The position numbers were made by a program, and so were the translations under genes. Under the pieces are notes generated by a model. It did no database searches. It was not told the origin of the DNA and worked only from the letters and a program-made list of their open reading frames with translations. A DNA stretch of 64,000 nt, from NCBI GenBank assembly GCA_017858515.1, contig JAFMBM010000001.1:1-64000 (forward strand), in the 5' to 3' direction. This stretch comes from Cryomorphaceae bacterium (lineage in GTDB: Bacteria > Bacteroidota > Bacteroidia > Flavobacteriales > Schleiferiaceae). Shown here in pieces: positions 1 through 64,000 of this stretch (position 1 is its first letter; every line of letters begins with the position of its first letter).

Positions 1-328
1 TCTTTTTTATCTTTCATCTGTCTAAATTAATAGACACACTTTATTGAACACTCCCTCCGAAGGGGAGACATCGCAAATCCCTTCCAACCAAAAATGGACT
101 GAAGGTTTTGAAGCCTTATTTCCTTAAAAAAATGAAGGTATGGGAGCGGCGGAATGACCTTCCGCTTAAAAAATAGCTACTCCTATATATACAGGGAGAG
201 AATTTCTGCGATCCTGTCTCTTCTCTCGGGCTTTTGAAAACATGAGTGTAAAAGAAGCATCCCTTTCAAAGCACAAGGCGCTTCACTCTCCACAATCCAC
301 TCTCCGCTGACCCTAAATTGAATTCCCG
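1..328. other. Non-coding stretch downstream of sprA
   Basis: No convincing gene is visible on either strand; the longest ATG frame (from 241) runs only about 22 codons. Two small inverted repeats are present: CTCCC/GGGAG at 51-67 and GCGGAA/TTCCGC at 149-165 with a 5-nt loop. Neither is followed by a T-run on the minus strand, so neither is a clear terminator for sprA, whose stop lies at 329. I see nothing else I can support. Confidence 0.6.
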
Positions 329-3300
329 CTACTGTGCTAAACTAATCCGTACGCTAATACCTGTATTGATGGAGCTGGTCGGGAAGGCGGTGGAAATTTT
401 ATACTGACTCACGTTGTGGTCGTAGAAGAGTTTGGCGGTGATGCGCTGCGAGATGGCATAGTCTGCAGAAAACTTAATCGTAACAATGCGTTGACCAGCA
501 TTCACCTGATCGAGCTCTTCTACAATTCTTCTAATTACAGTAATATTATCGCGTATGGATACGTCGGCTTTTAGTTCTAAATTACTTTGAACGGCTTTCT
601 TCTGTGCGCCTACACGAATGAAGTTGAAGCGGATGTCTTTTAAAATATAACCCAATCCAATAGTGTATTCCGTTCCTTTTATTTCCGACACTTGATTGTT
701 CGCCAAACTCAGATTCACATTTCTGTCTTTCTTATAGTCAAAGCGGAAGGTTACGCTGTTCTTCATGCGCACATTCAATCCGATCAGCGGAGAGAATTGC
801 TCACTAAACCCGATCTGACTGATCAAATCCGGATTCATAAAGTCGCCATTTATGTTCCTTGGATTAGAACCGGGTTCGCTTAAAAGCGAATCAGAATAGG
901 CGAGGTTGGTGGTTATACTTTGTACTGTGTAAGTAGATCGGTAGCCATGACTCAGGGTTACATTCTGGGCATATTTCTTCACAAATCCAATTTTACCCAA
1001 TCCGTCGTAGTTCAGGTTCCAGTTCGGAATAGGTGTAGATTTCTTCCATGAAAGTCCGTACGAATCGGCATTGTTTCCGCTATAGGCAGCTAAGAATGCA
1101 GGAATAAGAACTTCTTGAGAGATGATGCTATAACCGTCGTAACCATAATTTGTGGTATCCGGATCGCCCGTTATAACGGCATTGTAATTCGGGTCTCTGG
1201 CCGCTCTTTCTTCTGCTAATCGCTGAGAAATAACCAATCGGTTGTCTAAGAATTCTTGGAAAGCGGCGGAGCTATACGCTGGTGCATTGCTTTGATCCCA
1301 AGCGGTTGGAAGGGTAAAGAAGCTAATGCTGTAGTTGCCTGTGGTATTTCGGTTCTGCTCTGTAAATTCAGAGAGATCCTCATCAAACCTCCAAAAAGCA
1401 TTCACGTTTCTGCCTTCGTTTCGGTTGGCGGTTACATCAATCCTAAAATCTTTAAAGGGCTCTACGCTGGCGCGATAGTTAATTACTTCACTCCAAGTGC
1501 GCGAGAAGGCGTTGTTCTGGTACGGACTGGTAGTGAGCCAATCGTTTTCTGCTGCTTTAACGCGAAGATCGTTGGAAGACAAATCATCGGGTGGTTGAAG
1601 GCCCAATACAAAACCAACACCGGGTGCCCAATTGCTGGAAGGATTCATTCCGAAGTGCTCAGGTCTTGGTAAAAATCCGGGCAAGGCCGTTCCTTGACTC
1701 AATTGATACGATCCGCCAAAGGTGCGCACACTCATGGCGGCACGAACGGTTCCTTCTATAATCTTTGTGAATACAGATTTTTGGGTGGTGTCTTTTTGTT
1801 CATCGGGTGCTTGATTGGGTCTTCCGGGAATTTGTCTGCGAACGGGTCCTTCTCTGCCACTTGAAACAGGGGTATTGATCTTGCTTAAATACGGGATCTT
1901 ATTGTAAAACTGCACCAGGTTTAACTGCCCTGTTAGGTTAATGGTGCTACTGTTTTGTATGGTATTTCCCAATCGCAAACTATCGTTCTGGGCGTTTAAA
2001 GCCGCCTGTGAGTTGGTGGTCCAACTAAAGGTTCCTCCATAGCGAGCATCGAGGGTAACAAAGTCGAGTAGCGGAATTTTATTGATGGGCACCTTGTAGT
2101 TCAAGTTCACCCTTTGTTGAAATTGGGTAGGTCTACCTCCTGCCCAAAAACTCTCCTGAATGCTATTGCGCACACTATCTGCGCTGGCGGGCCCGTACAA
2201 CTCATCCACCCGCGTATTCATAGTGGCATTGTAGTCGAACTTCAAGGCTTTGGTGAAATCCCAACCCAAATCGTACTGCCTAATCATGGTAAAGGCCTTA
2301 TTGTAGGTGGTTGGAAGGGGGAAGTCGAAATTGTCTGTATTGCGCTGTTTGTTCTCTTGATACATCCGCATTAATTCGGCGCGCACCAATACTTTGCTTG
2401 GATAGTAGTTGAAATTGAAATCGCTGAGCAAAGACCACCATTCGCTTCGGTTAAACAAGGCCACATTCTTAAAAGGCTCAACCGTTTTGGGTTTTGTTTG
2501 GAAGTTGTAGGCCAAGTTCGCACGATGATCTACTCTTCGATCAAATTCGGTATTGATATTTCTTCTAAACTGCTCGTTGAAAGAGTAGCCAGCGCTGAAG
2601 TTCTCTACATCATAGATCGCTGGCCGCTTTTTGCTATCGGGGTTTCGCTGCATACCCACATTGGTGAAGTTAAATCCTCTTCGAAGGGTGTAATCTTGTG
2701 CGGCACGTTTTAGCTCTGCCTGCTCTGCCTGGGTTTCTAAATTGTTCAAGGCATCGTCGAACTCAATGTCAGGGTCGAGCGGATTAAACATAGGGTCTTT
2801 CCACTCCTCGGCTATTCCATAATAGAAAGGAATTCGAAGTCTAGACTCGTCGCCAAAGAACTTGCCCAGTTGGAAGTTGGTTTGAAGGTCGTAGGCATAC
2901 ATTCTTTCCTGTTGGCGCTCGGTAGGACTTTGATCAATGCTTCCGAAACCAATAGAGCTGGTACGTCCCGACAGGGCCACATTTCCGAAATCGGCTAGCT
3001 TGGCCGAAACTCGAGCATTGGCTGCCCATCCGCCTCTTTGGTCAAATTCAGTCATTCGAAGCTCGTTCACCCAAACTTCAGCACATTTAGGAAGGCCATC
3101 GTCTCCATCTCCCTGAATGCGCTTCTTGGGATTTCGAATACCAATCATAATGGTTCTCACATTGCTCAGATTGGGAGCTCCCACTACAGAAACCCGATTT
3201 CTACCCCTGAATACAGTATAAACATCGAGAAGACTTCTATCTGGATTGTCTCTTAAGAATCGATCTCTTTCTAACTTCACCTCTTTCAAATCATCCATGG

Positions 3301-6300
3301 CGAAATCGAATGAATTGCTCTCGGGCCAAACATTGCTCGGATCGGTTTCACCCCATTGAGTCACCAACATCGGAATCTCGTATTCGTAGAAGTTCGCATT
3401 GTAGTCGCTACCCAAACGAATGAAAACAGTTAAATCGCCATCTCTTAAGTTTCGGTTGTCGCCGGCTTCGGCATGCACAAACATTTTTAAGCGATTGAAG
3501 AGACGCAAATCCATATTAAGATTTCGGAAGGCCGCACGCGCATCTCCATCCAATAAATCGCAAACGCGCAATGAAAGCGATTGCTCGTTCTGTTGTTGTA
3601 AGCTGGCCGTTCCAAAGAGAATCTGACGATCGATGCCCGGTGGAAGCACGTAGGCAATGGGAACACGAGCACCATTTTCTTCCAGGTTAACCGCATTGAG
3701 TTCAAAAGTGGTAGGTGAACCCTCATCGGTGGGTACATCTTCCCTAATTCCATCCAACGAAAAGCGGTAGCGTCTCCATTCGCCTCTCACCAAATCAAGA
3801 CTAGCAAAACGCAAGACAACGGGTTGCTCGAATTCGGTTAAGAACATTCGAATGAAACGGATGGAGCGGAAATCACCAATGGGACCTACTCTTTTATCGG
3901 GACTAAAAATGGGAATTTTAAACTGGTACCAACGCGAAGTTTCTCTTTGTCCGTTTGGAAGTTCGGGAGTAGTGGTTTCAAATACATCGGTAATATAGTT
4001 TCTACCAACCACCATATCCTCTTGTCTTAAGCTCACCTTGTATTGGTAGTAGCTTTCGGTTTTACTCATGGTTTGATCTCGGTTGAGATCTTCCATATCA
4101 GGTATTTGAGTTGCTGATTGAGGAAATCCGCCCACTTGGTCTGTGCTTGAGTTGTTTTGCGGATTGTTATAACGCTTGTATCGCTCTAGAATGTCTGCGC
4201 TTTGGGCATCGTAATCGGCGCTGAGATAAAATAAGAAGTTGTCAGAGGCAGGATCGTCGTTCGCCAATTGGTAGGCCTGAGTTCCTGTTCCAATATTGGT
4301 GGCTATTCTTTCTAAATAGGTAAGAGATCCTTGAAGGTCCCAGGTTCTTTCTTGCTCGTCGGTCAATCCATCTGCGCCCACATCCTGAAGTGGACGAGAA
4401 CCAGGGGCATTGTCGAAGCCAGCAACCAAGGGTTGCGTTCTGGGCACCAATCCCCAGGTGGTTGAGTCTACAATAGACAAATCGCCCACGGGCGAAAGTC
4501 CATTTTCAAAAGCCTGACGGCCATCTTTTAATAGATCTTCAGAAACAGAACCTAGGTTAAAATACAAATCTCCTCCTTGGTGGTTGGGATCTTCTAGATA
4601 CGGATCCAACATCCAAAATTGAATGTATTCTATATTCTGTTCTTCAAAGTTGTTGGTTTGTAGCGAACGCATAATTCCGCCCCATCTCGACTCAGGATCT
4701 TTTAAAGTTCCATCTATATTCAAACCAGCAGAGTAGGTACTTCCCTCTACGTCGAAGTTATAAGGCCCTCTTTCTTCTGGATAATAGCTGAGGTCAAACA
4801 TGGCAATGTTGCGCGGAGAGGCGGCATCTAACTCTCTATTTGGAAAAACTTCAGAGAAGAGAATTTGCCTAACGTATTGACCCGATTGCAAGTTTTTATC
4901 TGCCGAAATATTGCTGGGAGTATTGCCATCGTTATTGTAAAAAGTGGGGTCGATAGAGTACCAAGCCAGACGAGCGCGATTGAAGTTATAGGCAATATCA
5001 TTGTTCAGAAGACCCTCTTGAAATAGACCTCCTTGGCCAGAAGGAGTACTTGCAAGAACCCAAGAATTCTGATTGCCAATGGGTATCATAGTCTGACTGC
5101 TCTCAAAATCGTCTAAGTAAGTGGTGGCTTCTCCATCTATTTTAATTCCTCTGGGAGAGCCAGGAATCATTTGAGCCACCTCTGCTTGTACGGTAATATC
5201 AGACTCTTCCTTGGTATCTATGAAAGGAATTTTATCTACAAATCGAGTGAGATAGGGCGCTTTGTCGTTGTACTGTCCGTTGAGTCCCCAAATGGTGTTA
5301 CTAATAGGCTCATCTCCGAGATTAACCTTTTGAGTAAGTGGTCTTTCAGTGAGATTAATAAGACTGGCTCCTAGATTGAGCTTTTCAGAAAATTTGTATT
5401 CAGCGGTTAAACCAGTATAGGTTTTGGTTTGGAAGTTAAATAAAGCATTGTTTTCAAAATCTACCTTGATGGGCATGCCTGAATTCAGAATGGCATCGTT
5501 GATGATTTTCACCCTTCCTAAGGTGTAGTCAACAGTATAGTCTGCATTTTCAACCAGTTGAGCACCACCAGCGGTAACTCGTACCGATCCAGGTGGAATA
5601 TTGAAAGCTCCAAGGCTAATCTCAGATCCAGAGGCACTTTTGTATTGACCTCGCAGCAAGAACTTATTCAATTGTGTTTGATTCTGTGCTACAAAGCGGG
5701 TAGAATCATAGAGTTCTTGGAAAACGTAACGCTCTTTATCTGCTTCGCTTGAAAGTTTCTTGGCCAGATGCGATCCGAAAGGCTCGAGGACAGGGAAAAT
5801 AATTCTTCCATTCTGCGCCATAATGGTCCGGTTGGGAACGAAGTCGAAAAATCCATCTCCACCCGGAACGGGGTCATTGTTGTTGTTTAACTTATCCACT
5901 TCCATAACTCGGATAAGCAGCTGATCGCTCAAATTCCCTTTGGGCAAGAAAGGAATGGGAACCCCTGTTTCATCGTTCATATACAGAACGTTTAGGCGGA
6001 AGTCTTCTTGGTTTACTTGGAAAGCGTTTAAAGAATAAACGTTTTTCATCATCAAGTCCCAAATAGGTGTTTTTACATTTAGGATTGCACTCTTTAGCAT
6101 TTTCGTTACCAACAGATCAGGCGCATTGATACCATCATTAGAGAATTCACCCACTTGATAGGTTCTACCATTTATGGTGTACTGATAGGCGATCGAAAGA
6201 ACTTCATCTTGGTTGAGCGATTGATTCAGCGAGAGGTAACCCAATTGCGCATCGAGACGGTATTCGTTGGGCTCTAATTTGCGCGCATTCGCCAACTCAA

Positions 6301-7657
6301 TAAATTCGGTAGCCTCTTCGTAACCTGCACCGTTTAAGGAGGCATTTACTTCCGCTATATCTCGTATTCCTGGAAAGTTTCCAATAAGGGTAGAGGGATT
6401 TTGAGCGTTGTTTCCGTTTGCAGGCGGATTACCCGGTTCCGTAGCGGGGTTGGGGCCCGGGAAGATGGAAGGGCCTGCTAATCCAGCATTCGAATTTCGA
6501 TAGGCACCGGTTTCACTTTCTCCTAAGTCCATTAACGCAAGAATATTGCGCACATTTTGTGTAGAGTTTCTGCGGTTGGTTACCCAAACTTCCACCCTTG
6601 TAATCTGAATGGGAGAAGTAACCAAAGGTAGATTGGCTAGCCATCTTTCATAATTCGATCGGAAATACTGGCTTAAGAAGAAGTGCCTATTCGCTTCGTA
6701 TTGATCGCCCCAAATTTCAAAGTCGGTAGTGGTAGCACCCCCTTGAATGTTAATGGAATTCGATTGACTTCGCTGTTCAGAGAAAATACCGGTTAAGCGC
6801 AATTTTCCAAACTGGAATTCGCCTTTTACTCCAAAGAGGCTTTGTGCACCTGTAATCAGCGAGTTGCTGGTGGGAAGGGAAACGTTTCCAAGTTCAATTT
6901 TCTTAATGATATCATCTTCTTGTCCTTCGAAGTCGAGCTTCATGGTATTTTCAAAGGCGAAGGTGGCTTCTGTATCGTAATTCACTTTTAATTTCAAACG
7001 GTCGCCAATCTTACCTGTCACATTCATCTGAATGCGCTGATCGAAGTTGAAATTGAAAATCTTTTGGTTTACAACAGGTAAATTCGGATTCCGAATTCGT
7101 TGGAAGCGGGCACCGAAAGTGAGCTCGGCAGATCCTTGAGGAGTTATATCAATAACATTCGAACCGAATATTTTTCCAAAAAGGGCACTATTTACATTGA
7201 TTTGCGGGATGATACTGGATATTTCATCTCTACCATCATCCGTTTTCCCATCGCCGGTGCGAACCACCGAGCCCGGACCAGAACCCGATTTTTCACCCCA
7301 ATAATCTTCCACCTGCTTGTTGAAGATATACTTCTGATATTCTTCAGGAGTCATGAGCATAGGAGGGGAGACAATCAGGCTTCCAACCTTGCGCGTTACA
7401 ATATACTGTCCTGTTTCCGCATCGAAAACCACATCCACGCTACCAGGATTGGTAAGAAAGATTCCGCCATCTTGATCCCCATTGAAAGGATAGGGTAAAT
7501 TTTCATCGGGATCATTGGTGTCGGGCGGAGCAAATTGCAGGAAAGATCGGTTTCGAATATTCGCCTTTCTGTAATTATCTGTTCGAAACGACAAAACCGC
7601 CAACAACATGGGCGGTGCCAATAGAAAAAATAGAAGGCGGTAATGGAAACGACTCAA
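329..7657 (-). CDS. sprA: SprA, outer-membrane translocon of the type IX secretion system
   Basis: Very large outer-membrane beta-barrel protein (2442 aa) matching the SprA/Sov family, the pore through which T9SS cargo leaves the periplasm in Bacteroidota; in gliding species it is also needed for motility. The sequence shows a hydrophobic N-terminal signal (residues about 7-24), a non-barrel N-terminal part and then long runs of alternating polar/aromatic segments typical of beta strands, up to a C-terminus ending in a strand-like segment. The length agrees with known SprA proteins (roughly 2300-2500 aa). The gene starts 6 nt after the ruvA stop, so the two are very likely co-transcribed; this ruvA-sprA order is common in Bacteroidota. 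At least two T9SS cargo proteins (42340-43923 and 48962-50053) lie in the same window. Stop codon TAG. Confidence 0.95.
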   Translation of the reverse strand: MSRFHYRLLFFLLAPPMLLAVLSFRTDNYRKANIRNRSFLQFAPPDTNDPDENLPYPFNGDQDGGIFLTNPGSVDVVFDAETGQYIVTRKVGSLIVSPPMLMTPEEYQKYIFNKQVEDYWGEKSGSGPGSVVRTGDGKTDDGRDEISSIIPQINVNSALFGKIFGSNVIDITPQGSAELTFGARFQRIRNPNLPVVNQKIFNFNFDQRIQMNVTGKIGDRLKLKVNYDTEATFAFENTMKLDFEGQEDDIIKKIELGNVSLPTSNSLITGAQSLFGVKGEFQFGKLRLTGIFSEQRSQSNSINIQGGATTTDFEIWGDQYEANRHFFLSQYFRSNYERWLANLPLVTSPIQITRVEVWVTNRRNSTQNVRNILALMDLGESETGAYRNSNAGLAGPSIFPGPNPATEPGNPPANGNNAQNPSTLIGNFPGIRDIAEVNASLNGAGYEEATEFIELANARKLEPNEYRLDAQLGYLSLNQSLNQDEVLSIAYQYTINGRTYQVGEFSNDGINAPDLLVTKMLKSAILNVKTPIWDLMMKNVYSLNAFQVNQEDFRLNVLYMNDETGVPIPFLPKGNLSDQLLIRVMEVDKLNNNNDPVPGGDGFFDFVPNRTIMAQNGRIIFPVLEPFGSHLAKKLSSEADKERYVFQELYDSTRFVAQNQTQLNKFLLRGQYKSASGSEISLGAFNIPPGSVRVTAGGAQLVENADYTVDYTLGRVKIINDAILNSGMPIKVDFENNALFNFQTKTYTGLTAEYKFSEKLNLGASLINLTERPLTQKVNLGDEPISNTIWGLNGQYNDKAPYLTRFVDKIPFIDTKEESDITVQAEVAQMIPGSPRGIKIDGEATTYLDDFESSQTMIPIGNQNSWVLASTPSGQGGLFQEGLLNNDIAYNFNRARLAWYSIDPTFYNNDGNTPSNISADKNLQSGQYVRQILFSEVFPNRELDAASPRNIAMFDLSYYPEERGPYNFDVEGSTYSAGLNIDGTLKDPESRWGGIMRSLQTNNFEEQNIEYIQFWMLDPYLEDPNHQGGDLYFNLGSVSEDLLKDGRQAFENGLSPVGDLSIVDSTTWGLVPRTQPLVAGFDNAPGSRPLQDVGADGLTDEQERTWDLQGSLTYLERIATNIGTGTQAYQLANDDPASDNFLFYLSADYDAQSADILERYKRYNNPQNNSSTDQVGGFPQSATQIPDMEDLNRDQTMSKTESYYQYKVSLRQEDMVVGRNYITDVFETTTPELPNGQRETSRWYQFKIPIFSPDKRVGPIGDFRSIRFIRMFLTEFEQPVVLRFASLDLVRGEWRRYRFSLDGIREDVPTDEGSPTTFELNAVNLEENGARVPIAYVLPPGIDRQILFGTASLQQQNEQSLSLRVCDLLDGDARAAFRNLNMDLRLFNRLKMFVHAEAGDNRNLRDGDLTVFIRLGSDYNANFYEYEIPMLVTQWGETDPSNVWPESNSFDFAMDDLKEVKLERDRFLRDNPDRSLLDVYTVFRGRNRVSVVGAPNLSNVRTIMIGIRNPKKRIQGDGDDGLPKCAEVWVNELRMTEFDQRGGWAANARVSAKLADFGNVALSGRTSSIGFGSIDQSPTERQQERMYAYDLQTNFQLGKFFGDESRLRIPFYYGIAEEWKDPMFNPLDPDIEFDDALNNLETQAEQAELKRAAQDYTLRRGFNFTNVGMQRNPDSKKRPAIYDVENFSAGYSFNEQFRRNINTEFDRRVDHRANLAYNFQTKPKTVEPFKNVALFNRSEWWSLLSDFNFNYYPSKVLVRAELMRMYQENKQRNTDNFDFPLPTTYNKAFTMIRQYDLGWDFTKALKFDYNATMNTRVDELYGPASADSVRNSIQESFWAGGRPTQFQQRVNLNYKVPINKIPLLDFVTLDARYGGTFSWTTNSQAALNAQNDSLRLGNTIQNSSTINLTGQLNLVQFYNKIPYLSKINTPVSSGREGPVRRQIPGRPNQAPDEQKDTTQKSVFTKIIEGTVRAAMSVRTFGGSYQLSQGTALPGFLPRPEHFGMNPSSNWAPGVGFVLGLQPPDDLSSNDLRVKAAENDWLTTSPYQNNAFSRTWSEVINYRASVEPFKDFRIDVTANRNEGRNVNAFWRFDEDLSEFTEQNRNTTGNYSISFFTLPTAWDQSNAPAYSSAAFQEFLDNRLVISQRLAEERAARDPNYNAVITGDPDTTNYGYDGYSIISQEVLIPAFLAAYSGNNADSYGLSWKKSTPIPNWNLNYDGLGKIGFVKKYAQNVTLSHGYRSTYTVQSITTNLAYSDSLLSEPGSNPRNINGDFMNPDLISQIGFSEQFSPLIGLNVRMKNSVTFRFDYKKDRNVNLSLANNQVSEIKGTEYTIGLGYILKDIRFNFIRVGAQKKAVQSNLELKADVSIRDNITVIRRIVEELDQVNAGQRIVTIKFSADYAISQRITAKLFYDHNVSQYKISTAFPTSSINTGISVRISLAQ

Positions 7658-7663
7658 AATAAC

Positions 7664-8242
7664 TCAGAGGGTTTTGAGTGTTTGTTTAATCAATCCTTCG
7701 AGATCTAACTCAGGATTTTCTCTTAATGCTTTTGAAACTGCTTTTTCAGCAAGGGCTTTATTGTAGCCTAAAACTAAAAGTGTATCGAGTGCATCGCGTG
7801 TAATTGAAGGATTTCCAACCGAAGATAAATTGTCATCAAAAGTTAAAGTTCCTTTGTCTCTTAAATCAACAATAAGTCTTTGTGCCGTTTTGGCGCCCAC
7901 TCCTTTAACCGCTTTAAAGCTTTCAACATTGCCATCGGCAATATTGCTTAGCACCTCCGTAGCGGGCATAGATGATAGAATCAATCGTGCTGTATTTGAA
8001 CCAATTCCAGAAACTGAGAGCAAAAGTCGGAAGACGTGGCGCTCGGTTTTGTTAGAAAACCCAAAAAGCTGCTGGCTGTCTTCTCTATATATAGGGTGCA
8101 CAAAGACTTTGAATTCCTCTCCCTCTCTTAAGGCGCTAAAAGTTTGAAGCGATATGTGAACGGCGTAACCCACTCCCATGCATTCAACAACGGCTTGCGC
8201 TGGACTTAATTCCGTAATCCTTCCTCTGAGGTATTCAAACAT
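7664..8242 (-). CDS. ruvA: Holliday junction branch-migration protein RuvA
   Basis: DNA-binding subunit of the RuvAB complex, which moves Holliday junctions during recombination and repair; RuvA tetramers clamp the junction and recruit RuvB motors. The 192-aa product begins MFEYLRGRI, as RuvA usually does, with an OB-fold N-terminal domain (about 1-62), two helix-hairpin-helix motifs (VSGIGSNTA near 77 and VKGVGAKTA near 112), and a C-terminal domain III that contacts RuvB (about 145-192). Length is normal (about 190-205 aa). First gene of an apparent ruvA-sprA operon. ruvB and ruvC are not in the window. A hairpin and a TAnnTTTG box lie upstream. Confidence 0.97.
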   Translation of the reverse strand: MFEYLRGRITELSPAQAVVECMGVGYAVHISLQTFSALREGEEFKVFVHPIYREDSQQLFGFSNKTERHVFRLLLSVSGIGSNTARLILSSMPATEVLSNIADGNVESFKAVKGVGAKTAQRLIVDLRDKGTLTFDDNLSSVGNPSITRDALDTLLVLGYNKALAEKAVSKALRENPELDLEGLIKQTLKTL

Positions 8243-8251
8243 AAAAATAGG

Positions 8252-8273
8252 TCTCCCATTTATTCTTGGGAGA
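8252..8273 (-). promoter_or_regulatory. Hairpin in the ruvA 5' leader
   Basis: Perfect 7-bp inverted repeat TCTCCCA/TGGGAGA (8252-8258 and 8267-8273) with an 8-nt loop, ending 9 nt upstream of the ruvA ATG on the minus strand. If transcription starts near 8287 (see the box at 8293-8300) the hairpin lies inside the leader and close to the ribosome-binding region, where it could tune translation. No T-run follows, so it is not a terminator. Function is inference. Confidence 0.35.
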
Positions 8274-8292
8274 ATACTGTTTTAGAGAACGG

Positions 8293-8300
8293 CAAAAATA
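8293..8300 (-). promoter_or_regulatory. Candidate -7 box for ruvA-sprA
   Basis: Minus-strand TATTTTTG matches the Bacteroidota consensus TAnnTTTG and lies about 50 nt before ruvA. No TTG element is seen at the expected 17-21 nt spacing, so this is a weak call. Confidence 0.3.
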
Positions 8301-8478
8301 GCAATATCATATGCGAAGGGAGAATATTTTCCAATCTGACAAAACAATCGATAAAAATGAATGTATGAGATTGTATAGCAATACGTTAATGATGAAAAGC
8401 CAGAAAGTGAATGGGTTGTAGAGGCAAAAGGTACGAAATACAAAAAGGCATATGCGAAACTTTACACTCAATCTAGAC

Positions 8479-9234
8479 TTACCAGCTTCCACTCGCTCCT
8501 CCACCGCCAAAGCTTCCGCCCCCAAATCCGCCAAAGCCTCCACCGCCTCCGCCGCCAAAACCCCCGCCGAAACCGCCACCAAATCCTCTATGGCCAAATC
8601 CTCCACCAGGACCAATCATATATCCACCTCCACCTCCGCCGGATCGTCTGGAAATAAGGTAGATAATTAAGATGATCAGTAGAACTAGAAAGGGAATATA
8701 CTTGCCATTTTTACCAGAATCAGTGGGTCCATTTCCTTTGTACTTGCCACTTAAGACTTTGTAAATAGAAGTTACACCTGCCTGAATGCCCTGATAGTAT
8801 TGATCTCTTTTGAAATAGGGAGTAATGTCTTGATTTATAATTCTCTGCGCTAAGCCGGCATTGATGTATTGCTCCATACCTCGCCCTGTTTGAATGGCCA
8901 GTTTTCTATCGGCCACTGCCACACAAAGTACAATGCCATTGTCTTCTTCCGCCTGGCCCACACCCCATTCTTCGCCCACTTTTGCAGCGAAGAAATTAAT
9001 GTCTTGTCCCTTGGTAGTTTCTACAATGAGAACCACAATTTGGGTGGATGTACTGTCGCTGTAGGCAATTAAATCTCTCTCGAGTTGAGCAGCTTCTTGC
9101 TTACTTAGCAGCGAAGTGAAGTCGTTAACTAATTTAGGTGGATTGGGTCTTTTGGGATATTCTTGGGCAAAGGAAGATAGGCTTAGCGCACAGACTAAGA
9201 TCAACAGCCAATGTTTAAGACCTACTGATTTCAT
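8479..9234 (-). CDS. TPM-domain membrane protein with Gly-rich tail
   Basis: Exported TPM_phosphatase (PF04536-type) protein of about 251 aa. From the chosen ATG it has a signal peptide (cleavage after SSFA-Q), a TPM domain (about 25-165, with the NGIVLCVAVADRKLAIQTGRG segment region typical of the family), one transmembrane segment (about 180-200) and a C-terminal tail made almost entirely of Gly with Phe, Ser. TPM proteins such as Psb32 and YgcG share this layout; their biochemical role is not settled. A longer frame reaches back to 9333, but the ATG at 9234 is preferred since it starts the signal peptide exactly. It overlaps the preceding TPM gene by 20 nt, last in the operon M23-MerR-LemA-TPM-TPM. 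Confidence 0.85.
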   Translation of the reverse strand: MKSVGLKHWLLILVCALSLSSFAQEYPKRPNPPKLVNDFTSLLSKQEAAQLERDLIAYSDSTSTQIVVLIVETTKGQDINFFAAKVGEEWGVGQAEEDNGIVLCVAVADRKLAIQTGRGMEQYINAGLAQRIINQDITPYFKRDQYYQGIQAGVTSIYKVLSGKYKGNGPTDSGKNGKYIPFLVLLIILIIYLISRRSGGGGGGYMIGPGGGFGHRGFGGGFGGGFGGGGGGGFGGFGGGSFGGGGASGSW

Positions 9235-9655
9235 TCGGTAATTCATTGCTGTCGTTTTTCTGATAAGGGAAATAGGTTGCCAATTGCTGACCAGCCAATG
9301 CAATTCCTTCGCACAGTCCTTTTGTGAAATCACCGGTTTTAAAATGCACTAGCATTTTATCGCGAACATCAGCCCAGAAGCCTTGCGGAACTTTTGAATT
9401 AATTCCTTCATCTCCAATGATTGCAAAGCGATGATCATCAAGAGCAACATAAATCAACACTCCGTTGCGCAGTGCTGTTTTATGCATTTTCAGCTCTAAA
9501 AATATAGATTCAGCTCTCTTTTGAGGATCTTTTTTATAGGTCTTTTCTAGATGAACCCTTATTTCGCCCGAACAAGACTTCTCAGCTTCAACAATGGAAG
9601 CAACAATACGCTTCTCATCTTCCGCAGAAATGTATGTAGAATTGTTTTCTGGCAC
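9215..9655 (-). CDS. Small soluble TPM-domain protein
   Basis: A 146-aa TPM_phosphatase-domain protein without signal peptide or membrane helix, so probably facing the cytoplasm. The domain fills the protein: CSGEIRVHLEK near 29, GVLIYVALDDHRFAIIGD near 65-82. The start is GTG: the lemA stop and this start share a base in the form TAGTG, a translational-coupling arrangement. Paired one-membrane and one-soluble TPM genes behind lemA are a frequent Bacteroidota arrangement. Exact function unknown; a link to membrane or photosystem-like repair has been proposed only for the Psb32 relatives. Confidence 0.82.
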   Translation of the reverse strand: MPENNSTYISAEDEKRIVASIVEAEKSCSGEIRVHLEKTYKKDPQKRAESIFLELKMHKTALRNGVLIYVALDDHRFAIIGDEGINSKVPQGFWADVRDKMLVHFKTGDFTKGLCEGIALAGQQLATYFPYQKNDSNELPNEISRS

Positions 9656-10239
9656 TAGAAACTTACTTCAGGCGCTTTCTCCGAACCTTCGGCAGCTTCA
9701 AAATACCCTCTTTTTTCAAATCCTCCTATCATTGCTACAAAATTGCCTGGAATTACCCGGATCTTGGCATTATAGTTCTTAACGCTATCGTTGAAGTTGT
9801 TTCTTTCGAAGTTGATTTTGTTCTCAGTATTGGTGAGCTCTGCCTGCAATTCCAAGAAATTTTGATTGGCTTTGAGGTCTGGATAGCGTTCTACGGTAAC
9901 GAGTAACCTAGAAAGAGCTCCGCTTAAACCGTCTTGTGCTTGTTGGAAATTAGCAATGGCTTCAGGACTCAAATTGCTCGGATCTACTTGAATGGAAGTA
10001 GCTTTACTCCGCGCTTCAATTACAGCTGTAAGTGTAGACTGCTCAAAATCAGCATATCCTTTAACCGTACTTACGATATTAGGAATAAGATCGGCACGTC
10101 TTTGATAAGCGGCTTCTACTTGCGCCCATTTTCCATTTACATCTTCATCAAGCTTTACAATTTTATTGTAGCTCGATACAAAAGCGATAACTAATAGGAT
10201 AACAGCACCTAGGCCAATCCACAGTCCTTTTCCTTTCAT
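9655..10239 (-). CDS. lemA: LemA family protein
   Basis: LemA-fold protein of 194 aa with an N-terminal membrane helix (about 5-22) followed by a long alpha-helical bundle on the outer face; family hallmarks are seen in VNGKWAQVEAAYQRRADLIPN (about 34-54) and the YPDLKANQNF stretch (about 118-127). LemA proteins are widespread and often sit next to TPM-domain or M48 peptidase genes; their role in envelope maintenance is not defined. The start ATG overlaps the MerR stop as ATGA (10236-10239), and the stop overlaps the next GTG start. Confidence 0.93.
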   Translation of the reverse strand: MKGKGLWIGLGAVILLVIAFVSSYNKIVKLDEDVNGKWAQVEAAYQRRADLIPNIVSTVKGYADFEQSTLTAVIEARSKATSIQVDPSNLSPEAIANFQQAQDGLSGALSRLLVTVERYPDLKANQNFLELQAELTNTENKINFERNNFNDSVKNYNAKIRVIPGNFVAMIGGFEKRGYFEAAEGSEKAPEVSF

Positions 10240-10574
10240 AATTGGTTTTTCAAATTTTCTAAAGCAAATTTAACCTTTGCAAGCCGCTCGGCAAGCAGGC
10301 TTTTCTTTTCGGTTTCTTTTCGTTCAAACTTTAACTTATTCCTAGCACCTTCGAGCGTATAGCCACGCTCTTTGACAAGATGGTAGATGAGTTTTAACTC
10401 CGATAAATCGGCATGTGAATACATTCGGTTACCGCTTTGTCCTTTTTTGGGTTTCAGGTTGTCGAACTCTTTTTCCCAAAAGCGCACCAGACTAGTATTT
10501 ACATCAAGGTAGTCAGCTACTTCCCCAATGGAGAAATACCGTTTTTCTGGATCAAGCTCGGGCCAATTGCGCAT
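10236..10574 (-). CDS. MerR-family transcriptional regulator
   Basis: Short (112 aa) MerR-type regulator: winged helix-turn-helix at 14-45 (YFSIGEVADYLDVNTSLVRFWEKEF region), second wing near 48-75 with NRMYSHADLSELKLIYHLVKERGYTLEGA, and a short C-terminal coiled coil for dimerisation. It has no cysteine-rich effector domain, so no metal or redox ligand can be predicted. This compact form is very common in Bacteroidota, next to an M23 peptidase and LemA. Overlaps: TAATG with the upstream M23 gene and ATGA with lemA. It may control its own operon. Confidence 0.9.
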   Translation of the reverse strand: MRNWPELDPEKRYFSIGEVADYLDVNTSLVRFWEKEFDNLKPKKGQSGNRMYSHADLSELKLIYHLVKERGYTLEGARNKLKFERKETEKKSLLAERLAKVKFALENLKNQL

Positions 10575-11548
10575 TAGTCGAAAGACTGGTTTTCTTGACC
10601 AGAAAGCAGAATGATTTGCTGGTATTCTTCTGGACTTAAGTCGTTGAAGAAGAAATTCACGGGATTTACTCTTTCTCCGTTTCTAAAGACTTCATAATGA
10701 AGGTGAGGGGCTGTGCTAGCACCTGTATTTCCTACATAGCCTATAATTTCTCCACGCACTACATTTTGACCAATTACAACATCCACCTTACTCATATGAG
10801 CATAGAGGGTCTGATAGCCATATCCATGATCGATAACCACAAAATTTCCATAACCACTTCCAGTACCGAAGGGGTTTTTAACCACTTTACCATCGCCAGT
10901 AGAGTGAATGGGCGTGCCGGTAGGAGCGGTAAAATCCATACCCGCATGCATTTTCACGACTTTATAAATAGGGTGCATTCTATATCCATAACCAGAAGCT
11001 ATGCGTGTGAGATCATCATTTGAAATTGGCTGGATGGCTGGAATGCTTGCCATCATTTTGCTTTTCTTTTTGGCCATTTCAATCACCTCATCGAAAGAGC
11101 GCGATTGCACATACAACTGCTTCGTAATGACATCCATTTTTTTTGCAGTCTCTTTAATGAGCTCAGAATTATTGTAGCCTTCCAGCATTTTATACCGATT
11201 GGCTCCACCAAATCCTGCATTGCGAATAGAAGTGGGAATAGGGTCTGCCTCGAAAATAACGCGGTAAATATTGTCGTCTCTCTTTTGGAGTCCATCGAGC
11301 ACTCCAGTTACTTCTTCCAAGCGTTTATTTAAGCTTTCAAATTGAAGCTTGGTGAACTCCAATTCGCGCTTTAAACGCTTCTCTTCAGGAGAATCGATAT
11401 AATAGAAAGTAACTACTACGAGAATGAGCGCCATAAGCAAAGTAGCCAATAAGAAAAGAGCGGTTTCACGCAGTCTTTGCTTCAAAGACTTCTCTATCTT
11501 CCTGTAAGCTAGTGTTTTGGGATCGTAGAAATACTTAATCTTCGCCAC
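10574..11548 (-). CDS. M23-family peptidoglycan metallopeptidase
   Basis: Membrane-anchored LytM/M23 endopeptidase (324 aa) that would cut peptide cross-links in the cell wall. Layout: cytoplasmic basic N-terminus, one membrane helix (about 30-51), a coiled coil (about 55-95), linker, and a C-terminal M23 domain (about 190-300) with zinc ligands in the HxxxD motif (HAGMD) and in HLHYE, so it should be catalytically active. First gene of the operon M23-MerR-lemA-TPM-TPM, divergent from alaS with a good promoter at 11581-11611. Confidence 0.93.
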   Translation of the reverse strand: MAKIKYFYDPKTLAYRKIEKSLKQRLRETALFLLATLLMALILVVVTFYYIDSPEEKRLKRELEFTKLQFESLNKRLEEVTGVLDGLQKRDDNIYRVIFEADPIPTSIRNAGFGGANRYKMLEGYNNSELIKETAKKMDVITKQLYVQSRSFDEVIEMAKKKSKMMASIPAIQPISNDDLTRIASGYGYRMHPIYKVVKMHAGMDFTAPTGTPIHSTGDGKVVKNPFGTGSGYGNFVVIDHGYGYQTLYAHMSKVDVVIGQNVVRGEIIGYVGNTGASTAPHLHYEVFRNGERVNPVNFFFNDLSPEEYQQIILLSGQENQSFD

Positions 11549-11559
11549 TGTCTATTTGC

Positions 11560-11567
11560 TAATTTTG
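11560..11567 (+). promoter_or_regulatory. Candidate -7 box for alaS
   Basis: TAATTTTG matches TAnnTTTG on the plus strand, 79 nt upstream of the alaS ATG; a TTC at 11541-11543 (16-nt spacer) is the only -33-like element. It would overlap the start region of the divergent M23 gene. Confidence 0.33.
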
Positions 11568-11580
11568 CTGCAATTACCAG

Positions 11581-11611
11581 CAAAGGTAGCACAGTTTGTA
11601 TTAGTATTCAA
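11581..11611 (-). promoter_or_regulatory. Bacteroidota-type promoter of the M23-MerR-lemA-TPM operon
   Basis: On the minus strand TTG (11611-11609) and TACCTTTG (11588-11581) are separated by 20 nt, matching the TTTG-N(19-21)-TAnnTTTG consensus of the main sigma factor in this phylum. Predicted start near 11575, giving a leader of about 27 nt before the M23 ATG at 11548. Confidence 0.55.
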
Positions 11612-11646
11612 CGCATTAACCTTCCTTCAACATTCGCTCCTCCTCA

Positions 11647-14268
11647 ATGAAAGTTCTGACATCTAAAGAAATAAGGTCTAAATACCTTTCCTTTTTTCAA
11701 TCGAAATCCCATGCGATTGTTCCTTCGGCACCCTTGGTTATCAAGGATGACCCCACCTTGCTCTTTACTAATGCCGGAATGAATCCGTTTAAAGATATTT
11801 TCTTAGGGGTTGCCGCCATTAAGGATGAGCGTGTTGCCGATAGCCAGAAATGTCTGAGGGTTTCGGGAAAACACAATGATTTAGAAGAGGTGGGTCATGA
11901 TACCTATCACCACACTCTTTTCGAGATGTTGGGCAATTGGAGTTTCGGTGATTACTTTAAAAAAGAGGCTATTGAATGGGCTTGGGAATTGTTGCATACG
12001 GAATTTGGTATTCCTGCAGATCGCATGTATGCAACGGTTTTTGAAGGAGATCAGGCTGAGGGCTTGGCAAGAGATGAAGAAGCCGCTCAGCTTTGGAGTG
12101 CGTTTTTGCCTTCGGAAAGAATTTTAAATGGAAACAAAAAAGACAATTTCTGGGAAATGGGCGAAACAGGTCCCTGTGGCCCCTGCTCAGAAATTCATGT
12201 AGATCTTCGTTCGGAAGAAGAAAGAGCTTCAAATCCCGGAAGAAACCTTGTCAATGCAGATCATCCTGAAGTCATTGAAATTTGGAATTTGGTTTTCATG
12301 GAGTTCAATCGTAAGGCAGACGGATCTTTGGAGAAATTACCTGCCAAACACGTTGATACCGGCATGGGTTTCGAACGTCTTTGCATGGTATTGCAAAACA
12401 AAAAGTCGAGTTATGATACCGATGTTTTTACACCATACATCAACAAAATCAGTGAAATAGCCAATATCCCTTACGGATTTGCCAAGGAAACAGATATCGC
12501 CATGCGTGTGGTTGCCGACCATGTGCGAGCTATTGCTTTTAGTATAGCAGATGGACAGCTTCCTTCCAATAACGGAGCGGGGTATGTTATCCGCAGAATT
12601 TTGAGAAGGGCCATTCGTTATGGCTATACCTTCTTAAACCAGGCAGATGCGTTTATCTACCAACTCATCGACATAATGGTGAAGGAAATGGGAGAGGCTT
12701 ATCCTGAATTAATTCGAAATCAAAAGATTATTTCAGATGTTATTGAGCAAGAAGAGAAGTCTTTTCTAAGAACCTTGGCGCAAGGAATCCAAAGAATAGA
12801 ACAAAGCATAGAAGGTTCTGAAAAGCCTTTTCTAGATGGTAAGACCGTATTTGAGCTATATGATACGTTTGGTTTTCCAGTAGATTTAACAGCCCTTATT
12901 TTATCTGAGCGTGGTGGAAGTATAGATTTAGAAGGATTTAAGGCTGAGATGGAGGTTCAGAAAAACCGATCAAGAGCAGCCTCTGAGTTAAAGGCGGGAG
13001 ATTGGGTGGAAGTGCTTTCAGGTGTTGAGTCTGAATTTATTGGTTACGATTCAATCACTTCTTCTGCCAAGTTATTAAAATATAGATCCGTTAAAACTGG
13101 GAAACAGTTAGTACATCATTGGGTATTTGATAAAACGCCTTTTTATCCTGAAGGAGGCGGTCAGATTGGCGATCGCGGCTATATCTATTCTAAAGATGGA
13201 AGCAAGACGGAGGTATTGGATACCAAGCGTGAAACGGGCAATCTCATTCATATTACAAGAGATTTACTTGACCTTACCTCTCCTGAATTCCGATTGGAAG
13301 TCGATGCAGTACGTAGAAAAGATTCCGCAGCAAATCACAGTGCAACACATTTGTTGCATCATGCCCTGAGACAGTACTTGGGAGAGCATGTTGAGCAGAA
13401 AGGTTCTTTGGTTTCTCCTGAGTATTTGAGATTCGATTTTGCTCATTACGCGAAGGTAGAGGAAGGTGTTTTGGCACAAATTGAGGCTGCTGTCAACCTT
13501 GAGGTCAGAAGGAATACAGCTTTGCAAGAATATCGCTCCATTCCTATAACCCAAGCGAAGGAAATGGGAGCAATGGCCTTGTTTGGAGAGAAATATGGAG
13601 ATGAAGTTCGCGCTATTCAATTTGGTGAGTCGATTGAATTATGTGGCGGAACCCATGTGTCTGCTACAGGAAATATAGGTCTCTTTGTGATCACTTCAGA
13701 ATCTGCCGTGGCCGCTGGAGTTCGGAGAATAGAAGCCCTTACGGGTGTTGAAGCCTATGCTTGGCTATGCAGTCAAAGAGACAAGCTAGCACAGATTTCT
13801 GATTTGTTGAATGCCCCACAAGATTTGGTAAAATCTGTTGGTCAGCTGAAAGAGCAATTGCAAAAAGCAGATAGAGAATTACAATCTCTTCAGAACGCTA
13901 GGGTAGAGGCGCTCGCACAGGATTGGGAAGGACAGTTGGAAGGCACAGGGCTTCAGAGCTTGGTTTTAAAAGTAAATTTAGATCCTAATTCGGTAAAGAA
14001 TATTCTTTTCCGTTGGAAGTCAAGACCTAGAACATTGGTTTTTATAGCGGGTAGGTATGACGGCAAACCACACTTGAGTCTTTTGATAAGTGAAGATTTA
14101 GTAGCGGAGAAATCTTGGGATGCGGGGGCTATCTTGCGCAACTGGGCAAAAGCCATTCAAGGGGGTGGCGGGGGCCAGAAGTTTTTCGCAACGGCGGGTG
14201 GAAAGAAGCTAGAAGGCCTGGGAGAGGCTATGGAGTTAGCACGTAACTGGATAAAAAGTAATTCATGA
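11647..14268 (+). CDS. alaS: Alanine--tRNA ligase
   Basis: Class II aminoacyl-tRNA synthetase that charges tRNA-Ala. The 873-aa product is full length. Visible parts: catalytic core at 1-240 (FTNAGMNPFKDIFLG, GPCGPCSEIHVD), tRNA-recognition domain (about 245-460), editing domain with the HxxxH metal motif in HSATHLLHHALR (about 565) and the matching Cys-x3-His in CGGTHVSATGNIG (about 663), then the C-Ala oligomerisation domain with Gly-rich GGGGGQKF near 838. The editing site is intact, so mischarged Ser/Gly should be removed. It overlaps the following barrel gene by 4 nt (ATGA). Confidence 0.98.
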   Translation: MKVLTSKEIRSKYLSFFQSKSHAIVPSAPLVIKDDPTLLFTNAGMNPFKDIFLGVAAIKDERVADSQKCLRVSGKHNDLEEVGHDTYHHTLFEMLGNWSFGDYFKKEAIEWAWELLHTEFGIPADRMYATVFEGDQAEGLARDEEAAQLWSAFLPSERILNGNKKDNFWEMGETGPCGPCSEIHVDLRSEEERASNPGRNLVNADHPEVIEIWNLVFMEFNRKADGSLEKLPAKHVDTGMGFERLCMVLQNKKSSYDTDVFTPYINKISEIANIPYGFAKETDIAMRVVADHVRAIAFSIADGQLPSNNGAGYVIRRILRRAIRYGYTFLNQADAFIYQLIDIMVKEMGEAYPELIRNQKIISDVIEQEEKSFLRTLAQGIQRIEQSIEGSEKPFLDGKTVFELYDTFGFPVDLTALILSERGGSIDLEGFKAEMEVQKNRSRAASELKAGDWVEVLSGVESEFIGYDSITSSAKLLKYRSVKTGKQLVHHWVFDKTPFYPEGGGQIGDRGYIYSKDGSKTEVLDTKRETGNLIHITRDLLDLTSPEFRLEVDAVRRKDSAANHSATHLLHHALRQYLGEHVEQKGSLVSPEYLRFDFAHYAKVEEGVLAQIEAAVNLEVRRNTALQEYRSIPITQAKEMGAMALFGEKYGDEVRAIQFGESIELCGGTHVSATGNIGLFVITSESAVAAGVRRIEALTGVEAYAWLCSQRDKLAQISDLLNAPQDLVKSVGQLKEQLQKADRELQSLQNARVEALAQDWEGQLEGTGLQSLVLKVNLDPNSVKNILFRWKSRPRTLVFIAGRYDGKPHLSLLISEDLVAEKSWDAGAILRNWAKAIQGGGGGQKFFATAGGKKLEGLGEAMELARNWIKSNS

Positions 14269-14984
14269 AGAAGTTAGTAGTTATTTTGGCACTATGCTCG
14301 TTAGGTCAGGCATTTGCACAAAAAGATTCAGATTATTATACAGACAGCGACGTGCGAAAGCGCATAATTGGTTTGGGAGTTCATGTGAACCCTTTCTACA
14401 ACAATAGCCGCTTACTAACCAATACGTTCAACCCTGGGCAATTGGTAACCCTAATAGATCAATCTACTGAAGGTTCTTGGAAAATGGGAGGTGGATTGGA
14501 CCTTTACATTTCTCTTACTTCAAGATTTGAAATCGTTTCGGGAGTGAATTTTGGTCAGGCGGAATTTTCATATCCTACCCTTTTGTTTCAGGGGATGAAC
14601 GACACAGCAGCTTTGGCCTATTCATTAAATGAAATGGTTGATTATGTGAATATTCCCTTAGGTATTTCCTTCAAAAGCGATCTCGATAATGGTTGGTGGT
14701 TGGAAGTAATTCCTGGTCTGGAGTTCTCAAGGTTATTGAGATACGAAGGTGATTTTGTTCGTGGTGGGAATGCCGAAACAGAAGACTTTATGCCTCAAAC
14801 TCAAGATCTATATACTTGGGTAAGCTTTCAATTAGGCGGAACTTTCCGTCCTTTTGATACTTGGGGTTATAGTGTCCGCTTTCAAGGAAGATATATGTTA
14901 AACAGCCTTATTCAACAAGATGTTTACCTTAGAGAAACCCTTTATAATATTGGACTAAACGCGGGTATTCAATACCGTTTTTAA
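14265..14984 (+). CDS. Outer-membrane beta-barrel protein (PorT-like size)
   Basis: A 239-aa exported protein: signal peptide 1-18 (cut after AFA-Q) followed by alternating hydrophobic/polar strands and a C-terminal segment ending in ...GIQYRF, a terminal aromatic residue typical of outer-membrane barrels. It resembles the small OMP_b-brl-type barrels (including PorT) of Bacteroidota, but I cannot assign a specific family member. Its start overlaps the alaS stop (ATGA), so it is probably expressed from the alaS transcript. It ends 7 nt from the convergent esterase gene. Confidence 0.75.
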   Translation: MKKLVVILALCSLGQAFAQKDSDYYTDSDVRKRIIGLGVHVNPFYNNSRLLTNTFNPGQLVTLIDQSTEGSWKMGGGLDLYISLTSRFEIVSGVNFGQAEFSYPTLLFQGMNDTAALAYSLNEMVDYVNIPLGISFKSDLDNGWWLEVIPGLEFSRLLRYEGDFVRGGNAETEDFMPQTQDLYTWVSFQLGGTFRPFDTWGYSVRFQGRYMLNSLIQQDVYLRETLYNIGLNAGIQYRF

Positions 14985-14991
14985 AATCGAA

Positions 14992-15987
14992 CTAAGGATT
15001 CATTAAATAGCCGAAAGGTATTTCCAAACGGGCATTCCAAGACTTCTCGGTATGATCTGCCCCTTCTGCTTTATAGGTCATCCAATTTGAAAAGTTATAT
15101 CCTTTGGCCAAGAAAACAGAGTCTATTCGTGTTTGAAGTGGTTCATAAGAGGCGTCAAGCGTTTCGGTTCCAAAATCAAAATACCATTTGTTTATGGACG
15201 GAGGAGGAAGGTTTGTCGCCGCGTAGTCTACAAATGCCTGCGGAATAGGATTATTATCTGAGGGCATAATTCCGGGCCAATGACTGGATAGACAAGCAGC
15301 TCCTCCAAAGACACTAGGATATTCCATTGCAGCGTAAAATGAAATAAGTCCACCCATTGAACTTCCTGCAATAAAGGTGTGCGCAGGGTCAGATAATGTA
15401 TTTAAGTTTTTATCTATGAATGGCTTGAGTTCTTGAGTTAAAAACTTCAAGTAATTGTCGCTATAAACTTTTTCACCAAAGAGTTTATCCGTGGCACTTC
15501 TTTGAAGACCATATAATGAGTCTAGCAGGTCTTGTGGCAGACTTTCAAAGACTTTTTGAGGGAAGTATTCACTATGTCGATTTCGCCCTGCATTCCAAAC
15601 GCCAACGACAATACAAGGGGGAACTGTTTTGTTCTCGAATAGATTGCAAAGTACTTCGTCTACACCCCATTCTTGATGATTCCAACTAGTACTAGCGTCA
15701 AAAAGCATCTGACCATCATGCATGTATAGAACAGCATACTTTTCATTCTCATCAAAATGAGGAGGAAGCCAGATTTCTATGTTTCGCTTTGAAATAAATT
15801 CAGAAGACAAAGAATCGATGGATAAAAGTTGTCCGCAGCTTACTTGAAAATGCGGTTCAGAAGCTAGTAACTCTTTTAACTCTTCTTTATCTGAACAGTT
15901 CGAGAGACCGATTAGCATGAAAGAAGATAGAATGAGAGAAGACCAATTTTTCAAATACAGGGTTTTTCCAATTGATTTCATATTCAT
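14992..15987 (-). CDS. Lipoprotein esterase of the alpha/beta-hydrolase fold
   Basis: Putative esterase (Esterase D/Fes-like, 331 aa) anchored as a lipoprotein: hydrophobic N-terminus with a lipobox ending at Cys31 (GLSNC). The catalytic nucleophile is Ser210 in the GSSMG elbow; a likely catalytic His is in GADHTEKSW near 310. The segment VLYMHDGQMLFD (about 86-97) is typical of the enterochelin-esterase/acetylxylan-esterase type group. Substrate unknown. Start could also be the ATG two codons later. Last gene of the hutU operon, 3 nt after the small lipoprotein. Confidence 0.85.
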   Translation of the reverse strand: MNMKSIGKTLYLKNWSSLILSSFMLIGLSNCSDKEELKELLASEPHFQVSCGQLLSIDSLSSEFISKRNIEIWLPPHFDENEKYAVLYMHDGQMLFDASTSWNHQEWGVDEVLCNLFENKTVPPCIVVGVWNAGRNRHSEYFPQKVFESLPQDLLDSLYGLQRSATDKLFGEKVYSDNYLKFLTQELKPFIDKNLNTLSDPAHTFIAGSSMGGLISFYAAMEYPSVFGGAACLSSHWPGIMPSDNNPIPQAFVDYAATNLPPPSINKWYFDFGTETLDASYEPLQTRIDSVFLAKGYNFSNWMTYKAEGADHTEKSWNARLEIPFGYLMNP

Positions 15988-15990
15988 TCT

Positions 15991-16401
15991 TTATTTTGTC
16001 AGCTCACCCAATGTCTCTGTTTCACCCGAACCATCATCCCAATTGTATTTGAGATTTAAAGGAGGAATAGATTGATTGTAGGTTAGTTGTCCTGAGATAA
16101 GTACTCCGTCTTGTGTTTGACTTGGAATAAAAATCCCATTGAAATCAACATTCCCCACTACTGTGAATGCAGCGCCTTGATTTCCTAGTCCTTCTATAAT
16201 TACGTCTTCTGCGGAAGTACCGGCAACAATTTGTACCGTGTAGACTTGCGGGGCCAAGGGACCACTAAATTCTCTGCACGTCCAAGTTCCTAAATAGTCT
16301 GAACGCACATAGACATTATCTATTTGTTCTTCTTCACAACTTAGAACAAGAGCAAGAAGAGACAATAGAGCTAAACGCAAAAACAGCGACTTCTTAAACA
16401 T
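15991..16401 (-). CDS. Small lipoprotein of unknown function
   Basis: A 136-aa lipoprotein with signal 1-21 and lipobox LVLSC (Cys22). The mature part looks like an all-beta lipocalin-like fold (YLGTWTCREF near 36, then regular strand-length segments), but I recognise no family. It sits 2 nt after the OmpH-like gene and 3 nt before the esterase, so it is co-transcribed with both. Confidence 0.75.
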   Translation of the reverse strand: MFKKSLFLRLALLSLLALVLSCEEEQIDNVYVRSDYLGTWTCREFSGPLAPQVYTVQIVAGTSAEDVIIEGLGNQGAAFTVVGNVDFNGIFIPSQTQDGVLISGQLTYNQSIPPLNLKYNWDDGSGETETLGELTK

Positions 16402-16403
16402 AA

Positions 16404-17021
16404 TTATTGTTTAGCCTTTCTCTTTTCGTGAGCAGCATTCAATCGGTTCACAATAGACGGTGTAATATCATAGGCATTGTTGGCTTTTAGCAAGAAGCTT
16501 GCTGCATTCATGCTGAAGATAAAATCGAGATTTTGCTCCGCTTGAATATTCACCAAAACCGAATCCAAATCCTGTAATAGGAGCTTAGTAAGTTCAGCTT
16601 CTTCGCTCGAAAGACTTTCAGCTTGCTGATCTCTGTAGGCAATTAGTTCTTGCTGCTTTTGCATTAATTCTGCCTGAGCCATTTGCAGTTCTGCATCACT
16701 TAAACGCGCTGCCTCTTGCTCTAAGATCTGGTAATTCTCTTGAAAAACTTTACTTCTTCTCTCCAGCTCACGTTCCATTGATCTGAACTTGGTTTCGAGC
16801 TTTTCTCTTAATCCTTTGTGGTACTCGTATTTAGAAACTAAACTATCGGTGTTTACAAAGGCGATTTTGTAATTAACCCCATCCGAGATAATGTTTTCTG
16901 CAGGTGCAGAAGAGCGGGAAGTGGTTGAATCTCCTATGCTGTTTTGGTTCATTTTGAGGAAAACACCCAGAATGGCGAGGCTCAGTATTCCAAGCCAGAT
17001 GTACACTAAATTGTTTTTCAT
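16404..17021 (-). CDS. OmpH/Skp-like periplasmic chaperone with membrane anchor
   Basis: OmpH-family protein (205 aa) expected to bind unfolded outer-membrane proteins in the periplasm. An uncleaved-looking N-terminal helix (about 7-24) is followed by the Skp pattern: YKIAFVNTDSLVSKYEY strand-helix start (about 51-67), a long charged coiled coil (about 70-150) and the closing strand with LDFIFSMNAASFLLKA (about 165-180). Its start overlaps the hutU stop as ATGA. A chaperone behind a histidine-degradation gene is not an obvious functional pairing. Confidence 0.85.
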   Translation of the reverse strand: MKNNLVYIWLGILSLAILGVFLKMNQNSIGDSTTSRSSAPAENIISDGVNYKIAFVNTDSLVSKYEYHKGLREKLETKFRSMERELERRSKVFQENYQILEQEAARLSDAELQMAQAELMQKQQELIAYRDQQAESLSSEEAELTKLLLQDLDSVLVNIQAEQNLDFIFSMNAASFLLKANNAYDITPSIVNRLNAAHEKRKAKQ

Positions 17022-19063
17022 TTCATTTGTTTATTCAAAGCAAAGCGGATGGAATCTTCATCGGCTTCTTGTGGCAAAGTTACACGCAGCTTTGGGCTTC
17101 TTTCCATTTCTCTTTCAATTGCAAAATTTGCAGCTGGATTTCTTGCCCAGCTTCTTCGTGCAATTCCATTATTCACATCAAAAAAGAGCATGTTTTCTAA
17201 TCTCGACTCTGCTTTTTCAGAACCATCGAGCAACATTCCAAAGCCGCCATTGATCACTTCACCCCAACCAACTCCACCTCCGTTATGAATAGAAACCCAA
17301 GTAGCCCCGCGGAACGAATCGCCTATAACATTGTGGATAGCCATATCGGCTGTAAAACGAGATCCATCATAAATATTACTGGTTTCTCTGTACGGAGAGT
17401 CGGTGCCAGAAACATCATGATGATCTCTTCCTAGAATTACAAGTCCTAATTCACCCTTGGCAATAGCCTGATTGAATGCTTTGGCAATGGCAATTCTGCC
17501 TTCAGAATCGGCGTATAAAATGCGCGCTTTACTTCCTACCACCATTCTGTTTGCTTCGGCGGCTTTAATCCAGCGAATATTATCTTCAAGCTGCTGCTGA
17601 ATTTCTACTGGAGCTTCTTGTGCTATTTTTTCGAGAACTTCCGCTGCAATAACGTCGGTTTTGCGCAAATCTTCCAGTTTTCCGCTTGCACATACCCAAC
17701 GGAAAGGGCCAAATCCATAATCGAAACACATTGGGCCCATGATGTCTTGAACATAGGACGGATATTTAAAATCAATCCCATTATTGGCTAAAATAGCCGC
17801 TCCTGCTCTCGAAGCTTCCAAGAGGAAGGCATTGCCATAATCAAAGAAATAGGTTCCTTTTTCGGCATGTTTATTTACCGCTTGGGCATGACGTCTCAGC
17901 GAAACTTGCACGGCTTCATGAAAAGCTTCGGGTTCGTTTGCCATCATTTGATTGGATTCTTCGAAACTCAGTCCAACGGGATAATATCCTCCTGCCCAAG
18001 GATTGTGCAAGGAGGTCTGATCAGAACCCAAATCAACATAAATATCTTGCTCTAGGAGATATTCCCATACATCTACAATATTTCCAAGAAAAGCGATGGA
18101 AACGACTTCATGCAATTCCTTAGCCTTTCGAATTCTATTTCCTAATTCAGGTAAAGAATCAATCACTTCATCTACCCATCCTTGACTAAAGCGCGTGTTT
18201 AAAGCTTTCGGGTTTACCTCCGCAGTTATGCTTATACATCCTGCAATATTGCCCGCTTTGGGTTGCGCACCACTCATTCCACCTAAACCAGAAGTAACAA
18301 AAAGCTTTCCTTCTAAACCTTCTCCGTGCTTCGAAATTTTACGTCCCGCATTTAGAACGGTAATGGTAGTTCCATGCACGATTCCTTGAGGTCCGATGTA
18401 CATATAAGATCCTGCAGTCATCTGTCCGTATTGTGTAACACCAAGGGCATTGAATTTTTCCCAATCATCGGGTTTCGAATAGTTTGGAATCATCATGCCA
18501 TTGGTTACAACCACTCTTGGAGCATCGGGATGGCTAGGAAAAAGCCCCATTGGATGACCCGAATACATATGTAACGTTTGGTCTTCCGTCATCTCAGAGA
18601 GATATTTCATCGTAAGCCTGTACTGAGCCCAATTTTGAAAAACAGCTCCGTTTCCGCCGTAGGTTATCAGTTCATGAGGGTGTTGAGCTACCGCAGGATC
18701 GAGATTATTCTGTATCATGAGCATAATGGCGGCGGCCTGAGCGCAAGCGGCGGGATACTGATCTATCGGACGAGCAAACATTTCATAGTCAGGACGGAAG
18801 CGATACATATAAATTCTCCCATAGGTTTCAAGTTCCTCTACAAATTCTTCTATCAAAACGGCATGATGCGCTTGATTAAAATAGCGCAAGGCATTTTTTA
18901 AGGCTAGAACTTTTTCTTCTTCAGACAAGATAGCCTTGCGCTTGGGCGCATGACTTAGGTTTGAATCGTATTTTTTTGGATGGGGGAGCTCGGCTGGAAT
19001 TCCCATTCTAATTTCATCTTGAAAAGCCTTTAGGCTTGCATCTTTGGGGGCTGATATGTTCAT
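17018..19063 (-). CDS. hutU: Urocanate hydratase
   Basis: Urocanase converts urocanate to 4-imidazolone-5-propionate, step two of histidine degradation, using tightly bound NAD. The 681-aa protein is the longer form found in Bacteroidota (many others are near 550 aa). Typical stretches are YGGNGAVFQNWAQYRLTM near 142-159, SGHPMGLFPSHPDAPR near 172-187, and FGPFRWVCASG near 450, which holds the conserved active-site Cys. No hutH, hutI or hutG lies in the window, so the pathway must be completed elsewhere. The start overlaps the stop of the small DUF5522-type gene (ATGA at 19060-19063). Confidence 0.97.
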   Translation of the reverse strand: MNISAPKDASLKAFQDEIRMGIPAELPHPKKYDSNLSHAPKRKAILSEEEKVLALKNALRYFNQAHHAVLIEEFVEELETYGRIYMYRFRPDYEMFARPIDQYPAACAQAAAIMLMIQNNLDPAVAQHPHELITYGGNGAVFQNWAQYRLTMKYLSEMTEDQTLHMYSGHPMGLFPSHPDAPRVVVTNGMMIPNYSKPDDWEKFNALGVTQYGQMTAGSYMYIGPQGIVHGTTITVLNAGRKISKHGEGLEGKLFVTSGLGGMSGAQPKAGNIAGCISITAEVNPKALNTRFSQGWVDEVIDSLPELGNRIRKAKELHEVVSIAFLGNIVDVWEYLLEQDIYVDLGSDQTSLHNPWAGGYYPVGLSFEESNQMMANEPEAFHEAVQVSLRRHAQAVNKHAEKGTYFFDYGNAFLLEASRAGAAILANNGIDFKYPSYVQDIMGPMCFDYGFGPFRWVCASGKLEDLRKTDVIAAEVLEKIAQEAPVEIQQQLEDNIRWIKAAEANRMVVGSKARILYADSEGRIAIAKAFNQAIAKGELGLVILGRDHHDVSGTDSPYRETSNIYDGSRFTADMAIHNVIGDSFRGATWVSIHNGGGVGWGEVINGGFGMLLDGSEKAESRLENMLFFDVNNGIARRSWARNPAANFAIEREMERSPKLRVTLPQEADEDSIRFALNKQMK

Positions 19064-19221
19064 TTCTTTCGAATTCTTCCAAGGTTTTTATCAAAGCCAT
19101 ACGGACAATGTTTGCATCCACTCTGGCAGCAATGGCCTCGTTTGAGGTGGTAACTTTCAGTAAAGACGATAAACCCTTCTGGAGAAATATAATAATCGTC
19201 TGGATGTAAGTTCGTAGGCAC
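19060..19221 (-). CDS. Small Cys-rich protein, DUF5522-type
   Basis: A 53-codon gene. Reading the minus strand from GTG at 19221 gives a product with the core YYISPEGFIVFTESYHLKRG (residues 10-29) followed by Cys31, Cys32, Cys36 and Cys39 (CCQSGCKHCPYG), a pattern I recognise as the DUF5522 family, probably metal-binding. The stop overlaps the hutU start as ATGA, which supports a real translated gene coupled to hutU. No in-frame ATG exists, so GTG is the best start. The divergent ACC-deaminase-like gene begins only 27 nt away. Function unknown. Confidence 0.82.
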   Translation of the reverse strand: MPTNLHPDDYYISPEGFIVFTESYHLKRGHCCQSGCKHCPYGFDKNLGRIRKK

Positions 19222-19248
19222 GGCGCAAATTTCGACTTTTACATCTGT

Positions 19249-20133
19249 ATGATCACAGATGTTTGGCAGTTAAAACCCGAGAAGTCGGAAGTAGTTCCGC
19301 TCTTTTCTAAATACGGATGTAATTTTTCCATTTTACGCGAAGATTTACTCCATTCAGACTTTGGGGGAAATAAGTGGAGGAAGCTAAAATACAATGTGTT
19401 AGATGCTAAAAGTAAGTCGTTTACCGGTATTGAAACTGTGGGCGGCGCATTTTCAAATCACATTGCCGCAACTGCCGCTGCTTGTTTTAAGCAGGGCTTA
19501 AAGTGTAAAATTTGGGTCAGAGGTTTCGAGAGTTACCGATCCAATCCAACACTACAGTGGGCAGAAAATAAAGGGGCAGAAGTACATTTTATTCGTCCAG
19601 AACTTTACCGGGCTTTTCTTCATGAGAAGGCATCCTTTCCAAATACGGGAAATTGGTACTTTATTCCAGAAGGAGGGTCGAATGAATTCGCTTTGAAAGG
19701 GTGTGAAGAAATCCTGCATGAAAACACAGCTGATTTTGATGCTCTCTTTTGTGGAGTAGGAACGGGAACAACGCTGTCTGGAATTATTCGAACGGCTCAA
19801 ACACACCAAGTAGTTTATGGTTTGCCGATTATGAAAAAATTTGACGATCAAAAGCGTTTTATTGAGCAACATACCCTAGGTTCTAAGATAGAGTGGAAGT
19901 TGTTGGATGATTATTCACCCCTTCGTTTTGGAAAACTTGAACCAGAACAGCTTGAATTCATTCGGAGCTTTAAGAATGAAACATCCATCCTCCTTGATCC
20001 GTTTTACACCTCTCTTGCCGCATTTGCTATGCTGGATATGGCAAGAAAGGGATGTTTCAAACCAAATTCAAATATTTTACTCATTCATACTGGTGGCTTG
20101 CAAGGATGGAATGGTTTTTCAGTCAGTATTTAA
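19249..20133 (+). CDS. ACC deaminase / D-cysteine desulfhydrase-like PLP enzyme
   Basis: Fold-type II PLP enzyme (294 aa) of the 1-aminocyclopropane-1-carboxylate deaminase/D-cysteine desulfhydrase group. Lys42 in GGNKWRKLKYN should form the Schiff base; GGAFSNH (about 65-71) and the phosphate-binding GTGTTLSG (about 170-177) are intact, and the C-terminus has IHTGGLQG. Family proteins deaminate ACC or D-cysteine-type substrates; sequence alone does not decide which, and D-amino acid substrates are the safer guess in a marine-type Bacteroidota. Somewhat short for the family (usually 300-340 aa). A glucosaminidase follows 22 nt later. Confidence 0.85.
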   Translation: MITDVWQLKPEKSEVVPLFSKYGCNFSILREDLLHSDFGGNKWRKLKYNVLDAKSKSFTGIETVGGAFSNHIAATAAACFKQGLKCKIWVRGFESYRSNPTLQWAENKGAEVHFIRPELYRAFLHEKASFPNTGNWYFIPEGGSNEFALKGCEEILHENTADFDALFCGVGTGTTLSGIIRTAQTHQVVYGLPIMKKFDDQKRFIEQHTLGSKIEWKLLDDYSPLRFGKLEPEQLEFIRSFKNETSILLDPFYTSLAAFAMLDMARKGCFKPNSNILLIHTGGLQGWNGFSVSI

Positions 20134-20143
20134 TTCTGAAATC

Positions 20144-20151
20144 TATCTTTG
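20144..20151 (+). promoter_or_regulatory. TAnnTTTG box giving a probable leaderless glucosaminidase mRNA
   Basis: TATCTTTG lies 4 nt before the ATG at 20156; transcription would start at or within the first codon. No clear TTG partner at -33. One of five such cases in the window. Confidence 0.42.
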
Positions 20152-20155
20152 AATT

Positions 20156-21028
20156 ATGAATTACCAACGCTTAAGAAGCTTATTTTTTTTATTGTTTTTC
20201 ATGCAGATCTCCTTAGGAGCTCAAACGAAACTAAGACAAGCTTATATAGAAAAATATAAGGAGGTTGCCATTGAAGAGATGATGCTTTTTGGTATTCCCG
20301 CAAGTATAACGCTAGCCCAAGGCATTTTAGAATCAGGGGATGGTGAGAGCAAATTGGCCAAAGAAGCCAATAATCATTTTGGAATTAAATGTCATTTAGA
20401 TTGGGATGGCCCTAAGATTTACCACGATGACGATGAAAAGGGGGAATGCTTTCGAAAATATAAACACGCAGAGGAATCTTACCGAGACCATTCCACTTTT
20501 TTGCGCGATCGATCGCGCTATGCAGATCTATTTAAACTCGACAGAACCGATTACAAATCATGGGCACACGGATTAAAAAAGGCGGGTTATGCAACCAATC
20601 CCAATTATCCCAAGCTTCTGATTAAAATTATAGAAGAGAATAATTTGCATCAGTACGATTTAAGATCTAACAAGACCCAAATGGTTTTGGGTGAACACAT
20701 GGTATTTACGCATGAAAATGATATAAAATATGTGGAAGTAGGCAAAGAAGATAGTTGGGAAAGCCTTTCTGCGGAATTGGAGATCTCCGTAGACCGATTG
20801 TTGAAATACAATGAGGTCAGCTACGATAGACCCTTATCAGAGGGGGATATCGTGTTTATTCAAAAGAAAAGAAAGAAAGGAAAGGTAAAATCCTATCAAG
20901 TGGAATACAATGAAGATATGTATTCTATTTCTCAGAAAGTAGGCGTGCGAATGAAGTATTTGTACAAGCGCAATGGCATTATAGTAGGAGGGCAACCCGA
21001 ACCAGGTCAAATTCTATTACTTAAATAG
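20156..21028 (+). CDS. Secreted N-acetylglucosaminidase with LysM-like tail
   Basis: Peptidoglycan hydrolase of 290 aa: signal peptide 1-22 (cut near LGA-Q), glucosaminidase domain (GH73/Mannosyl-glycoprotein endo-beta-N-acetylglucosaminidase type, about 30-175) with the catalytic Glu59 in LAQGILESGDGESKLA, then two LysM-like modules (about 195-238 and 243-290) that would bind the glycan. The motif FGIKCHLDWDG and the ending YPKLLIKIIEENNL are typical of this Bacteroidota subgroup. Ends 8 nt inside the convergent lipoprotein gene. Confidence 0.92.
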   Translation: MNYQRLRSLFFLLFFMQISLGAQTKLRQAYIEKYKEVAIEEMMLFGIPASITLAQGILESGDGESKLAKEANNHFGIKCHLDWDGPKIYHDDDEKGECFRKYKHAEESYRDHSTFLRDRSRYADLFKLDRTDYKSWAHGLKKAGYATNPNYPKLLIKIIEENNLHQYDLRSNKTQMVLGEHMVFTHENDIKYVEVGKEDSWESLSAELEISVDRLLKYNEVSYDRPLSEGDIVFIQKKRKKGKVKSYQVEYNEDMYSISQKVGVRMKYLYKRNGIIVGGQPEPGQILLLK

Positions 21029-23552
21029 AGCTGGGTTCGAAACTATAGCTAACAATACTTCCATTCGAGCCAATTACAATGATTTGCAGCTTGCCTTTCT
21101 TTTGAAGATCTCCGGCAACAAAATCACCTTCGGCATATACTGGAAAGCCATTAACCAACTCACCTCTTTGATTGAAGAGATGCAAGGCCTCTTTATCTGC
21201 CTGGAAAGCAAAAACATAATTTCTCGATTCGTATATCAAGGGTTTTACTTTTTGCCAAGGATATTTTGACTTTGGAATTTCAATAAGTCCTTTGGAAGTT
21301 TCATATTCAATTTTATCCTCAATGATGCGAATTCCTTTACCATCAAACAATCGGAACCAATCTGCTGCAACATCTGTTAGATCGGTATTTCCATTCATAA
21401 AAACATAGGCGAGTTTGCCATTAGCAGAAAGGCCCGTAATTCCATCTAACTTTTCATTGCCTTGAGAGGAAATCCACCATTGATTGTCTTTCATCAGGGG
21501 CAAAACCACATCCTTCTTCCATTTACTTTTACCCGTTCTATCAAGAGTACGAATACTTCCATCTTTAGACACAGACAGTATATAATCTTTTCCTCCAGAA
21601 AGCATGTAAAGCAAAGGAGTTTCAATTACGTCTGGCATGGGAGAGGGTTTCCAGCCTTTTACCTCTATACCCTCTGCGCTAAAATTGAGAATCTCTTTTC
21701 CTACTGGAACTAGAATCCGGTAATTTCGGTTTTTATCATAATCAAAAACGCTTAAGCCTGCGGTGGCCGCTTTGCTGAAAGCAATAGGAAATCCATCCAA
21801 CTTTCCGCCGTTTCTATCAAATCCATAGAGCTGCCCTGTGGTATTGAATAGGTATTGATATTTTAAGTTTTTGTATCGATCTATAGCTGCCGGCGGACCT
21901 AAGATGGGGCCGTCTAAACTGGCTTTCCATAAAATTTTACCTGAAGGATGGATATGATAAACCGTATATCCCGCGTCTTGAACCCATATTTCTTGAGAAT
22001 TGTCAAGGTGACTTGGCAACAAATGAGGGCCCCAAATTACTTTCTGTTCTAAACCTAGCGTCCATTGATTCGATACCGACTCTTTCTGGGCACTGCCTGA
22101 TTTAATCATGGCTTTTAGAAACAGTTTGTTGGATTTTTTTTGGATGGAAATGGCAGCAAAATGAAGTTCGCTTAGCGATTCTTCCGTATTGCGCAAGGAA
22201 GGCATCCCCTTTCCGTTTACCGCCGAGAGGAGGAGGTTAGATAAATTGGGATTTTTAGCACCAGCATGCCAATGGGCTTTGCCAGAAGGAAAGTCTGAAT
22301 ACGCCTCTATATCTAATTCCGAAGCGATCATGTTTCCAGATTCATAATCGTTCACTAGAGACTTTAAAGGGTCTGTTGTTTCACTGAGATACAGAATGCC
22401 ATCCAATTCTAATAGAGCCGCAATTTCAAAGTCTTTTCGCATTCCAGTAAATAATCCCTTGGTGTTGATCTTCCTTGGAAGCAGGCTAATTCTATTATCT
22501 CGATACAGTTCTGTTTGTAGGCTATCTCGCATGCCATTAGGCAGGAAATCCAGCCCGGTTTCTTTTTCAATTTTAGTAAAGCCTACCTTTTGAAGATACG
22601 ATTCGTTAGAATTGTTTACCAAGCTATAATAGCCTGTAGGAAAGCTGCGAGTTTCCCATTCGCTAAAGCGTGAAGTAGATTTAGAAGTAGGCAATTGCAC
22701 ATCATTCCAAATTGACCAACTTACAGCGGTTGCAGGAATAAGGGTTTCTAAATCAAGAGAATTTCCATCTCCAGTTGAGATGAAAGGCGGATTAGAATCT
22801 AGATTGTCTTCTAAAATTCCGCTCAAGAGGATTTCAGTATTGCGCAAGACTAGATCAAAAGACATCCAACCCTCTACACCAATGAAGTCGGGAATTGAGA
22901 TTTGGGAAAAGGCATAAGACCAGAGCAATTTTAATTCAGTTGTATTTACGAAAAGCTGAATAGAAGATCCAGTATTTGAGTTGGATTTTAATTTTTTAAA
23001 TCCTGCGGGAAGTTCAATTTCTAGGCTAGACTGGTCTTTTCGAATCGCCTCTTCCAATAAAATCGATGAACTAGAAAGCAGCAGAACCCCTCTTATTTCT
23101 GTGCTGAATAATTCTTGCTCATTTTGGGTAGAAAGAGAATAAATCTTTTTCGAAGAATAATCCCGTGAATCGGCCACATTCCATTCAAAAGCTTCTTGAA
23201 AGTAGGCTGAATTCTCTGAAGAAAGGGCAATAAGCACATCGAATCTACTTGCTCCCGAAGGAGCAATGTAGAATACGATAGGTAGATCTTGTGTAAAATC
23301 TTTTTCAAGAGTAAGTGCATCTAAAAATCTTTCTACTCTCTCTCCAAGAGGGAAAGCTTCGATAGACTCGTCAAAAGCACCTTCTTTCCACTTAGAAAGT
23401 GTACCAAAGGCATCGGGTATTTCACCAACCAGCGCCACTCTAGCGGGCATGAAATCGAGTAAATCTGCCTTTCCTTCCGATTCTTTTTTACAAGAAACGA
23501 TGGAAATAAAAAGGAAGAGCAATAAAGATGTGCAGACTGAACTCTTATTCAT
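21021..23552 (-). CDS. Large lipoprotein, DUF3352-like front with beta-propeller-like tail
   Basis: An 843-aa lipoprotein (signal 1-20, lipobox IVSC with Cys21). The N-terminal two-thirds resembles DUF3352-type proteins (MPARVALVGEIPDAFG start, then repeated strand/helix units). From about 510 to the end there are successive short strand units such as VYHIHPSGKILWKASLDG and GQLYGFDRNGGKLDGFPIAF, resembling PQQ/quinoprotein-type propeller blades with DG or NG turns. No catalytic motif is visible; a surface or periplasmic binding scaffold is the best inference. Last gene of the adk-obgE-...-rnhB operon, 21 nt behind rnhB. Confidence 0.7.
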   Translation of the reverse strand: MNKSSVCTSLLLFLFISIVSCKKESEGKADLLDFMPARVALVGEIPDAFGTLSKWKEGAFDESIEAFPLGERVERFLDALTLEKDFTQDLPIVFYIAPSGASRFDVLIALSSENSAYFQEAFEWNVADSRDYSSKKIYSLSTQNEQELFSTEIRGVLLLSSSSILLEEAIRKDQSSLEIELPAGFKKLKSNSNTGSSIQLFVNTTELKLLWSYAFSQISIPDFIGVEGWMSFDLVLRNTEILLSGILEDNLDSNPPFISTGDGNSLDLETLIPATAVSWSIWNDVQLPTSKSTSRFSEWETRSFPTGYYSLVNNSNESYLQKVGFTKIEKETGLDFLPNGMRDSLQTELYRDNRISLLPRKINTKGLFTGMRKDFEIAALLELDGILYLSETTDPLKSLVNDYESGNMIASELDIEAYSDFPSGKAHWHAGAKNPNLSNLLLSAVNGKGMPSLRNTEESLSELHFAAISIQKKSNKLFLKAMIKSGSAQKESVSNQWTLGLEQKVIWGPHLLPSHLDNSQEIWVQDAGYTVYHIHPSGKILWKASLDGPILGPPAAIDRYKNLKYQYLFNTTGQLYGFDRNGGKLDGFPIAFSKAATAGLSVFDYDKNRNYRILVPVGKEILNFSAEGIEVKGWKPSPMPDVIETPLLYMLSGGKDYILSVSKDGSIRTLDRTGKSKWKKDVVLPLMKDNQWWISSQGNEKLDGITGLSANGKLAYVFMNGNTDLTDVAADWFRLFDGKGIRIIEDKIEYETSKGLIEIPKSKYPWQKVKPLIYESRNYVFAFQADKEALHLFNQRGELVNGFPVYAEGDFVAGDLQKKGKLQIIVIGSNGSIVSYSFEPSSI

Positions 23553-23573
23553 TCCGCGAATTTACGGCGACAA

Positions 23574-24188
23574 CTACTTCAGAGGAATGCTTAATTTCTT
23601 CTGAATGATTTGAAAAGTATTTCTGTGATGAGACGTTGGGCCATATTTCATTACCGCAGTTCTGTGAGAAGGCGTAGGGTAGCCTTTATTGTCTTTCCAC
23701 AAATAGTTTGGAAATTCAGCGTCCAATTCGTCCATAATTAAGTCACGGTGCACTTTTGCGAGGATGGAAGCTGCAGCAATGGATTGTAGCTTCTGGTCGC
23801 CTTTAATAATGCATTCGTGCTCAATTCCTTCGTAGGGATTGAATCGGTTGCCATCTATCAAAAGAAATTCAGGCTTGGTTTCAAGTTGGTTAATGCAATC
23901 ATGCATACCCAAAAAAGTAGCTTGAAGGACATTTATCTTGTCTATTACTTCTGAAGATTGCGTGGAAACAGACCAGGCAATGGCTTTAGATTTAATTTCT
24001 TGAGCTAGGGCAGTGCGTTGATCTGCAGTGAGTTTCTTGCTGTCATCTATGCCTTCAATAGGCTGATTTGGATCGAGAATTACTGCGGCAACAACAACAG
24101 GCCCAGCCAAACAACCACGTCCTGCTTCATCTAAGCCTGCTTCAATGCGGCCTTCTTGCATAAAGGGTTTTAAAGGTGTCTTTTTCAT
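23574..24188 (-). CDS. rnhB: Ribonuclease HII
   Basis: Removes RNA from RNA/DNA hybrids and single ribonucleotides from DNA. The 204-aa protein carries the hallmark AGLDEAGRGCLAGP with catalytic Asp20-Glu21, DSKKL near 49-53, the third acidic site in LLIDGN near 108-112 and the C-terminal YPTPSHRTA motif (about 170-178). Length normal. The ATG directly abuts the glycosyltransferase stop (no gap), indicating co-transcription. Confidence 0.97.
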   Translation of the reverse strand: MKKTPLKPFMQEGRIEAGLDEAGRGCLAGPVVVAAVILDPNQPIEGIDDSKKLTADQRTALAQEIKSKAIAWSVSTQSSEVIDKINVLQATFLGMHDCINQLETKPEFLLIDGNRFNPYEGIEHECIIKGDQKLQSIAAASILAKVHRDLIMDELDAEFPNYLWKDNKGYPTPSHRTAVMKYGPTSHHRNTFQIIQKKLSIPLK

Positions 24189-25352
24189 TTAGCGCTCATT
24201 TTTATTTAGGAGGTTTTCTATTTCTTTCCATATTGAAAGGGACGATTTTTCCCAAGAAAAAATGTGAAGTCTAGCGATTCCTTTTTCAACTAAGTCCGTT
24301 CTTAGGACCTCATTGTTGAGTATCTGCTGCATTTGAGTTGCCCACAATCTTGGAGAATGTGGATTAATTAATACAGCCGCATCACCCGCAATTTCAGGAA
24401 TAGCAGATGAATCAGACGCCAAGACAGCTGTTTTGGCTTTCCAAGCTTCTAACATTGGTATTCCAAATCCCTCGTAGAAACTTGGGTACAACAATGCCTT
24501 TGACCTCATTAGAATCGTTTTTTTCTCCAATTCCGTTACTCTTCCAACAGCTAGAATACTTTGGTTGTATTTGTTAGATCTAAGGAGCTCTTCCCATTCT
24601 CTTTTGTAAGATCGAATAGGGGTTCCCGCGATAATTAACTTAACATCCACATTTGAAAATTCATTTTTGAAGATTTCAAACGATTCTAGCAGTCCCTTTA
24701 CATTTTTTCTAGGATGTATGGCTCCGATAAATGAAAAATAGGTTTTGTTCTTTGTCCATTCGTTTGCCCTATTCAGAAGTGAAGGCCTCTCCCAAAGCGT
24801 TTTCTCTTCTGAAGGTAATGCATTTCCAGCGACAACTATTTTTTCACTTTCAATTCCATACTGATCAATTAGTTCCAATTTCGAGAAATTTGAAACCGTA
24901 ATAATCATATCTCCTTTCCTTGCAAAGGTGGGAAAATATTGCGTATAAAAATTTCTAACTAGAAAAGTTAAGTCTTTGGGTCTATGAACGAAGTTAAGAT
25001 CGTGTATTGCAATTAGTTGGGGTGTTTTTCCTCTAAGAGAAGCGAAGCCGTCGAGTGAAACAAATAAATCTGCATCAATGTTTTTTAAGGTGCGAGGCAA
25101 GGAGAACATCAACCAAAACCACCATAAAAATGGGTGGCGAGTGGGAGGAGCGATTTGAATGGGTTTTACATTTTCCGCATAAATAAATTCCGCACTCCAA
25201 GGCCGATCGAATAGAAAGTAGAAATCTACTTCGGGATGATCCTGAACTAAACGACGGAGAATTTCATGTGTATATATTCCAATGCCTTCTAACTTATCCT
25301 TTAGAAGAAGTCGGGTATTAACTGCTATTCGTTTTCGTTTGGCGCTATTCAT
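24189..25352 (-). CDS. GT4-family glycosyltransferase
   Basis: Retaining GT-B glycosyltransferase (387 aa) of the GT4/mannosyltransferase type. The N-terminal acceptor domain has VNTRLLLKDKLEGIGIYTHE (about 11-30), and the C-terminal donor domain has the FIGAIHPRKN hinge region (about 215) and the E-x7-E motif EGFGIPMLEAW (about 300) that binds the nucleotide sugar. Substrates cannot be read from sequence. A GDP-mannose-forming gene lies 2.6 kb away on the other strand (27970-29049), so GDP-mannose is a possible donor. Overlaps crcB by 4 nt. Confidence 0.88.
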   Translation of the reverse strand: MNSAKRKRIAVNTRLLLKDKLEGIGIYTHEILRRLVQDHPEVDFYFLFDRPWSAEFIYAENVKPIQIAPPTRHPFLWWFWLMFSLPRTLKNIDADLFVSLDGFASLRGKTPQLIAIHDLNFVHRPKDLTFLVRNFYTQYFPTFARKGDMIITVSNFSKLELIDQYGIESEKIVVAGNALPSEEKTLWERPSLLNRANEWTKNKTYFSFIGAIHPRKNVKGLLESFEIFKNEFSNVDVKLIIAGTPIRSYKREWEELLRSNKYNQSILAVGRVTELEKKTILMRSKALLYPSFYEGFGIPMLEAWKAKTAVLASDSSAIPEIAGDAAVLINPHSPRLWATQMQQILNNEVLRTDLVEKGIARLHIFSWEKSSLSIWKEIENLLNKNER

Positions 25353-25735
25353 CCTGAAAAGCCAACTGATTTAAAAATGAACCATAGTGTCAATCCGCAG
25401 AAAAGCAGATTCAAGAGCACATTGATGATGGCATTCATATGCTGTCCGTTTTGGAGCATATGTAAGGTTTCCAGTGAAAAGGTTGAAAAGGTTGAAAGCC
25501 CTCCGCAAAAGCCGATGATTAGAAAATTTTTAAGTTTAAGGTCATCTGGGCTCGCATGCTTGGAGATATAAATCATCCCCAGGGCAACTACTACGCAAGC
25601 CAAAATATTGGCACTTAAAGTTGCTACTGCAAACCAGTTGGAAGTTGCTTTCAGTCGCAAAACCAAAGTGCTAATCAAAAATCTCAATAAGCTCCCTAAT
25701 CCACCTCCAATAAATACTAAAAACAAAGAATTCAT
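25349..25735 (-). CDS. crcB: Fluoride channel CrcB (Fluc)
   Basis: Small four-helix membrane protein (128 aa) that exports fluoride as a dual-topology dimer. Family features seen: GGGLGSLLRFLIS at 10-22, a conserved Asn in helix 2 (LSANILAC about 40-47), and GFCGGLSTFSTFSLE (about 75-89) with the Phe-box and the TFST turn. Its start overlaps the PAP2 stop by 4 nt, leaving no room for a fluoride riboswitch leader; expression is likely constitutive with the operon. Confidence 0.95.
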   Translation of the reverse strand: MNSLFLVFIGGGLGSLLRFLISTLVLRLKATSNWFAVATLSANILACVVVALGMIYISKHASPDDLKLKNFLIIGFCGGLSTFSTFSLETLHMLQNGQHMNAIINVLLNLLFCGLTLWFIFKSVGFSG

Positions 25736-26313
25736 CTCAGCCTTAATTTTCTAGTTAGAAGATTGAATATTAATCCAACAAAGCTTCCAATACCTAAACC
25801 TAATAGGGTTCCAGCTAGAACGTCACCCAAGAAGTGAACGCCTAAATAAATGCGACTATAACCCACCAGAAGACACCAAAATAAGAGAATGGGCAGGGCA
25901 AGGGTGAGCTTTTTACGTAGAATAAAAATCATTAATGAGGCAAAGCCAGCGGTGTTGGTAGCATGAGAAGAAACAAAGCCAAATTGACCACCACATCCAT
26001 CTACAATTCTAAGTTGTTGATTATAAGGAAATTCATGACAAGGCCTTAACCGCTGAAAGACTTCTTTGAAAGCATGCACAGAGATCTGATCTGTGAGACT
26101 GAGGGTAATTATACCAGCAAAGAGGGAAAGTAGGGCAAGCTTCCAACCATAAAATCGGTAAACGGCTAGAAGGACGAGGATGTAAAAGGGTATCCAAGTT
26201 AATTCGCCGGAAATAAGAATGAAAAAGGGGTCTATCCATTCTGCACCCCAATTATTTATGGTTTGACTAAAAGCGTGGTCCCAAGCATTTATTCTTTCCA
26301 GAAGATCAGCCAT
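25732..26313 (-). CDS. PAP2-family membrane phosphatase
   Basis: Integral membrane phosphatase (193 aa, about five or six helices) of the PAP2/BcrC group. The three signature motifs are present: [11 protein letters not shown] (about 80-90, C1), [10 protein letters not shown] (about 114-123, C2) and [13 protein letters not shown] (about 152-164, C3). Likely substrates are undecaprenyl pyrophosphate, or lipid-A or phosphatidate phosphates; which cannot be said. The start overlaps the obgE stop by 8 nt. Confidence 0.92.
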
Positions 26314-27289
26314 TTAGTACTTTCCAAATAACATCTTTGAGTTCATCAAGGCCTTTTCCACTAATGCTGGAAAAGAGTACGCAGGGTAATTTCAGCTTAG
26401 AACGAAGTTCAGCCTCTAATTCTTCGTCTAACAAATCGGCCTTGCTGATTCCAACAATTCTTTCTTTGTAAAGAAGGCTAGAATCATATTTTTCCAATTC
26501 GTGCAGCAAGATTTGGTACTCTTCCTCGATATTCGGTGAATCGCAAGGAATGATAAAGAGTAAAACAGAATTCCTTTCAATATGCTTCAAGAAGCGTATT
26601 CCAAGCCCTTTGCCGTCGCTAGCACCCTCAATTATACCCGGTATATCAGCCATTACAAAGGATTGATACCTTCTATAGGCCACCATTCCAAGATTTGGAC
26701 TTAAGGTGGTGAAGGGATAATCGGCAATTTCAGGTTTTGCAGCAGAAACGACACTTAGTAAGGTGGATTTACCCGCATTTGGGAAACCAACCAAACCTAC
26801 ATCGGCTAATATTTTCAATTCTAAGATTGCCTCCAATTCTCCTCCTTCTTCCCCTGGTTGGGCAAATCGGGGTGTTTGAAAAGTGGAAGACTTAAAATTG
26901 GTATTTCCCAAGCCACCTCTTCCCCCAGGAAGAATAATTTTCTTTTCACCGTGTTCAGTGATTTCAGCTATAATTTCATTGGTTTCACCATTTCGAACAG
27001 TGGTACCCAGTGGAACTTCTATAATTGAATCTTCTCCAGATTTACCAGAAGATTGCTGCTTGCTTCCATTGCCACCGTGTTCAGCTTTAATATGACGCGT
27101 GTAACGCAAGTGAAGCAAAGTCCATAAGTTGCGGTTTCCAACGAGAACTATGTCGCCACCTTTACCACCATCACCGCCATCTGGCCCACCTTTGGGAACA
27201 AATTTCTCTCTTCTGAGATGCGAAGATCCTGCGCCTCCTTTACCCGAGGCACACCAAATCTTCACATAATCCACAAAGTTACCCGCCAT
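26306..27289 (-). CDS. obgE: GTPase Obg (CgtA)
   Basis: Essential GTPase linked to late 50S ribosome assembly and stress control. The 327-aa protein has the Gly-rich Obg fold (1-158, with GGDGGKGGD near 39), then the G domain with G1 GFPNAGKST (about 167-175), G3 [10 protein letters not shown] (about 214-223), and G4 ISKADL (about 284). It lacks the C-terminal OCT domain, as is usual in Bacteroidota. Second gene of the adk operon, 5 nt after adk. Confidence 0.97.
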
Positions 27290-27294
27290 AGAAT

Positions 27295-27870
27295 TTAAAT
27301 TACGGCGTCTACCGCCTTGATGAGCTCATCTGTTATTTCATGAATTTTTCCAACTCCATCAACACCTATCCAGCGATTTTTGGATTGGTAGTGCGCTTTT
27401 ACAGGAAAGGTTTCTTCCTTATACACATTGATTCTTTTCTGAATCACCTCTTCATTTGCGTCGTCTGGCCTTCCGCTCGACTTGGCTCTCTCTAGTAAAC
27501 GCAGCTTAAGCTCCTCTTCCGGAACCTCCAAAGAGGCTAAAAGATTCACTTTTTCATGGCGTTCTGATAAAAACTGATCTAAAGCTTCTGCTTGAGCCAC
27601 AGTCCTTGGGAAACCATCGTAGATAAACCCACCAGCCGTAGAATGTTTGTTTACTTCTTCTTTTAGCATCTTGATGGTAACCGAGTCTGGAACCAACTTT
27701 CCATTGTCCATATAACTTTTAGCTTCCAGTCCAAGAGGACTTTGGGCTTTAATATGACCTCGAAAAATATCTCCAGTTGACAAGTGAACTAGATCGTACT
27801 TAGAAACTAAAAAAGCAGACTGAGTGCCCTTTCCAGCGCCTGGAGGGCCAAATAGTATTAGATGAAGCAT
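27295..27870 (-). CDS. adk: Adenylate kinase
   Basis: Interconverts ATP + AMP and 2 ADP. The 191-aa short form has the P-loop [10 protein letters not shown] (8-17), LSTGDIFR (about 34-41), the AMP-binding [10 protein letters not shown] (about 86-95) and the short LID region. No zinc-binding LID is present. First gene of a seven-gene run (adk, obgE, PAP2, crcB, GT4, rnhB, lipoprotein) on the minus strand. An imperfect -7 element (TAATTTAG) is the only promoter-like signal upstream. Confidence 0.97.
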
Positions 27871-27945
27871 TACTTAAGGTTCTTAGATTTGGTCAGGCTG
27901 CTAAATTAAGGCAGTATTGTGGCATTTTTTTGATTTGGCCTTTTG

Positions 27946-27953
27946 TAGATTTG
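27946..27953 (+). promoter_or_regulatory. Candidate -7 box for the GDP-mannose pyrophosphorylase gene
   Basis: TAGATTTG matches TAnnTTTG and lies 16 nt before the ATG at 27970, which supports that ATG over a TTG at 27955. No well-spaced -33 element. Confidence 0.42.
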
Positions 27954-27969
27954 CTTGAAAATATTCAGA

Positions 27970-29049
27970 ATGGAAAATGCTTTTGCAGTAATTATGGCCG
28001 GAGGAATAGGAAGTCGTTTCTGGCCAATGAGCACGGCATCCTATCCCAAGCAATTTCATGATGTTTTAGGTGTAGGTGAAACCTTGATTCAACAGACATA
28101 CAGAAGACTATTATCTACCTGTCCTGTTAAGAATATTATGGTTGTAACCAGCGACCAATATCTCGATTTAGTGCGGAAGCAACTCCCAGATTTGCCTTTA
28201 GAAAATATTTTGTGTGAGCCTTCACGAAGAAATACTGCACCTTGTCTTGCCTATGCGGTTGCCAAGATTCAAAAGAGAAACCCAAAGGGAGTCATGATTG
28301 TTTCTCCATCCGATCATATTGTTACCAACGAGTTGGAATATGAGCGAGTAATGAAGAGAGCTTTAGAAGCGGCAGGTTCAGGTAATCGTTTATTGACTTT
28401 AGGTATCCGTCCACATAGACCCGATACTGGATATGGTTATATTCAGCACACTGAGAAGTCTTTAGAAGGCTTTTCAGATGTTCTTAAAGTGAAGACTTTC
28501 ACAGAAAAACCAAACTTAGAACATGCTAAGGCTTTCTTAGCTTCAGGAGATTTTCTTTGGAATGCGGGAATATTTATATGGTCTGTAGAAAGTATTCAAA
28601 GCTCTTTGGCCAGCAATATGCCAGATCTTTTTGAGTCGTTTTTTAGCGATCTCGAGCCTTATGATTCGCCTAACGAAGACGCTTTTATCGCTTCCGTGTA
28701 TTCCAGTTGCGCAAATGAGAGCATCGACTATGGCATAATGGAAAAAGCGGAAAACGTTTTTGTACTGCCGGCAGATTTTGGATGGAGTGATCTAGGTACA
28801 TGGGGTTCTTTGTATGAGCAATTGAAGCACGATTCGGAGGAGAATGCTATAGTTGGAAAGAAGGTTTTGCTTCAAGATTCTTGCAATAATATGGTGCGTT
28901 TAGAGCCGAATAAGATGGCTGTTATAGATGGATTGAATGACTACATTATAATCGATACACAGGATCGGCTTCTCATATGTAAAAAAGAAAACGAGCAGCT
29001 TATTAAGGCTTTTGTGAACGAAATACGACTTCGTTTTGGAGAAGAATGA
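27970..29049 (+). CDS. manC: Mannose-1-phosphate guanylyltransferase
   Basis: Makes GDP-mannose from mannose-1-phosphate and GTP, feeding glycan and fucose synthesis. The 359-aa protein (from ATG 27970) has the nucleotidyltransferase signature IMAGGIGSRFWPMS (about 8-21), VSPSDHIV (about 106) and FTEKP (about 177). It is the monofunctional form; the C-terminal phosphomannose isomerase domain of bifunctional ManC is absent. A frame from TTG at 27955 exists, but ATG plus the upstream box favour 27970. The DUF389 gene follows with an overlap of 14 nt. Confidence 0.93.
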   Translation: MENAFAVIMAGGIGSRFWPMSTASYPKQFHDVLGVGETLIQQTYRRLLSTCPVKNIMVVTSDQYLDLVRKQLPDLPLENILCEPSRRNTAPCLAYAVAKIQKRNPKGVMIVSPSDHIVTNELEYERVMKRALEAAGSGNRLLTLGIRPHRPDTGYGYIQHTEKSLEGFSDVLKVKTFTEKPNLEHAKAFLASGDFLWNAGIFIWSVESIQSSLASNMPDLFESFFSDLEPYDSPNEDAFIASVYSSCANESIDYGIMEKAENVFVLPADFGWSDLGTWGSLYEQLKHDSEENAIVGKKVLLQDSCNNMVRLEPNKMAVIDGLNDYIIIDTQDRLLICKKENEQLIKAFVNEIRLRFGEE

Positions 29050-30466
29050 GTCATCATCTGGAGAAAAGTCGGAAGTAAATTCCACGGCCTCAATCCGAGG
29101 CTTTCGACTGGTTATTAGTCTTTTACTAAAATCAGTTTGGAGCATTCTGAATATTACAGACAATGCTCAACCAGAGGACACCATAAGGGGAATTGAACGC
29201 GATATAGATTTCAGAGGTTTTAATGTCTGGATTCTTATCCTTGCCATTTTTATTGCATCGATAGGACTGAATGTCAACAGTACGGCTGTTATTATTGGGG
29301 CGATGCTTATTTCCCCTCTAATGGGTCCTATTATGGGGTTAGGTCTTTCTGTTGGAATTAGCGATTGGTCTATGCTTAAGAGAAGCTTTAGATCTTTGGC
29401 TATTGCGGTGTCGGTTAGTCTCTTAACCAGTAGCCTCTATTTCGCAATCACTCCTTTGTCTGATGCTCAATCGGAATTATTGGCAAGAACGAGTCCCAAT
29501 TTGTTGGATGTATTTATTGCTTTTTTTGGAGGTTTGGCAGGCATTCTTGCAGGATCGAGAAAAGAAAAGAACAATGTTGTACCAGGTGTAGCCATTGCTA
29601 CAGCACTTATGCCTCCCCTTTGCACTGCTGGATATGGAATTGGAACGGGGCAGTGGCAATTCGCAATAGGTGCCTTTTATCTGTTTTTGATCAATAGTAT
29701 TTTCATTTCTATTTCAACCTTTATGGTGGTGCGCTTGCTGCGTTTCCCAGCTAAAGAATTAGCCGATTCTAAGAAGCAAAAAAAACTCAGGGGTTATATT
29801 AGTTTATTCGCAGTTATAACAATGGTACCTGCTGTTTGGGTTTTTTATAACACGGTAGTTGAGAGTCTTTATAACAGACGAATAGATGCTTTTGTGAATG
29901 AGATCGTTTCCTATGATGGGACGGAAATAGTGAAAAAATATTTAATTCAGTCAGATTCCCTAACTACGCTCAATTTAGTCATGCTAGGTGAGCGCGTCCC
30001 CGAAGAAATTTCCAATGAGTGGCGGTCTAAATTAAAATTGTACGAACTAGGAAATACCAAACTTAGGATTGTTCAAAGTGGTATGGAGGAATTAGGAGAG
30101 GAGGGAACTACTTCAAAGCTGTTGGATTTTTATACAAGTGCTCAGCAAGATATGTTAACAAAAGATCAGAAAATCAATTTATTGGAAGCTGAGATTCAAG
30201 TCTTAAAAGGAAAAAGACTCGACTTTACCAAGCTTTCGAAAGAGGTTGAAATTAATTATCCAGAGCTACTATCCTTCAACTTTGCATATAATATGCATAC
30301 TGATTTTATAAGCACGGATACCATTCCATTTTTGTTGTTGGAATGGAATCCCGAAACATCCATTCAGCACCGAACCTCAAGGCAAAAGATGTTGACTCAA
30401 TGGATGAAGGCGAAGTTAAATTTAGATACAGTGGTTGTTTTACCTTGGAAAGGAAGAAAAAGTTAA
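29036..30466 (+). CDS. DUF389-domain membrane protein
   Basis: Membrane protein of 476 aa of the DUF389 family (YP_-type hydrophobic-domain proteins; transport role suspected but unproven). Five or six helices at about 55-260, with the family motif VIIGAMLISPLMGPIMGLGL (about 85-104) and GVAIATALMPPLCTAGYGIG (about 184-203). The C-terminal 200 residues are soluble with a short coiled coil near 375-390. No ATG exists before residue 90, so TTG at 29036, overlapping manC by 14 nt, is the likely start. Convergent with ppa (4 nt gap). Confidence 0.85.
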   Translation: MEKNESSSGEKSEVNSTASIRGFRLVISLLLKSVWSILNITDNAQPEDTIRGIERDIDFRGFNVWILILAIFIASIGLNVNSTAVIIGAMLISPLMGPIMGLGLSVGISDWSMLKRSFRSLAIAVSVSLLTSSLYFAITPLSDAQSELLARTSPNLLDVFIAFFGGLAGILAGSRKEKNNVVPGVAIATALMPPLCTAGYGIGTGQWQFAIGAFYLFLINSIFISISTFMVVRLLRFPAKELADSKKQKKLRGYISLFAVITMVPAVWVFYNTVVESLYNRRIDAFVNEIVSYDGTEIVKKYLIQSDSLTTLNLVMLGERVPEEISNEWRSKLKLYELGNTKLRIVQSGMEELGEEGTTSKLLDFYTSAQQDMLTKDQKINLLEAEIQVLKGKRLDFTKLSKEVEINYPELLSFNFAYNMHTDFISTDTIPFLLLEWNPETSIQHRTSRQKMLTQWMKAKLNLDTVVVLPWKGRKS

Positions 30467-30470
30467 GTCC

Positions 30471-31025
30471 TTATTTCTTAAAAGTTTGCTGATACAACTC
30501 AATGCTATCTGCAATAATTTCATAGGCTTTTTGTCGTCCTTGCATGTCTTCTACGCGTACTTCTTTATTTTCCAGAGCTTTATAGTCCTCGAAGAAACGT
30601 TTAATTTCTTTCATTGTGTGAGGTGCTAGATCATAAATGTTATGGATGTGGCTATGGGCCATATCGTTGTGTGCAACAGCAATTATTTTATCATCAGCCT
30701 CACCCTGATCAATCATTCGCATTACTCCTATCACCCTTGCTTCTATCATGCAGAGTGGGGGTAATTCAACTGAGGTAATGACTAAAATATCTAAAGGGTC
30801 TTTGTCTTCGCAATAAGTCTGAGGAATGAATCCATAGTTTGCAGGATAATGAACGGCAGAATAGAGTACTCTGTCGAGTTTGATCATCCCCGTTTCTTTA
30901 TCTAACTCGAATTTGCCTTTGCTGCCTTTGGCGATTTCAATAATTGCCGTAACAATTTGGGGTGTCTCAGAACCTGTAGGTACTTCATGCCATGGGTGAG
31001 CGAAAGAAGGAGGAGTGTTTTTCAT
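30471..31025 (-). CDS. ppa: Inorganic pyrophosphatase
   Basis: Family I soluble pyrophosphatase (184 aa), hydrolysing PPi to drive biosynthesis. Seen: [15 protein letters not shown] (about 36-50), [13 protein letters not shown] (about 57-69) and the metal-binding [10 protein letters not shown] (about 72-81). Lies 54 nt behind fumC, with the fumC terminator in the gap, so it needs its own promoter or readthrough; no clear box was found in the 21 nt left. Confidence 0.96.
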
Positions 31026-31046
31026 TTGTTATTTCTGTGTGAATTG

Positions 31047-31076
31047 AAAAAAAAGGGGCTTTTTATGGCCCCTTTT
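31047..31076 (-). terminator. Rho-independent terminator of fumC
   Basis: Inverted repeat AAAAGGGGC/GCCCCTTTT (31051-31059, 31068-31076), 9-bp stem, 8-nt loop, with eight T on the minus strand after the stem. It starts just behind the fumC stop (31080). Little of the reverse direction is needed, since the T-run is only four on the plus side. Confidence 0.8.
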
Positions 31077-31079
31077 CAG

Positions 31080-32474
31080 TTAATAGTGTCCAATCATATT
31101 CTCAGGACGAACCCAAGCATCATATTGCTCATTTGTTAATAAGCCTAACTCAATGGCTGCTTCACGAAGTGTTTTGTTTTCTTTATGGGCTTTCTTGGCA
31201 ATTTTAGCCGAATTGTCATAGCCTATATGTGTGTTTAATGCGGTAACAAGCATCAAGCTATTTTCTAGGTGCTTGGAAATATTTGGCTCATTTGGTTCAA
31301 TTCCTGATGCACAATTATCGTTAAAGGAAACGCAAGCATCGCCAATGAGTCGGGCAGACTGAAGCACATTAGCGGCAATGACAGGTTTGAAAACATTTAG
31401 TTCAAAATGACCATTCGAAGCACCAATGGAGACTGTCACGTCATTACCCATTACCTGTGCTGCCACCATGGTTAAAGCCTCTGGTTGTGTGGGATTTACT
31501 TTTCCAGGCATAATAGAGGAACCAGGCTCATTGTCTGGAATTATAATTTCACCTATTCCGCATCGAGGTCCAGAACTAAGCATTCGAATATCGTTACCTA
31601 TCTTCATTAAAGAGACCGCTACTCGTTTTAAGGCACCCGACAATTCAACCATGGCATCGTGCGCTGCCAAAGCTTCGAACTTATTGGGGGCAGTTTTAAA
31701 TGGTAGATTGGCAAGTTGGGCTATATGTTTTGCAACCAATATGTCATAGCCTTTAGGTGTATTCAAACCAGTGCCAACAGCGGTTCCACCTAGTGCCAAT
31801 TCTGAAATCATTTCAAGCGCATTCTCAATTGCTCGAATGCCGTTATCTAATTGTTGAACATAACCTGAAAATTCTTGTCCAAGTGTAAGTGGTGTAGCAT
31901 CCATAAAATGGGTTCTACCCGTTTTTACGATACCTTTAAAATCGCTAGCTTTCGCTGCAAAGGTGGAACGAAGCTTTTTTAGACCTGCAAGGGTATTGTT
32001 TGACACTACTGAGTATGCAGCGATGTGCATTGCTGTTGGAAAGGTATCATTAGAGGATTGAGATTTGTTTACATCGTCATTCGGATGCAATACCTTTTCT
32101 TCATCAAGAAGTGCTCCTCCAGCGATAACATGACCTCTATTTGCAACCACTTCGTTTACATTCATATTGCTCTGGGTTCCAGAGCCGGTCTGCCAGATTA
32201 CTAACGGAAACTCAGAGTCTAATGCACCTGTAGCGATCTCATCGCAAACCTGACCAATTAGATTGCATTTTTCTTGTGTTAGAACCCCAAGTTCATTGTT
32301 GGTTAAGGCAGCAGCCTTCTTTAATATGGCAAAAGCATGAATTATTTCGATGGGCATCGAAGCCTCGGGTCCAATTTTGAAATTATTTCTACTTCGTTCA
32401 GTTTGAGCTCCCCAATACCTTGAGATAGGGACTTTAACCTCTCCCATGGTGTCTTTTTCGATGCGATATTCCAT
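31080..32474 (-). CDS. fumC: Class II fumarate hydratase
   Basis: Fumarase of the TCA cycle, converting fumarate to malate. The 464-aa protein has the class II signatures: [12 protein letters not shown] (about 97-108), [13 protein letters not shown] (about 182-194) with the catalytic His, and [11 protein letters not shown] (about 315-325) with the mobile-loop Ser. Length normal. Own promoter and terminator on both sides suggest a single-gene transcript. Confidence 0.97.
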
Positions 32475-32501
32475 TGTTTTTTTAGAAAAGAATTAAGCCA
32501 T

Positions 32502-32509
32502 CAAAGGTA
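32502..32509 (-). promoter_or_regulatory. Candidate -7 box of fumC
   Basis: Minus-strand TACCTTTG matches TAnnTTTG, 27 nt from the fumC ATG; the -33 region has only TTTC. Diverges from the small-membrane-protein promoter at 32546. Confidence 0.4.
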
Positions 32510-32545
32510 AGTCAAGACAAAGTGGGATTGAAATCGATTTTGTGT

Positions 32546-32553
32546 TACTTTTG
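32546..32553 (+). promoter_or_regulatory. Candidate -7 box of the small membrane protein
   Basis: TACTTTTG (TAnnTTTG) 17 nt before the ATG at 32571; a TTG at 32528-32530 is 15 nt upstream, slightly short spacing. Confidence 0.42.
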
Positions 32554-32570
32554 ACGCAAAGTCATAAGGC

Positions 32571-32735
32571 ATGTTTACGCAACTACTCGGTTTTTTTGTT
32601 TTCCTTTTTATCTTTTTGATGGGTTTTTCTATGCTTCTCTTTTTAGGCCTTTTTGTAGGCTATTGGATTACCATCAATATGCTTGAAAAGGTAAATCCTA
32701 AATTGGTTTACAAGATAATCGGGCATAAAGAATAG
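32571..32735 (+). CDS. Small membrane protein of unknown function (54 aa)
   Basis: A 54-codon frame from ATG to TAG in a gap otherwise empty. Residues about 5-36 are strongly hydrophobic (Phe/Leu-rich with Gly), enough for one long or two short membrane helices, followed by a basic soluble tail ending ...KIIGHKE. A -7 box lies 17 nt upstream and AAGG just before the ATG. I do not recognise a family. The codon pattern is clean and no competing longer frame overlaps it. It is divergent from fumC and ends 46 nt before the pepE stop. Confidence 0.62.
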   Translation: MFTQLLGFFVFLFIFLMGFSMLLFLGLFVGYWITINMLEKVNPKLVYKIIGHKE

Positions 32736-32770
32736 GGCTGGATCTATTAGTTAATTGTCTGGTAATAAGG

Positions 32771-32798
32771 ATTTAATTCACTTAAATGCGAATTAAAT
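32771..32798 (-). terminator. AT-rich hairpin at the pepE 3' end
   Basis: ATTTAATTC/GAATTAAAT (32771-32779, 32790-32798), 9-bp stem, 10-nt loop. It overlaps the pepE stop codon. No long T-run follows, and A/T pairs make the stem weak; possibly a mild terminator for both convergent transcripts. Confidence 0.25.
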
Positions 32799-33489
32799 CT
32801 CCTGCGGCAATTTCGACAGGCTCTAATTCTCTGCGAAAGAGCTTCGCTTTTAAATCACCTTTTAGGAATATTTTGCCTTCGGATACTTGAAGCCAACTTC
32901 CTTCTCTCAGACCTAATACTGCTTGGGGATTATACTGGTGGAATTCTTTTATTCTCGTTTCCCTTGTTTCACCCATGTGCTTAGACCCTTCCACGGGATC
33001 GAGATAATGGGGATTTATATTAAAATGAACGGCTCCGAGTGCCTCAAAAGAAGGGGGGTAAACGATGGGCATGTCATTGGTGGTACCAATAGTCAAACCA
33101 GCTAGATTACTCCCAGCACTACTTCCCATATAGGGCATTCCTTCAACTATTTTTCTTTTTAAAATATCTAAAAGCTTCAAGTCATACAAAGCTTTTAGCA
33201 GAACAAAGCTATTTCCTCCACCCGTAAACACACCGTCTGCTTTCTCTAAGGCCTGTGCAGCTTGACTGAAGGAGTGCAAGCCTTTGATATTTAGTCCAAA
33301 GCTTTTAAATTTATTCTCCACAATTTCACTATAGCCATCGTGTGATATTCCGCCGGGTCTAGCATATGGTATGAAAATAATATTCTTTGAATCTTCAAAA
33401 TGCTTTTGAACAGATTCTTCCAAATAGTCTAAATACGTTCCCCCATAGACAGTTGAGGTACTAGCTAACAAGAGCTTTATTTTATTCAT
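32782..33489 (-). CDS. pepE: Dipeptidase E (peptidase S51)
   Basis: Serine peptidase expected to split Asp-Xaa dipeptides. The 235-aa protein has the S51 nucleophile elbow GSSAGS with Ser124, TGGGNSF (about 89-95) and INPHYLDP (about 158) holding the probable catalytic His. Overlaps the Asp-box gene upstream by 4 nt, so it is translated as the second gene of a pair. Length fits PepE (229 aa in E. coli). Confidence 0.9.
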   Translation of the reverse strand: MNKIKLLLASTSTVYGGTYLDYLEESVQKHFEDSKNIIFIPYARPGGISHDGYSEIVENKFKSFGLNIKGLHSFSQAAQALEKADGVFTGGGNSFVLLKALYDLKLLDILKRKIVEGMPYMGSSAGSNLAGLTIGTTNDMPIVYPPSFEALGAVHFNINPHYLDPVEGSKHMGETRETRIKEFHQYNPQAVLGLREGSWLQVSEGKIFLKGDLKAKLFRRELEPVEIAAGDLIRI

Positions 33490-34766
33490 TTTACAAAGTT
33501 GATTATTGAAGTATAGGCAGATTTCTTGCCGTCTTTGAATTCAATCCAAATAGGGCGAACAATCCCATTAACAGCGGAAATATTATTGTAATCGCCAATG
33601 AAAACTTTCGGGTCTGATTCAAAGGCTTCCGTTGTTAACCGTTCATTTACCCAAGTAGAGCCTCCATCTTTGGACCAAGCTAGATAAACATGTGTGCCCG
33701 CTTGAGCGCCATGTCGGCGATCATAAAAAACGCTGTACAGATAGCCCGTAGATTGGTCCACACAAATCCATGGAAGAAATTGATGCGCATTGGGGTTCGT
33801 ATCATCATTTACCTGGATGGGTTTACTCCAAGTTTTTCCCTTGTCAAACGATCTCATAATAAAAATATCGAGATTGTCTTTACCATTGCGTTCGTCTGAC
33901 CACATCACATAGAGGGTTCCTCTAAAAGGACCACTGCTGTTGTCTATTACAGTTATGGGCATTCCATTAATTCGACTGAATTTATCAACAGACTGTTCCC
34001 ATCCTCCCACATGTTCCTGAATGCTGTATTCTTCATCAAGCCAGTGCTCTCCTCCATCCTTCGAGTAGTTAAACCAAAGTTTGTTATCTCGAGACCAACA
34101 GACGTAGACATCGTCGTTCAAGCCTGCGGCAGGTACAGCCCCTTCACTAGTTTGGTCGCCATCTAAACAGTCACCAGCCAATGTATTAATAGACTTGGCT
34201 TGAGACCATGACTCACCCTTGTCAACCGATTTGCTGAAATAGATATGCGACTCATGTTCTGGAGATTTACTTCCATACTTATCGAATTGTGTCCAAGTGC
34301 AATAGATTGCTCCCGTATTTGCCACCACTGCCCATTCTTTGTCTTGTTGTTTTGGAGAATTCAATCCCATATAAGATCCTGATGACCATGTTTTTCCATC
34401 TGTACTGGTTTGACAAACAATACGGTCTAAAAAATCTGGTCCAAGCCAATTTTTTCCTGATGGATCAGATAAATGAAGATAGTAGAAAAGACCTTCATTA
34501 TCTGCAAGTATGCATGGGTCACCCCAAACCCCATAAGCAGAGCTCAGTTCTCCATTCGTCCATGTTTTTCCTGAATCTACCGAAAGATGCCAGCCGCGTA
34601 AGACGGTGCCAGCGAGTATTCGACTTGGATTTGTAGGGTCAATTGAGATAGACGGCTCGCTTACATCCTTTGTTTGGGCCCCTGTTACTATTCTTACTCG
34701 TTGATATTGAGAGGAAAGACTCAAGGAGAATAAAAATGTCGAAAAGAAAAAGAGTAGTTGCTTCAT
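33486..34766 (-). CDS. Secreted Asp-box (BNR) beta-propeller, sialidase-like
   Basis: Exported protein (426 aa; signal 1-19) with at least six Asp-box repeats of the S-x-D-x-G-x-T-W type: SVDSGKTW, STDGKTW, SVDKGESW, SKDGGEHW, SFDKGKTW and SKDGGSTW. These form a six- or seven-bladed propeller as in sialidases and sortilin-type proteins. I do not see the RIP/FRIP motif or the catalytic Arg triad clearly, so true sialidase activity is uncertain. Paired with pepE by a 4-nt overlap; divergent from the DUF6702 gene. Confidence 0.8.
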   Translation of the reverse strand: MKQLLFFFSTFLFSLSLSSQYQRVRIVTGAQTKDVSEPSISIDPTNPSRILAGTVLRGWHLSVDSGKTWTNGELSSAYGVWGDPCILADNEGLFYYLHLSDPSGKNWLGPDFLDRIVCQTSTDGKTWSSGSYMGLNSPKQQDKEWAVVANTGAIYCTWTQFDKYGSKSPEHESHIYFSKSVDKGESWSQAKSINTLAGDCLDGDQTSEGAVPAAGLNDDVYVCWSRDNKLWFNYSKDGGEHWLDEEYSIQEHVGGWEQSVDKFSRINGMPITVIDNSSGPFRGTLYVMWSDERNGKDNLDIFIMRSFDKGKTWSKPIQVNDDTNPNAHQFLPWICVDQSTGYLYSVFYDRRHGAQAGTHVYLAWSKDGGSTWVNERLTTEAFESDPKVFIGDYNNISAVNGIVRPIWIEFKDGKKSAYTSIINFVK

Positions 34767-34783
34767 GGTTAAATCTGAATTGT

Positions 34784-34791
34784 CAAATTTG
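34784..34791. promoter_or_regulatory. Palindromic near-consensus -7 element between divergent genes
   Basis: CAAATTTG is its own reverse complement. On each strand it matches TAnnTTTG except the first T. It lies 12 nt before the DUF6702 ATG and 17 nt before the Asp-box gene ATG, so one element could serve both directions. Confidence 0.25.
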
Positions 34792-34803
34792 GAGTTTAAA
34801 TCA

Positions 34804-35319
34804 ATGGATTTCGTGAGTCAATTTAAATCAATAATAAGACTTTGTTTGTTCGCTCTTCCAATACTTCTATTGGGGACCTCAAAGCATGAATATTATTTAA
34901 GTATTGCAAATTTGAAATTCGATGAAAATGATAAGGCACTAGAAATGAGCGTCTGGTATTTCGGTGATGATCTCTTACAAGCTTTAAGGAAGGAAGAGGG
35001 TAAAGAAATTGAATGGGAGGAGGAAGATAGTTCAACAGAAGAGGTTCTAAAAAAATACATAGGAGGAAGGCTTTATCTAAAAGAGATCAATTCAAACAAA
35101 TTGCAATTCCAATGGGTTGGTTTGAAGTTTAAAGGCGATTTAGTTTATGTCTACTTAAGATATCCAATGGAACAGATGCGCGATTTAAGACTACATAATT
35201 CAGTGCTTACAGAATATTTTGGAGAGCAAAAGAATGTGGTTCATTTTCAGGTAAATGAGCGAAATAACACCTTTTACTTTGATAAAAAGTCTACCGAGGT
35301 AAAATTGAATGTCAGATGA
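34804..35319 (+). CDS. DUF6702-family exported protein
   Basis: A 171-aa protein (from ATG 34804) with a hydrophobic signal (about 8-24), then the family pattern KHEYYLSIANLKFDENDKAL and the C-terminal HNSVLTEYF/QVN motif. A longer frame from 34765 would overlap the divergent gene start and adds no signal-like sequence. DUF6702 genes often accompany HupE/UreJ genes in Bacteroidota, as here (4-nt overlap), which suggests a metal-related or membrane role, not proven. Confidence 0.78.
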   Translation: MDFVSQFKSIIRLCLFALPILLLGTSKHEYYLSIANLKFDENDKALEMSVWYFGDDLLQALRKEEGKEIEWEEEDSSTEEVLKKYIGGRLYLKEINSNKLQFQWVGLKFKGDLVYVYLRYPMEQMRDLRLHNSVLTEYFGEQKNVVHFQVNERNNTFYFDKKSTEVKLNVR

Positions 35320-35903
35320 TTCCAACTTGGTTTACGGTCTATTTTCAGCTCGGCTTTGAACATATAACGGATTGGAATGGAATAGATCATCTTCTCTTTT
35401 TATTAGTAATTACTTCGACCTATTCCTTTCGTAATTGGAAAGCGGTTTTAGCCATTATTAGTCTATTCACTCTTGGACATACAATCAGCACAGCAATCTC
35501 ATTGTTTATTGATGAAGAGGAACTTAGCCTATGGGTGGAATGGTTAATACCTCTAACTATCTTTACTTCAGCCATTTGGAATCTACGTCAAAGTAGTTTA
35601 AAGAACAATAACAAATTGGCCCTTAACATTTCAGTTCTCTTTGGATTAATTCATGGATTGGGATTTGGAAGCTTTTTAACCATGCTATCATCAAACCAAG
35701 GTTCCAGCCTGAAATATTTCCTGCCATTTACTTTGGGAATTGAATTGGGTCAGCTGCTTATTGTTTCAGCCGTTTTATTACTCACTGCCATTTTCACATA
35801 TTCTAATGTGTTGAAGCAAAGGGATTGGGTTGTGTTGATCAGTGGAATAGGCTTAGGCCTTTCTTTGCAAATGCTCTTCGAGCGATGGCCATTCTTGGTT
35901 TAG
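35316..35903 (+). CDS. HupE/UreJ-family membrane protein
   Basis: Polytopic membrane protein (195 aa, about six helices) of the HupE/UreJ type, a group that includes probable nickel or cobalt transporters. Typical stretches: FEHITDWNGIDHLLFLL (about 14-30, His/Asp pair), FTLGHTIS (about 51-58) and LFGLIHGLGFGSF (about 108-120). The His-Asp and His residues in helices could bind metal. Metal specificity cannot be read here; no hydrogenase or urease gene is nearby. Confidence 0.85.
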   Translation: MIPTWFTVYFQLGFEHITDWNGIDHLLFLLVITSTYSFRNWKAVLAIISLFTLGHTISTAISLFIDEEELSLWVEWLIPLTIFTSAIWNLRQSSLKNNNKLALNISVLFGLIHGLGFGSFLTMLSSNQGSSLKYFLPFTLGIELGQLLIVSAVLLLTAIFTYSNVLKQRDWVVLISGIGLGLSLQMLFERWPFLV

Positions 35904-35943
35904 AATGCAAAATCATCTAGACCAAGTAAATGGTTGAATCTAT

Positions 35944-36930
35944 TTAGGAAGTAGGATAAATGGCTTCGATTTTAGAATCAATTTCTGCTCTATAATGATT
36001 AAATAACTCATTCCTAATTCTTTGAGAAGATTTACTGATTAGAGTAGAGGTTGAGACTATACTATCAATATGCCTAGACATAGACTCGTTGTATGCCAAG
36101 CTTTGGGTTTCCATAAACATGGCATTCCCAGTATTCGTTAGTGTGCTAAAAGGCTTTCCGGATATGTTCAGTTGGATGAGAGCATTGGAATAATGACTTT
36201 CTGTAAGATAGACATCCAACTTTTCTCCACTTCTCCGATAACCTTTGGCAGTGCAATATTCGTATTCATTTACCAAGTTAAGAAGTTGTTGTAGCATACT
36301 CAGGCATTCTGATCTAGAATACCAAGTTGCCTTGAAGCCTGCTTCAATTTTTACAAGTGTCCTGTGAATAGATTCGAAAGAAATGAATTCTTTGCAAGCA
36401 ACATTTTCAAAGCTTCTAAATGCACTTTCAAAAGCAAATTGAATTTCTGGACTTAATGAAGAAATAGATTCCCCAGAATTCGAAAACTGAAAAATACCTT
36501 TATTAAACCAGTAAGTTTTTAAATAGGAGCAAAGACTTGGATATTTCAGGAAATGATGAAAAGGAAGTTCTGGTAGAAATGCAACCACACTCCGGCGCCC
36601 TTTTAATTGAGATTCTTGTATTAACCAATGCTGGAGATATCTCATGAATTCAAGTTGATTTTCGCTCGACTCTAGGTTGATCATATTCGAAAAGCGAGTT
36701 GTCCGCTTTTCCGGATCAAGAATATTTAATTCAATGTTGAAGTGCTTAGCGATGCTTATATATTCCTCTAAGTGTAGGCCAATCTCTCCGCGCATTTTTC
36801 TATACACGGTATTTGGACTCTTATTAATTACCGCGGCGATGGTTTTACCTATCGCTTGATCTTCAGGGATTTTACAGCCTAGTATCTTGAAATAATCAAG
36901 AATCGCATTTTGATAATCGTTTGGTTTCAT
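35944..36930 (-). CDS. HTH-containing protein of unknown function
   Basis: A 328-aa cytoplasmic protein whose first 70 residues look like a helix-turn-helix (AAVINKSPNTVYRKMRGEIGL about 32-52 as turn and recognition helix, followed by ISIAKHFNIELNI), similar to BetR/XRE-type N-termini. The remaining part is alpha-helical without a recognised domain. Divergent from the 138-aa gene and its porin neighbour, with palindromes in the shared 195-nt gap, so a local regulator is the natural inference. Its own -7 box is at 36969-36976. Confidence 0.6.
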   Translation of the reverse strand: MKPNDYQNAILDYFKILGCKIPEDQAIGKTIAAVINKSPNTVYRKMRGEIGLHLEEYISIAKHFNIELNILDPEKRTTRFSNMINLESSENQLEFMRYLQHWLIQESQLKGRRSVVAFLPELPFHHFLKYPSLCSYLKTYWFNKGIFQFSNSGESISSLSPEIQFAFESAFRSFENVACKEFISFESIHRTLVKIEAGFKATWYSRSECLSMLQQLLNLVNEYEYCTAKGYRRSGEKLDVYLTESHYSNALIQLNISGKPFSTLTNTGNAMFMETQSLAYNESMSRHIDSIVSTSTLISKSSQRIRNELFNHYRAEIDSKIEAIYPTS

Positions 36931-36968
36931 AATTAAGTAATTTAAAGTTTGTTATTGAAAGAATGACG

Positions 36969-36976
36969 CAAATGTA
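36969..36976 (-). promoter_or_regulatory. Candidate -7 box of the HTH gene
   Basis: Minus-strand TACATTTG, 38 nt before the ATG at 36930. No TTG at the expected distance. Confidence 0.4.
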
Positions 36977-37038
36977 GTGAGAATCTTATGTGAAATTTAA
37001 TTATTGACAAAAAAGTACATAAAAAAGTGTTGACTATA

Positions 37039-37075
37039 CAATATCGGTATTGAAAAGCGATAATTAATACGTATT
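37039..37075. promoter_or_regulatory. Two palindromes between the divergent HTH and 138-aa genes
   Basis: CAATATCGGTATTG (37039-37052; 5-bp arms around TCGG) and the perfect palindrome AATACGTATT (37066-37075) lie 19-55 nt before the -7 box at 37094. A direct repeat TTGAC occurs at 37004-37008 and 37030-37034. Operator sites for the HTH protein are a plausible but untested reading. Confidence 0.35.
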
Positions 37076-37093
37076 CCGTCATTCATTGCATCC

Positions 37094-37101
37094 TAATTTT
37101 G
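37094..37101 (+). promoter_or_regulatory. Candidate -7 box of the 138-aa gene
   Basis: TAATTTTG matches TAnnTTTG, 24 nt before the ATG at 37126; no clear -33 TTG. Confidence 0.4.
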
Positions 37102-37125
37102 GAATCATAACAAAAAATAATTATC

Positions 37126-37542
37126 ATGAAATCAATGATTCACTTATTCCAAAGCCTTCAAAAAGGTATTAACGTTTCTATTCACAACCTACTCAACACC
37201 GGGCCCTCGCTCATTCACAAGCCAGAGAGCCTTCTAAAGCAAGCATTAAAAGAGCTTAATATGCTACATAGCGTAAGAAGGCTGGAATTTGTTGGGGTTC
37301 CTCCAATGGCTGTATGTCATTATTTTCAAATATTAATAGAAGATGACTGGCAAAAAGTAGATGGGTACTGGAAATTAAATCTTCGAGCTCTCAGACAAAG
37401 AATGGAATACGAAGGCCTTGGTTATATAATCATTAGCATTCCACCTTTATCTACTCGAAGAGCTCAATTGGATTTTTTGAAAATGAAAATAAAAGAGGCT
37501 CTTGAAGGCAAGGGTTATGTATTTGAATGGCATCTGTCCTAA
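37126..37542 (+). CDS. Hypothetical protein (138 aa)
   Basis: No family recognised. The product has no signal peptide, no membrane helix and no cysteine cluster; it is basic-rich in the N-terminal helix and mixed alpha/beta afterwards (MLHSVRRLEFVGVPPMAVC about 46-64, RALRQRMEYEGLGYIIISI about 88-106). It lies between the divergent HTH gene and a porin whose ATG begins 39 nt later, so it may be regulated with either. Codon use appears like neighbours. Could be a small regulator or toxin-like partner; there is no supporting motif. Confidence 0.6.
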   Translation: MKSMIHLFQSLQKGINVSIHNLLNTGPSLIHKPESLLKQALKELNMLHSVRRLEFVGVPPMAVCHYFQILIEDDWQKVDGYWKLNLRALRQRMEYEGLGYIIISIPPLSTRRAQLDFLKMKIKEALEGKGYVFEWHLS

Positions 37543-37568
37543 ATTAATTTCAGATGCCCATGCCTGAT

Positions 37569-37576
37569 TATCTTTG
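37569..37576 (+). promoter_or_regulatory. TAnnTTTG box giving a probable leaderless porin mRNA
   Basis: TATCTTTG, 5 nt before the ATG at 37582. No -33 TTG seen. Confidence 0.42.
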
Positions 37577-37581
37577 GCCCA

Positions 37582-39417
37582 ATGAGCCGAGTTCAACTTT
37601 TGTTTATCAAGACTACTCTAATAGGAATTCTATTTTCTGCTCATTGGGCCATTGGTCAGGAAGATCCTGATTACTCTCATGCTTACAGAACTCAATTTGG
37701 AAAGTATACTCTAATTGATACTTCTTTGGCAATGGACGGTTGGCATAGGCAAGAACCAAACCTTTTCGATTGGTTTGGATATTTGCCTATTGGGAATCAG
37801 GGCGCATGGCGGCAAGAAATGGTGCATACAACCCATTTAAATCTAGGCAATTCCTTTGGGAATCCAGCATTTACTAATCATTTCTTAGATCCCAATCGTT
37901 GGTTGTATTTTAAAGTTCGATCTGCTATTACCGAAGCAGATTACCGACAAGGGTATGAAAGAGGTCAACTTTTTAGATTATCTCATACCCAAAATGTCCA
38001 TGAGAGATTGAACTTCTTTATTGATTTTAAGAGACTTAATTCCCTTGGAAAATATCAAAGGCAACAAGTTGAGCAAAGTGATCTACTAGCCACCATTCAT
38101 TATCAAAGCAGGGGTGGGAAATATTCTTTTCATTTTGGTGCCAATACCGCATTTATCAAGGCAGAGGTCAATGGCGGCTTAACTTACGATTCGGTGTTTA
38201 CAGATAATACTCTCACGGATAGATCTTTAGTTTCAGTAAATTTTGCAAGTTCAAATACCAGTCAATTTTTAAGGCATAGACAAGGAATGTTAGATCATTC
38301 ATGGCACTTTATAAATCGATCGAAAGATTCTGCAAATGACAGTTGGTTAGAGAGTCTTTCTTTTGATCATCGCATAGAATATCTGAGACAATCGTATGTC
38401 TTCGAGGACGTACCCAATCAAACTAGACCTAGAACATTGCTGCAATCCAATCTTACGTCTGATTCTACTGCCTTTGAAAAGGTTCAGAATAATTTTGGAG
38501 TAAGTATGAAAGGGAAGCAAGGCTGGAGTTTAAGCGCTTCGATTTGGAACGAAGCTGCAGCTTATGAGGGTGAAAATTTTAGAACAGTACAATCTAATTC
38601 GGGTTTATCGGCTAAGGCAGATCTTGTTTTATTCAATAAATTCCCAATTCGGAGCACTTTAAATTATGTTCTTCAGGGTCAGAGACAAGGTGGTATTGAA
38701 TTTTTTGCTCAAACTGGATTTGAAAGTAATCAGTTCAGTTTCCTTCCGTTCATTCGAGTTAAAAATGCCTTCCCGGGTTTTATGGATTACCGATACACAT
38801 CCAATTATATGGCTTGGAATAGGGATTATGCTATTGTTCAGACAGGAGAGTTGGGCTTAGCAATTAAACAGAGTTTTATTGGAAGCATCGATTTGAAGGC
38901 TCATTTATTGAATAATGGAGTTTTTTATGGTCTCGATAGTCTTCCATCCCAATGGAATATTGCAGAGCAATATTTCTCTACAACTTGGAAGGGAAGGTAT
39001 AGACTTAAGAATTACCTTTTAGTAAATACCGACTTCGTTTGGCAAACTAGCTCAAACAATCAACCCGTATTTCGGATGCCAGAGTTCTATGGTAGACTAA
39101 GCCTTTCAACTCGATTTAGCCTTTTTAAAGGAGCAATTAACTTCCAACCTGGCGCGGTTTTAACTTGGTTTAGTCCTTATAAAATGAGAGGGTATAATCC
39201 ATATACCAACCTTTTTTACAATCAAGATGAAATGGAGATAGGAGGTTATCCTTTATTTGATGTCTTTTTCAATTTACAAATACGTACAGCGCGCTTCTAT
39301 TTTAAGCTGGAACATCTCAACTCTTCAATTAGCGGCTATAATTACTGGGCTGCCCCTGGTTATCCTCTTCCAGATTTTGTTTTTCGTGCTGGAATTAATT
39401 GGAGGTTCTTCAACTAG
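37582..39417 (+). CDS. Putative porin (Bacteroidota PF14121-like barrel)
   Basis: Outer-membrane barrel of 611 aa: signal peptide 1-25 (cut near AIG-Q), then repeated strand segments rich in Tyr/Phe/Trp and a C-terminus ending in WRFFN, an aromatic terminal strand. The set of strands and the YLPIGNQGAW and NWRFF features fit the Bacteroidota putative-porin family. Substrate unknown. Ends 4 nt inside the convergent 419-aa gene. Confidence 0.78.
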   Translation: MSRVQLLFIKTTLIGILFSAHWAIGQEDPDYSHAYRTQFGKYTLIDTSLAMDGWHRQEPNLFDWFGYLPIGNQGAWRQEMVHTTHLNLGNSFGNPAFTNHFLDPNRWLYFKVRSAITEADYRQGYERGQLFRLSHTQNVHERLNFFIDFKRLNSLGKYQRQQVEQSDLLATIHYQSRGGKYSFHFGANTAFIKAEVNGGLTYDSVFTDNTLTDRSLVSVNFASSNTSQFLRHRQGMLDHSWHFINRSKDSANDSWLESLSFDHRIEYLRQSYVFEDVPNQTRPRTLLQSNLTSDSTAFEKVQNNFGVSMKGKQGWSLSASIWNEAAAYEGENFRTVQSNSGLSAKADLVLFNKFPIRSTLNYVLQGQRQGGIEFFAQTGFESNQFSFLPFIRVKNAFPGFMDYRYTSNYMAWNRDYAIVQTGELGLAIKQSFIGSIDLKAHLLNNGVFYGLDSLPSQWNIAEQYFSTTWKGRYRLKNYLLVNTDFVWQTSSNNQPVFRMPEFYGRLSLSTRFSLFKGAINFQPGAVLTWFSPYKMRGYNPYTNLFYNQDEMEIGGYPLFDVFFNLQIRTARFYFKLEHLNSSISGYNYWAAPGYPLPDFVFRAGINWRFFN

Positions 39418-40673
39418 GTTTTTTGTTTTTTCTTTTTGGCAGCAGGGAAAAGAATGTTGTTTAAGATCAGACGATAACCTGCAGAATTGGGGTGTTGTCC
39501 TAATTCAGTTGGTGGATCTCCTACACGGTGTTGATAATCTTCTGGGTCATGACCACCGTAAAAGGTCCAAGTTCCCATACCAAGTTCACCATGAATGTAT
39601 CTCGCTTCATTAAGTGATTTATTTTCACCCATAATAAGAACATTTGATTTTATTAAATCTCTTCTAAACGCAGTGGTTTGTCCCATAAACCCTTTTACAA
39701 TTCTACTGTGGTTTTGGCACAACATAGTAGGGACAATGTCCCATTTGGCTGAGAATTCAAAGAGAATGAAATAATCATTTTCGGCATTTATTTTTCGACT
39801 GTCAGTTACATCAATGTCGCTAAACTCATATCGGTTGGGGTCTCGAACGAGAGTAAAATCACGAAACGCAAAACTGCGGTCGTACTGGAGCTTCTTCTGG
39901 GCCATTGGGTCAGATCCATCTCCGTCGAACATAGATTCACAAATGTCAATACCTTTGGCCGCAAGAGAGATGTCGTAGCTGTCTGTTGCTGAGCACATTG
40001 CAAATAGAAATCCACCGCCAATCACATATTCTCTAATCTTCTCTGCTACAGCACTTTTAAGATCGGACACCTTTGAGAAACCCAATCGTTTGGCATCTGC
40101 TTCCAGTTCTTTTTTCTGATTTATATACCAAGGAGCCCCACGAAATGAGGCATAGAACTTACCATATTGCCCTGTAAAGTCTTCATGATGAAGATGAAGC
40201 CAATCATAAGTGGGAAGTAAGTCATCAAGAACTTCATCGTCATAAATAATATCGTACGGAATTTCTGCGTAGGTTAATACCAAAGTGACGGCATCATCCC
40301 AAGGTTGTTTAGATTTTGGAGAGTAGACCGCTATTCTTGGTGCCTTATCTAGCTTCACGCTTTCCATATTTACAGAAGGACTAGAAATTTCGTTTAGTAT
40401 AGATTGCGATTGAGCATCTGTAAGAATATCAAAACTGATCCCTCGAATAAGACATTCTTTTCTGATTTGTTCACCGTCAGGAACAAGAAAGCTTCCACCC
40501 TTATAGTTCAACAGCCATTGCAATGAACCTCCTTGATTTAAAACCCAGTATGCTAAACCATAGGCTTTCAGGTGATCTCTCTGAAGCCCCTCATCCATTG
40601 GAATTAGAATGGATGAAGCTTGAATTTGAAAGGTCAGGAGTAGTAAAAAGGAAATTTTAAAAAGGTGCTTCAT
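39414..40673 (-). CDS. Exported GATase1-like protein, often named asparagine synthetase B
   Basis: A 419-aa exported protein (signal 1-19) of a Bacteroidota group that databases tend to call asparagine synthetase B. I see no class II amidotransferase N-terminal Cys and no ATP-pyrophosphatase SGG motif, so that name is not supported. Instead the middle part has GGGFLFAMCSATDSYD (about 223-238), like the nucleophile elbow of class I amidotransferase-type folds, and YDDEVLDDLLPTYDWLHLHHEDFTGQYG (about 143-170). Cys in MCSATD could be a nucleophile. Function unknown. Starts 17 nt inside the dnaB 3' end, so it is in the dnaB transcript. Confidence 0.7.
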   Translation of the reverse strand: MKHLFKISFLLLLTFQIQASSILIPMDEGLQRDHLKAYGLAYWVLNQGGSLQWLLNYKGGSFLVPDGEQIRKECLIRGISFDILTDAQSQSILNEISSPSVNMESVKLDKAPRIAVYSPKSKQPWDDAVTLVLTYAEIPYDIIYDDEVLDDLLPTYDWLHLHHEDFTGQYGKFYASFRGAPWYINQKKELEADAKRLGFSKVSDLKSAVAEKIREYVIGGGFLFAMCSATDSYDISLAAKGIDICESMFDGDGSDPMAQKKLQYDRSFAFRDFTLVRDPNRYEFSDIDVTDSRKINAENDYFILFEFSAKWDIVPTMLCQNHSRIVKGFMGQTTAFRRDLIKSNVLIMGENKSLNEARYIHGELGMGTWTFYGGHDPEDYQHRVGDPPTELGQHPNSAGYRLILNNILFPAAKKKKQKT

Positions 40674-42201
40674 CGTCGTTGGGGGGTGGAATGAAAGTAT
40701 TTTGACTGCTGAAGTCTGAATGGTGTTGATTTCCGCCTTGAAATCCGTTGTCTATGTTCATTTTCGACTCGAAAACAGTCTGATGTTGAACGCCAGGATT
40801 TGCTCCAAATTTTAAATCTGAGAATCGAGCTATATGTCCTTCGAAACTTAATCGAACATCCTCTAGGCTACCATTTCTATGTTTGGCAATAATAAATTCA
40901 GCTTGTCCAGCAGAAGGCGTGTCATCTTCCCATACTTCGATTTTGTAGTACTCTGGTCGGTAAATGAAAGATACAATGTCGGCATCTTGCTCAATGGCTC
41001 CTGATTCTCTAAGATCTGAAAGCATAGGTCTTTTGCCAGGTCTTTTTTCTACTTCTCTACTTAGCTGAGAAAGAGCAATAACAGGCACATGAAGTTCCTT
41101 CGCCAAACTTTTTAAACCCCTACTGATAGCACTAATTTCTTGTTCTCTATTTCCACCTTTACCACTAGAATTGGCGGTCATAAGTTGTAAATAGTCAATG
41201 ATTATTATTTCGACTTTTTTCTCAGCCACAAGTCGTCGGCATTTCGCTCTTAAATCAAAAATGGAAAGCGCAGGTGTATCGTCAATATACAGTGGCGCTT
41301 TTTCGAGTGGATGAACTTTCGCAAGCAAACGTTGCCATTCATCATCATTTAATTTACCCTTCCGAAGCGTTTCTGAGTTAATGCCTGTTTCAGAAGAAAT
41401 GAGCCTGGTGATGAGCTGTACAGAAGACATTTCCAGAGAAAAAAAAGCAACAGGTCTTTCCATAGTAACTGCCATATTGCGAGCCATGGAAAGAACAAAG
41501 GCGGTTTTACCCATACCAGGTCTTGCAGCAATTATCACTAAATCAGAAGGCTGCCAACCACTGGTAACGGTATCTACAGCATTGAATCCAGAGGGAATTC
41601 CCGAGTATCCCGATTTATTCCCAATTTCTTGAATTCGTTTTATTGCCTGTCTTACCAGTGCTTCAGAAGTTTCGTAATTCTTCTTGATGTTACCATTAGT
41701 TACTTCGAAAAGTTTGGCTTCTGAGCTGTCTAAGAGTTCGAGTACATCGGTCGTTTCATCAAAAGCCTCTTCAACTATTTCGCCTCCAATTCGAATTAAC
41801 TCCCTCTGAATGAACTTTTCTACGATGATTCGAGCATGGTATTCACAGTGAGCCGAAGAGTTTACCTTCTGACTCAATTTTATTAAATATGAATCGCCTC
41901 CAATTTCTTGTAATTCTCCGGATTTCCGGATGGCGGCCGAAATGGTGATTAGATCTATGGGTAGAGAATCCGTAAAAAGGGTGCGAACGGTTCTATAAAT
42001 GATTTGATGCGCGCGGGAATAAAAAGAAGGCTCCTCTAGGATGTCAATCACCAAACTCACTGCACGTGAGTCTATTAAAATGGCACCTAGTACGGCCTCT
42101 TCCAATTCAAGTGCCTGAGGAATGAGCTTGCCTTTTTCAAGATTACTGAATCGGGTTGTGGGTTTGGTTGGCCTTGTAGTCCAGTTGGGTTCCGTTTGCA
42201 T
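40657..42201 (-). CDS. dnaB: Replicative DNA helicase
   Basis: Ring helicase that unwinds DNA at the fork. Product about 514 aa from ATG 42201 (520 from ATG 42219). N-terminal DnaB domain (about 25-130), then the RecA-type ATPase with P-loop ARPGMGKTAF (about 226-235) and IIIIDYLQLM (Walker B). The ATG at 42201 is preferred since a -7 box at 42207-42214 would start transcription right there; the upstream ATG at 42219 lies before that box. The C-terminal tail is Asn/Gln-rich. No intein or insertion. Confidence 0.95.
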   Translation of the reverse strand: MQTEPNWTTRPTKPTTRFSNLEKGKLIPQALELEEAVLGAILIDSRAVSLVIDILEEPSFYSRAHQIIYRTVRTLFTDSLPIDLITISAAIRKSGELQEIGGDSYLIKLSQKVNSSAHCEYHARIIVEKFIQRELIRIGGEIVEEAFDETTDVLELLDSSEAKLFEVTNGNIKKNYETSEALVRQAIKRIQEIGNKSGYSGIPSGFNAVDTVTSGWQPSDLVIIAARPGMGKTAFVLSMARNMAVTMERPVAFFSLEMSSVQLITRLISSETGINSETLRKGKLNDDEWQRLLAKVHPLEKAPLYIDDTPALSIFDLRAKCRRLVAEKKVEIIIIDYLQLMTANSSGKGGNREQEISAISRGLKSLAKELHVPVIALSQLSREVEKRPGKRPMLSDLRESGAIEQDADIVSFIYRPEYYKIEVWEDDTPSAGQAEFIIAKHRNGSLEDVRLSFEGHIARFSDLKFGANPGVQHQTVFESKMNIDNGFQGGNQHHSDFSSQNTFIPPPNDDEAPF

Positions 42202-42206
42202 ATTTT

Positions 42207-42214
42207 CAAAAATA
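42207..42214 (-). promoter_or_regulatory. TAnnTTTG box giving a probable leaderless dnaB mRNA
   Basis: Minus-strand TATTTTTG, 5 nt before the in-frame ATG at 42201. It overlaps the alternative start region (42219), and no -33 TTG is evident. Confidence 0.38.
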
Positions 42215-42308
42215 CGCATACCGTTTCGCCTAGTTTCGACTTGAAAATAGCGAATTCTTTAAAGTCTTGAAATTTAGCTAAATCTGTTATCAACAATTGA
42301 AGAAATTC

Positions 42309-42316
42309 TACCTTTG
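42309..42316 (+). promoter_or_regulatory. Candidate -7 box of the endonuclease gene
   Basis: TACCTTTG, 23 nt before the ATG at 42340. No TTG at -33. Confidence 0.43.
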
Positions 42317-42339
42317 CACGGAATTTAAAAAGCAACCAA

Positions 42340-43923
42340 ATGTCTATTTCGAAGTTTCTCTTACTCCTTCTCTCAATGTCTTTTTTGGGTTTGAGATCAC
42401 AAAACCTCCAGTTTGCGAATTCGAGTTACTCTTTCGCTAGAACGACTGAGTTAGGGGTAGATTCTGTTTTGGTTGAAATTATAAATTCAGGTATCGAAAA
42501 TTTGCGTATCAAACGCATTCATTTTCAAGATGTTTTTGGAAGTCAGCCCTTTTCAACGTCTTTGAATTCCTTAGGATTAACTGCTCAACAGACATCAAGC
42601 CTAAAGCTTTTCTTTCACCCCAGTCATAATATCGCTCATTCACTTCCAATTGTTTTTGAGACCGATAGTTTTTATGGCTGCCTTGTTTATGAAGCAAGCG
42701 GACAAGGTGCTTTTTCGAATTCCTATTATAATTCTACCGAGAATCTTTCAAGTACGGCGCTTTTCAATGCGCTTAAGGTTAGAATTTCATCGCCTTATAA
42801 CAGCCTAAGTTACGATGGGGCTAGAGACGAAATGTACGGTGATGTAGACAATAGTGGTGGTCAAGTTACTTGTGTTTATACAGGTCGTGTGGCAACATTC
42901 AACAGTCGTTCTGGTGCAAATAGCAATAATTTTAATACCGAACATACTTGGCCACAGTCTCTTTTCAATAGTGCAAGTCCAATGAAGAGCGATATTCATC
43001 ATCTTTTTCCAACCGATGTAACAGCCAATAGTCAGAGGGGGAATTTACCTTTTGGCGTAGTAACTGGTTCTCCTTCATGGCAGCAAGGTGGTTCTAAAAT
43101 GGGGGGAGGTAAGTTTGAACCAAGAGATGTGCATAAGGGAACAGTAGCTCGTGCTATGATGTATTTTGTTCTTCGCTATCAGAATTACTCCAACTTCTTC
43201 GATGGCAACCAAGAAACCACTTTATTGAACTGGCACTCGGCTTTCCCACCATCCGCGCAAGACAAGGCTCGAAACAATGAAATTCAGCAGCTACAATCCA
43301 ACCGAAACCCGTTTACAGATTATCCTCAATTTGCAGATAGAATGGGATTGTTGTCGCAGAATGGGGTTTTGTCTGCGGATAAGTCATGGGTGTTAATGCC
43401 AGATACCATTGTTCTAAGACAAGGAGTTGTGGCCAATGCGGTAATCTATAATTCGGGAAATCAATCTTTGAATATCAATTCGATTCAATTGGTTGACACA
43501 AACTTTAGTTACACTCTTAACGGATCTATGACTATTGGAGTAGGTGAGTATAGAACCATTTCTATTGAATTAAAGCATCCCATTCAAACCCAATCACAAA
43601 TGGTCTTGCAAACCAACAGCAATGTGCAGGTTGCGGAGAGTGTTTATTTAAAATCAATTACTAGAAATGGAATTGGATTGAATGAGCTAGCTAGCCTAAA
43701 ACCCGTTTTATTTCCCAATCCATCAAAAGGCCAAGCTCAAATTCGTTGGGAAGGAGAGCAATTCGGTTATGAAGTTCTTGATTTCCAGGGTAGAGAAGTG
43801 TTTCACTCGAATAATTCCTCTAGGAATGAGGCTGTACTTCCACAATTAAAAGTGGGCATTTACACTGTAATTATTCGAAGTGTAAGTGGCCGATTTGCAG
43901 TTGAAAAATGGATCCTCTATTGA
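42340..43923 (+). CDS. Secreted endonuclease I with T9SS sorting domain
   Basis: Exported nuclease of 527 aa. Signal 1-20 (LRS-Q), an immunoglobulin-like segment (about 20-125), the Endonuclease I domain (PF04231 type, about 135-345) with NTEHTWPQS (about 199-207) and SDIHHLFPTDVTANSQRGN (about 217-235) that hold the metal and catalytic His, another beta-rich segment, and a C-terminal T9SS type-A sorting domain starting at LFPNPSKG (about 457). Role: extracellular DNA digestion, for nutrients or biofilm DNA. Convergent overlap of 7 nt with the DUF192 gene. Confidence 0.92.
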   Translation: MSISKFLLLLLSMSFLGLRSQNLQFANSSYSFARTTELGVDSVLVEIINSGIENLRIKRIHFQDVFGSQPFSTSLNSLGLTAQQTSSLKLFFHPSHNIAHSLPIVFETDSFYGCLVYEASGQGAFSNSYYNSTENLSSTALFNALKVRISSPYNSLSYDGARDEMYGDVDNSGGQVTCVYTGRVATFNSRSGANSNNFNTEHTWPQSLFNSASPMKSDIHHLFPTDVTANSQRGNLPFGVVTGSPSWQQGGSKMGGGKFEPRDVHKGTVARAMMYFVLRYQNYSNFFDGNQETTLLNWHSAFPPSAQDKARNNEIQQLQSNRNPFTDYPQFADRMGLLSQNGVLSADKSWVLMPDTIVLRQGVVANAVIYNSGNQSLNINSIQLVDTNFSYTLNGSMTIGVGEYRTISIELKHPIQTQSQMVLQTNSNVQVAESVYLKSITRNGIGLNELASLKPVLFPNPSKGQAQIRWEGEQFGYEVLDFQGREVFHSNNSSRNEAVLPQLKVGIYTVIIRSVSGRFAVEKWILY

Positions 43924-44438
43924 AGAATCCTTTCAGATTCAAATTGGATTTGATCGCCTTTCTCTATTCCCCTTTCTGCGCAGAAGTTTCCAGCAACTTC
44001 CAAAACGTAGTAGGCGGGCCCCTCAGAGGGAAGGCTTCGTTCAGATAAGGGCGTTGCATTCGCCTGGATACTTACGATCTCTTTGTTTTTATTGATATAA
44101 ATTATATCCAAAGCAACGTAGGTATTCCGCATCCAAAAAGACTGAATTCTCTCGGATTCCATAATAAAGAGCATACCTGTATTTTCTGGAACACTTTTCC
44201 GGAACATCATCCCATATTCCTTTTCCTCATCTGTCATTGCCATTTCAATCTCAAGAGATGCCAAAGTATCTCCATTCTCTCCATCCAGAAGGCGCAATTC
44301 GCCTTCTTTAGTGAACTTAGGCTCGTATTGGTCTGAGTTTTTTTTCTTTATAGGTGATTTTTTTTCTTCCATTTGGCATGAAAAAACAGCAGATATCAAA
44401 CTGAAAGCGAATAACACTTTCCAATTAACTTTATTCAT
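43917..44438 (-). CDS. DUF192 lipoprotein
   Basis: A 173-aa lipoprotein (lipobox AVFSC, Cys21) of the DUF192 family, with EKEYGMMFRKSVPENTGMLFIM and FWMRNTYVALDIIYI segments (about 72-120). DUF192 proteins are common in bacteria and archaea; function unresolved. The start overlaps the lgt stop by 4 nt (ATGA), so both are one transcript; as a lipoprotein it depends on Lgt for its lipid. Confidence 0.88.
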   Translation of the reverse strand: MNKVNWKVLFAFSLISAVFSCQMEEKKSPIKKKNSDQYEPKFTKEGELRLLDGENGDTLASLEIEMAMTDEEKEYGMMFRKSVPENTGMLFIMESERIQSFWMRNTYVALDIIYINKNKEIVSIQANATPLSERSLPSEGPAYYVLEVAGNFCAERGIEKGDQIQFESERILQ

Positions 44439-45571
44439 TTTGATGGAGTGGTTTTAAACGATCGAACAACAAAGAAAAGTCCAATTAAGACTAGTGGTAT
44501 GCTCAGTCGCTGGCCGAAGTTGAGATCTAAGCCTTTTTCTGAAACTACTTGAACAACTTTAAAGTATTCTATATAAAATCGAAATCCGAATACGGTGATA
44601 AGGAATAGACCGAATAACAAGCCTTGCTTTTTCCAGTAGCCTTTTTGGTAAAGTACAAAGAGAAGGATGAAAATAATAAGGTAAGCAAAGGATTCATAGA
44701 GTTGGGTAGGATGACGAGGCACACCTAGCACATCTCGTTGGGCAATCCAGTGGTTTTGATTTAACTCCAGTTCAAAGTTGGAGGGATTCTGAACAATAAT
44801 ATTCTTGCTTTCATTTGGAAACATATTCAAATAAGAGGCTTGATTTACAAGTATTTCGCTCACTTGCTCTTTTGTCAAACCACTGCTGAATTCGGTAGTC
44901 ATAGAATACACTGGGTAACTCAGACTATCGGTTTGAATTCTTTGAGTGCTTTTTTCGAATTCAATAAATTGAACTTCATCTTCCCAGTAATTATTGAGCA
45001 CTTCTCTGCTGAGATCAAGAAAAACAGTTTCTGTTGGAGCGTTAGTAATATTTCCATAAATCTCAGAGTTGAACATATTTCCGAGTCGTATGAAGCAGGC
45101 AGCTAATGCTACAGTAATAACAACTTTGTCTAATATCCAAAGTGGCGATTTGTGCGTAACCTTTTTTGAAAAGATATAGAGTGCAATAATTATGGCAATG
45201 GCAGCGCCATGGCTGGCCAATCCACCTTCCCAAACCTTGAAAATTTCAATCGGATTTTCAGAGTAATAATCCCATTGATAAAAGAAAACATGTCCTAATC
45301 TTGCACCTAATATCGTCGCAAAGACCATGTAAGTTAGGAGTTTATCTAGGGTGTCTTTAGGAACGCCTTCCTTTTTAAAGAAACCATTCATTATATAAAA
45401 GCCCACAAAAAAGCCTGCGGCAAAAAATAATTGATAGAATCGTAGGCTAATGCCAAAAGCACCGAAACCTTTAGACACATCCCAAGACAGCGTTAAAAAA
45501 TCATGCACTAGAATAGAGTTTGATGCGAAGATACTATGCTGTGCTTGGACTAAGGCTAATTGCAACACCAT
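44435..45571 (-). CDS. lgt: Prolipoprotein diacylglyceryl transferase (Bacteroidota form)
   Basis: Adds the diacylglyceryl group to the lipobox Cys of prolipoproteins. The 378-aa protein shows the GGLASHGAAIAI motif with catalytic-site His121, the signature IRLGNMFNSEIYG (161-173) and RHPTQLYES (286-294). Between 174 and 285 lies an insert of about 110 residues with no membrane helix, predicted periplasmic; E. coli Lgt lacks it (291 aa). The start ATG at 45571 lies close to the divergent acyltransferase. Confidence 0.94.
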   Translation of the reverse strand: MVLQLALVQAQHSIFASNSILVHDFLTLSWDVSKGFGAFGISLRFYQLFFAAGFFVGFYIMNGFFKKEGVPKDTLDKLLTYMVFATILGARLGHVFFYQWDYYSENPIEIFKVWEGGLASHGAAIAIIIALYIFSKKVTHKSPLWILDKVVITVALAACFIRLGNMFNSEIYGNITNAPTETVFLDLSREVLNNYWEDEVQFIEFEKSTQRIQTDSLSYPVYSMTTEFSSGLTKEQVSEILVNQASYLNMFPNESKNIIVQNPSNFELELNQNHWIAQRDVLGVPRHPTQLYESFAYLIIFILLFVLYQKGYWKKQGLLFGLFLITVFGFRFYIEYFKVVQVVSEKGLDLNFGQRLSIPLVLIGLFFVVRSFKTTPSK

Positions 45572-45573
45572 AG

Positions 45574-45601
45574 TTGAAAGGGCTCGAATAGTATATATTT
45601 G
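45574..45601 (+). promoter_or_regulatory. Promoter of the acyltransferase gene
   Basis: TTG (45574-45576), 17-nt spacer, TATATTTG (45594-45601). Predicted start about 5 nt before the ATG at 45613, so the leader is very short. Confidence 0.5.
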
Positions 45602-45612
45602 CCGGCTTGTCT

Positions 45613-46386
45613 ATGAGCCTACTTAAAAAAGACGTTTTTGGTAATGTCCTCTTATTAAAGAGGCTGATCATCTTCATATTTGGAGCGGTAACTTATTATC
45701 GTTTTAATATGGCGAATAGAACCGTTGTACGTGGGTCGGAAGTTTTAAAAGGTCTTCCAGACACAAAGGTTCTATTTGTGAGCAATCACCAAACTTATTT
45801 TGCCGATGTTGCAGCCATGTTCCATGTTTTTGGTGCGGCCAAATGGGGCGTTTATAACCGAATAGATTTTTTTTGGCATCTATTCAACCCGAGATTAAAC
45901 ATCTATTTCATTGCAGCTTTGGAGACAATGAAAAAAGGCATTTTACCTCGTTTGTTTTCGCATGTAGGTTCTGTAAGCATTAAGCGGACTTGGCGGGAAG
46001 CGGGAAAGAATATTGATAGAAGCGTAGATCCACGGGATGTAAAAAAGATAACCACGGCAATAGAAAATGGATGGGTAATTACATTTCCTCAAGGAACAAC
46101 CAAACCGTTTGTGCCTGGAAGAAAGGGTACGGCCAAGATTATAAAGGAATACAAACCAATTGTCATACCCGTTGTTGTAAATGGTTTTAGAAGAGCCTTT
46201 AACAAGAAAGGGCTTCTTATGAAGAAACGAGGCTGTACTCTTTACGTTACCATAAAAGAACCGCTTGATATCGACTATGATCAAACACCTGATTTTATCT
46301 TAAAACAAATCATGGAAAGCATTGAGCAGACTGAAAATTTTGTTCGTCCGAAGAAATTAAGACACAGCCAGAACACAGAAGCTTAA
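45613..46386 (+). CDS. Lysophospholipid acyltransferase-like protein with HX5D motif
   Basis: PlsC-type acyltransferase (257 aa) with N-terminal membrane segment (about 14-30). The catalytic box reads NHQTYFAD: His59 and Asp65 are five residues apart, while the family has HX4D. Motif III is FPQGTTKPF instead of FPEGTRS. Motif IV-like IVIPVVVNGF follows. Probably transfers an acyl chain to a lysolipid or glycerol-type acceptor, but the changed spacing makes substrate and activity uncertain. A TTG in frame at 45607 exists; ATG 45613 fits better with the promoter. Confidence 0.78.
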   Translation: MSLLKKDVFGNVLLLKRLIIFIFGAVTYYRFNMANRTVVRGSEVLKGLPDTKVLFVSNHQTYFADVAAMFHVFGAAKWGVYNRIDFFWHLFNPRLNIYFIAALETMKKGILPRLFSHVGSVSIKRTWREAGKNIDRSVDPRDVKKITTAIENGWVITFPQGTTKPFVPGRKGTAKIIKEYKPIVIPVVVNGFRRAFNKKGLLMKKRGCTLYVTIKEPLDIDYDQTPDFILKQIMESIEQTENFVRPKKLRHSQNTEA

Positions 46387-46445
46387 TTTGGCTCATTCGA
46401 ACGCTACTTAGGATATTTGTCACATACCGAACCTTTTATCTTCCT

Positions 46446-46453
46446 TAAATTTG
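46446..46453 (+). promoter_or_regulatory. TAnnTTTG box giving a probable leaderless MbnP operon mRNA
   Basis: TAAATTTG, 5 nt before the ATG at 46459; a TTTG at 46416 is 26 nt upstream, too far for the normal spacing. Confidence 0.42.
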
Positions 46454-46458
46454 AAATT

Positions 46459-47232
46459 ATGAAAAGTGATGCACTAAAATTTGGATTTTTTCTTTCTCTA
46501 ATCAGCCTCTTTTTTGTGGCCTGCAATAAGGATATTTCTGTAGGGGGTGGCGATGATACAGATAATCGGAATGTGCATATAGCGCCCTATTTCACGTATA
46601 ATGGAAATCCGTTTTCAAGCGATTCCGTTTATTTCGACAGCTTTGGAAACCGTTTTGTTATAGATAATGTACAAATTGTCATATCTAATTTTTTCATTGT
46701 TGGACAGGGAGATACCGTATCCGATCCCAATTCTTTTAACGTATTGAACTTTACAGATCAACAGTTTAAAGTCTTGAAACTGCCAAAAGGAACGTATTCA
46801 GGATCTTATGGTTTTACTATTGGTTTAGATTCTCTCACAAATGCCAGATTGCCAGGTAGTTTTCCTTCTTCATCGGGTCTTACTGACCCAATGTTATATA
46901 GAGGTAAAAAGCCGTTTTATTTTGGATATAAATTTCTTTTAATAGAAGGGCGTGTCTTCAATCCACTCGGACTGGATACGGTTGGTCCTAGTCACTTTTT
47001 TAGCTACGAGTTAGGCGATTCTTTGACATTGACAAGAACAAGACAAAAGAGCTTTACGGCAAGCAACGACAAACCAATTGTCTTTGAAGTACGTTTTGAT
47101 CTTGCAGATATGCTCGAACCTTTTGATTTGTTTTTCTCTGATACAATCCGCACAGACAGACGCTTTTTAGATGATTATGCAGATGCACTTTTACTAAGAC
47201 AATATTTAGATACCGCTATAACACCTTTTTAA
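46459..47232 (+). CDS. Divergent MbnP-like lipoprotein
   Basis: A 257-aa lipoprotein (signal 1-21, lipobox FVAC, Cys22) resembling MbnP-family proteins: NVHIAPYFTYNGNPF start, IDNVQIVISNFFIVG (strand typical of the family), GLDSLTN and YKFLLIEGR. It lacks the HPL...MYWTW region that the neighbour has, being replaced by DPMLYRGKKPFYFGYKF, so the redox-active Trp position is not preserved. A frame extending from a TTG at 46417 was rejected: the ATG carries the lipoprotein signal. First gene of a three-gene operon. Confidence 0.72.
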   Translation: MKSDALKFGFFLSLISLFFVACNKDISVGGGDDTDNRNVHIAPYFTYNGNPFSSDSVYFDSFGNRFVIDNVQIVISNFFIVGQGDTVSDPNSFNVLNFTDQQFKVLKLPKGTYSGSYGFTIGLDSLTNARLPGSFPSSSGLTDPMLYRGKKPFYFGYKFLLIEGRVFNPLGLDTVGPSHFFSYELGDSLTLTRTRQKSFTASNDKPIVFEVRFDLADMLEPFDLFFSDTIRTDRRFLDDYADALLLRQYLDTAITPF

Positions 47233-47233
47233 A

Positions 47234-47995
47234 ATGAAAACTTGGTTTCCTTCCGTCGGCCTATCGTTACTCACTTTACTAACTATGGCTATGTCTTGTG
47301 AATCGACGAAGGAAGTTAAGGACAGTTTTATTGAAATAGTTCCTGAAGCTACCTTCGGTGGAACCATAGAAGGATTCAATAATCCAAACCCGATCAATGG
47401 ATCTACCGATGTTCTTATTTCAGAGTTGAAGTTTTATTTATCTAAAATTCGAGCTGTTGCCTCAGACGATAGAGAGTATGCTTTAGTAGATTATTGTTTT
47501 TTCGATTTTCGAAATCCTGATTTCGAGAAATACCGGGTAAAACTACCCGAAGGAGTTAACATAAAAGGTTTAAGAGTAAATGTTGGCTTAGATTCGACAC
47601 AGAATTATTCAGATCCTGCTAGTTTTAATCAGGCTCATCCACTCAGCGCTGCCAGAGGGATGTATTGGACTTGGGCTACTCAATATCGTTTTTTGTTAAT
47701 CGAAGGAAAAGCGAATCAAACTAGTCTCATTGGATCTTCAACAGACCAAGGGATTAGCTATCATCCAGGCGGAAATCACCTATATGTTGAGGATGTATTT
47801 CTGCCCCTCAACTTAGGAGTTGGCAACGGTTCAACACGCACTGTTATGCTTAAATTGGATGTAAATCAGTGGTTTAATGGGATTTCGGGCACAATAGATC
47901 CACTTACCGAATCAAATGTACATGCCGCCCCTGAAGATCAGGCTCTGGGCAAGAGGTTTATCGAGAATTTCTCTGCGTCTATGCGATTGCAATAG
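47234..47995 (+). CDS. MbnP-family lipoprotein
   Basis: A 253-aa lipoprotein (lipobox MAMSC, Cys22) matching the MbnP family, copper-binding partners of MbnH-type dihaem peroxidases. Seen: ELKFYLSKIRAV (about 64-75), GLDSTQNYSDP (118-128), HPLSAARGMYWTWATQYRF (135-153 with His135, Trp145 and Trp147), YHPGGNHLY (176-184 with His177 and His182) and ENFSASM near the C-terminus. In methanotrophs MbnH oxidises a Trp of MbnP to kynurenine, which helps bind copper; the presence of Trp here permits the same reaction. Starts 1 nt after the first MbnP gene. Confidence 0.82.
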   Translation: MKTWFPSVGLSLLTLLTMAMSCESTKEVKDSFIEIVPEATFGGTIEGFNNPNPINGSTDVLISELKFYLSKIRAVASDDREYALVDYCFFDFRNPDFEKYRVKLPEGVNIKGLRVNVGLDSTQNYSDPASFNQAHPLSAARGMYWTWATQYRFLLIEGKANQTSLIGSSTDQGISYHPGGNHLYVEDVFLPLNLGVGNGSTRTVMLKLDVNQWFNGISGTIDPLTESNVHAAPEDQALGKRFIENFSASMRLQ

Positions 47996-48002
47996 AAATG
48001 CT

Positions 48003-48965
48003 TTGAGACAATCCGCATTTTTTTTTCTTTTAGCTTCTTTCTTTTTCCTCTTGGTTTCTTCTTGCGGTAAGAAAAAAGAGGAAGTAATAACTCAACTCAA
48101 TGAGCCCTTACCTCCACTTGTATTCCCAATTGATAACCCTATTTGGAAAGAAAAAGTAGAGCTGGGAAAAGCTCTTTTTTTCGACCGACTTCTCTCTAGG
48201 GACTCAACGATTTCTTGTTCTAGCTGTCACTTTCCTCAGTTCGCATATAGCGATACCATCCCAATAAGCAAAGGAGCTCATGGAAGAATAGGCTTTCGAA
48301 ATGCACCTGCATTATTCAATTTGGCTTGGAAACCTAGGCTCTTCAAAGACGGTGGAGTACGAAACTTAGAGCTTCAGGTACTTGCTCCTTTACTAGAGCC
48401 AAACGAGATGGATTTTGGAAGTGAAGAGCTATTGAATAGACTCGAGAAATCAGACGAATATATTAGTCTTTTTTCAAAAGCCTTTGATTCCCTTCCAACT
48501 CTAAAATTAGCTGTTCAGGCGTTGGCAAGTTTTGAACGAACTTTGATCTATAATGAATCTAAATTCGATCGTTTTTTGAGAAATGAAGTGATCCTTTTGG
48601 AGGAAGAGTTGATTGGAATGAGACTTTTTTATAGTCCTGAACTAGCTTGTAGTAGCTGTCATAAAGGTGTTTTATTCACAGACTTTCAATACCACGATAT
48701 TGGAATGCCTCCTTCTGAAGATGTGGGAAGATATAGGGTTAGTCTCGATAGTTTGGATAAGTTCAAATTTGAAACACCAAGCCTAAAGGCTGTTTCACTC
48801 TCTGCGCCCTATATGCACGATGGGTCAATTAAAGATTTGCGAGCAGTAGTGGATTGGTATAATCAAGCGGCTGAAGTAAGGAAAACCAAAGACAAGAGAA
48901 TTCGGGCCTTAAATCTAAATTCGAGTGAAAAAGATGCATTAGTAGCCTTTCTAAACTGCCTTTAG
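48003..48965 (+). CDS. Dihaem cytochrome c peroxidase, MbnH/MauG-type
   Basis: A c-type dihaem peroxidase of the CcpA/MauG superfamily (320 aa) with two CXXCH haem sites: CSSCH at 72-76 and CSSCH at 216-220. The C-terminal SAPYMHDG (268-275) keeps a Met as possible haem ligand. TTG at 48003 gives a compact lipoprotein signal ending in VSSC (Cys21), 7 nt after the MbnP stop; a longer frame from 47916 overlaps that gene by 80 nt without a signal at its start. Most likely acts on the preceding MbnP lipoproteins. Overlaps the convergent T9SS cargo by 4 nt. Confidence 0.85.
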   Translation: MRQSAFFFLLASFFFLLVSSCGKKKEEVITQLNEPLPPLVFPIDNPIWKEKVELGKALFFDRLLSRDSTISCSSCHFPQFAYSDTIPISKGAHGRIGFRNAPALFNLAWKPRLFKDGGVRNLELQVLAPLLEPNEMDFGSEELLNRLEKSDEYISLFSKAFDSLPTLKLAVQALASFERTLIYNESKFDRFLRNEVILLEEELIGMRLFYSPELACSSCHKGVLFTDFQYHDIGMPPSEDVGRYRVSLDSLDKFKFETPSLKAVSLSAPYMHDGSIKDLRAVVDWYNQAAEVRKTKDKRIRALNLNSSEKDALVAFLNCL

Positions 48966-50053
48966 TAAAGGACTGAAAATCGCTCGAAATAACTTTTCCC
49001 AGACAATCCTTTCCAGATCGCAAAATAGGTTCCCATTGGCAATTCAGAAATATCCAAGGAGGTTTGATAGTTGCGCTCAAACAGAAGTTGCCCATGAAGA
49101 TTTAGTACCCCAAGCTTTCCAATAGGCGGATCAAGTACTCGAATAAACTGTGAACTTGGATTTGGATATATTTTGCCAATGGTTTTTGGCTGATCAATGG
49201 CATATAGAGTGGAATTCAATTTGAATTCAGAAAGCTGTGCGGGCAAGCTATTGTCTTTTTCAGAGGTGATATAATACGTATTGACATCCATCCTTTCGAT
49301 GGCTTCCACCTGCTGTGGACCTGAAACGGTTATTGCATGCGCCATTTGTAAAGAAGTAGATAAGCTCCATCCATTTATAAATTGGATTTCATAAATGAAA
49401 ACTGAATTGATGGAATACCCACACAGAACAATTTTATTTTGAAGGCCATTGAAACATCCCCCCGTTACCAAGCCGGGAGTAGGAATTACAGCTTTCTTAG
49501 TTAAAGTGTAATTTCCGGGAGTTTTAGGAAGCGTGTAAACAGAACTATTAAAACTGCTTTTATCTTTTGTAAAAAGGTAGATCGAGTCGCCTGCGCAAAC
49601 TATTGCCTCCGCGTCGAAAGGAGTGAAAGGATTTGAGCTAAATGAATTCTGTTCGGAATAATTGAAAGTAATGACTTCGGCGCTAACCGTATCATTAAAA
49701 AGAAAGTCTGTGCGGCTGATTTTATAGATGGCCAAGTTGGTTCTTGTACCATTGTTATTACCGAAATCACCTATGTAAATAAATTGATTGTCGGCTGAAA
49801 TATCCTCCCAATCATTAGCACCAGCATTGGTTATATAAACCTTTCGAACTACAGAGCCACTTATACTATCCACTTCATATAGAAAGGGACCATCGCCAGA
49901 ATCATTGTGCGTAATAAGTCGACCACTGACTTCTAAAAGACCTGAAGTTTCCTCTACCTGAGCGCTTAAGGCGGCGCGATTAGAAGTTTGTATGGTTTGA
50001 GCTTCTATATTCATAAATAGAATGATAAAGCCCAAAATGAGTGATGTTTTCAT
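48962..50053 (-). CDS. T9SS cargo protein with beta-propeller-like body
   Basis: Exported 363-aa protein: signal 1-18 (IEA-Q), a body of repeated strand units (LLEVSGRLITHNDSGDGPFLYEVD about 39-62, WEDISADNQFIYIGDFGNNNG about 82-102, FDAEAIVCAGDSIYLFTKDKS about 145-165) resembling a beta-propeller such as the SdiA-regulated/phytase-like proteins, and a C-terminal T9SS type-A sorting domain from IYPNPSSQ (about 295) to GTYFAIWKG. Function unknown. Confidence 0.78.
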   Translation of the reverse strand: MKTSLILGFIILFMNIEAQTIQTSNRAALSAQVEETSGLLEVSGRLITHNDSGDGPFLYEVDSISGSVVRKVYITNAGANDWEDISADNQFIYIGDFGNNNGTRTNLAIYKISRTDFLFNDTVSAEVITFNYSEQNSFSSNPFTPFDAEAIVCAGDSIYLFTKDKSSFNSSVYTLPKTPGNYTLTKKAVIPTPGLVTGGCFNGLQNKIVLCGYSINSVFIYEIQFINGWSLSTSLQMAHAITVSGPQQVEAIERMDVNTYYITSEKDNSLPAQLSEFKLNSTLYAIDQPKTIGKIYPNPSSQFIRVLDPPIGKLGVLNLHGQLLFERNYQTSLDISELPMGTYFAIWKGLSGKSYFERFSVLY

Positions 50054-50115
50054 GTTCTGGTTAGACTTGTTTAAAACACATCTGATGTTTGATGAAAGAG
50101 AGCAAAGTAGCTAAT

Positions 50116-50123
50116 TATCTTTG
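50116..50123 (+). promoter_or_regulatory. TAnnTTTG box giving a probable leaderless mpl mRNA
   Basis: TATCTTTG, 5 nt before the ATG at 50129. TTTG at 50088-50091 is 24 nt upstream, wider than usual. Confidence 0.43.
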
Positions 50124-50128
50124 AACAT

Positions 50129-51481
50129 ATGTTAAAAATTCACCTTATCGCCATAGGTGGGGCAGCAATGCACAACTTGGCACTTGAACTCGCCTACCAG
50201 GGACATGAAGTAAGTGGATCTGACGATCAAATCGTTGAGCCCTCAAAGAGCAGATTGGCTCAGGCAGGATTGCTTCCCGCTAATGGTTGGGATGCGAAGA
50301 AAATCACATCTGATTTGGATATAGTTGTTTTAGGAATGCATGCACATGCAGATAATCCAGAGCTAAAAAGGGCACTTGAATTGGGGTTGAAGGTGCAATC
50401 CTATCCAGAATTTATATACGAAAGGAATAAGTCCAAAACACGCGTGGTGGTGGCGGGAAGCCATGGAAAGACCTCCATCACCTCCATGATATTGCATGTG
50501 TTGAATGAGGTCAATCAAGATGTTAATTATTTAGTAGGTGCCCAATTGGCTGGTTTTAATAGGATGGTTCAACTAGACGACTCTTTGGAATTCATCATCA
50601 TAGAAGGCGATGAATACTTGAGCTCTACTTTAGATAGAAGGCCCAAATTTTTATGGTACAAACCTAATATTGCAGTAATTTCTGGAATAGAATGGGATCA
50701 TGCCAATGTTTTTCCTGATCCTGAGGAGTATTATTTGCAATTTGAAAAATTTGTTGAATCCATTGTTCCGGGGGGAAGTTTGGCCTATTTCAGTGAAGAT
50801 AATCGGCTGAATGAAATTGTTAATCGATGTTCAACAGAAATAAGACTCTTTCCATATTCAACGCCCAAATACAGGATAGAAAGGAGTGAAGTGGTTTTGG
50901 AAACGGAAGAAGGAGAGGTTTCGCTGAAAGTATTTGGAAAACACAATCTCCAGAACATGGAAGCAGCTCGTTTGATATGTAATCAGCTAGGGGTAATGGA
51001 TTCTGATTTTTATGCTGCAATTTCAAGTTTCGAAGGAGCAAGCAGGCGATTGGAGAAGATCTTTGAGGATAATACACATTGTATTTACCGCGATTTCGCT
51101 CATGCTCCTTCCAAAGTAAAAGCAACTATTTCTGCTGTTCGAGAATTCCATCCAACCAAAAGATTCATAGCTTGTTTTGAATTGCATACCTATTCAAGCC
51201 TGTCTAAAAGCTTTTTACCACAATACAAAGATTCTATGCAGTCTGCAGATCATGCAATTGTCTATTATAGTCCTGCAGAGGTGGAAAGAAAGCGGCTTTC
51301 GGAATTGAATTCAAGCGAATTGAAAGCGTATTTCAATCGAGACGATTTGCATATTTTCACAGATAAGAACGCGCTCTTAGTCCATTTAAAGAGTCTCTTT
51401 ATAGAAGATTCCGTTCTACTACTTATGAGTTCGGGGCAGTTTGGTGGAATGCCATTGGAAGAGTTGAGTATCCATTTTTAA
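50129..51481 (+). CDS. mpl: Murein peptide ligase (Mpl-type Mur ligase)
   Basis: Mur ligase family protein (450 aa) that joins UDP-MurNAc to the tripeptide L-Ala-D-Glu-meso-Dap from cell-wall recycling. N-terminal Rossmann domain IHLIAIGGAAMHNLALELA (4-22), ATPase loop AGSHGKTSITSM (about 111-122), EGDEYLSS (about 160) and the C-terminal domain with FAHAPSKV (about 325-332). The AGSHGKT box and absence of the MurC features favour Mpl over MurC; the distinction rests on family resemblance only. Confidence 0.88.
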   Translation: MLKIHLIAIGGAAMHNLALELAYQGHEVSGSDDQIVEPSKSRLAQAGLLPANGWDAKKITSDLDIVVLGMHAHADNPELKRALELGLKVQSYPEFIYERNKSKTRVVVAGSHGKTSITSMILHVLNEVNQDVNYLVGAQLAGFNRMVQLDDSLEFIIIEGDEYLSSTLDRRPKFLWYKPNIAVISGIEWDHANVFPDPEEYYLQFEKFVESIVPGGSLAYFSEDNRLNEIVNRCSTEIRLFPYSTPKYRIERSEVVLETEEGEVSLKVFGKHNLQNMEAARLICNQLGVMDSDFYAAISSFEGASRRLEKIFEDNTHCIYRDFAHAPSKVKATISAVREFHPTKRFIACFELHTYSSLSKSFLPQYKDSMQSADHAIVYYSPAEVERKRLSELNSSELKAYFNRDDLHIFTDKNALLVHLKSLFIEDSVLLLMSSGQFGGMPLEELSIHF

Positions 51482-51541
51482 TGATCTGAATTGCCTAGAA
51501 GAGGTTTAAGGGAGCTTTCTCAAAAGTAATTTGTCTGCCTA

Positions 51542-51572
51542 TTTGATTTTCAATCCTTTCGCACTACATTTG
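51542..51572 (+). promoter_or_regulatory. Promoter of rpsA
   Basis: TTTG (51542-51545), 19-nt spacer, TACATTTG (51565-51572): the best full match to the phylum's promoter consensus in this window. Predicted start near 51579, giving a leader of about 100 nt. Confidence 0.65.
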
Positions 51573-51677
51573 CAGCCCTTTTTCCGCAGCAGAATCCAAT
51601 CGGAGAGGGGGTTGATAAATAGTAAAATAAGCTCTCATTTTGATGCTTGCTAAGGATTGGAAGAGAAATGAGATACA

Positions 51678-53747
51678 ATGAATTTTATGTCCGAAGAGAC
51701 AAACAAACCCATCGAAGAGACCGGAGCGGTAGAATCGAACACACAAAATGATCTGCCTACAATTGAGGTAGACGCCAATCAAATGGAGACTCCTGAAGCA
51801 TCTGAAGCCGTTGTTGAAAACAATGACGCGGCTATTGTTGCTGAAGAAACAGTGGTTTCTGAAGAGGCTGTTAATGCTGAAGAAACAGCTAAGCCAAGAG
51901 CAAGAAAAGAGCGCGAAAGCAAGAATCAAAAATCAGATGATGATTTAGATGATGATTTAGCTCAATTACAATTGATCGATGATCAGCCAGAGGAATTGGA
52001 CTGGGAAGTACTTGAAACAGGTATTAGCGGTGTAAGTCGCGAAATGAGAGCTCAAATGGAGGAAATGTACGCAGCTACACCTTCGGTTACTGAGCATCAA
52101 GTGGTTATTGGTAAGGTTGTGGCCTTAACAGACCGTGAAGCTATCATTGATATCGACTCTAAGTCGGAAGGGGTAGTTTCCTTGAACGAGTTTCGTTACA
52201 ATCCAGATCTAAAGGTTTCAGACGAGGTTGAGGTTTTAGTAGACAAGCTTGAAGACAAGAATGGTCAGTTAGTTCTTTCTCACAGAAAAGCTCGCCAGAT
52301 TAAGGCTTGGGATAGAGTAAATGATGCTCATACCACGGAAGAGATTGTAAATGGCTTCGTGAAATGCCGTACGAAAGGCGGTATGATCGTAGATGTTTTT
52401 GGAATTGAAGCTTTCCTACCCGGATCTCAAATTGATGTTAAACCTATTCGCGATTACGATGCGTACGTAGGGAAGACTATGGAGTTCAAGATTGTTAAGA
52501 TCAATCAAGAGTTCAAGAACGTAGTTGTTTCTCACAAAGCGCTTATCGAAGCTGACCTTGAAGAGCAGAAGAAAGAAATTATCTCTAAATTGGAGAAAGG
52601 TCAAGTTCTTGAAGGAATCGTTAAGAATATCACTTCTTACGGCGTATTCATAGATCTTGGTGGAGTAGACGGATTAGTTCATATCACTGATTTGAGCTGG
52701 AGTCGTATAAGCCATCCTTCGGAAATGCTCGAACTAGATCAAAGAATCAACGTAGTTATACTTGACTTTGATGAGAGCAAGACTCGTATTCAATTGGGTA
52801 TTAAGCAACTTGAGGCTCATCCATGGGAGCAATTAGATAAGAATTTAAGTGTTGGTAGCAAAATCAAAGGAAAGGTTGTAGTTATTGCAGACTACGGAGC
52901 TTTCATTGAAGTAATGCCAGGTGTTGAGGGCTTAATTCACGTTTCTGAAATGTCTTGGAGCACGCATTTGCGCAGTGCACAAGATTTCGTGAAGTTGGGT
53001 CAGGATATAGAGTGTATCATTCTTTCTTTGGATATGGAAGAGCGCAAAATGTCTTTGGGCATGAAGCAACTTTCTCCAGATCCATGGACTGATATTACTT
53101 CAAAGTACCCTGCCAATAGCAGACACAAAGGAACCGTTCGCAATTTCACCAATTTTGGTGTGTTTGTAGAACTAGAAGAGGGTATTGACGGTCTTATACA
53201 CATCTCTGACTTGAGTTGGACTAAGAAAGTGAAACACCCAGGCGAGTTTACTTCGGTTGGAAGTGTACTTGAGGTGATTGTACTTGAAATCGACGTTGAA
53301 AGCCGCAAATTGAGCTTAGGCCATAAGCAGGTGGAAGACAATCCATGGGATACGTATGCCACTCTTTTAGAAGAGGGAAGCGTTCTTAGTGGAAAGGTGA
53401 CTGAAATCTTTGATAAAGGAGCCAATATTCTTATCGAAAATGTGGGTGTTGAGGCCTTTGCGCCAAGCCGTCATTTAGTGAAAGAAGATGGTGGCGTGTT
53501 GAAGACCAATGATGTTGCAGATTTCAAGGTTATTGAATTTAACAAAGAAAGTCGTAGAGTAGTTGTTTCTCATAGCCGTATGTTCGGTGATGTGAAAATG
53601 GCGCAAGAGGCGAAAGAGGTTGAGAAAACAGGTAAGGCTGTTAAGAACCTTCAATCTAATGTTGAGCGTTCTACTCTAGGCGATATTGATGCTCTTTCTC
53701 AATTGAAAGCTGAGCTTGAAGCTCGTGAAAGTGAAGATGAGAACTAG
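51678..53747 (+). CDS. rpsA: 30S ribosomal protein S1
   Basis: S1, which binds mRNA at the ribosome. The 689-aa protein has an acidic, low-complexity N-terminal extension (about 1-115, many Glu/Ala/Val) and six S1 OB-fold repeats from about residue 137 to 640 (for example VLEGIVKNITSYGVFIDLGG, KIKGKVVVIADYGAFIEVMP and RHKGTVRNFTNFGVFVELEE). E. coli S1 is 557 aa; the extra length is the N-terminal tail, as is usual in Bacteroidota. A second in-frame ATG at 51687 is possible. Strong promoter upstream; terminator at 53762. Confidence 0.96.
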   Translation: MNFMSEETNKPIEETGAVESNTQNDLPTIEVDANQMETPEASEAVVENNDAAIVAEETVVSEEAVNAEETAKPRARKERESKNQKSDDDLDDDLAQLQLIDDQPEELDWEVLETGISGVSREMRAQMEEMYAATPSVTEHQVVIGKVVALTDREAIIDIDSKSEGVVSLNEFRYNPDLKVSDEVEVLVDKLEDKNGQLVLSHRKARQIKAWDRVNDAHTTEEIVNGFVKCRTKGGMIVDVFGIEAFLPGSQIDVKPIRDYDAYVGKTMEFKIVKINQEFKNVVVSHKALIEADLEEQKKEIISKLEKGQVLEGIVKNITSYGVFIDLGGVDGLVHITDLSWSRISHPSEMLELDQRINVVILDFDESKTRIQLGIKQLEAHPWEQLDKNLSVGSKIKGKVVVIADYGAFIEVMPGVEGLIHVSEMSWSTHLRSAQDFVKLGQDIECIILSLDMEERKMSLGMKQLSPDPWTDITSKYPANSRHKGTVRNFTNFGVFVELEEGIDGLIHISDLSWTKKVKHPGEFTSVGSVLEVIVLEIDVESRKLSLGHKQVEDNPWDTYATLLEEGSVLSGKVTEIFDKGANILIENVGVEAFAPSRHLVKEDGGVLKTNDVADFKVIEFNKESRRVVVSHSRMFGDVKMAQEAKEVEKTGKAVKNLQSNVERSTLGDIDALSQLKAELEARESEDEN

Positions 53748-53761
53748 GCAATAATGCTTTT

Positions 53762-53797
53762 AAAAAAAAAGCCTCGCGGAAGCGAGGCTTTTTTTTA
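53762..53797. terminator. Bidirectional rho-independent terminator (rpsA / META gene)
   Basis: AAGCCTCGC/GCGAGGCTT (53769-53777, 53782-53790) with a GGAA loop, flanked by A-run (53762-53770) and T-run (53789-53797). Serves rpsA on the plus strand and the convergent META gene on the minus strand. Confidence 0.88.
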
Positions 53798-53807
53798 TCC
53801 AAAGAAA

Positions 53808-54236
53808 TTATTTAATGGGTAAAAAAGACAAAAGATCTTTTCCAGCATCTCCAAATAGTTTGAGTTTATCTCCAGAAATGTCGAAGCTCTTTACCTGACT
53901 TAATGCGTTCAAGAAATTTTTCTCTCCATCTCCTGCACAGGCCTTTTTTGTCATAGCGCCTGGGTCTAATCCAAGTCCCATTCCTGAAAGGTTAAAGCTG
54001 CCATTGAAATTGTTGCATCCAGTAAAGCCAGATAGTTTACTGTCTTTAGAGAAAAGCAAACTGGGAATGCCAGAGGTAAAACTATTGATGTCAACCGCAT
54101 TACCTAGCAAGCTTTCCAATCCCCAAGTCTTTGAAGTCAACATACTTAATGGGTCGGAGGTTATTTTTTTCATGCTGTCACAAGAGCTTAGACTGACTAT
54201 AGCAATTAGGAATAAAGTAGAGAGTTTCTTTCTCAT
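53808..54236 (-). CDS. META-domain lipoprotein (HslJ-like)
   Basis: A 142-aa lipoprotein (lipobox LSSC, Cys19) with a META domain: SKTWGLESLLGN (about 35-46), LSGFTGCNNFNGSF (about 68-81) and KKACAGDGEKNFLNALSQV region (about 97-115). META/HslJ proteins are outer-membrane or envelope stress-related proteins of unclear function. Separate transcript, with its terminator shared with rpsA. Confidence 0.88.
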   Translation of the reverse strand: MRKKLSTLFLIAIVSLSSCDSMKKITSDPLSMLTSKTWGLESLLGNAVDINSFTSGIPSLLFSKDSKLSGFTGCNNFNGSFNLSGMGLGLDPGAMTKKACAGDGEKNFLNALSQVKSFDISGDKLKLFGDAGKDLLSFLPIK

Positions 54237-54286
54237 AGGTTCGGTATTTTTGTTGATCGCTAATATAGTAGTGTAAAACGAATTAC

Positions 54287-54316
54287 TTTGTTATCTGAAA
54301 GAGGTGTTTATCTTTA
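54287..54316 (+). promoter_or_regulatory. Promoter of the H-NOX/kinase operon
   Basis: TTTG (54287-54290), 18-nt spacer, TATCTTTA (54309-54316; last G replaced by A). 20 nt before the H-NOX ATG at 54337. Confidence 0.48.
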
Positions 54317-54336
54317 GAGCTTAATCGTAAGACCAA

Positions 54337-54879
54337 ATGAAGGGAATCGTTTTTACAGAATTATTAGAAATGGTAGAGGCCAAATTTGGTCTAGAAGTAG
54401 CCGATGCAATTGTTCAAGCAGCTCATTTGGAGTCAGAAGGGGCCTATACTTCTGTAGGCACGTATGACCATAAAGAGATATTTGCCCTTGTAGCGCAGCT
54501 GGAGAAGCATAGCGGTATAGATTCGAAAATGCTTTTTCAAGTCTTTGGACAGTATTTATTTAAAAAATTCTATCAAGGGTATCCACACTTCTTTGCGGAA
54601 TCTATGGATACTTTTTCTTTTTTAGATACAATTGAAGATCATATTCATGTTGAGGTGTTAAAGCTATATAAAGATGCTCAATTACCTCGTTTTGATATTT
54701 ATAGGGATGATAAGTCATTGAGAATGATCTATCATTCGGACAGAAAAATGGGTGATTTTGCTCATGGTCTATTGCTTGGAGCAATAGAGCACTTTAATGA
54801 GCCGGATATCGTAATAGTACAAGAGTCTCTTTCCGAATCTGGAGATCGAATCTCTTTTACTCTAACCAAGAATGCCTGA
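54337..54879 (+). CDS. H-NOX haem nitric-oxide/oxygen-binding protein
   Basis: A 180-aa H-NOX (HNOB) domain protein. The likely proximal haem ligand is His104 in DHIHVEVLKLYKDAQLP (102-117), and the haem-propionate motif YxSxR is complete (Tyr132-Ser134-Arg136, in IYHSDRKMGD). In facultative bacteria such proteins bind NO and control a kinase or cyclic-di-GMP enzyme next door. The residues that would bind O2 in a Tyr-containing pocket cannot be judged without a structural alignment. The kinase gene overlaps its 3' end by 8 nt. Confidence 0.9.
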   Translation: MKGIVFTELLEMVEAKFGLEVADAIVQAAHLESEGAYTSVGTYDHKEIFALVAQLEKHSGIDSKMLFQVFGQYLFKKFYQGYPHFFAESMDTFSFLDTIEDHIHVEVLKLYKDAQLPRFDIYRDDKSLRMIYHSDRKMGDFAHGLLLGAIEHFNEPDIVIVQESLSESGDRISFTLTKNA

Positions 54880-56269
54880 GTCTCCCGCTGGAAATAGTAG
54901 TTTAGAATCGAGCTTGCTACGCATTCTGGAAAGAGAACGTAAGGCAAGAAAGATGGCTGAACGAATTATCGAACAGCGCTCATTGGAGTTATATCTGAAG
55001 AATAAGGAGCTGAATGAGTTAAATGCCTTGCTTGAACATAAGGTGAGAGATAGAACTGCTGCTCTGAGCAAACAACAAGACGAGCTCAAATTGGCACTTT
55101 TGAAGGCAGAACAAGCCAAGAAGGAAAAGTCAGACTTCCTCTCTATTATGAGTCACGAAATTCGAACTCCACTCAACGCCATCATTGGGTTTTCTCACGT
55201 TTTACTCAATGATAATCCGAGAAAAGATCAAATTCAACCTTTAGAATTGCTAGATTATTCTTCACAAAACCTGATGAACCTAGTAAATGATATTCTCGAT
55301 TTCTCAAAAATGGAGGCAGGTAAGGTTGAGTTGAATGAGAACTGGTTTTCACCTTCAGAATTGATACAGAGATTGGCTGCATCTATGCGTCCAACCGCAA
55401 GTGAGAAAGGTTTGTTGCTTGATGTTGAATTAGATTCGGATTGCCCTGATTTTGTAAAAGGAGATTACGCCCGTTTAAATCAGGTGCTTATAAATTTGGT
55501 GAGCAACTCTTTGAAGTTTACTGCTACAGGAACAATAGTGCTAAAGCTAAGCTGTCAATGGCATATGTCTCTGGAGAGTTGTCAATTGAGATTTGCAGTA
55601 ATAGATACAGGAATTGGAGTTAGTAAAGAAAGACAAGAACATATTTTTGATGTCTTTTCTCAGGAACAATCCGATACCAGTCTTAAATATGGTGGAACGG
55701 GCTTAGGGCTTGCAATTTGCAGGGGCTTTGTTCGATTGATGGGCGGAGAACTTAAGATTTCAAGTGAAAAAGGAGTAGGCTCTGAATTCTACTTTACGAT
55801 CGATTTATTTGTCCGACATAATTCTGACTCAAAATCTCACAAACTGGATACAATGATTTCTTTAAACACAATGGACCTAAAAAGTGCCAGAATTCTTTTG
55901 GTTGAAGATAATCCCATCAACCAAAAGGTTACGGAAAGATTTCTTTCGAAATGGAATGCACTAATCTTTATAGCGGCTAATGGTCTTGAAGCCCTCAAGT
56001 GGTTAGAAATAAATGCGGTAGATTTGATATTAATGGATATTCAAATGCCTATTATGGACGGTCATGAATGCACACGTCAGATTCGTTTGTTGAGCGATGA
56101 GAAGAAAGCAGCTCTGCCAATTATTGCTATGACGGCAGACAACAGCAACGAAACCTTAATGGAGGTCAAGCAATCTGGCATGAATGATTTTATTTCTAAA
56201 CCGTTTAATCCTAATGATTTTGCTGAGAAATTGGTAAAGCATTTAGAAGGTTTTATCAATGAAAATTAA
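54872..56269 (+). CDS. Soluble hybrid histidine kinase, H-NOX associated
   Basis: A 465-aa cytoplasmic hybrid kinase with no membrane helix: N-terminal coiled coil (about 15-90), HisKA with SHEIRTPLNAIIGF (phospho-His95), HATPase with N-box (203-216), DTGIG (245-249) and GGTGLGL (274-280), then a receiver domain with LLVEDNP (342-348) and phospho-Asp389. A soluble kinase directly behind H-NOX is the HnoK arrangement in which NO-bound H-NOX inhibits autophosphorylation. No response regulator output domain is encoded nearby, so the target is unknown. Confidence 0.92.
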   Translation: MPESPAGNSSLESSLLRILERERKARKMAERIIEQRSLELYLKNKELNELNALLEHKVRDRTAALSKQQDELKLALLKAEQAKKEKSDFLSIMSHEIRTPLNAIIGFSHVLLNDNPRKDQIQPLELLDYSSQNLMNLVNDILDFSKMEAGKVELNENWFSPSELIQRLAASMRPTASEKGLLLDVELDSDCPDFVKGDYARLNQVLINLVSNSLKFTATGTIVLKLSCQWHMSLESCQLRFAVIDTGIGVSKERQEHIFDVFSQEQSDTSLKYGGTGLGLAICRGFVRLMGGELKISSEKGVGSEFYFTIDLFVRHNSDSKSHKLDTMISLNTMDLKSARILLVEDNPINQKVTERFLSKWNALIFIAANGLEALKWLEINAVDLILMDIQMPIMDGHECTRQIRLLSDEKKAALPIIAMTADNSNETLMEVKQSGMNDFISKPFNPNDFAEKLVKHLEGFINEN

Positions 56270-57368
56270 CTCCATTGTGGCCTTTTTAGATTCTTGGGCA
56301 GCACCTTCTTTAGCCGAAAGTTATGATAACGTAGGCTTACTAGTCGGAAATCCTGATCAGGAAGTCACTTCCGCTTTGCTCAGTCTTGATGTTACTGAGG
56401 AAGTGGTAGCGGAGGCTGTACGAAGGGGAAGTAACTTAATTATTGCCCATCATCCGATTATATTCAAAGGGTTAAAAAGAATAACGACTGCCAGTTGGGT
56501 CGAGAGAACGGTTTTGTCGGCAATAGAAAATAAAATTGCTATTTACGCCATTCATACCAATTTAGACAATCTCTTAGGAGGCGTGAATTCCGAAATGGCC
56601 CGACGATTGAATCTTCAGAATACCCAGATTTTGAGGCCTATACCATTCAATTTAGAGAAGTGGGTTACTTACGTTCCAAATGAATATATAGAACAACTTA
56701 AAGAAGCTCTTTTTCAGGCAGGTGCTGGAAGTATTGGGAAATATTCTGAATGTAGCTTTGAAATGGAAGGCAAGGGCTCTTACAAGCCATTAGACGGCTC
56801 TTCTCCCTTCAAAGGAGAAGTTCATGTGCGAAGCGAGGAGAGGGAAGTCAGGCTCGAAGTTATTGGGCGTAAGCAAAATTCAAAGGCCATCTACAAAGCC
56901 TTGATAGATAACCATCCTTACGAAGAGGTCGCCTATGAGCAGATTGAATTGAGAAATTTAGACCAGGGTAATGGTGCCGGCCTCATTGGTGAACTAGAAG
57001 AAGAAATCTCTTTTGACGATTTTTTTGAGCTGCTAAAAAAGACATTTGGATTAAAAGTTCTTAGACATTCGAAGATTTTAAATAGAAAAGTAAAACGTGT
57101 AGCCCTTTGCGGTGGCTCGGGTAGCTTTCTATTAGAAGATGCAAAGAGGTCTGATGTACAGGCTTTTATAACTTCAGATATTAAATACCACGATTTTTTT
57201 GAGGCTGAAGGTCGCCTTGTTTTATGCGATATTGGTCATTATGAAAGTGAGCAGTTTACATCTGAATTAATAGCTGCTGAATTGAAGCGAAATTTTGGTA
57301 ATTTTGCGGTCCTCCTAACGGAAGTATCAACAAATCCTATTTTCTATACTCCATGGCCAAAGAATTAA
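56259..57368 (+). CDS. Nif3/DUF34-family metal-binding protein
   Basis: A 369-aa Nif3-like protein, long form with a middle domain (about 130-230) inserted in the Nif3 fold. N-terminal metal site IIAHHPIIFKG (about 65-75) and C-terminal metal site DIGHYESEQF (about 323-332) form the di-metal centre. Often annotated as GTP cyclohydrolase I type 2, which is not well proven. Overlaps the kinase gene by 11 nt and the next gene by 16 nt; the Nif3 / zinc-ribbon pairing is conserved in many bacteria. Confidence 0.9.
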   Translation: MKINSIVAFLDSWAAPSLAESYDNVGLLVGNPDQEVTSALLSLDVTEEVVAEAVRRGSNLIIAHHPIIFKGLKRITTASWVERTVLSAIENKIAIYAIHTNLDNLLGGVNSEMARRLNLQNTQILRPIPFNLEKWVTYVPNEYIEQLKEALFQAGAGSIGKYSECSFEMEGKGSYKPLDGSSPFKGEVHVRSEEREVRLEVIGRKQNSKAIYKALIDNHPYEEVAYEQIELRNLDQGNGAGLIGELEEEISFDDFFELLKKTFGLKVLRHSKILNRKVKRVALCGGSGSFLLEDAKRSDVQAFITSDIKYHDFFEAEGRLVLCDIGHYESEQFTSELIAAELKRNFGNFAVLLTEVSTNPIFYTPWPKN

Positions 57369-58129
57369 CGGTTGAAGACAAACTAAGGACACTTTACGAC
57401 TTGCAACTTATTGACTCACGTTTAGATGCTATACGCAACGTACGCGGTGAGCTTCCACTTGAAGTAGAGGATCTTGAAGACGAAATCGCAGGTCTAGACA
57501 CTCGTCTGACAAAGATGGAAGAAGAAGTGAAAGAGCAAGAGACTGAGGTGAAGGAAAAGAAAATCTTGATTAAAGATTGTCAAGCCCGTATAAAGAAGTA
57601 CGAAGAACAGCAAAAGAACGTGCGAAATAATCGCGAGTTCGATGCCATCACCAAAGAGGTTGAATTTCAGGAATTGGAAATTCAACTAGCTGAGAAGCGA
57701 ATCAAAGAGCAGAAATTGCGAATTGATACAAAAACGGTTCTGATAGACGAGATTAAAATTCGTTTAGAAGAAAGAAAGCACCATCTCTCTCATAAGAAAT
57801 CGGAGTTAGAAGGAATTTTAGCTGAAACTCAAAAGGAAGAGGATGCACTCATCTTAAAATCGGAGGAGTATGGCAAAATGATCGATGAACGTTTAATTAA
57901 GGCTTACAATCGTATTCGCAACAACGTGATCAATAGATTGGCGGTTGTGCCAGTTGAAAGAGGTGCTTCGGGAGGTTCGTTCTTTACGATTCCACCACAG
58001 CGTCAATTAGAAATTGCAGCTCGAAGAAAGGTAATCACCGATGAGCATTCAGGTAGAATATTAGTAGATCCAGATTTGGCCAGAGAAGAAGAAGCCAGAA
58101 TGGAGGAAGTTTTCAAATCGCTTCACTAA
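57353..58129 (+). CDS. Zinc-ribbon-family coiled-coil protein with lost cysteines
   Basis: A 258-aa protein with a long coiled coil (about 30-175) and a C-terminal module matching the C4-type zinc ribbon (zf-RING_7/DUF164). The expected CxxC pairs are missing: the sequence reads RGASGGSFFTIPPQ and ITDEHSGRIL, with Ser, Gly or Asp/His in the Cys positions, so metal binding is unlikely. The fold shape (IPPQRQLEIAARRKV) is kept. Co-transcribed with Nif3. Confidence 0.85.
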   Translation: MAKELTVEDKLRTLYDLQLIDSRLDAIRNVRGELPLEVEDLEDEIAGLDTRLTKMEEEVKEQETEVKEKKILIKDCQARIKKYEEQQKNVRNNREFDAITKEVEFQELEIQLAEKRIKEQKLRIDTKTVLIDEIKIRLEERKHHLSHKKSELEGILAETQKEEDALILKSEEYGKMIDERLIKAYNRIRNNVINRLAVVPVERGASGGSFFTIPPQRQLEIAARRKVITDEHSGRILVDPDLAREEEARMEEVFKSLH

Positions 58130-58132
58130 GGC

Positions 58133-59614
58133 TTGGCCTTTTTGAAAAAGTATTTTTATATACTCATTTTTCTTGTAAGCTCGGCCTCTCTCAAGGCCGA
58201 GCTTACTTTTGAATATCACCCTGAGCTAGCCCGAATTCAGCAGCTCATTCTTGATGCCAAACTAAAGGAAGCCAACACCTTATTAAATGCTTTTGAAAGG
58301 AGGTATCCAAACAACCTTTTCATTCCCTTTCTTAAAGGCCGATTGCTATTCTTTCAGGCTTTCCTTCCAGATCAGGAATCTGCTTTTGTGGAAGTAGAAA
58401 AAGAATTGTCCCAACTTATAGATCAAATAGAAAAAGGTTCTATTCACGATCCTCATACGTTTGTTTGCAGTTCTGAGCTCTATCTTATGCAGGCTTTCTT
58501 AAATATGAGATATGGCAATCAATTCGCCGCAGCTTGGAACGGCTACCAGGCATTTAATCGATTAGAAGGAGGAAAAGAAAGATTCCCAGACAATCCACTT
58601 GTGCGCTTTGGCAATGGGCTACTTCTAACTACAGTTGGAAGTCTTCCAGAAAACTACCGCATTTTTACAAAACTCATTGGCATGAAGGGCTCTGTTGAGG
58701 AGGGGATGAATCTTATGCTCATGGCTTTGAAGTCTAAAAGCATTGGTTCAAATGTTCTTTTTCACGATGAATTTGCCTATATGTACTGCCTAGTCCGATA
58801 TCAACTTCTAGAAGATTCTAGCCAATTACTTTCTTCTTTCGGTGTGTCAGTAGAAACGAGCGCCTTTATGATGTACATGGAGAGTCTGCAGTTGGTTCAA
58901 AAAGGACAGAATGACAAGGCCATCCTCTTGCTTAATAAGAGATTGTCTAGTAAAGAAATCGAACCCTATCCGTATATGGATTTTGTGATGGGCAAATTGC
59001 TCCTAAATAAGCAGGATCCAAAAGCGGCGACATGGTTTGTGAAATTTTTGAACGAATCTCAAGGACCAAATCATCGTGTTGCTTCCTATCGCTATCTCTG
59101 GTGGAATTACGCGTTCAACGGTCAAACTGCAGCAGCAGAAAATGCCAAAGCGAAAGCCTTAAAATTGCCGTCAAAATCCAGTTCAGATGCTCAGGCTATT
59201 ACTGATCTCACTCAAGATCTTCCCTTAGATTTAATTAGAGCTCGTCTTCTGTTCGATGGCGGATACGACAAATTGGCTTGGGAGGTTTTGAATAAGGAGA
59301 GTCTAAAGGAAATCTGTGATCGTTCAATTCCAGCAAAACACGAATACCATTATAGAAGGGGTAGAGTTTCATTCAGACAGAATAATTTGGCAATGGCTGA
59401 GAGTGAATTTTCCCTGGCAATTAGCAATTGTGGCAATGAAATGAATTTTAGCTGCGCAAACAGTTATTTACATTTAGCTTATACCTACCTCAATTTGAGG
59501 GAAATAAAAGAGGCTGAGGAGTTTTTTAACAAGACACTAGATTGTAAAGGTTTTCCATATTACGAAGGACTCCATCAAAAAGCGAGGACTGGCCTAGAAG
59601 AATTGAAGAGATAG
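58133..59614 (+). CDS. Exported TPR protein
   Basis: A 493-aa exported protein with signal 1-22 (SLKA-E) and tetratricopeptide-like helical pairs at the N-terminus (LKEANTLLNAFERRYPNN about 38-55) and C-terminus (HYRRGRVSFRQNNLAMAESEF about 405-425, and SYLHLAYTYLNLREIKEAEEFF about 442-463). Likely a periplasmic scaffold; no partner can be named. The start is TTG at 58133, 3 nt after the preceding stop, since no ATG occurs before the signal peptide. Confidence 0.78.
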   Translation: MAFLKKYFYILIFLVSSASLKAELTFEYHPELARIQQLILDAKLKEANTLLNAFERRYPNNLFIPFLKGRLLFFQAFLPDQESAFVEVEKELSQLIDQIEKGSIHDPHTFVCSSELYLMQAFLNMRYGNQFAAAWNGYQAFNRLEGGKERFPDNPLVRFGNGLLLTTVGSLPENYRIFTKLIGMKGSVEEGMNLMLMALKSKSIGSNVLFHDEFAYMYCLVRYQLLEDSSQLLSSFGVSVETSAFMMYMESLQLVQKGQNDKAILLLNKRLSSKEIEPYPYMDFVMGKLLLNKQDPKAATWFVKFLNESQGPNHRVASYRYLWWNYAFNGQTAAAENAKAKALKLPSKSSSDAQAITDLTQDLPLDLIRARLLFDGGYDKLAWEVLNKESLKEICDRSIPAKHEYHYRRGRVSFRQNNLAMAESEFSLAISNCGNEMNFSCANSYLHLAYTYLNLREIKEAEEFFNKTLDCKGFPYYEGLHQKARTGLEELKR

Positions 59615-59676
59615 TAAATCAGGTCGGCCTTTTAAGATAAAGAGGTTAACTTAGTCTTTCTAAAAGCCCATATACC

Positions 59677-60357
59677 ATGAAAATAGCAGTTCTTTTGCAC
59701 GGATCCGGAGTATACGATGGAACCGAGATCCAAGAAGCCGTTCTCAGCCTTTTGGCAATTGAGGAAATGGGACATACTTACCAATGTATAGCTCCAGATA
59801 TTCAGCAATTTCATGTGGTCAATCACTTAACTGGTGAGCCAATGTCTGAGACTAGAAATGTTCTTGTGGAATCTGCTAGGATTGCTCGTGGGAATGTGAT
59901 TAAGCTTAGTGAAACCGATGTGCACTCTTTCGATGCTTTGGTTATGCCAGGCGGCTTTGGCACGGCAAAGAATTTTACTACATGGGCTTTCGACGGTCCT
60001 GCAGGTAGCATAGTTGAAGAAGTGAAAGATTTGCTTCAAAGCTTTGTTGAACTGAAAAAGCCCATTGTCGCGCTGTGCATGAGCCCTACTACTTTGGCAA
60101 AAGCTTTTGAGAACAGTTCGTATCAGCTAGAACTCAGTGTTGGTTCTACCAATGAGGCTTCCCCTTACGACATTAAAGGAATTAGCGATGGCATAAAGTT
60201 CACTGGTTCTAGCGCTCAAATGAAGACCGTTAAAGAAATTTCGATCGATCCAAAAAATAGAATTATCTGCGCTCCATGCTATATGATGGAAGCAAGCCTA
60301 TTGGAAGTGAGAGAGAATATCAAGCAAGCCATTTCTGCTTTAGACTCCCTTCTCTAA
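59677..60357 (+). CDS. elbB: ElbB, DJ-1/PfpI-type glyoxalase-like protein
   Basis: DJ-1 superfamily protein of 226 aa (ElbB/YhbL, linked to isoprenoid biosynthesis and glyoxalase III activity). Visible are VLLHGSGVYDGTEIQEAV (5-22), MPGGFGTAKNF (about 90-100) and nucleophile elbow VALCMSPTTLAKAF (about 130-143) with Cys. Length fits (about 217-225 aa). Confidence 0.92.
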   Translation: MKIAVLLHGSGVYDGTEIQEAVLSLLAIEEMGHTYQCIAPDIQQFHVVNHLTGEPMSETRNVLVESARIARGNVIKLSETDVHSFDALVMPGGFGTAKNFTTWAFDGPAGSIVEEVKDLLQSFVELKKPIVALCMSPTTLAKAFENSSYQLELSVGSTNEASPYDIKGISDGIKFTGSSAQMKTVKEISIDPKNRIICAPCYMMEASLLEVRENIKQAISALDSLL

Positions 60358-60372
60358 GCCTTGCTACTTTCA

Positions 60373-60380
60373 TACCTTTG
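60373..60380 (+). promoter_or_regulatory. Candidate -7 box of gpmI
   Basis: TACCTTTG, 16 nt before the GTG at 60397. No TTG at -33. Confidence 0.4.
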
Positions 60381-60396
60381 TTAAAAAGCAAATCCC

Positions 60397-61923
60397 GTGA
60401 GTAATAAGGCCTTTTTGATGATCCTAGATGGATGGGGGATGGCGGCAAATAAAGATGTTTCAGCCATAGATAGAGCAAATACACCTTTTGTAGATAGTCT
60501 GTATAAAACCTATCCAAATACCCAATTAGAAGCAAGTGGAAGGGCAGTAGGATTGCCTGATGGACAAATGGGCAATTCTGAGGTTGGACATATGAACCTA
60601 GGGGCGGGTAGAGTGGTCTATCAAGACCTGGTAAAAATCAATTTAGCTATTGAAGACGGTAGTTTTTTTAAGGAAAAAACACTCTTGGATGCTATGGAAA
60701 CAGCTAAGTCTGAAAAAAGAGATTTGCATCTTTTCGGATTAGTTTCCGATGGCGGGGTACACTCCCACATCAATCACTTGGTAGCCTTGGTTAAAATGGC
60801 AGAGCTTCATCAGATAGATCGATACTTCATTCATGTTTTTACAGATGGAAGAGACTGCGATCCTCAAAGCGGAATTGACTTCGTTAAGAAGTTAGAGGCA
60901 GTTTTGGTTGGAACGAAAGGAAAGTTAGCTTCGGTCTGTGGACGCTATTATGCTATGGATAGAGACCAACGCTGGGAAAGAGTTAAGAAAGCCTATGACT
61001 TATTGGTTCACGGCGAAGGCGAGCAATTTGACTCTGCATCCCTTGCGATTGAAGCAAGTTACGCAAAGGGAATTACCGATGAATTCATCCTACCGGCTTC
61101 TATTAGACACTCCAATGAAAGTCCAAATGTTCTCAAACAAGGAGATGTAACTATTTGCTTTAATTATAGAACAGATAGAGGAAGGCAGATTACAGAAGTT
61201 CTTACTCAAAAAGATTTTCCTGAATGGGAAATGAAGAAATTGAATCTGAATTATAATACTTTAACAAATTATGACGACTCTTTTATTGGAGTGAATGTTG
61301 TTTTTGAAAAAGATAACTTATCCGAAACATTAGGTGAAGTAGTAGCCAGAGCAGGCAAAACCCAAGTAAGGATTGCCGAGACTGAGAAATACCCACATGT
61401 TACCTTTTTCTTTTCAGGTGGAAGGGAAACACCTTTCGAGGGAGAAAGAAGACTTCTATGTCCCTCCCCGAAAGTGGCAACCTATGATTTAAAGCCTGAG
61501 ATGAGTGCCTTCGAAATACGAGACAAGATTATTTCTGATATAGAATCTAATCCGGCAGATTTTATATGTCTCAATTTTGCAAACCCGGATATGGTAGGGC
61601 ATACAGGAGTAATGGATGCTGCCATTAAAGCCTGTGAAACTGTTGATCAATGTGCGAAGGCGGTAGTTGAATGCGCCCTCAAACATGATTATCGGATCAT
61701 TATTCTGGCAGATCATGGAAACGCAGATTGTTTAATTAATCCAGATGGAAGCCCTAATACAGCTCATACTACTCAGCCTGTTCCATGTTTTGTACTTTCG
61801 CCAAAGAAGGAAGTCTATAAGTTAAAAAAAGGAGTGCTTGGAGATGTGGCGCCTACACTTTTGAATTTAATGAGAATAGAAGTTCCGGAGGCTATGACAG
61901 GTACTAGTCTAATTGTAGAGTAA
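60397..61923 (+). CDS. gpmI: 2,3-bisphosphoglycerate-independent phosphoglycerate mutase
   Basis: Glycolytic enzyme of the alkaline phosphatase superfamily (508 aa) that interconverts 3- and 2-phosphoglycerate with two Mn ions. Start is GTG (VSNKAFLMILDGWGM); DGWG at 11-14 holds a metal Asp, and the catalytic Ser lies in MGNSEVGHMNLGAGR (about 60-74). The C-terminal metal site is ADHGNAD (about 432-438). Length normal. The HAD gene overlaps by 1 nt (TAATG). Confidence 0.96.
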   Translation: MSNKAFLMILDGWGMAANKDVSAIDRANTPFVDSLYKTYPNTQLEASGRAVGLPDGQMGNSEVGHMNLGAGRVVYQDLVKINLAIEDGSFFKEKTLLDAMETAKSEKRDLHLFGLVSDGGVHSHINHLVALVKMAELHQIDRYFIHVFTDGRDCDPQSGIDFVKKLEAVLVGTKGKLASVCGRYYAMDRDQRWERVKKAYDLLVHGEGEQFDSASLAIEASYAKGITDEFILPASIRHSNESPNVLKQGDVTICFNYRTDRGRQITEVLTQKDFPEWEMKKLNLNYNTLTNYDDSFIGVNVVFEKDNLSETLGEVVARAGKTQVRIAETEKYPHVTFFFSGGRETPFEGERRLLCPSPKVATYDLKPEMSAFEIRDKIISDIESNPADFICLNFANPDMVGHTGVMDAAIKACETVDQCAKAVVECALKHDYRIIILADHGNADCLINPDGSPNTAHTTQPVPCFVLSPKKEVYKLKKGVLGDVAPTLLNLMRIEVPEAMTGTSLIVE

Positions 61924-62348
61924 TGCAGAAAAAACTTTTGATTGCCGTTGATTTTGATGGCACCATTGTAGAAGATAGATACCCAGGTATAGGCAAGCCT
62001 ATGCCTTTTGCCTTCGAAACTTTGAAAATGCTTCAAAGAGATGGCCATCGTCTAATTCTTTGGACCTACCGTGTAAACAAGAGGCTACAAGATGCAGTCG
62101 ATTTCTGTTTGGAAAATGGTATCGAATTTTACGCGGTGAACAAAGGATTTCCAGAGGAAGATCTAAATCATCCAGAAACGGGTAGAAAAATTCACGCAGA
62201 TCTGTTTATTGACGACCGCAATTTTAATGGATTTCCAGGTTGGGGTGAGATTTATCAAAATTTAAGTGGACAAGATTCCTCTAGAGAGCAGATGAACAAG
62301 GACTTCGGTGCAAAGAAGAGAAAAGGACTATTTAGATTTGGTAGATGA
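61923..62348 (+). CDS. HAD-superfamily phosphatase, BT0820-like
   Basis: A 141-aa small HAD hydrolase with the nucleophile motif DFDGTIVEDRYP (9-20) and a second acidic motif DLFIDDRNF (about 91-99), as in the BT0820-type subgroup of Bacteroidota. Substrate unknown. Overlaps gpmI by 1 nt and map by 4 nt, so gpmI, this gene and map form one transcript. Confidence 0.85.
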   Translation: MQKKLLIAVDFDGTIVEDRYPGIGKPMPFAFETLKMLQRDGHRLILWTYRVNKRLQDAVDFCLENGIEFYAVNKGFPEEDLNHPETGRKIHADLFIDDRNFNGFPGWGEIYQNLSGQDSSREQMNKDFGAKKRKGLFRFGR

Positions 62349-63130
62349 TTCGATATAAGTCGTTAGAAGAAATTGAGATAATGCGTGAAAGCGCGATGTT
62401 GGTTAGTGAGACTTTAGGGATGCTAGCGGCAGAGGTAAAGCCTGGAGTGAGTCCGTTGGCGCTAGATGCCCTTGCAGAACAATTTATTAGAGATCACAAT
62501 GCGGTGCCTGGTTTCCTAGGTCTGTATGATTGTCCGAACACCCTTCTCACCTCTGTAAATGAGCAGGTAGTACATGGTATTCCAACCGATAGACCTTTGG
62601 AAGAAGGCGATATTGTTTCCATAGATTGTGGAGTGTTCAAGAATGGTTTTTACGGAGATCAGGCTTTTACCTTTATGGTTGGAAAGGTTTCAGACGAGGT
62701 TTTTGCACTTTTAAAAACTACCTATGAAGCCCTTTATCTCGGTTTAGCAGAGTTAAAAGTGGGAAACAGAATTGGTGATATAGGCAATGCCATCGAAACC
62801 TATGCTACTTCTAAAGGATATGGAGTTGTGAAAGAGTTGGTTGGTCATGGACTGGGGCAACAGCTACATGAAGAACCTCAGGTTCCCAATTTTGGAAAAC
62901 GTGGAAAGGGGAAGAAAATTCAAGAGGGATTAGTCGTAGCAATTGAACCTATGATAAATATGGGTACCCATCGTGTAAAACAACTGAAAGATGGATGGAC
63001 AATTGTTACCCATGATGGTAAACCCAGCGCGCACTATGAGCACGATGTGGCCGTGGTGAATGGTCTGCCAGAGATTCTCTCTTCCTTTGAACCTGTTTTT
63101 AGAGTGACAGGAAATCCATTTGGATCATAA
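62345..63130 (+). CDS. map: Methionine aminopeptidase type I
   Basis: Removes N-terminal Met from new proteins. The 261-aa enzyme has the full set of metal ligands: Asp in VSIDCGVFKNGFYGD (about 96-110), His in VGHGLGQQLHEEP (about 167-179), Glu in VAIEPMIN (about 199) and HYEHDVAV near the C-terminus. Length and ligand order fit MetAP1. The methyltransferase follows directly. Confidence 0.97.
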   Translation: MIRYKSLEEIEIMRESAMLVSETLGMLAAEVKPGVSPLALDALAEQFIRDHNAVPGFLGLYDCPNTLLTSVNEQVVHGIPTDRPLEEGDIVSIDCGVFKNGFYGDQAFTFMVGKVSDEVFALLKTTYEALYLGLAELKVGNRIGDIGNAIETYATSKGYGVVKELVGHGLGQQLHEEPQVPNFGKRGKGKKIQEGLVVAIEPMINMGTHRVKQLKDGWTIVTHDGKPSAHYEHDVAVVNGLPEILSSFEPVFRVTGNPFGS

Positions 63131-63131
63131 T

Positions 63132-63902
63132 ATGGGGTCCAAAGTTTTTTCTTTTCTTCTCAATACTATTCCGAGGCCACTGCTTATTCGTTTGAGTTAT
63201 GTTTTTAAATACATAGCGCCTATTTTTTTAGCTGGAAACAACTTTGAGGATCCTATCGATGGTAAGAAATACAGAAAGTTGCTACCGTATGGCTATGGCG
63301 AAGTTCAAAGAGAAAACGCTTTATCTCCGTCTTCACATAGTTTAGAAAGGCACCGGTTAATGTGGCTTTATTTAAAAAGAGAAACGGATTTCTTTCACAA
63401 GAAGAGAAAGCTTTTACATATTGCGCCCGAGCAATGTTTTCTTCCTCTTTTTAGAAAAATGAAGAATTTGGATTATATCACTGCAGACCTTGTGTCGCCC
63501 ATCGCAGACGTAAAAATGGATGTGCAGAATATGCCTTTTGAGAATGAATCTTATGATGTGGTCTTTTGCAATCACGTTTTAGAACATGTTCCTGACGACA
63601 AAAAAGCATTGTCTGAAATATATAGAGTTTTAAGAAAAGATGGTTTTGGGATTATGCAAGTTCCTTTGCGTTCTGATTGGGCAAAAACCCTCGAAGATCC
63701 CACTATAACCGACCGAGAAGAGAGAATTCGTTTATTTGGCCAATATGATCATTTGAGAATGTATGGCCAAGATTATCCAGAGCGATTAGAGGAGTCAGGT
63801 TTCAAGGTAGAAACCTATGATATTTCAACTTACTTATCGGCAGAAGATTTTAGGAGATATGCTCTGCCAAAAGGTGAAATGTTATACGTAGTGCGTAAAT
63901 AG
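63132..63902 (+). CDS. SAM-dependent class I methyltransferase
   Basis: A 256-aa methyltransferase of the SAM-dependent class I fold. The SAM-binding core is LLHIAPE (about 95-101), ADLVSPIADVKMDVQNMPF (about 118-136) and FCNHVLEHVPDDKKALSEIYRVL (about 146-168) with the HVLEHVPD motif typical of methyltransf_11. The N-terminal helix and a Cys-less zone (about 20-60) may recognise the substrate, which is unknown. ATG at 63132 preferred over TTG at 63120, which overlaps the map stop. Confidence 0.82.
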   Translation: MGSKVFSFLLNTIPRPLLIRLSYVFKYIAPIFLAGNNFEDPIDGKKYRKLLPYGYGEVQRENALSPSSHSLERHRLMWLYLKRETDFFHKKRKLLHIAPEQCFLPLFRKMKNLDYITADLVSPIADVKMDVQNMPFENESYDVVFCNHVLEHVPDDKKALSEIYRVLRKDGFGIMQVPLRSDWAKTLEDPTITDREERIRLFGQYDHLRMYGQDYPERLEESGFKVETYDISTYLSAEDFRRYALPKGEMLYVVRK

Positions 63903-63931
63903 GCAGATCTTCCATAGAAACTAATAAAACC

Positions 63932-63965
63932 AAAAGAGGCTGCCTTATCGGGCAGCCTCTTTTTT
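63932..63965 (+). terminator. Rho-independent terminator after the methyltransferase
   Basis: AAAAGAGGCTGCC/GGCAGCCTCTTTT (63932-63944, 63951-63963), a perfect 13-bp stem with a 6-nt loop and T-run. Likely also works on the minus strand for a gene beyond the window end. Confidence 0.9.
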
Positions 63966-64000
63966 ATTAATGAAAAGTCTAAATCAGAATTTACTTCTCG

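Follow-up and report, generated by a model that had tools for sequence, protein, structure and literature searches.

The first Trp of the WxW motif in MtMbnP is reportedly oxidized to kynurenine by MbnH, and a His and a Met residue are said to bind Cu(I). We take the PDB entries 7l6g and 6e1c to be MtMbnP and MtMbnH (a methanotroph MbnH), respectively; the latter entry is itself labeled 'Di-heme enzyme'. The MbnP/MbnH pair (TIGR04052/TIGR04039, PF20243; 7l6g, 6e1c) is widespread according to Kenney & Rosenzweig 2013 (PMC3621798). CorA/CorB and MopE/SACCP resemble it in that CorA and MopE are surface copper proteins in which a kynurenine lies close to Cu(I), and have a c-type diheme neighbor resembling MauG (PMC3912023). 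They differ in sequence, described as not markedly similar to MbnP (PMC3621798), and a paralog devoid of the site is not mentioned in the consulted passages.

The locus analyzed here lies in a 64,000-nucleotide stretch of DNA from a Cryomorphaceae bacterium (hereafter the window). As in the MbnP/MbnH pair, an MbnP-family lipoprotein adjoins a MauG-like diheme enzyme (P0003), and one MbnP homolog, termed here MbnP-b (P0002), has the WxW motif with a preceding Met and a His aligned to the His of 7l6g. Unlike in that pair, the window adds an upstream paralog without the site, termed here MbnP-a (P0001), and both P0002 and P0003 score under the equivalog cut-offs of their families. Our survey also revealed two consecutive MbnP genes next to a diheme enzyme in other Bacteroidia (L154, L156, L162), but there both copies keep WxW. 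The tandem beside a diheme enzyme occurs in other families; what is new is the ancient and conserved MbnP branch without the site. In the open literature searched we found no description of siteless MbnP paralogs, which is weak evidence, as the main MbnP structure paper lies outside it.

Organization of the locus and classification of its proteins

The locus comprises three co-directional ORFs, in the order MbnP-a, MbnP-b, diheme enzyme. These and the flanking markers are:

45607..46386, + strand: acyltransferase gene directly upstream of MbnP-a (PF01553), a conserved syntenic marker of the MbnP-a slot (cluster c1)
46459..47232, + strand: MbnP-a (P0001), 257 aa, MbnP-family lipoprotein without the WxW/copper site; PF20243; lipobox Cys22
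46891..46953, + strand: region of MbnP-a aligning with the Trp motif of MbnP-b in the alignments, MLYRGKKPFYFGYKFLLIEGR
47234..47995, + strand: MbnP-b (P0002), 253 aa, canonical MbnP-type lipoprotein with HPL, MYWTW, YHPG and the C-terminal His; PF20243
47660..47674, + strand: MYWTW (WxW) motif of MbnP-b; its first Trp, W145, is the expected kynurenine precursor
48003..48965, + strand: P0003, MbnH/MauG-type diheme c-type cytochrome, 320 aa, TTG start, two CSSCH motifs; PF03150
50129..51481, + strand: Mur-ligase-type (Mpl-like) gene, the downstream syntenic marker in most relatives (cluster c2)

The name Mpl-like, as well as the name NUDIX used below for another neighbor of the slot, is our own reading of the sequences. 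A previous sequence-only reading had assigned the three-gene set to positions 46446-48965; the set itself stands, but there is no start codon at 46446, and the first ORF begins at 46459 instead. MbnP-b starts 1 bp past the end of MbnP-a (47234 and 47232, respectively). The start of P0003 is most likely the TTG at 48003, because the longer ORF from the ATG at 47916 overlaps MbnP-b by 80 bp and displaces the lipobox inward, and because the ortholog in G003 likewise uses a non-ATG start just past its MbnP-b stop. Pattern inspection identified a lipobox Cys in each protein (FVAC22 in MbnP-a, AMSC22 in MbnP-b, VSSC in P0003), in agreement with the lipoprotein signals claimed earlier for all three. 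Elsewhere in the window, positions 42340-43923 encode a protein that combines an Endonuclease I domain with a type IX secretion sorting domain at the C-terminus and is probably a nuclease exported from the cell.

In Pfam searches both MbnP-a (42.4 bits) and MbnP-b (97 bits) score above the curated cut-off of PF20243 (27 bits), so that the profile search called for by the sequence-only reading places the two proteins in the MbnP family, as had been proposed. Among the members of the MbnP-a clade 29/43 match PF20243 at E-values up to 1, and a profile-profile comparison of the MbnP-a and MbnP-b clades yielded a full-length match (probability 99.8, 241 columns). The MbnP-b profile matches the MbnP structure 7l6g, with an alignment that spans the Met, WxW and His, and MbnP-b possesses all of these residues (M143, W145, W147, H177, H230); its NCBIfam score against TIGR04052 (MbnP_like_WxW) is 31.1 bits, under the equivalog cut-off of 140 bits. 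The corresponding search of the PDB with the MbnP-a profile gave no credible match. AlphaFold2 models built from four-row alignments reached pLDDT values of 31 and 47, too low for use, and retention of the fold rests on the sequence profiles.

P0003 matches CCP_MauG (PF03150) with 170.9 bits in Pfam, and its best PDB match is 6e1c (E-value 1.4e-38). TIGR04039 (MbnH) is its top NCBIfam family, with 221 bits, under the equivalog cut-off of 362.85 bits; this rank is not specific, because lone diheme enzymes encoded in the same genome obtain similar TIGR04039 scores. P0003 has the features that characterize MbnH/MauG-type enzymes, i.e. two CxxCH motifs and a Tyr replacing Met as distal heme ligand, in a column with Tyr in P0003 and 6e1c vs. 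Met in CcpA (6qkn). In the phylogenetic tree it groups with enzymes from the same locus of other genomes (moderate support, with 94/95 for the nearest three and 81/66 for the wider set), separately from the three lone diheme enzymes of its own genome, and not with CcpA proteins lacking an MbnP neighbor. The Tyr in the ligand column and the tree together speak against an ordinary CcpA, and the earlier assignment to MauG-type diheme enzymes holds. The Trp of the FWDG motif is replaced in P0003 (FKDG), and the enzymes of the same locus elsewhere also lack it, unlike many members of the family.

The copper/tryptophan site in MbnP-a and MbnP-b

P0002 contains both HPL and MYWTW, while P0001, in which LYRGKKPFYFGYKF aligns, has neither of them and also lacks YHPG and the C-terminal His, so the claim that only the second MbnP keeps the HPL...MYWTW region is borne out. 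Residues H135, M143, W145, W147, H177 and H230 of MbnP-b correspond to S139, L146, R148, K150, E184 and R231 of MbnP-a; the first MbnP thus lacks the Trp region, with R148 and K150 at the WxW positions. The PFYFGYKF segment noted there earlier is local: the PFYF insert occurs only in the window and in a near relative (G003), while the clade-wide pattern in its place is roughly LYRG..GY.

We compared the columns of the site between 51 MbnP sequences with the motif and 56 MbnP-a sequences. The first Trp (W145 column) is present in 51/51 of the former vs. 2/56 of the latter, none of which has WxW. The respective counts are 51/51 vs. 2/56 for His177, 49/51 vs. 0/56 for His230, 40/51 vs. 3/56 for Met143, and 40/51 vs. 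10/56 for His135. Besides the initiator Met and the Cys of the lipobox, the 43-row alignment of MbnP-a contains no column with His, Cys, Met or Trp at a frequency of at least 30%. Instead, C22, N38, G122 and G164 are invariant, and Y113, G115, G156 and F199 are also conserved. Thus, in MbnP-a the site is lost, not remodeled.

These data bear on the suggestion that MbnP-a may hold a different metal site. A transition-metal site of the usual type is rejected, as there are no conserved His, Cys or Met ligands, and the suggestion is not supported in this form. A site with hard ligands, such as one for Ca2+ formed by the backbone or by Asp/Glu, or a site made of other residues, could draw on the Asp positions D55, D85, D124, D214, D233 and D239, which are partly conserved (0.86 for D85, 0.80 for D124, 0.62 for both D233 and D239), and the argument for a non-metal role is one from absence; these Asp residues are, however, less conserved than the scaffold glycines, and we regard such a site as improbable.

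In four loci from other families of the class (L163, L167, L168, L169) we found a second group of MbnP-family members, distinct from MbnP-a, that lack WxW and have MWFG or MWMN instead, as well as HLHT near the N-terminus; no diheme enzyme was found in the neighborhood fetched.

Distribution and evolutionary history of MbnP-a

Analysis of 60 sampled genomes of the family to which the window belongs revealed MbnP-a in 57 of them, as well as in G063, a genome from a different family. A scan of genome contigs yielded a single ortholog, L049 from an uncultured Cryomorphaceae MAG of the same genus. Outside the order, the top matches of the MbnP-a profile score higher with the MbnP-b profile, hence the clade was found only in the family and in G063. 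The order of genes in the slot is largely fixed: NUDIX, acyltransferase, MbnP-a, (MbnP-b), (enzyme), Mpl-like Mur ligase, with the acyltransferase (c1) at 52 of the examined loci and the Mur ligase (c2) at 41. Counting family loci including L151, MbnP-b directly follows MbnP-a in 42/57 genomes, always in this order, MbnP-a is alone in the slot in 13, and two loci are cut by contig ends; the stop-to-start gaps are mostly shorter than 17 bp or the genes overlap. The arrangement recurs throughout the family and is far from chance. The diheme enzyme follows in only 8 of the 40 family loci where this could be judged, and additionally in G063. The peroxidase is therefore dispensable, an optional part of the locus, while MbnP-a is the constant one, and the description as an MbnP-MbnP-peroxidase operon, correct for the window, is too narrow as a single unit.

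Several genomes retain MbnP-a without the presumed partners. In G052 (95% complete) and G058 (88%) MbnP-a is alone, with no match to PF03150, TIGR04039 or a motif-bearing MbnP, and G010 has the MbnP-a/MbnP-b pair with no enzyme matching PF03150 or TIGR04039; the genomes that lack MbnH are MAGs of 88-95% completeness. The genome of the window itself encodes three further MbnPs, all with WxW and all adjoining diheme enzymes (contigs C40, C89 and C54), in addition to the three lone diheme enzymes, and MbnP-a is found at none of these loci. One could argue that MbnP-a is a dedicated partner of MbnP-b and MbnH, which docks the peroxidase or heterodimerizes with MbnP-b so as to present W145, since the two genes are adjacent and nearly overlapping in the 42 genomes, in invariable order. 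Against this speak the 13 genomes in which MbnP-b is missing from the slot, the two with neither a detectable MbnH nor a motif-bearing MbnP, and the three MbnP-enzyme couples that manage without MbnP-a in the same genome, and we find the idea unlikely, if less so than a hard-ligand metal site. Retention of MbnP-a in the absence of MbnP-b and MbnH in some genomes implies a role beyond helping those two. A scaffold, as proposed by the sequence-only reading, it may be, but not one solely for P0003, as it is kept without MbnP-b and a detectable MbnH.

One of the loci mentioned above (L015:4550-5533, contig C54) encodes a WxW MbnP whose C-terminal tail looks like a sorting domain for type IX secretion, followed by two diheme enzymes in tandem. 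One member of our alignment A2 matches Por_Secre_tail, and by sequence this is most likely the same protein.

In order to reconstruct the history of MbnP-a we relied on two trees. In the 107-row tree a single branch separates the MbnP-a sequences from the rest (support 99/93), and the same branch (100/100) is recovered in a 65-row tree that excludes the motif and N-terminal columns and includes MbnPs from other families. The trees are unrooted, and we deduce the direction of change, i.e. loss of the site, from its presence in almost every other MbnP; the member of the clade that branches first (G063) retains two of the His residues. Simple Nei-Gojobori counts gave dN/dS values of 0.05-0.075 for MbnP-a, lone copies included; in several pairs dS approached or exceeded 1. 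MbnP-a is under strong purifying selection and constitutes an old, conserved clade of single origin rather than a peculiarity confined to one peroxidase operon. The absence of the active site and the lower PF20243 score might also be expected of a duplicate of MbnP-b decaying towards loss, but a dN/dS of about 0.05, presence in nearly all genomes of the family, a deep single origin and survival without MbnP-b make this explanation extremely improbable. The selection and distribution data likewise speak against an artefact or a pseudogene.

Putative functions of the two paralogs

We consider it rather probable that the two proteins are an ancient pair of paralogs, in which MbnP-b is the working metal protein and MbnP-a a "pseudo-MbnP" devoid of the copper site. 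By analogy with the characterized pair, W145 of MbnP-b, the first Trp of WxW, would be oxidized to kynurenine by the MbnH-type diheme enzyme, here P0003, and together with Met143 and His177 would then form a Cu(I) site. MbnP-b probably serves as the substrate and carries the copper here, because its profile aligns with 7l6g over the Met, WxW and His; formation of kynurenine and binding of copper are inferred, and this chemistry is extrapolated to MbnP-b and P0003 from families whose NCBIfam equivalog cut-offs neither protein reaches.

With the Trp and every candidate copper ligand gone, MbnP-a cannot be a substrate for the peroxidase at that position, nor is it a copper-binding protein of the known kind. 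It keeps the family profile and the lipid anchor, and given the strong purifying selection we infer that its role is most likely that of a non-metal binding or structural lipoprotein. More speculatively, it might have its own ligand, or act as a partner or organizer of envelope proteins, including MbnP-b where present. The stronger proposal, that MbnP-a founds a family-wide, functionally distinct and copper-independent class of envelope lipoproteins on the MbnP fold, with its own ligand or partner and not dependent on the local peroxidase, has in our view an even chance of being right. If true, the MbnP family would not be solely one of copper and kynurenine.

Membership in MbnP is taken to mean a kynurenine-copper protein, and annotation by PF20243 alone would miscall copper binding for the siteless branch. 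MbnP-a is also a natural control, in which the family is kept and the site removed, for studies of recognition by MbnH and of roles of the MbnP fold besides copper.

In 14 genomes, which occupy one part of the tree, we also found a WxM variant of MbnP-b (L056, L061, L062, L064, L078, L084, L085, L087, L093, L094, L096, L100, L102, L106); none of these loci has an adjacent diheme enzyme. The second Trp is replaced by Met and the first Trp and the His residues are kept, and this variant offers another natural test, namely of the importance of each Trp.
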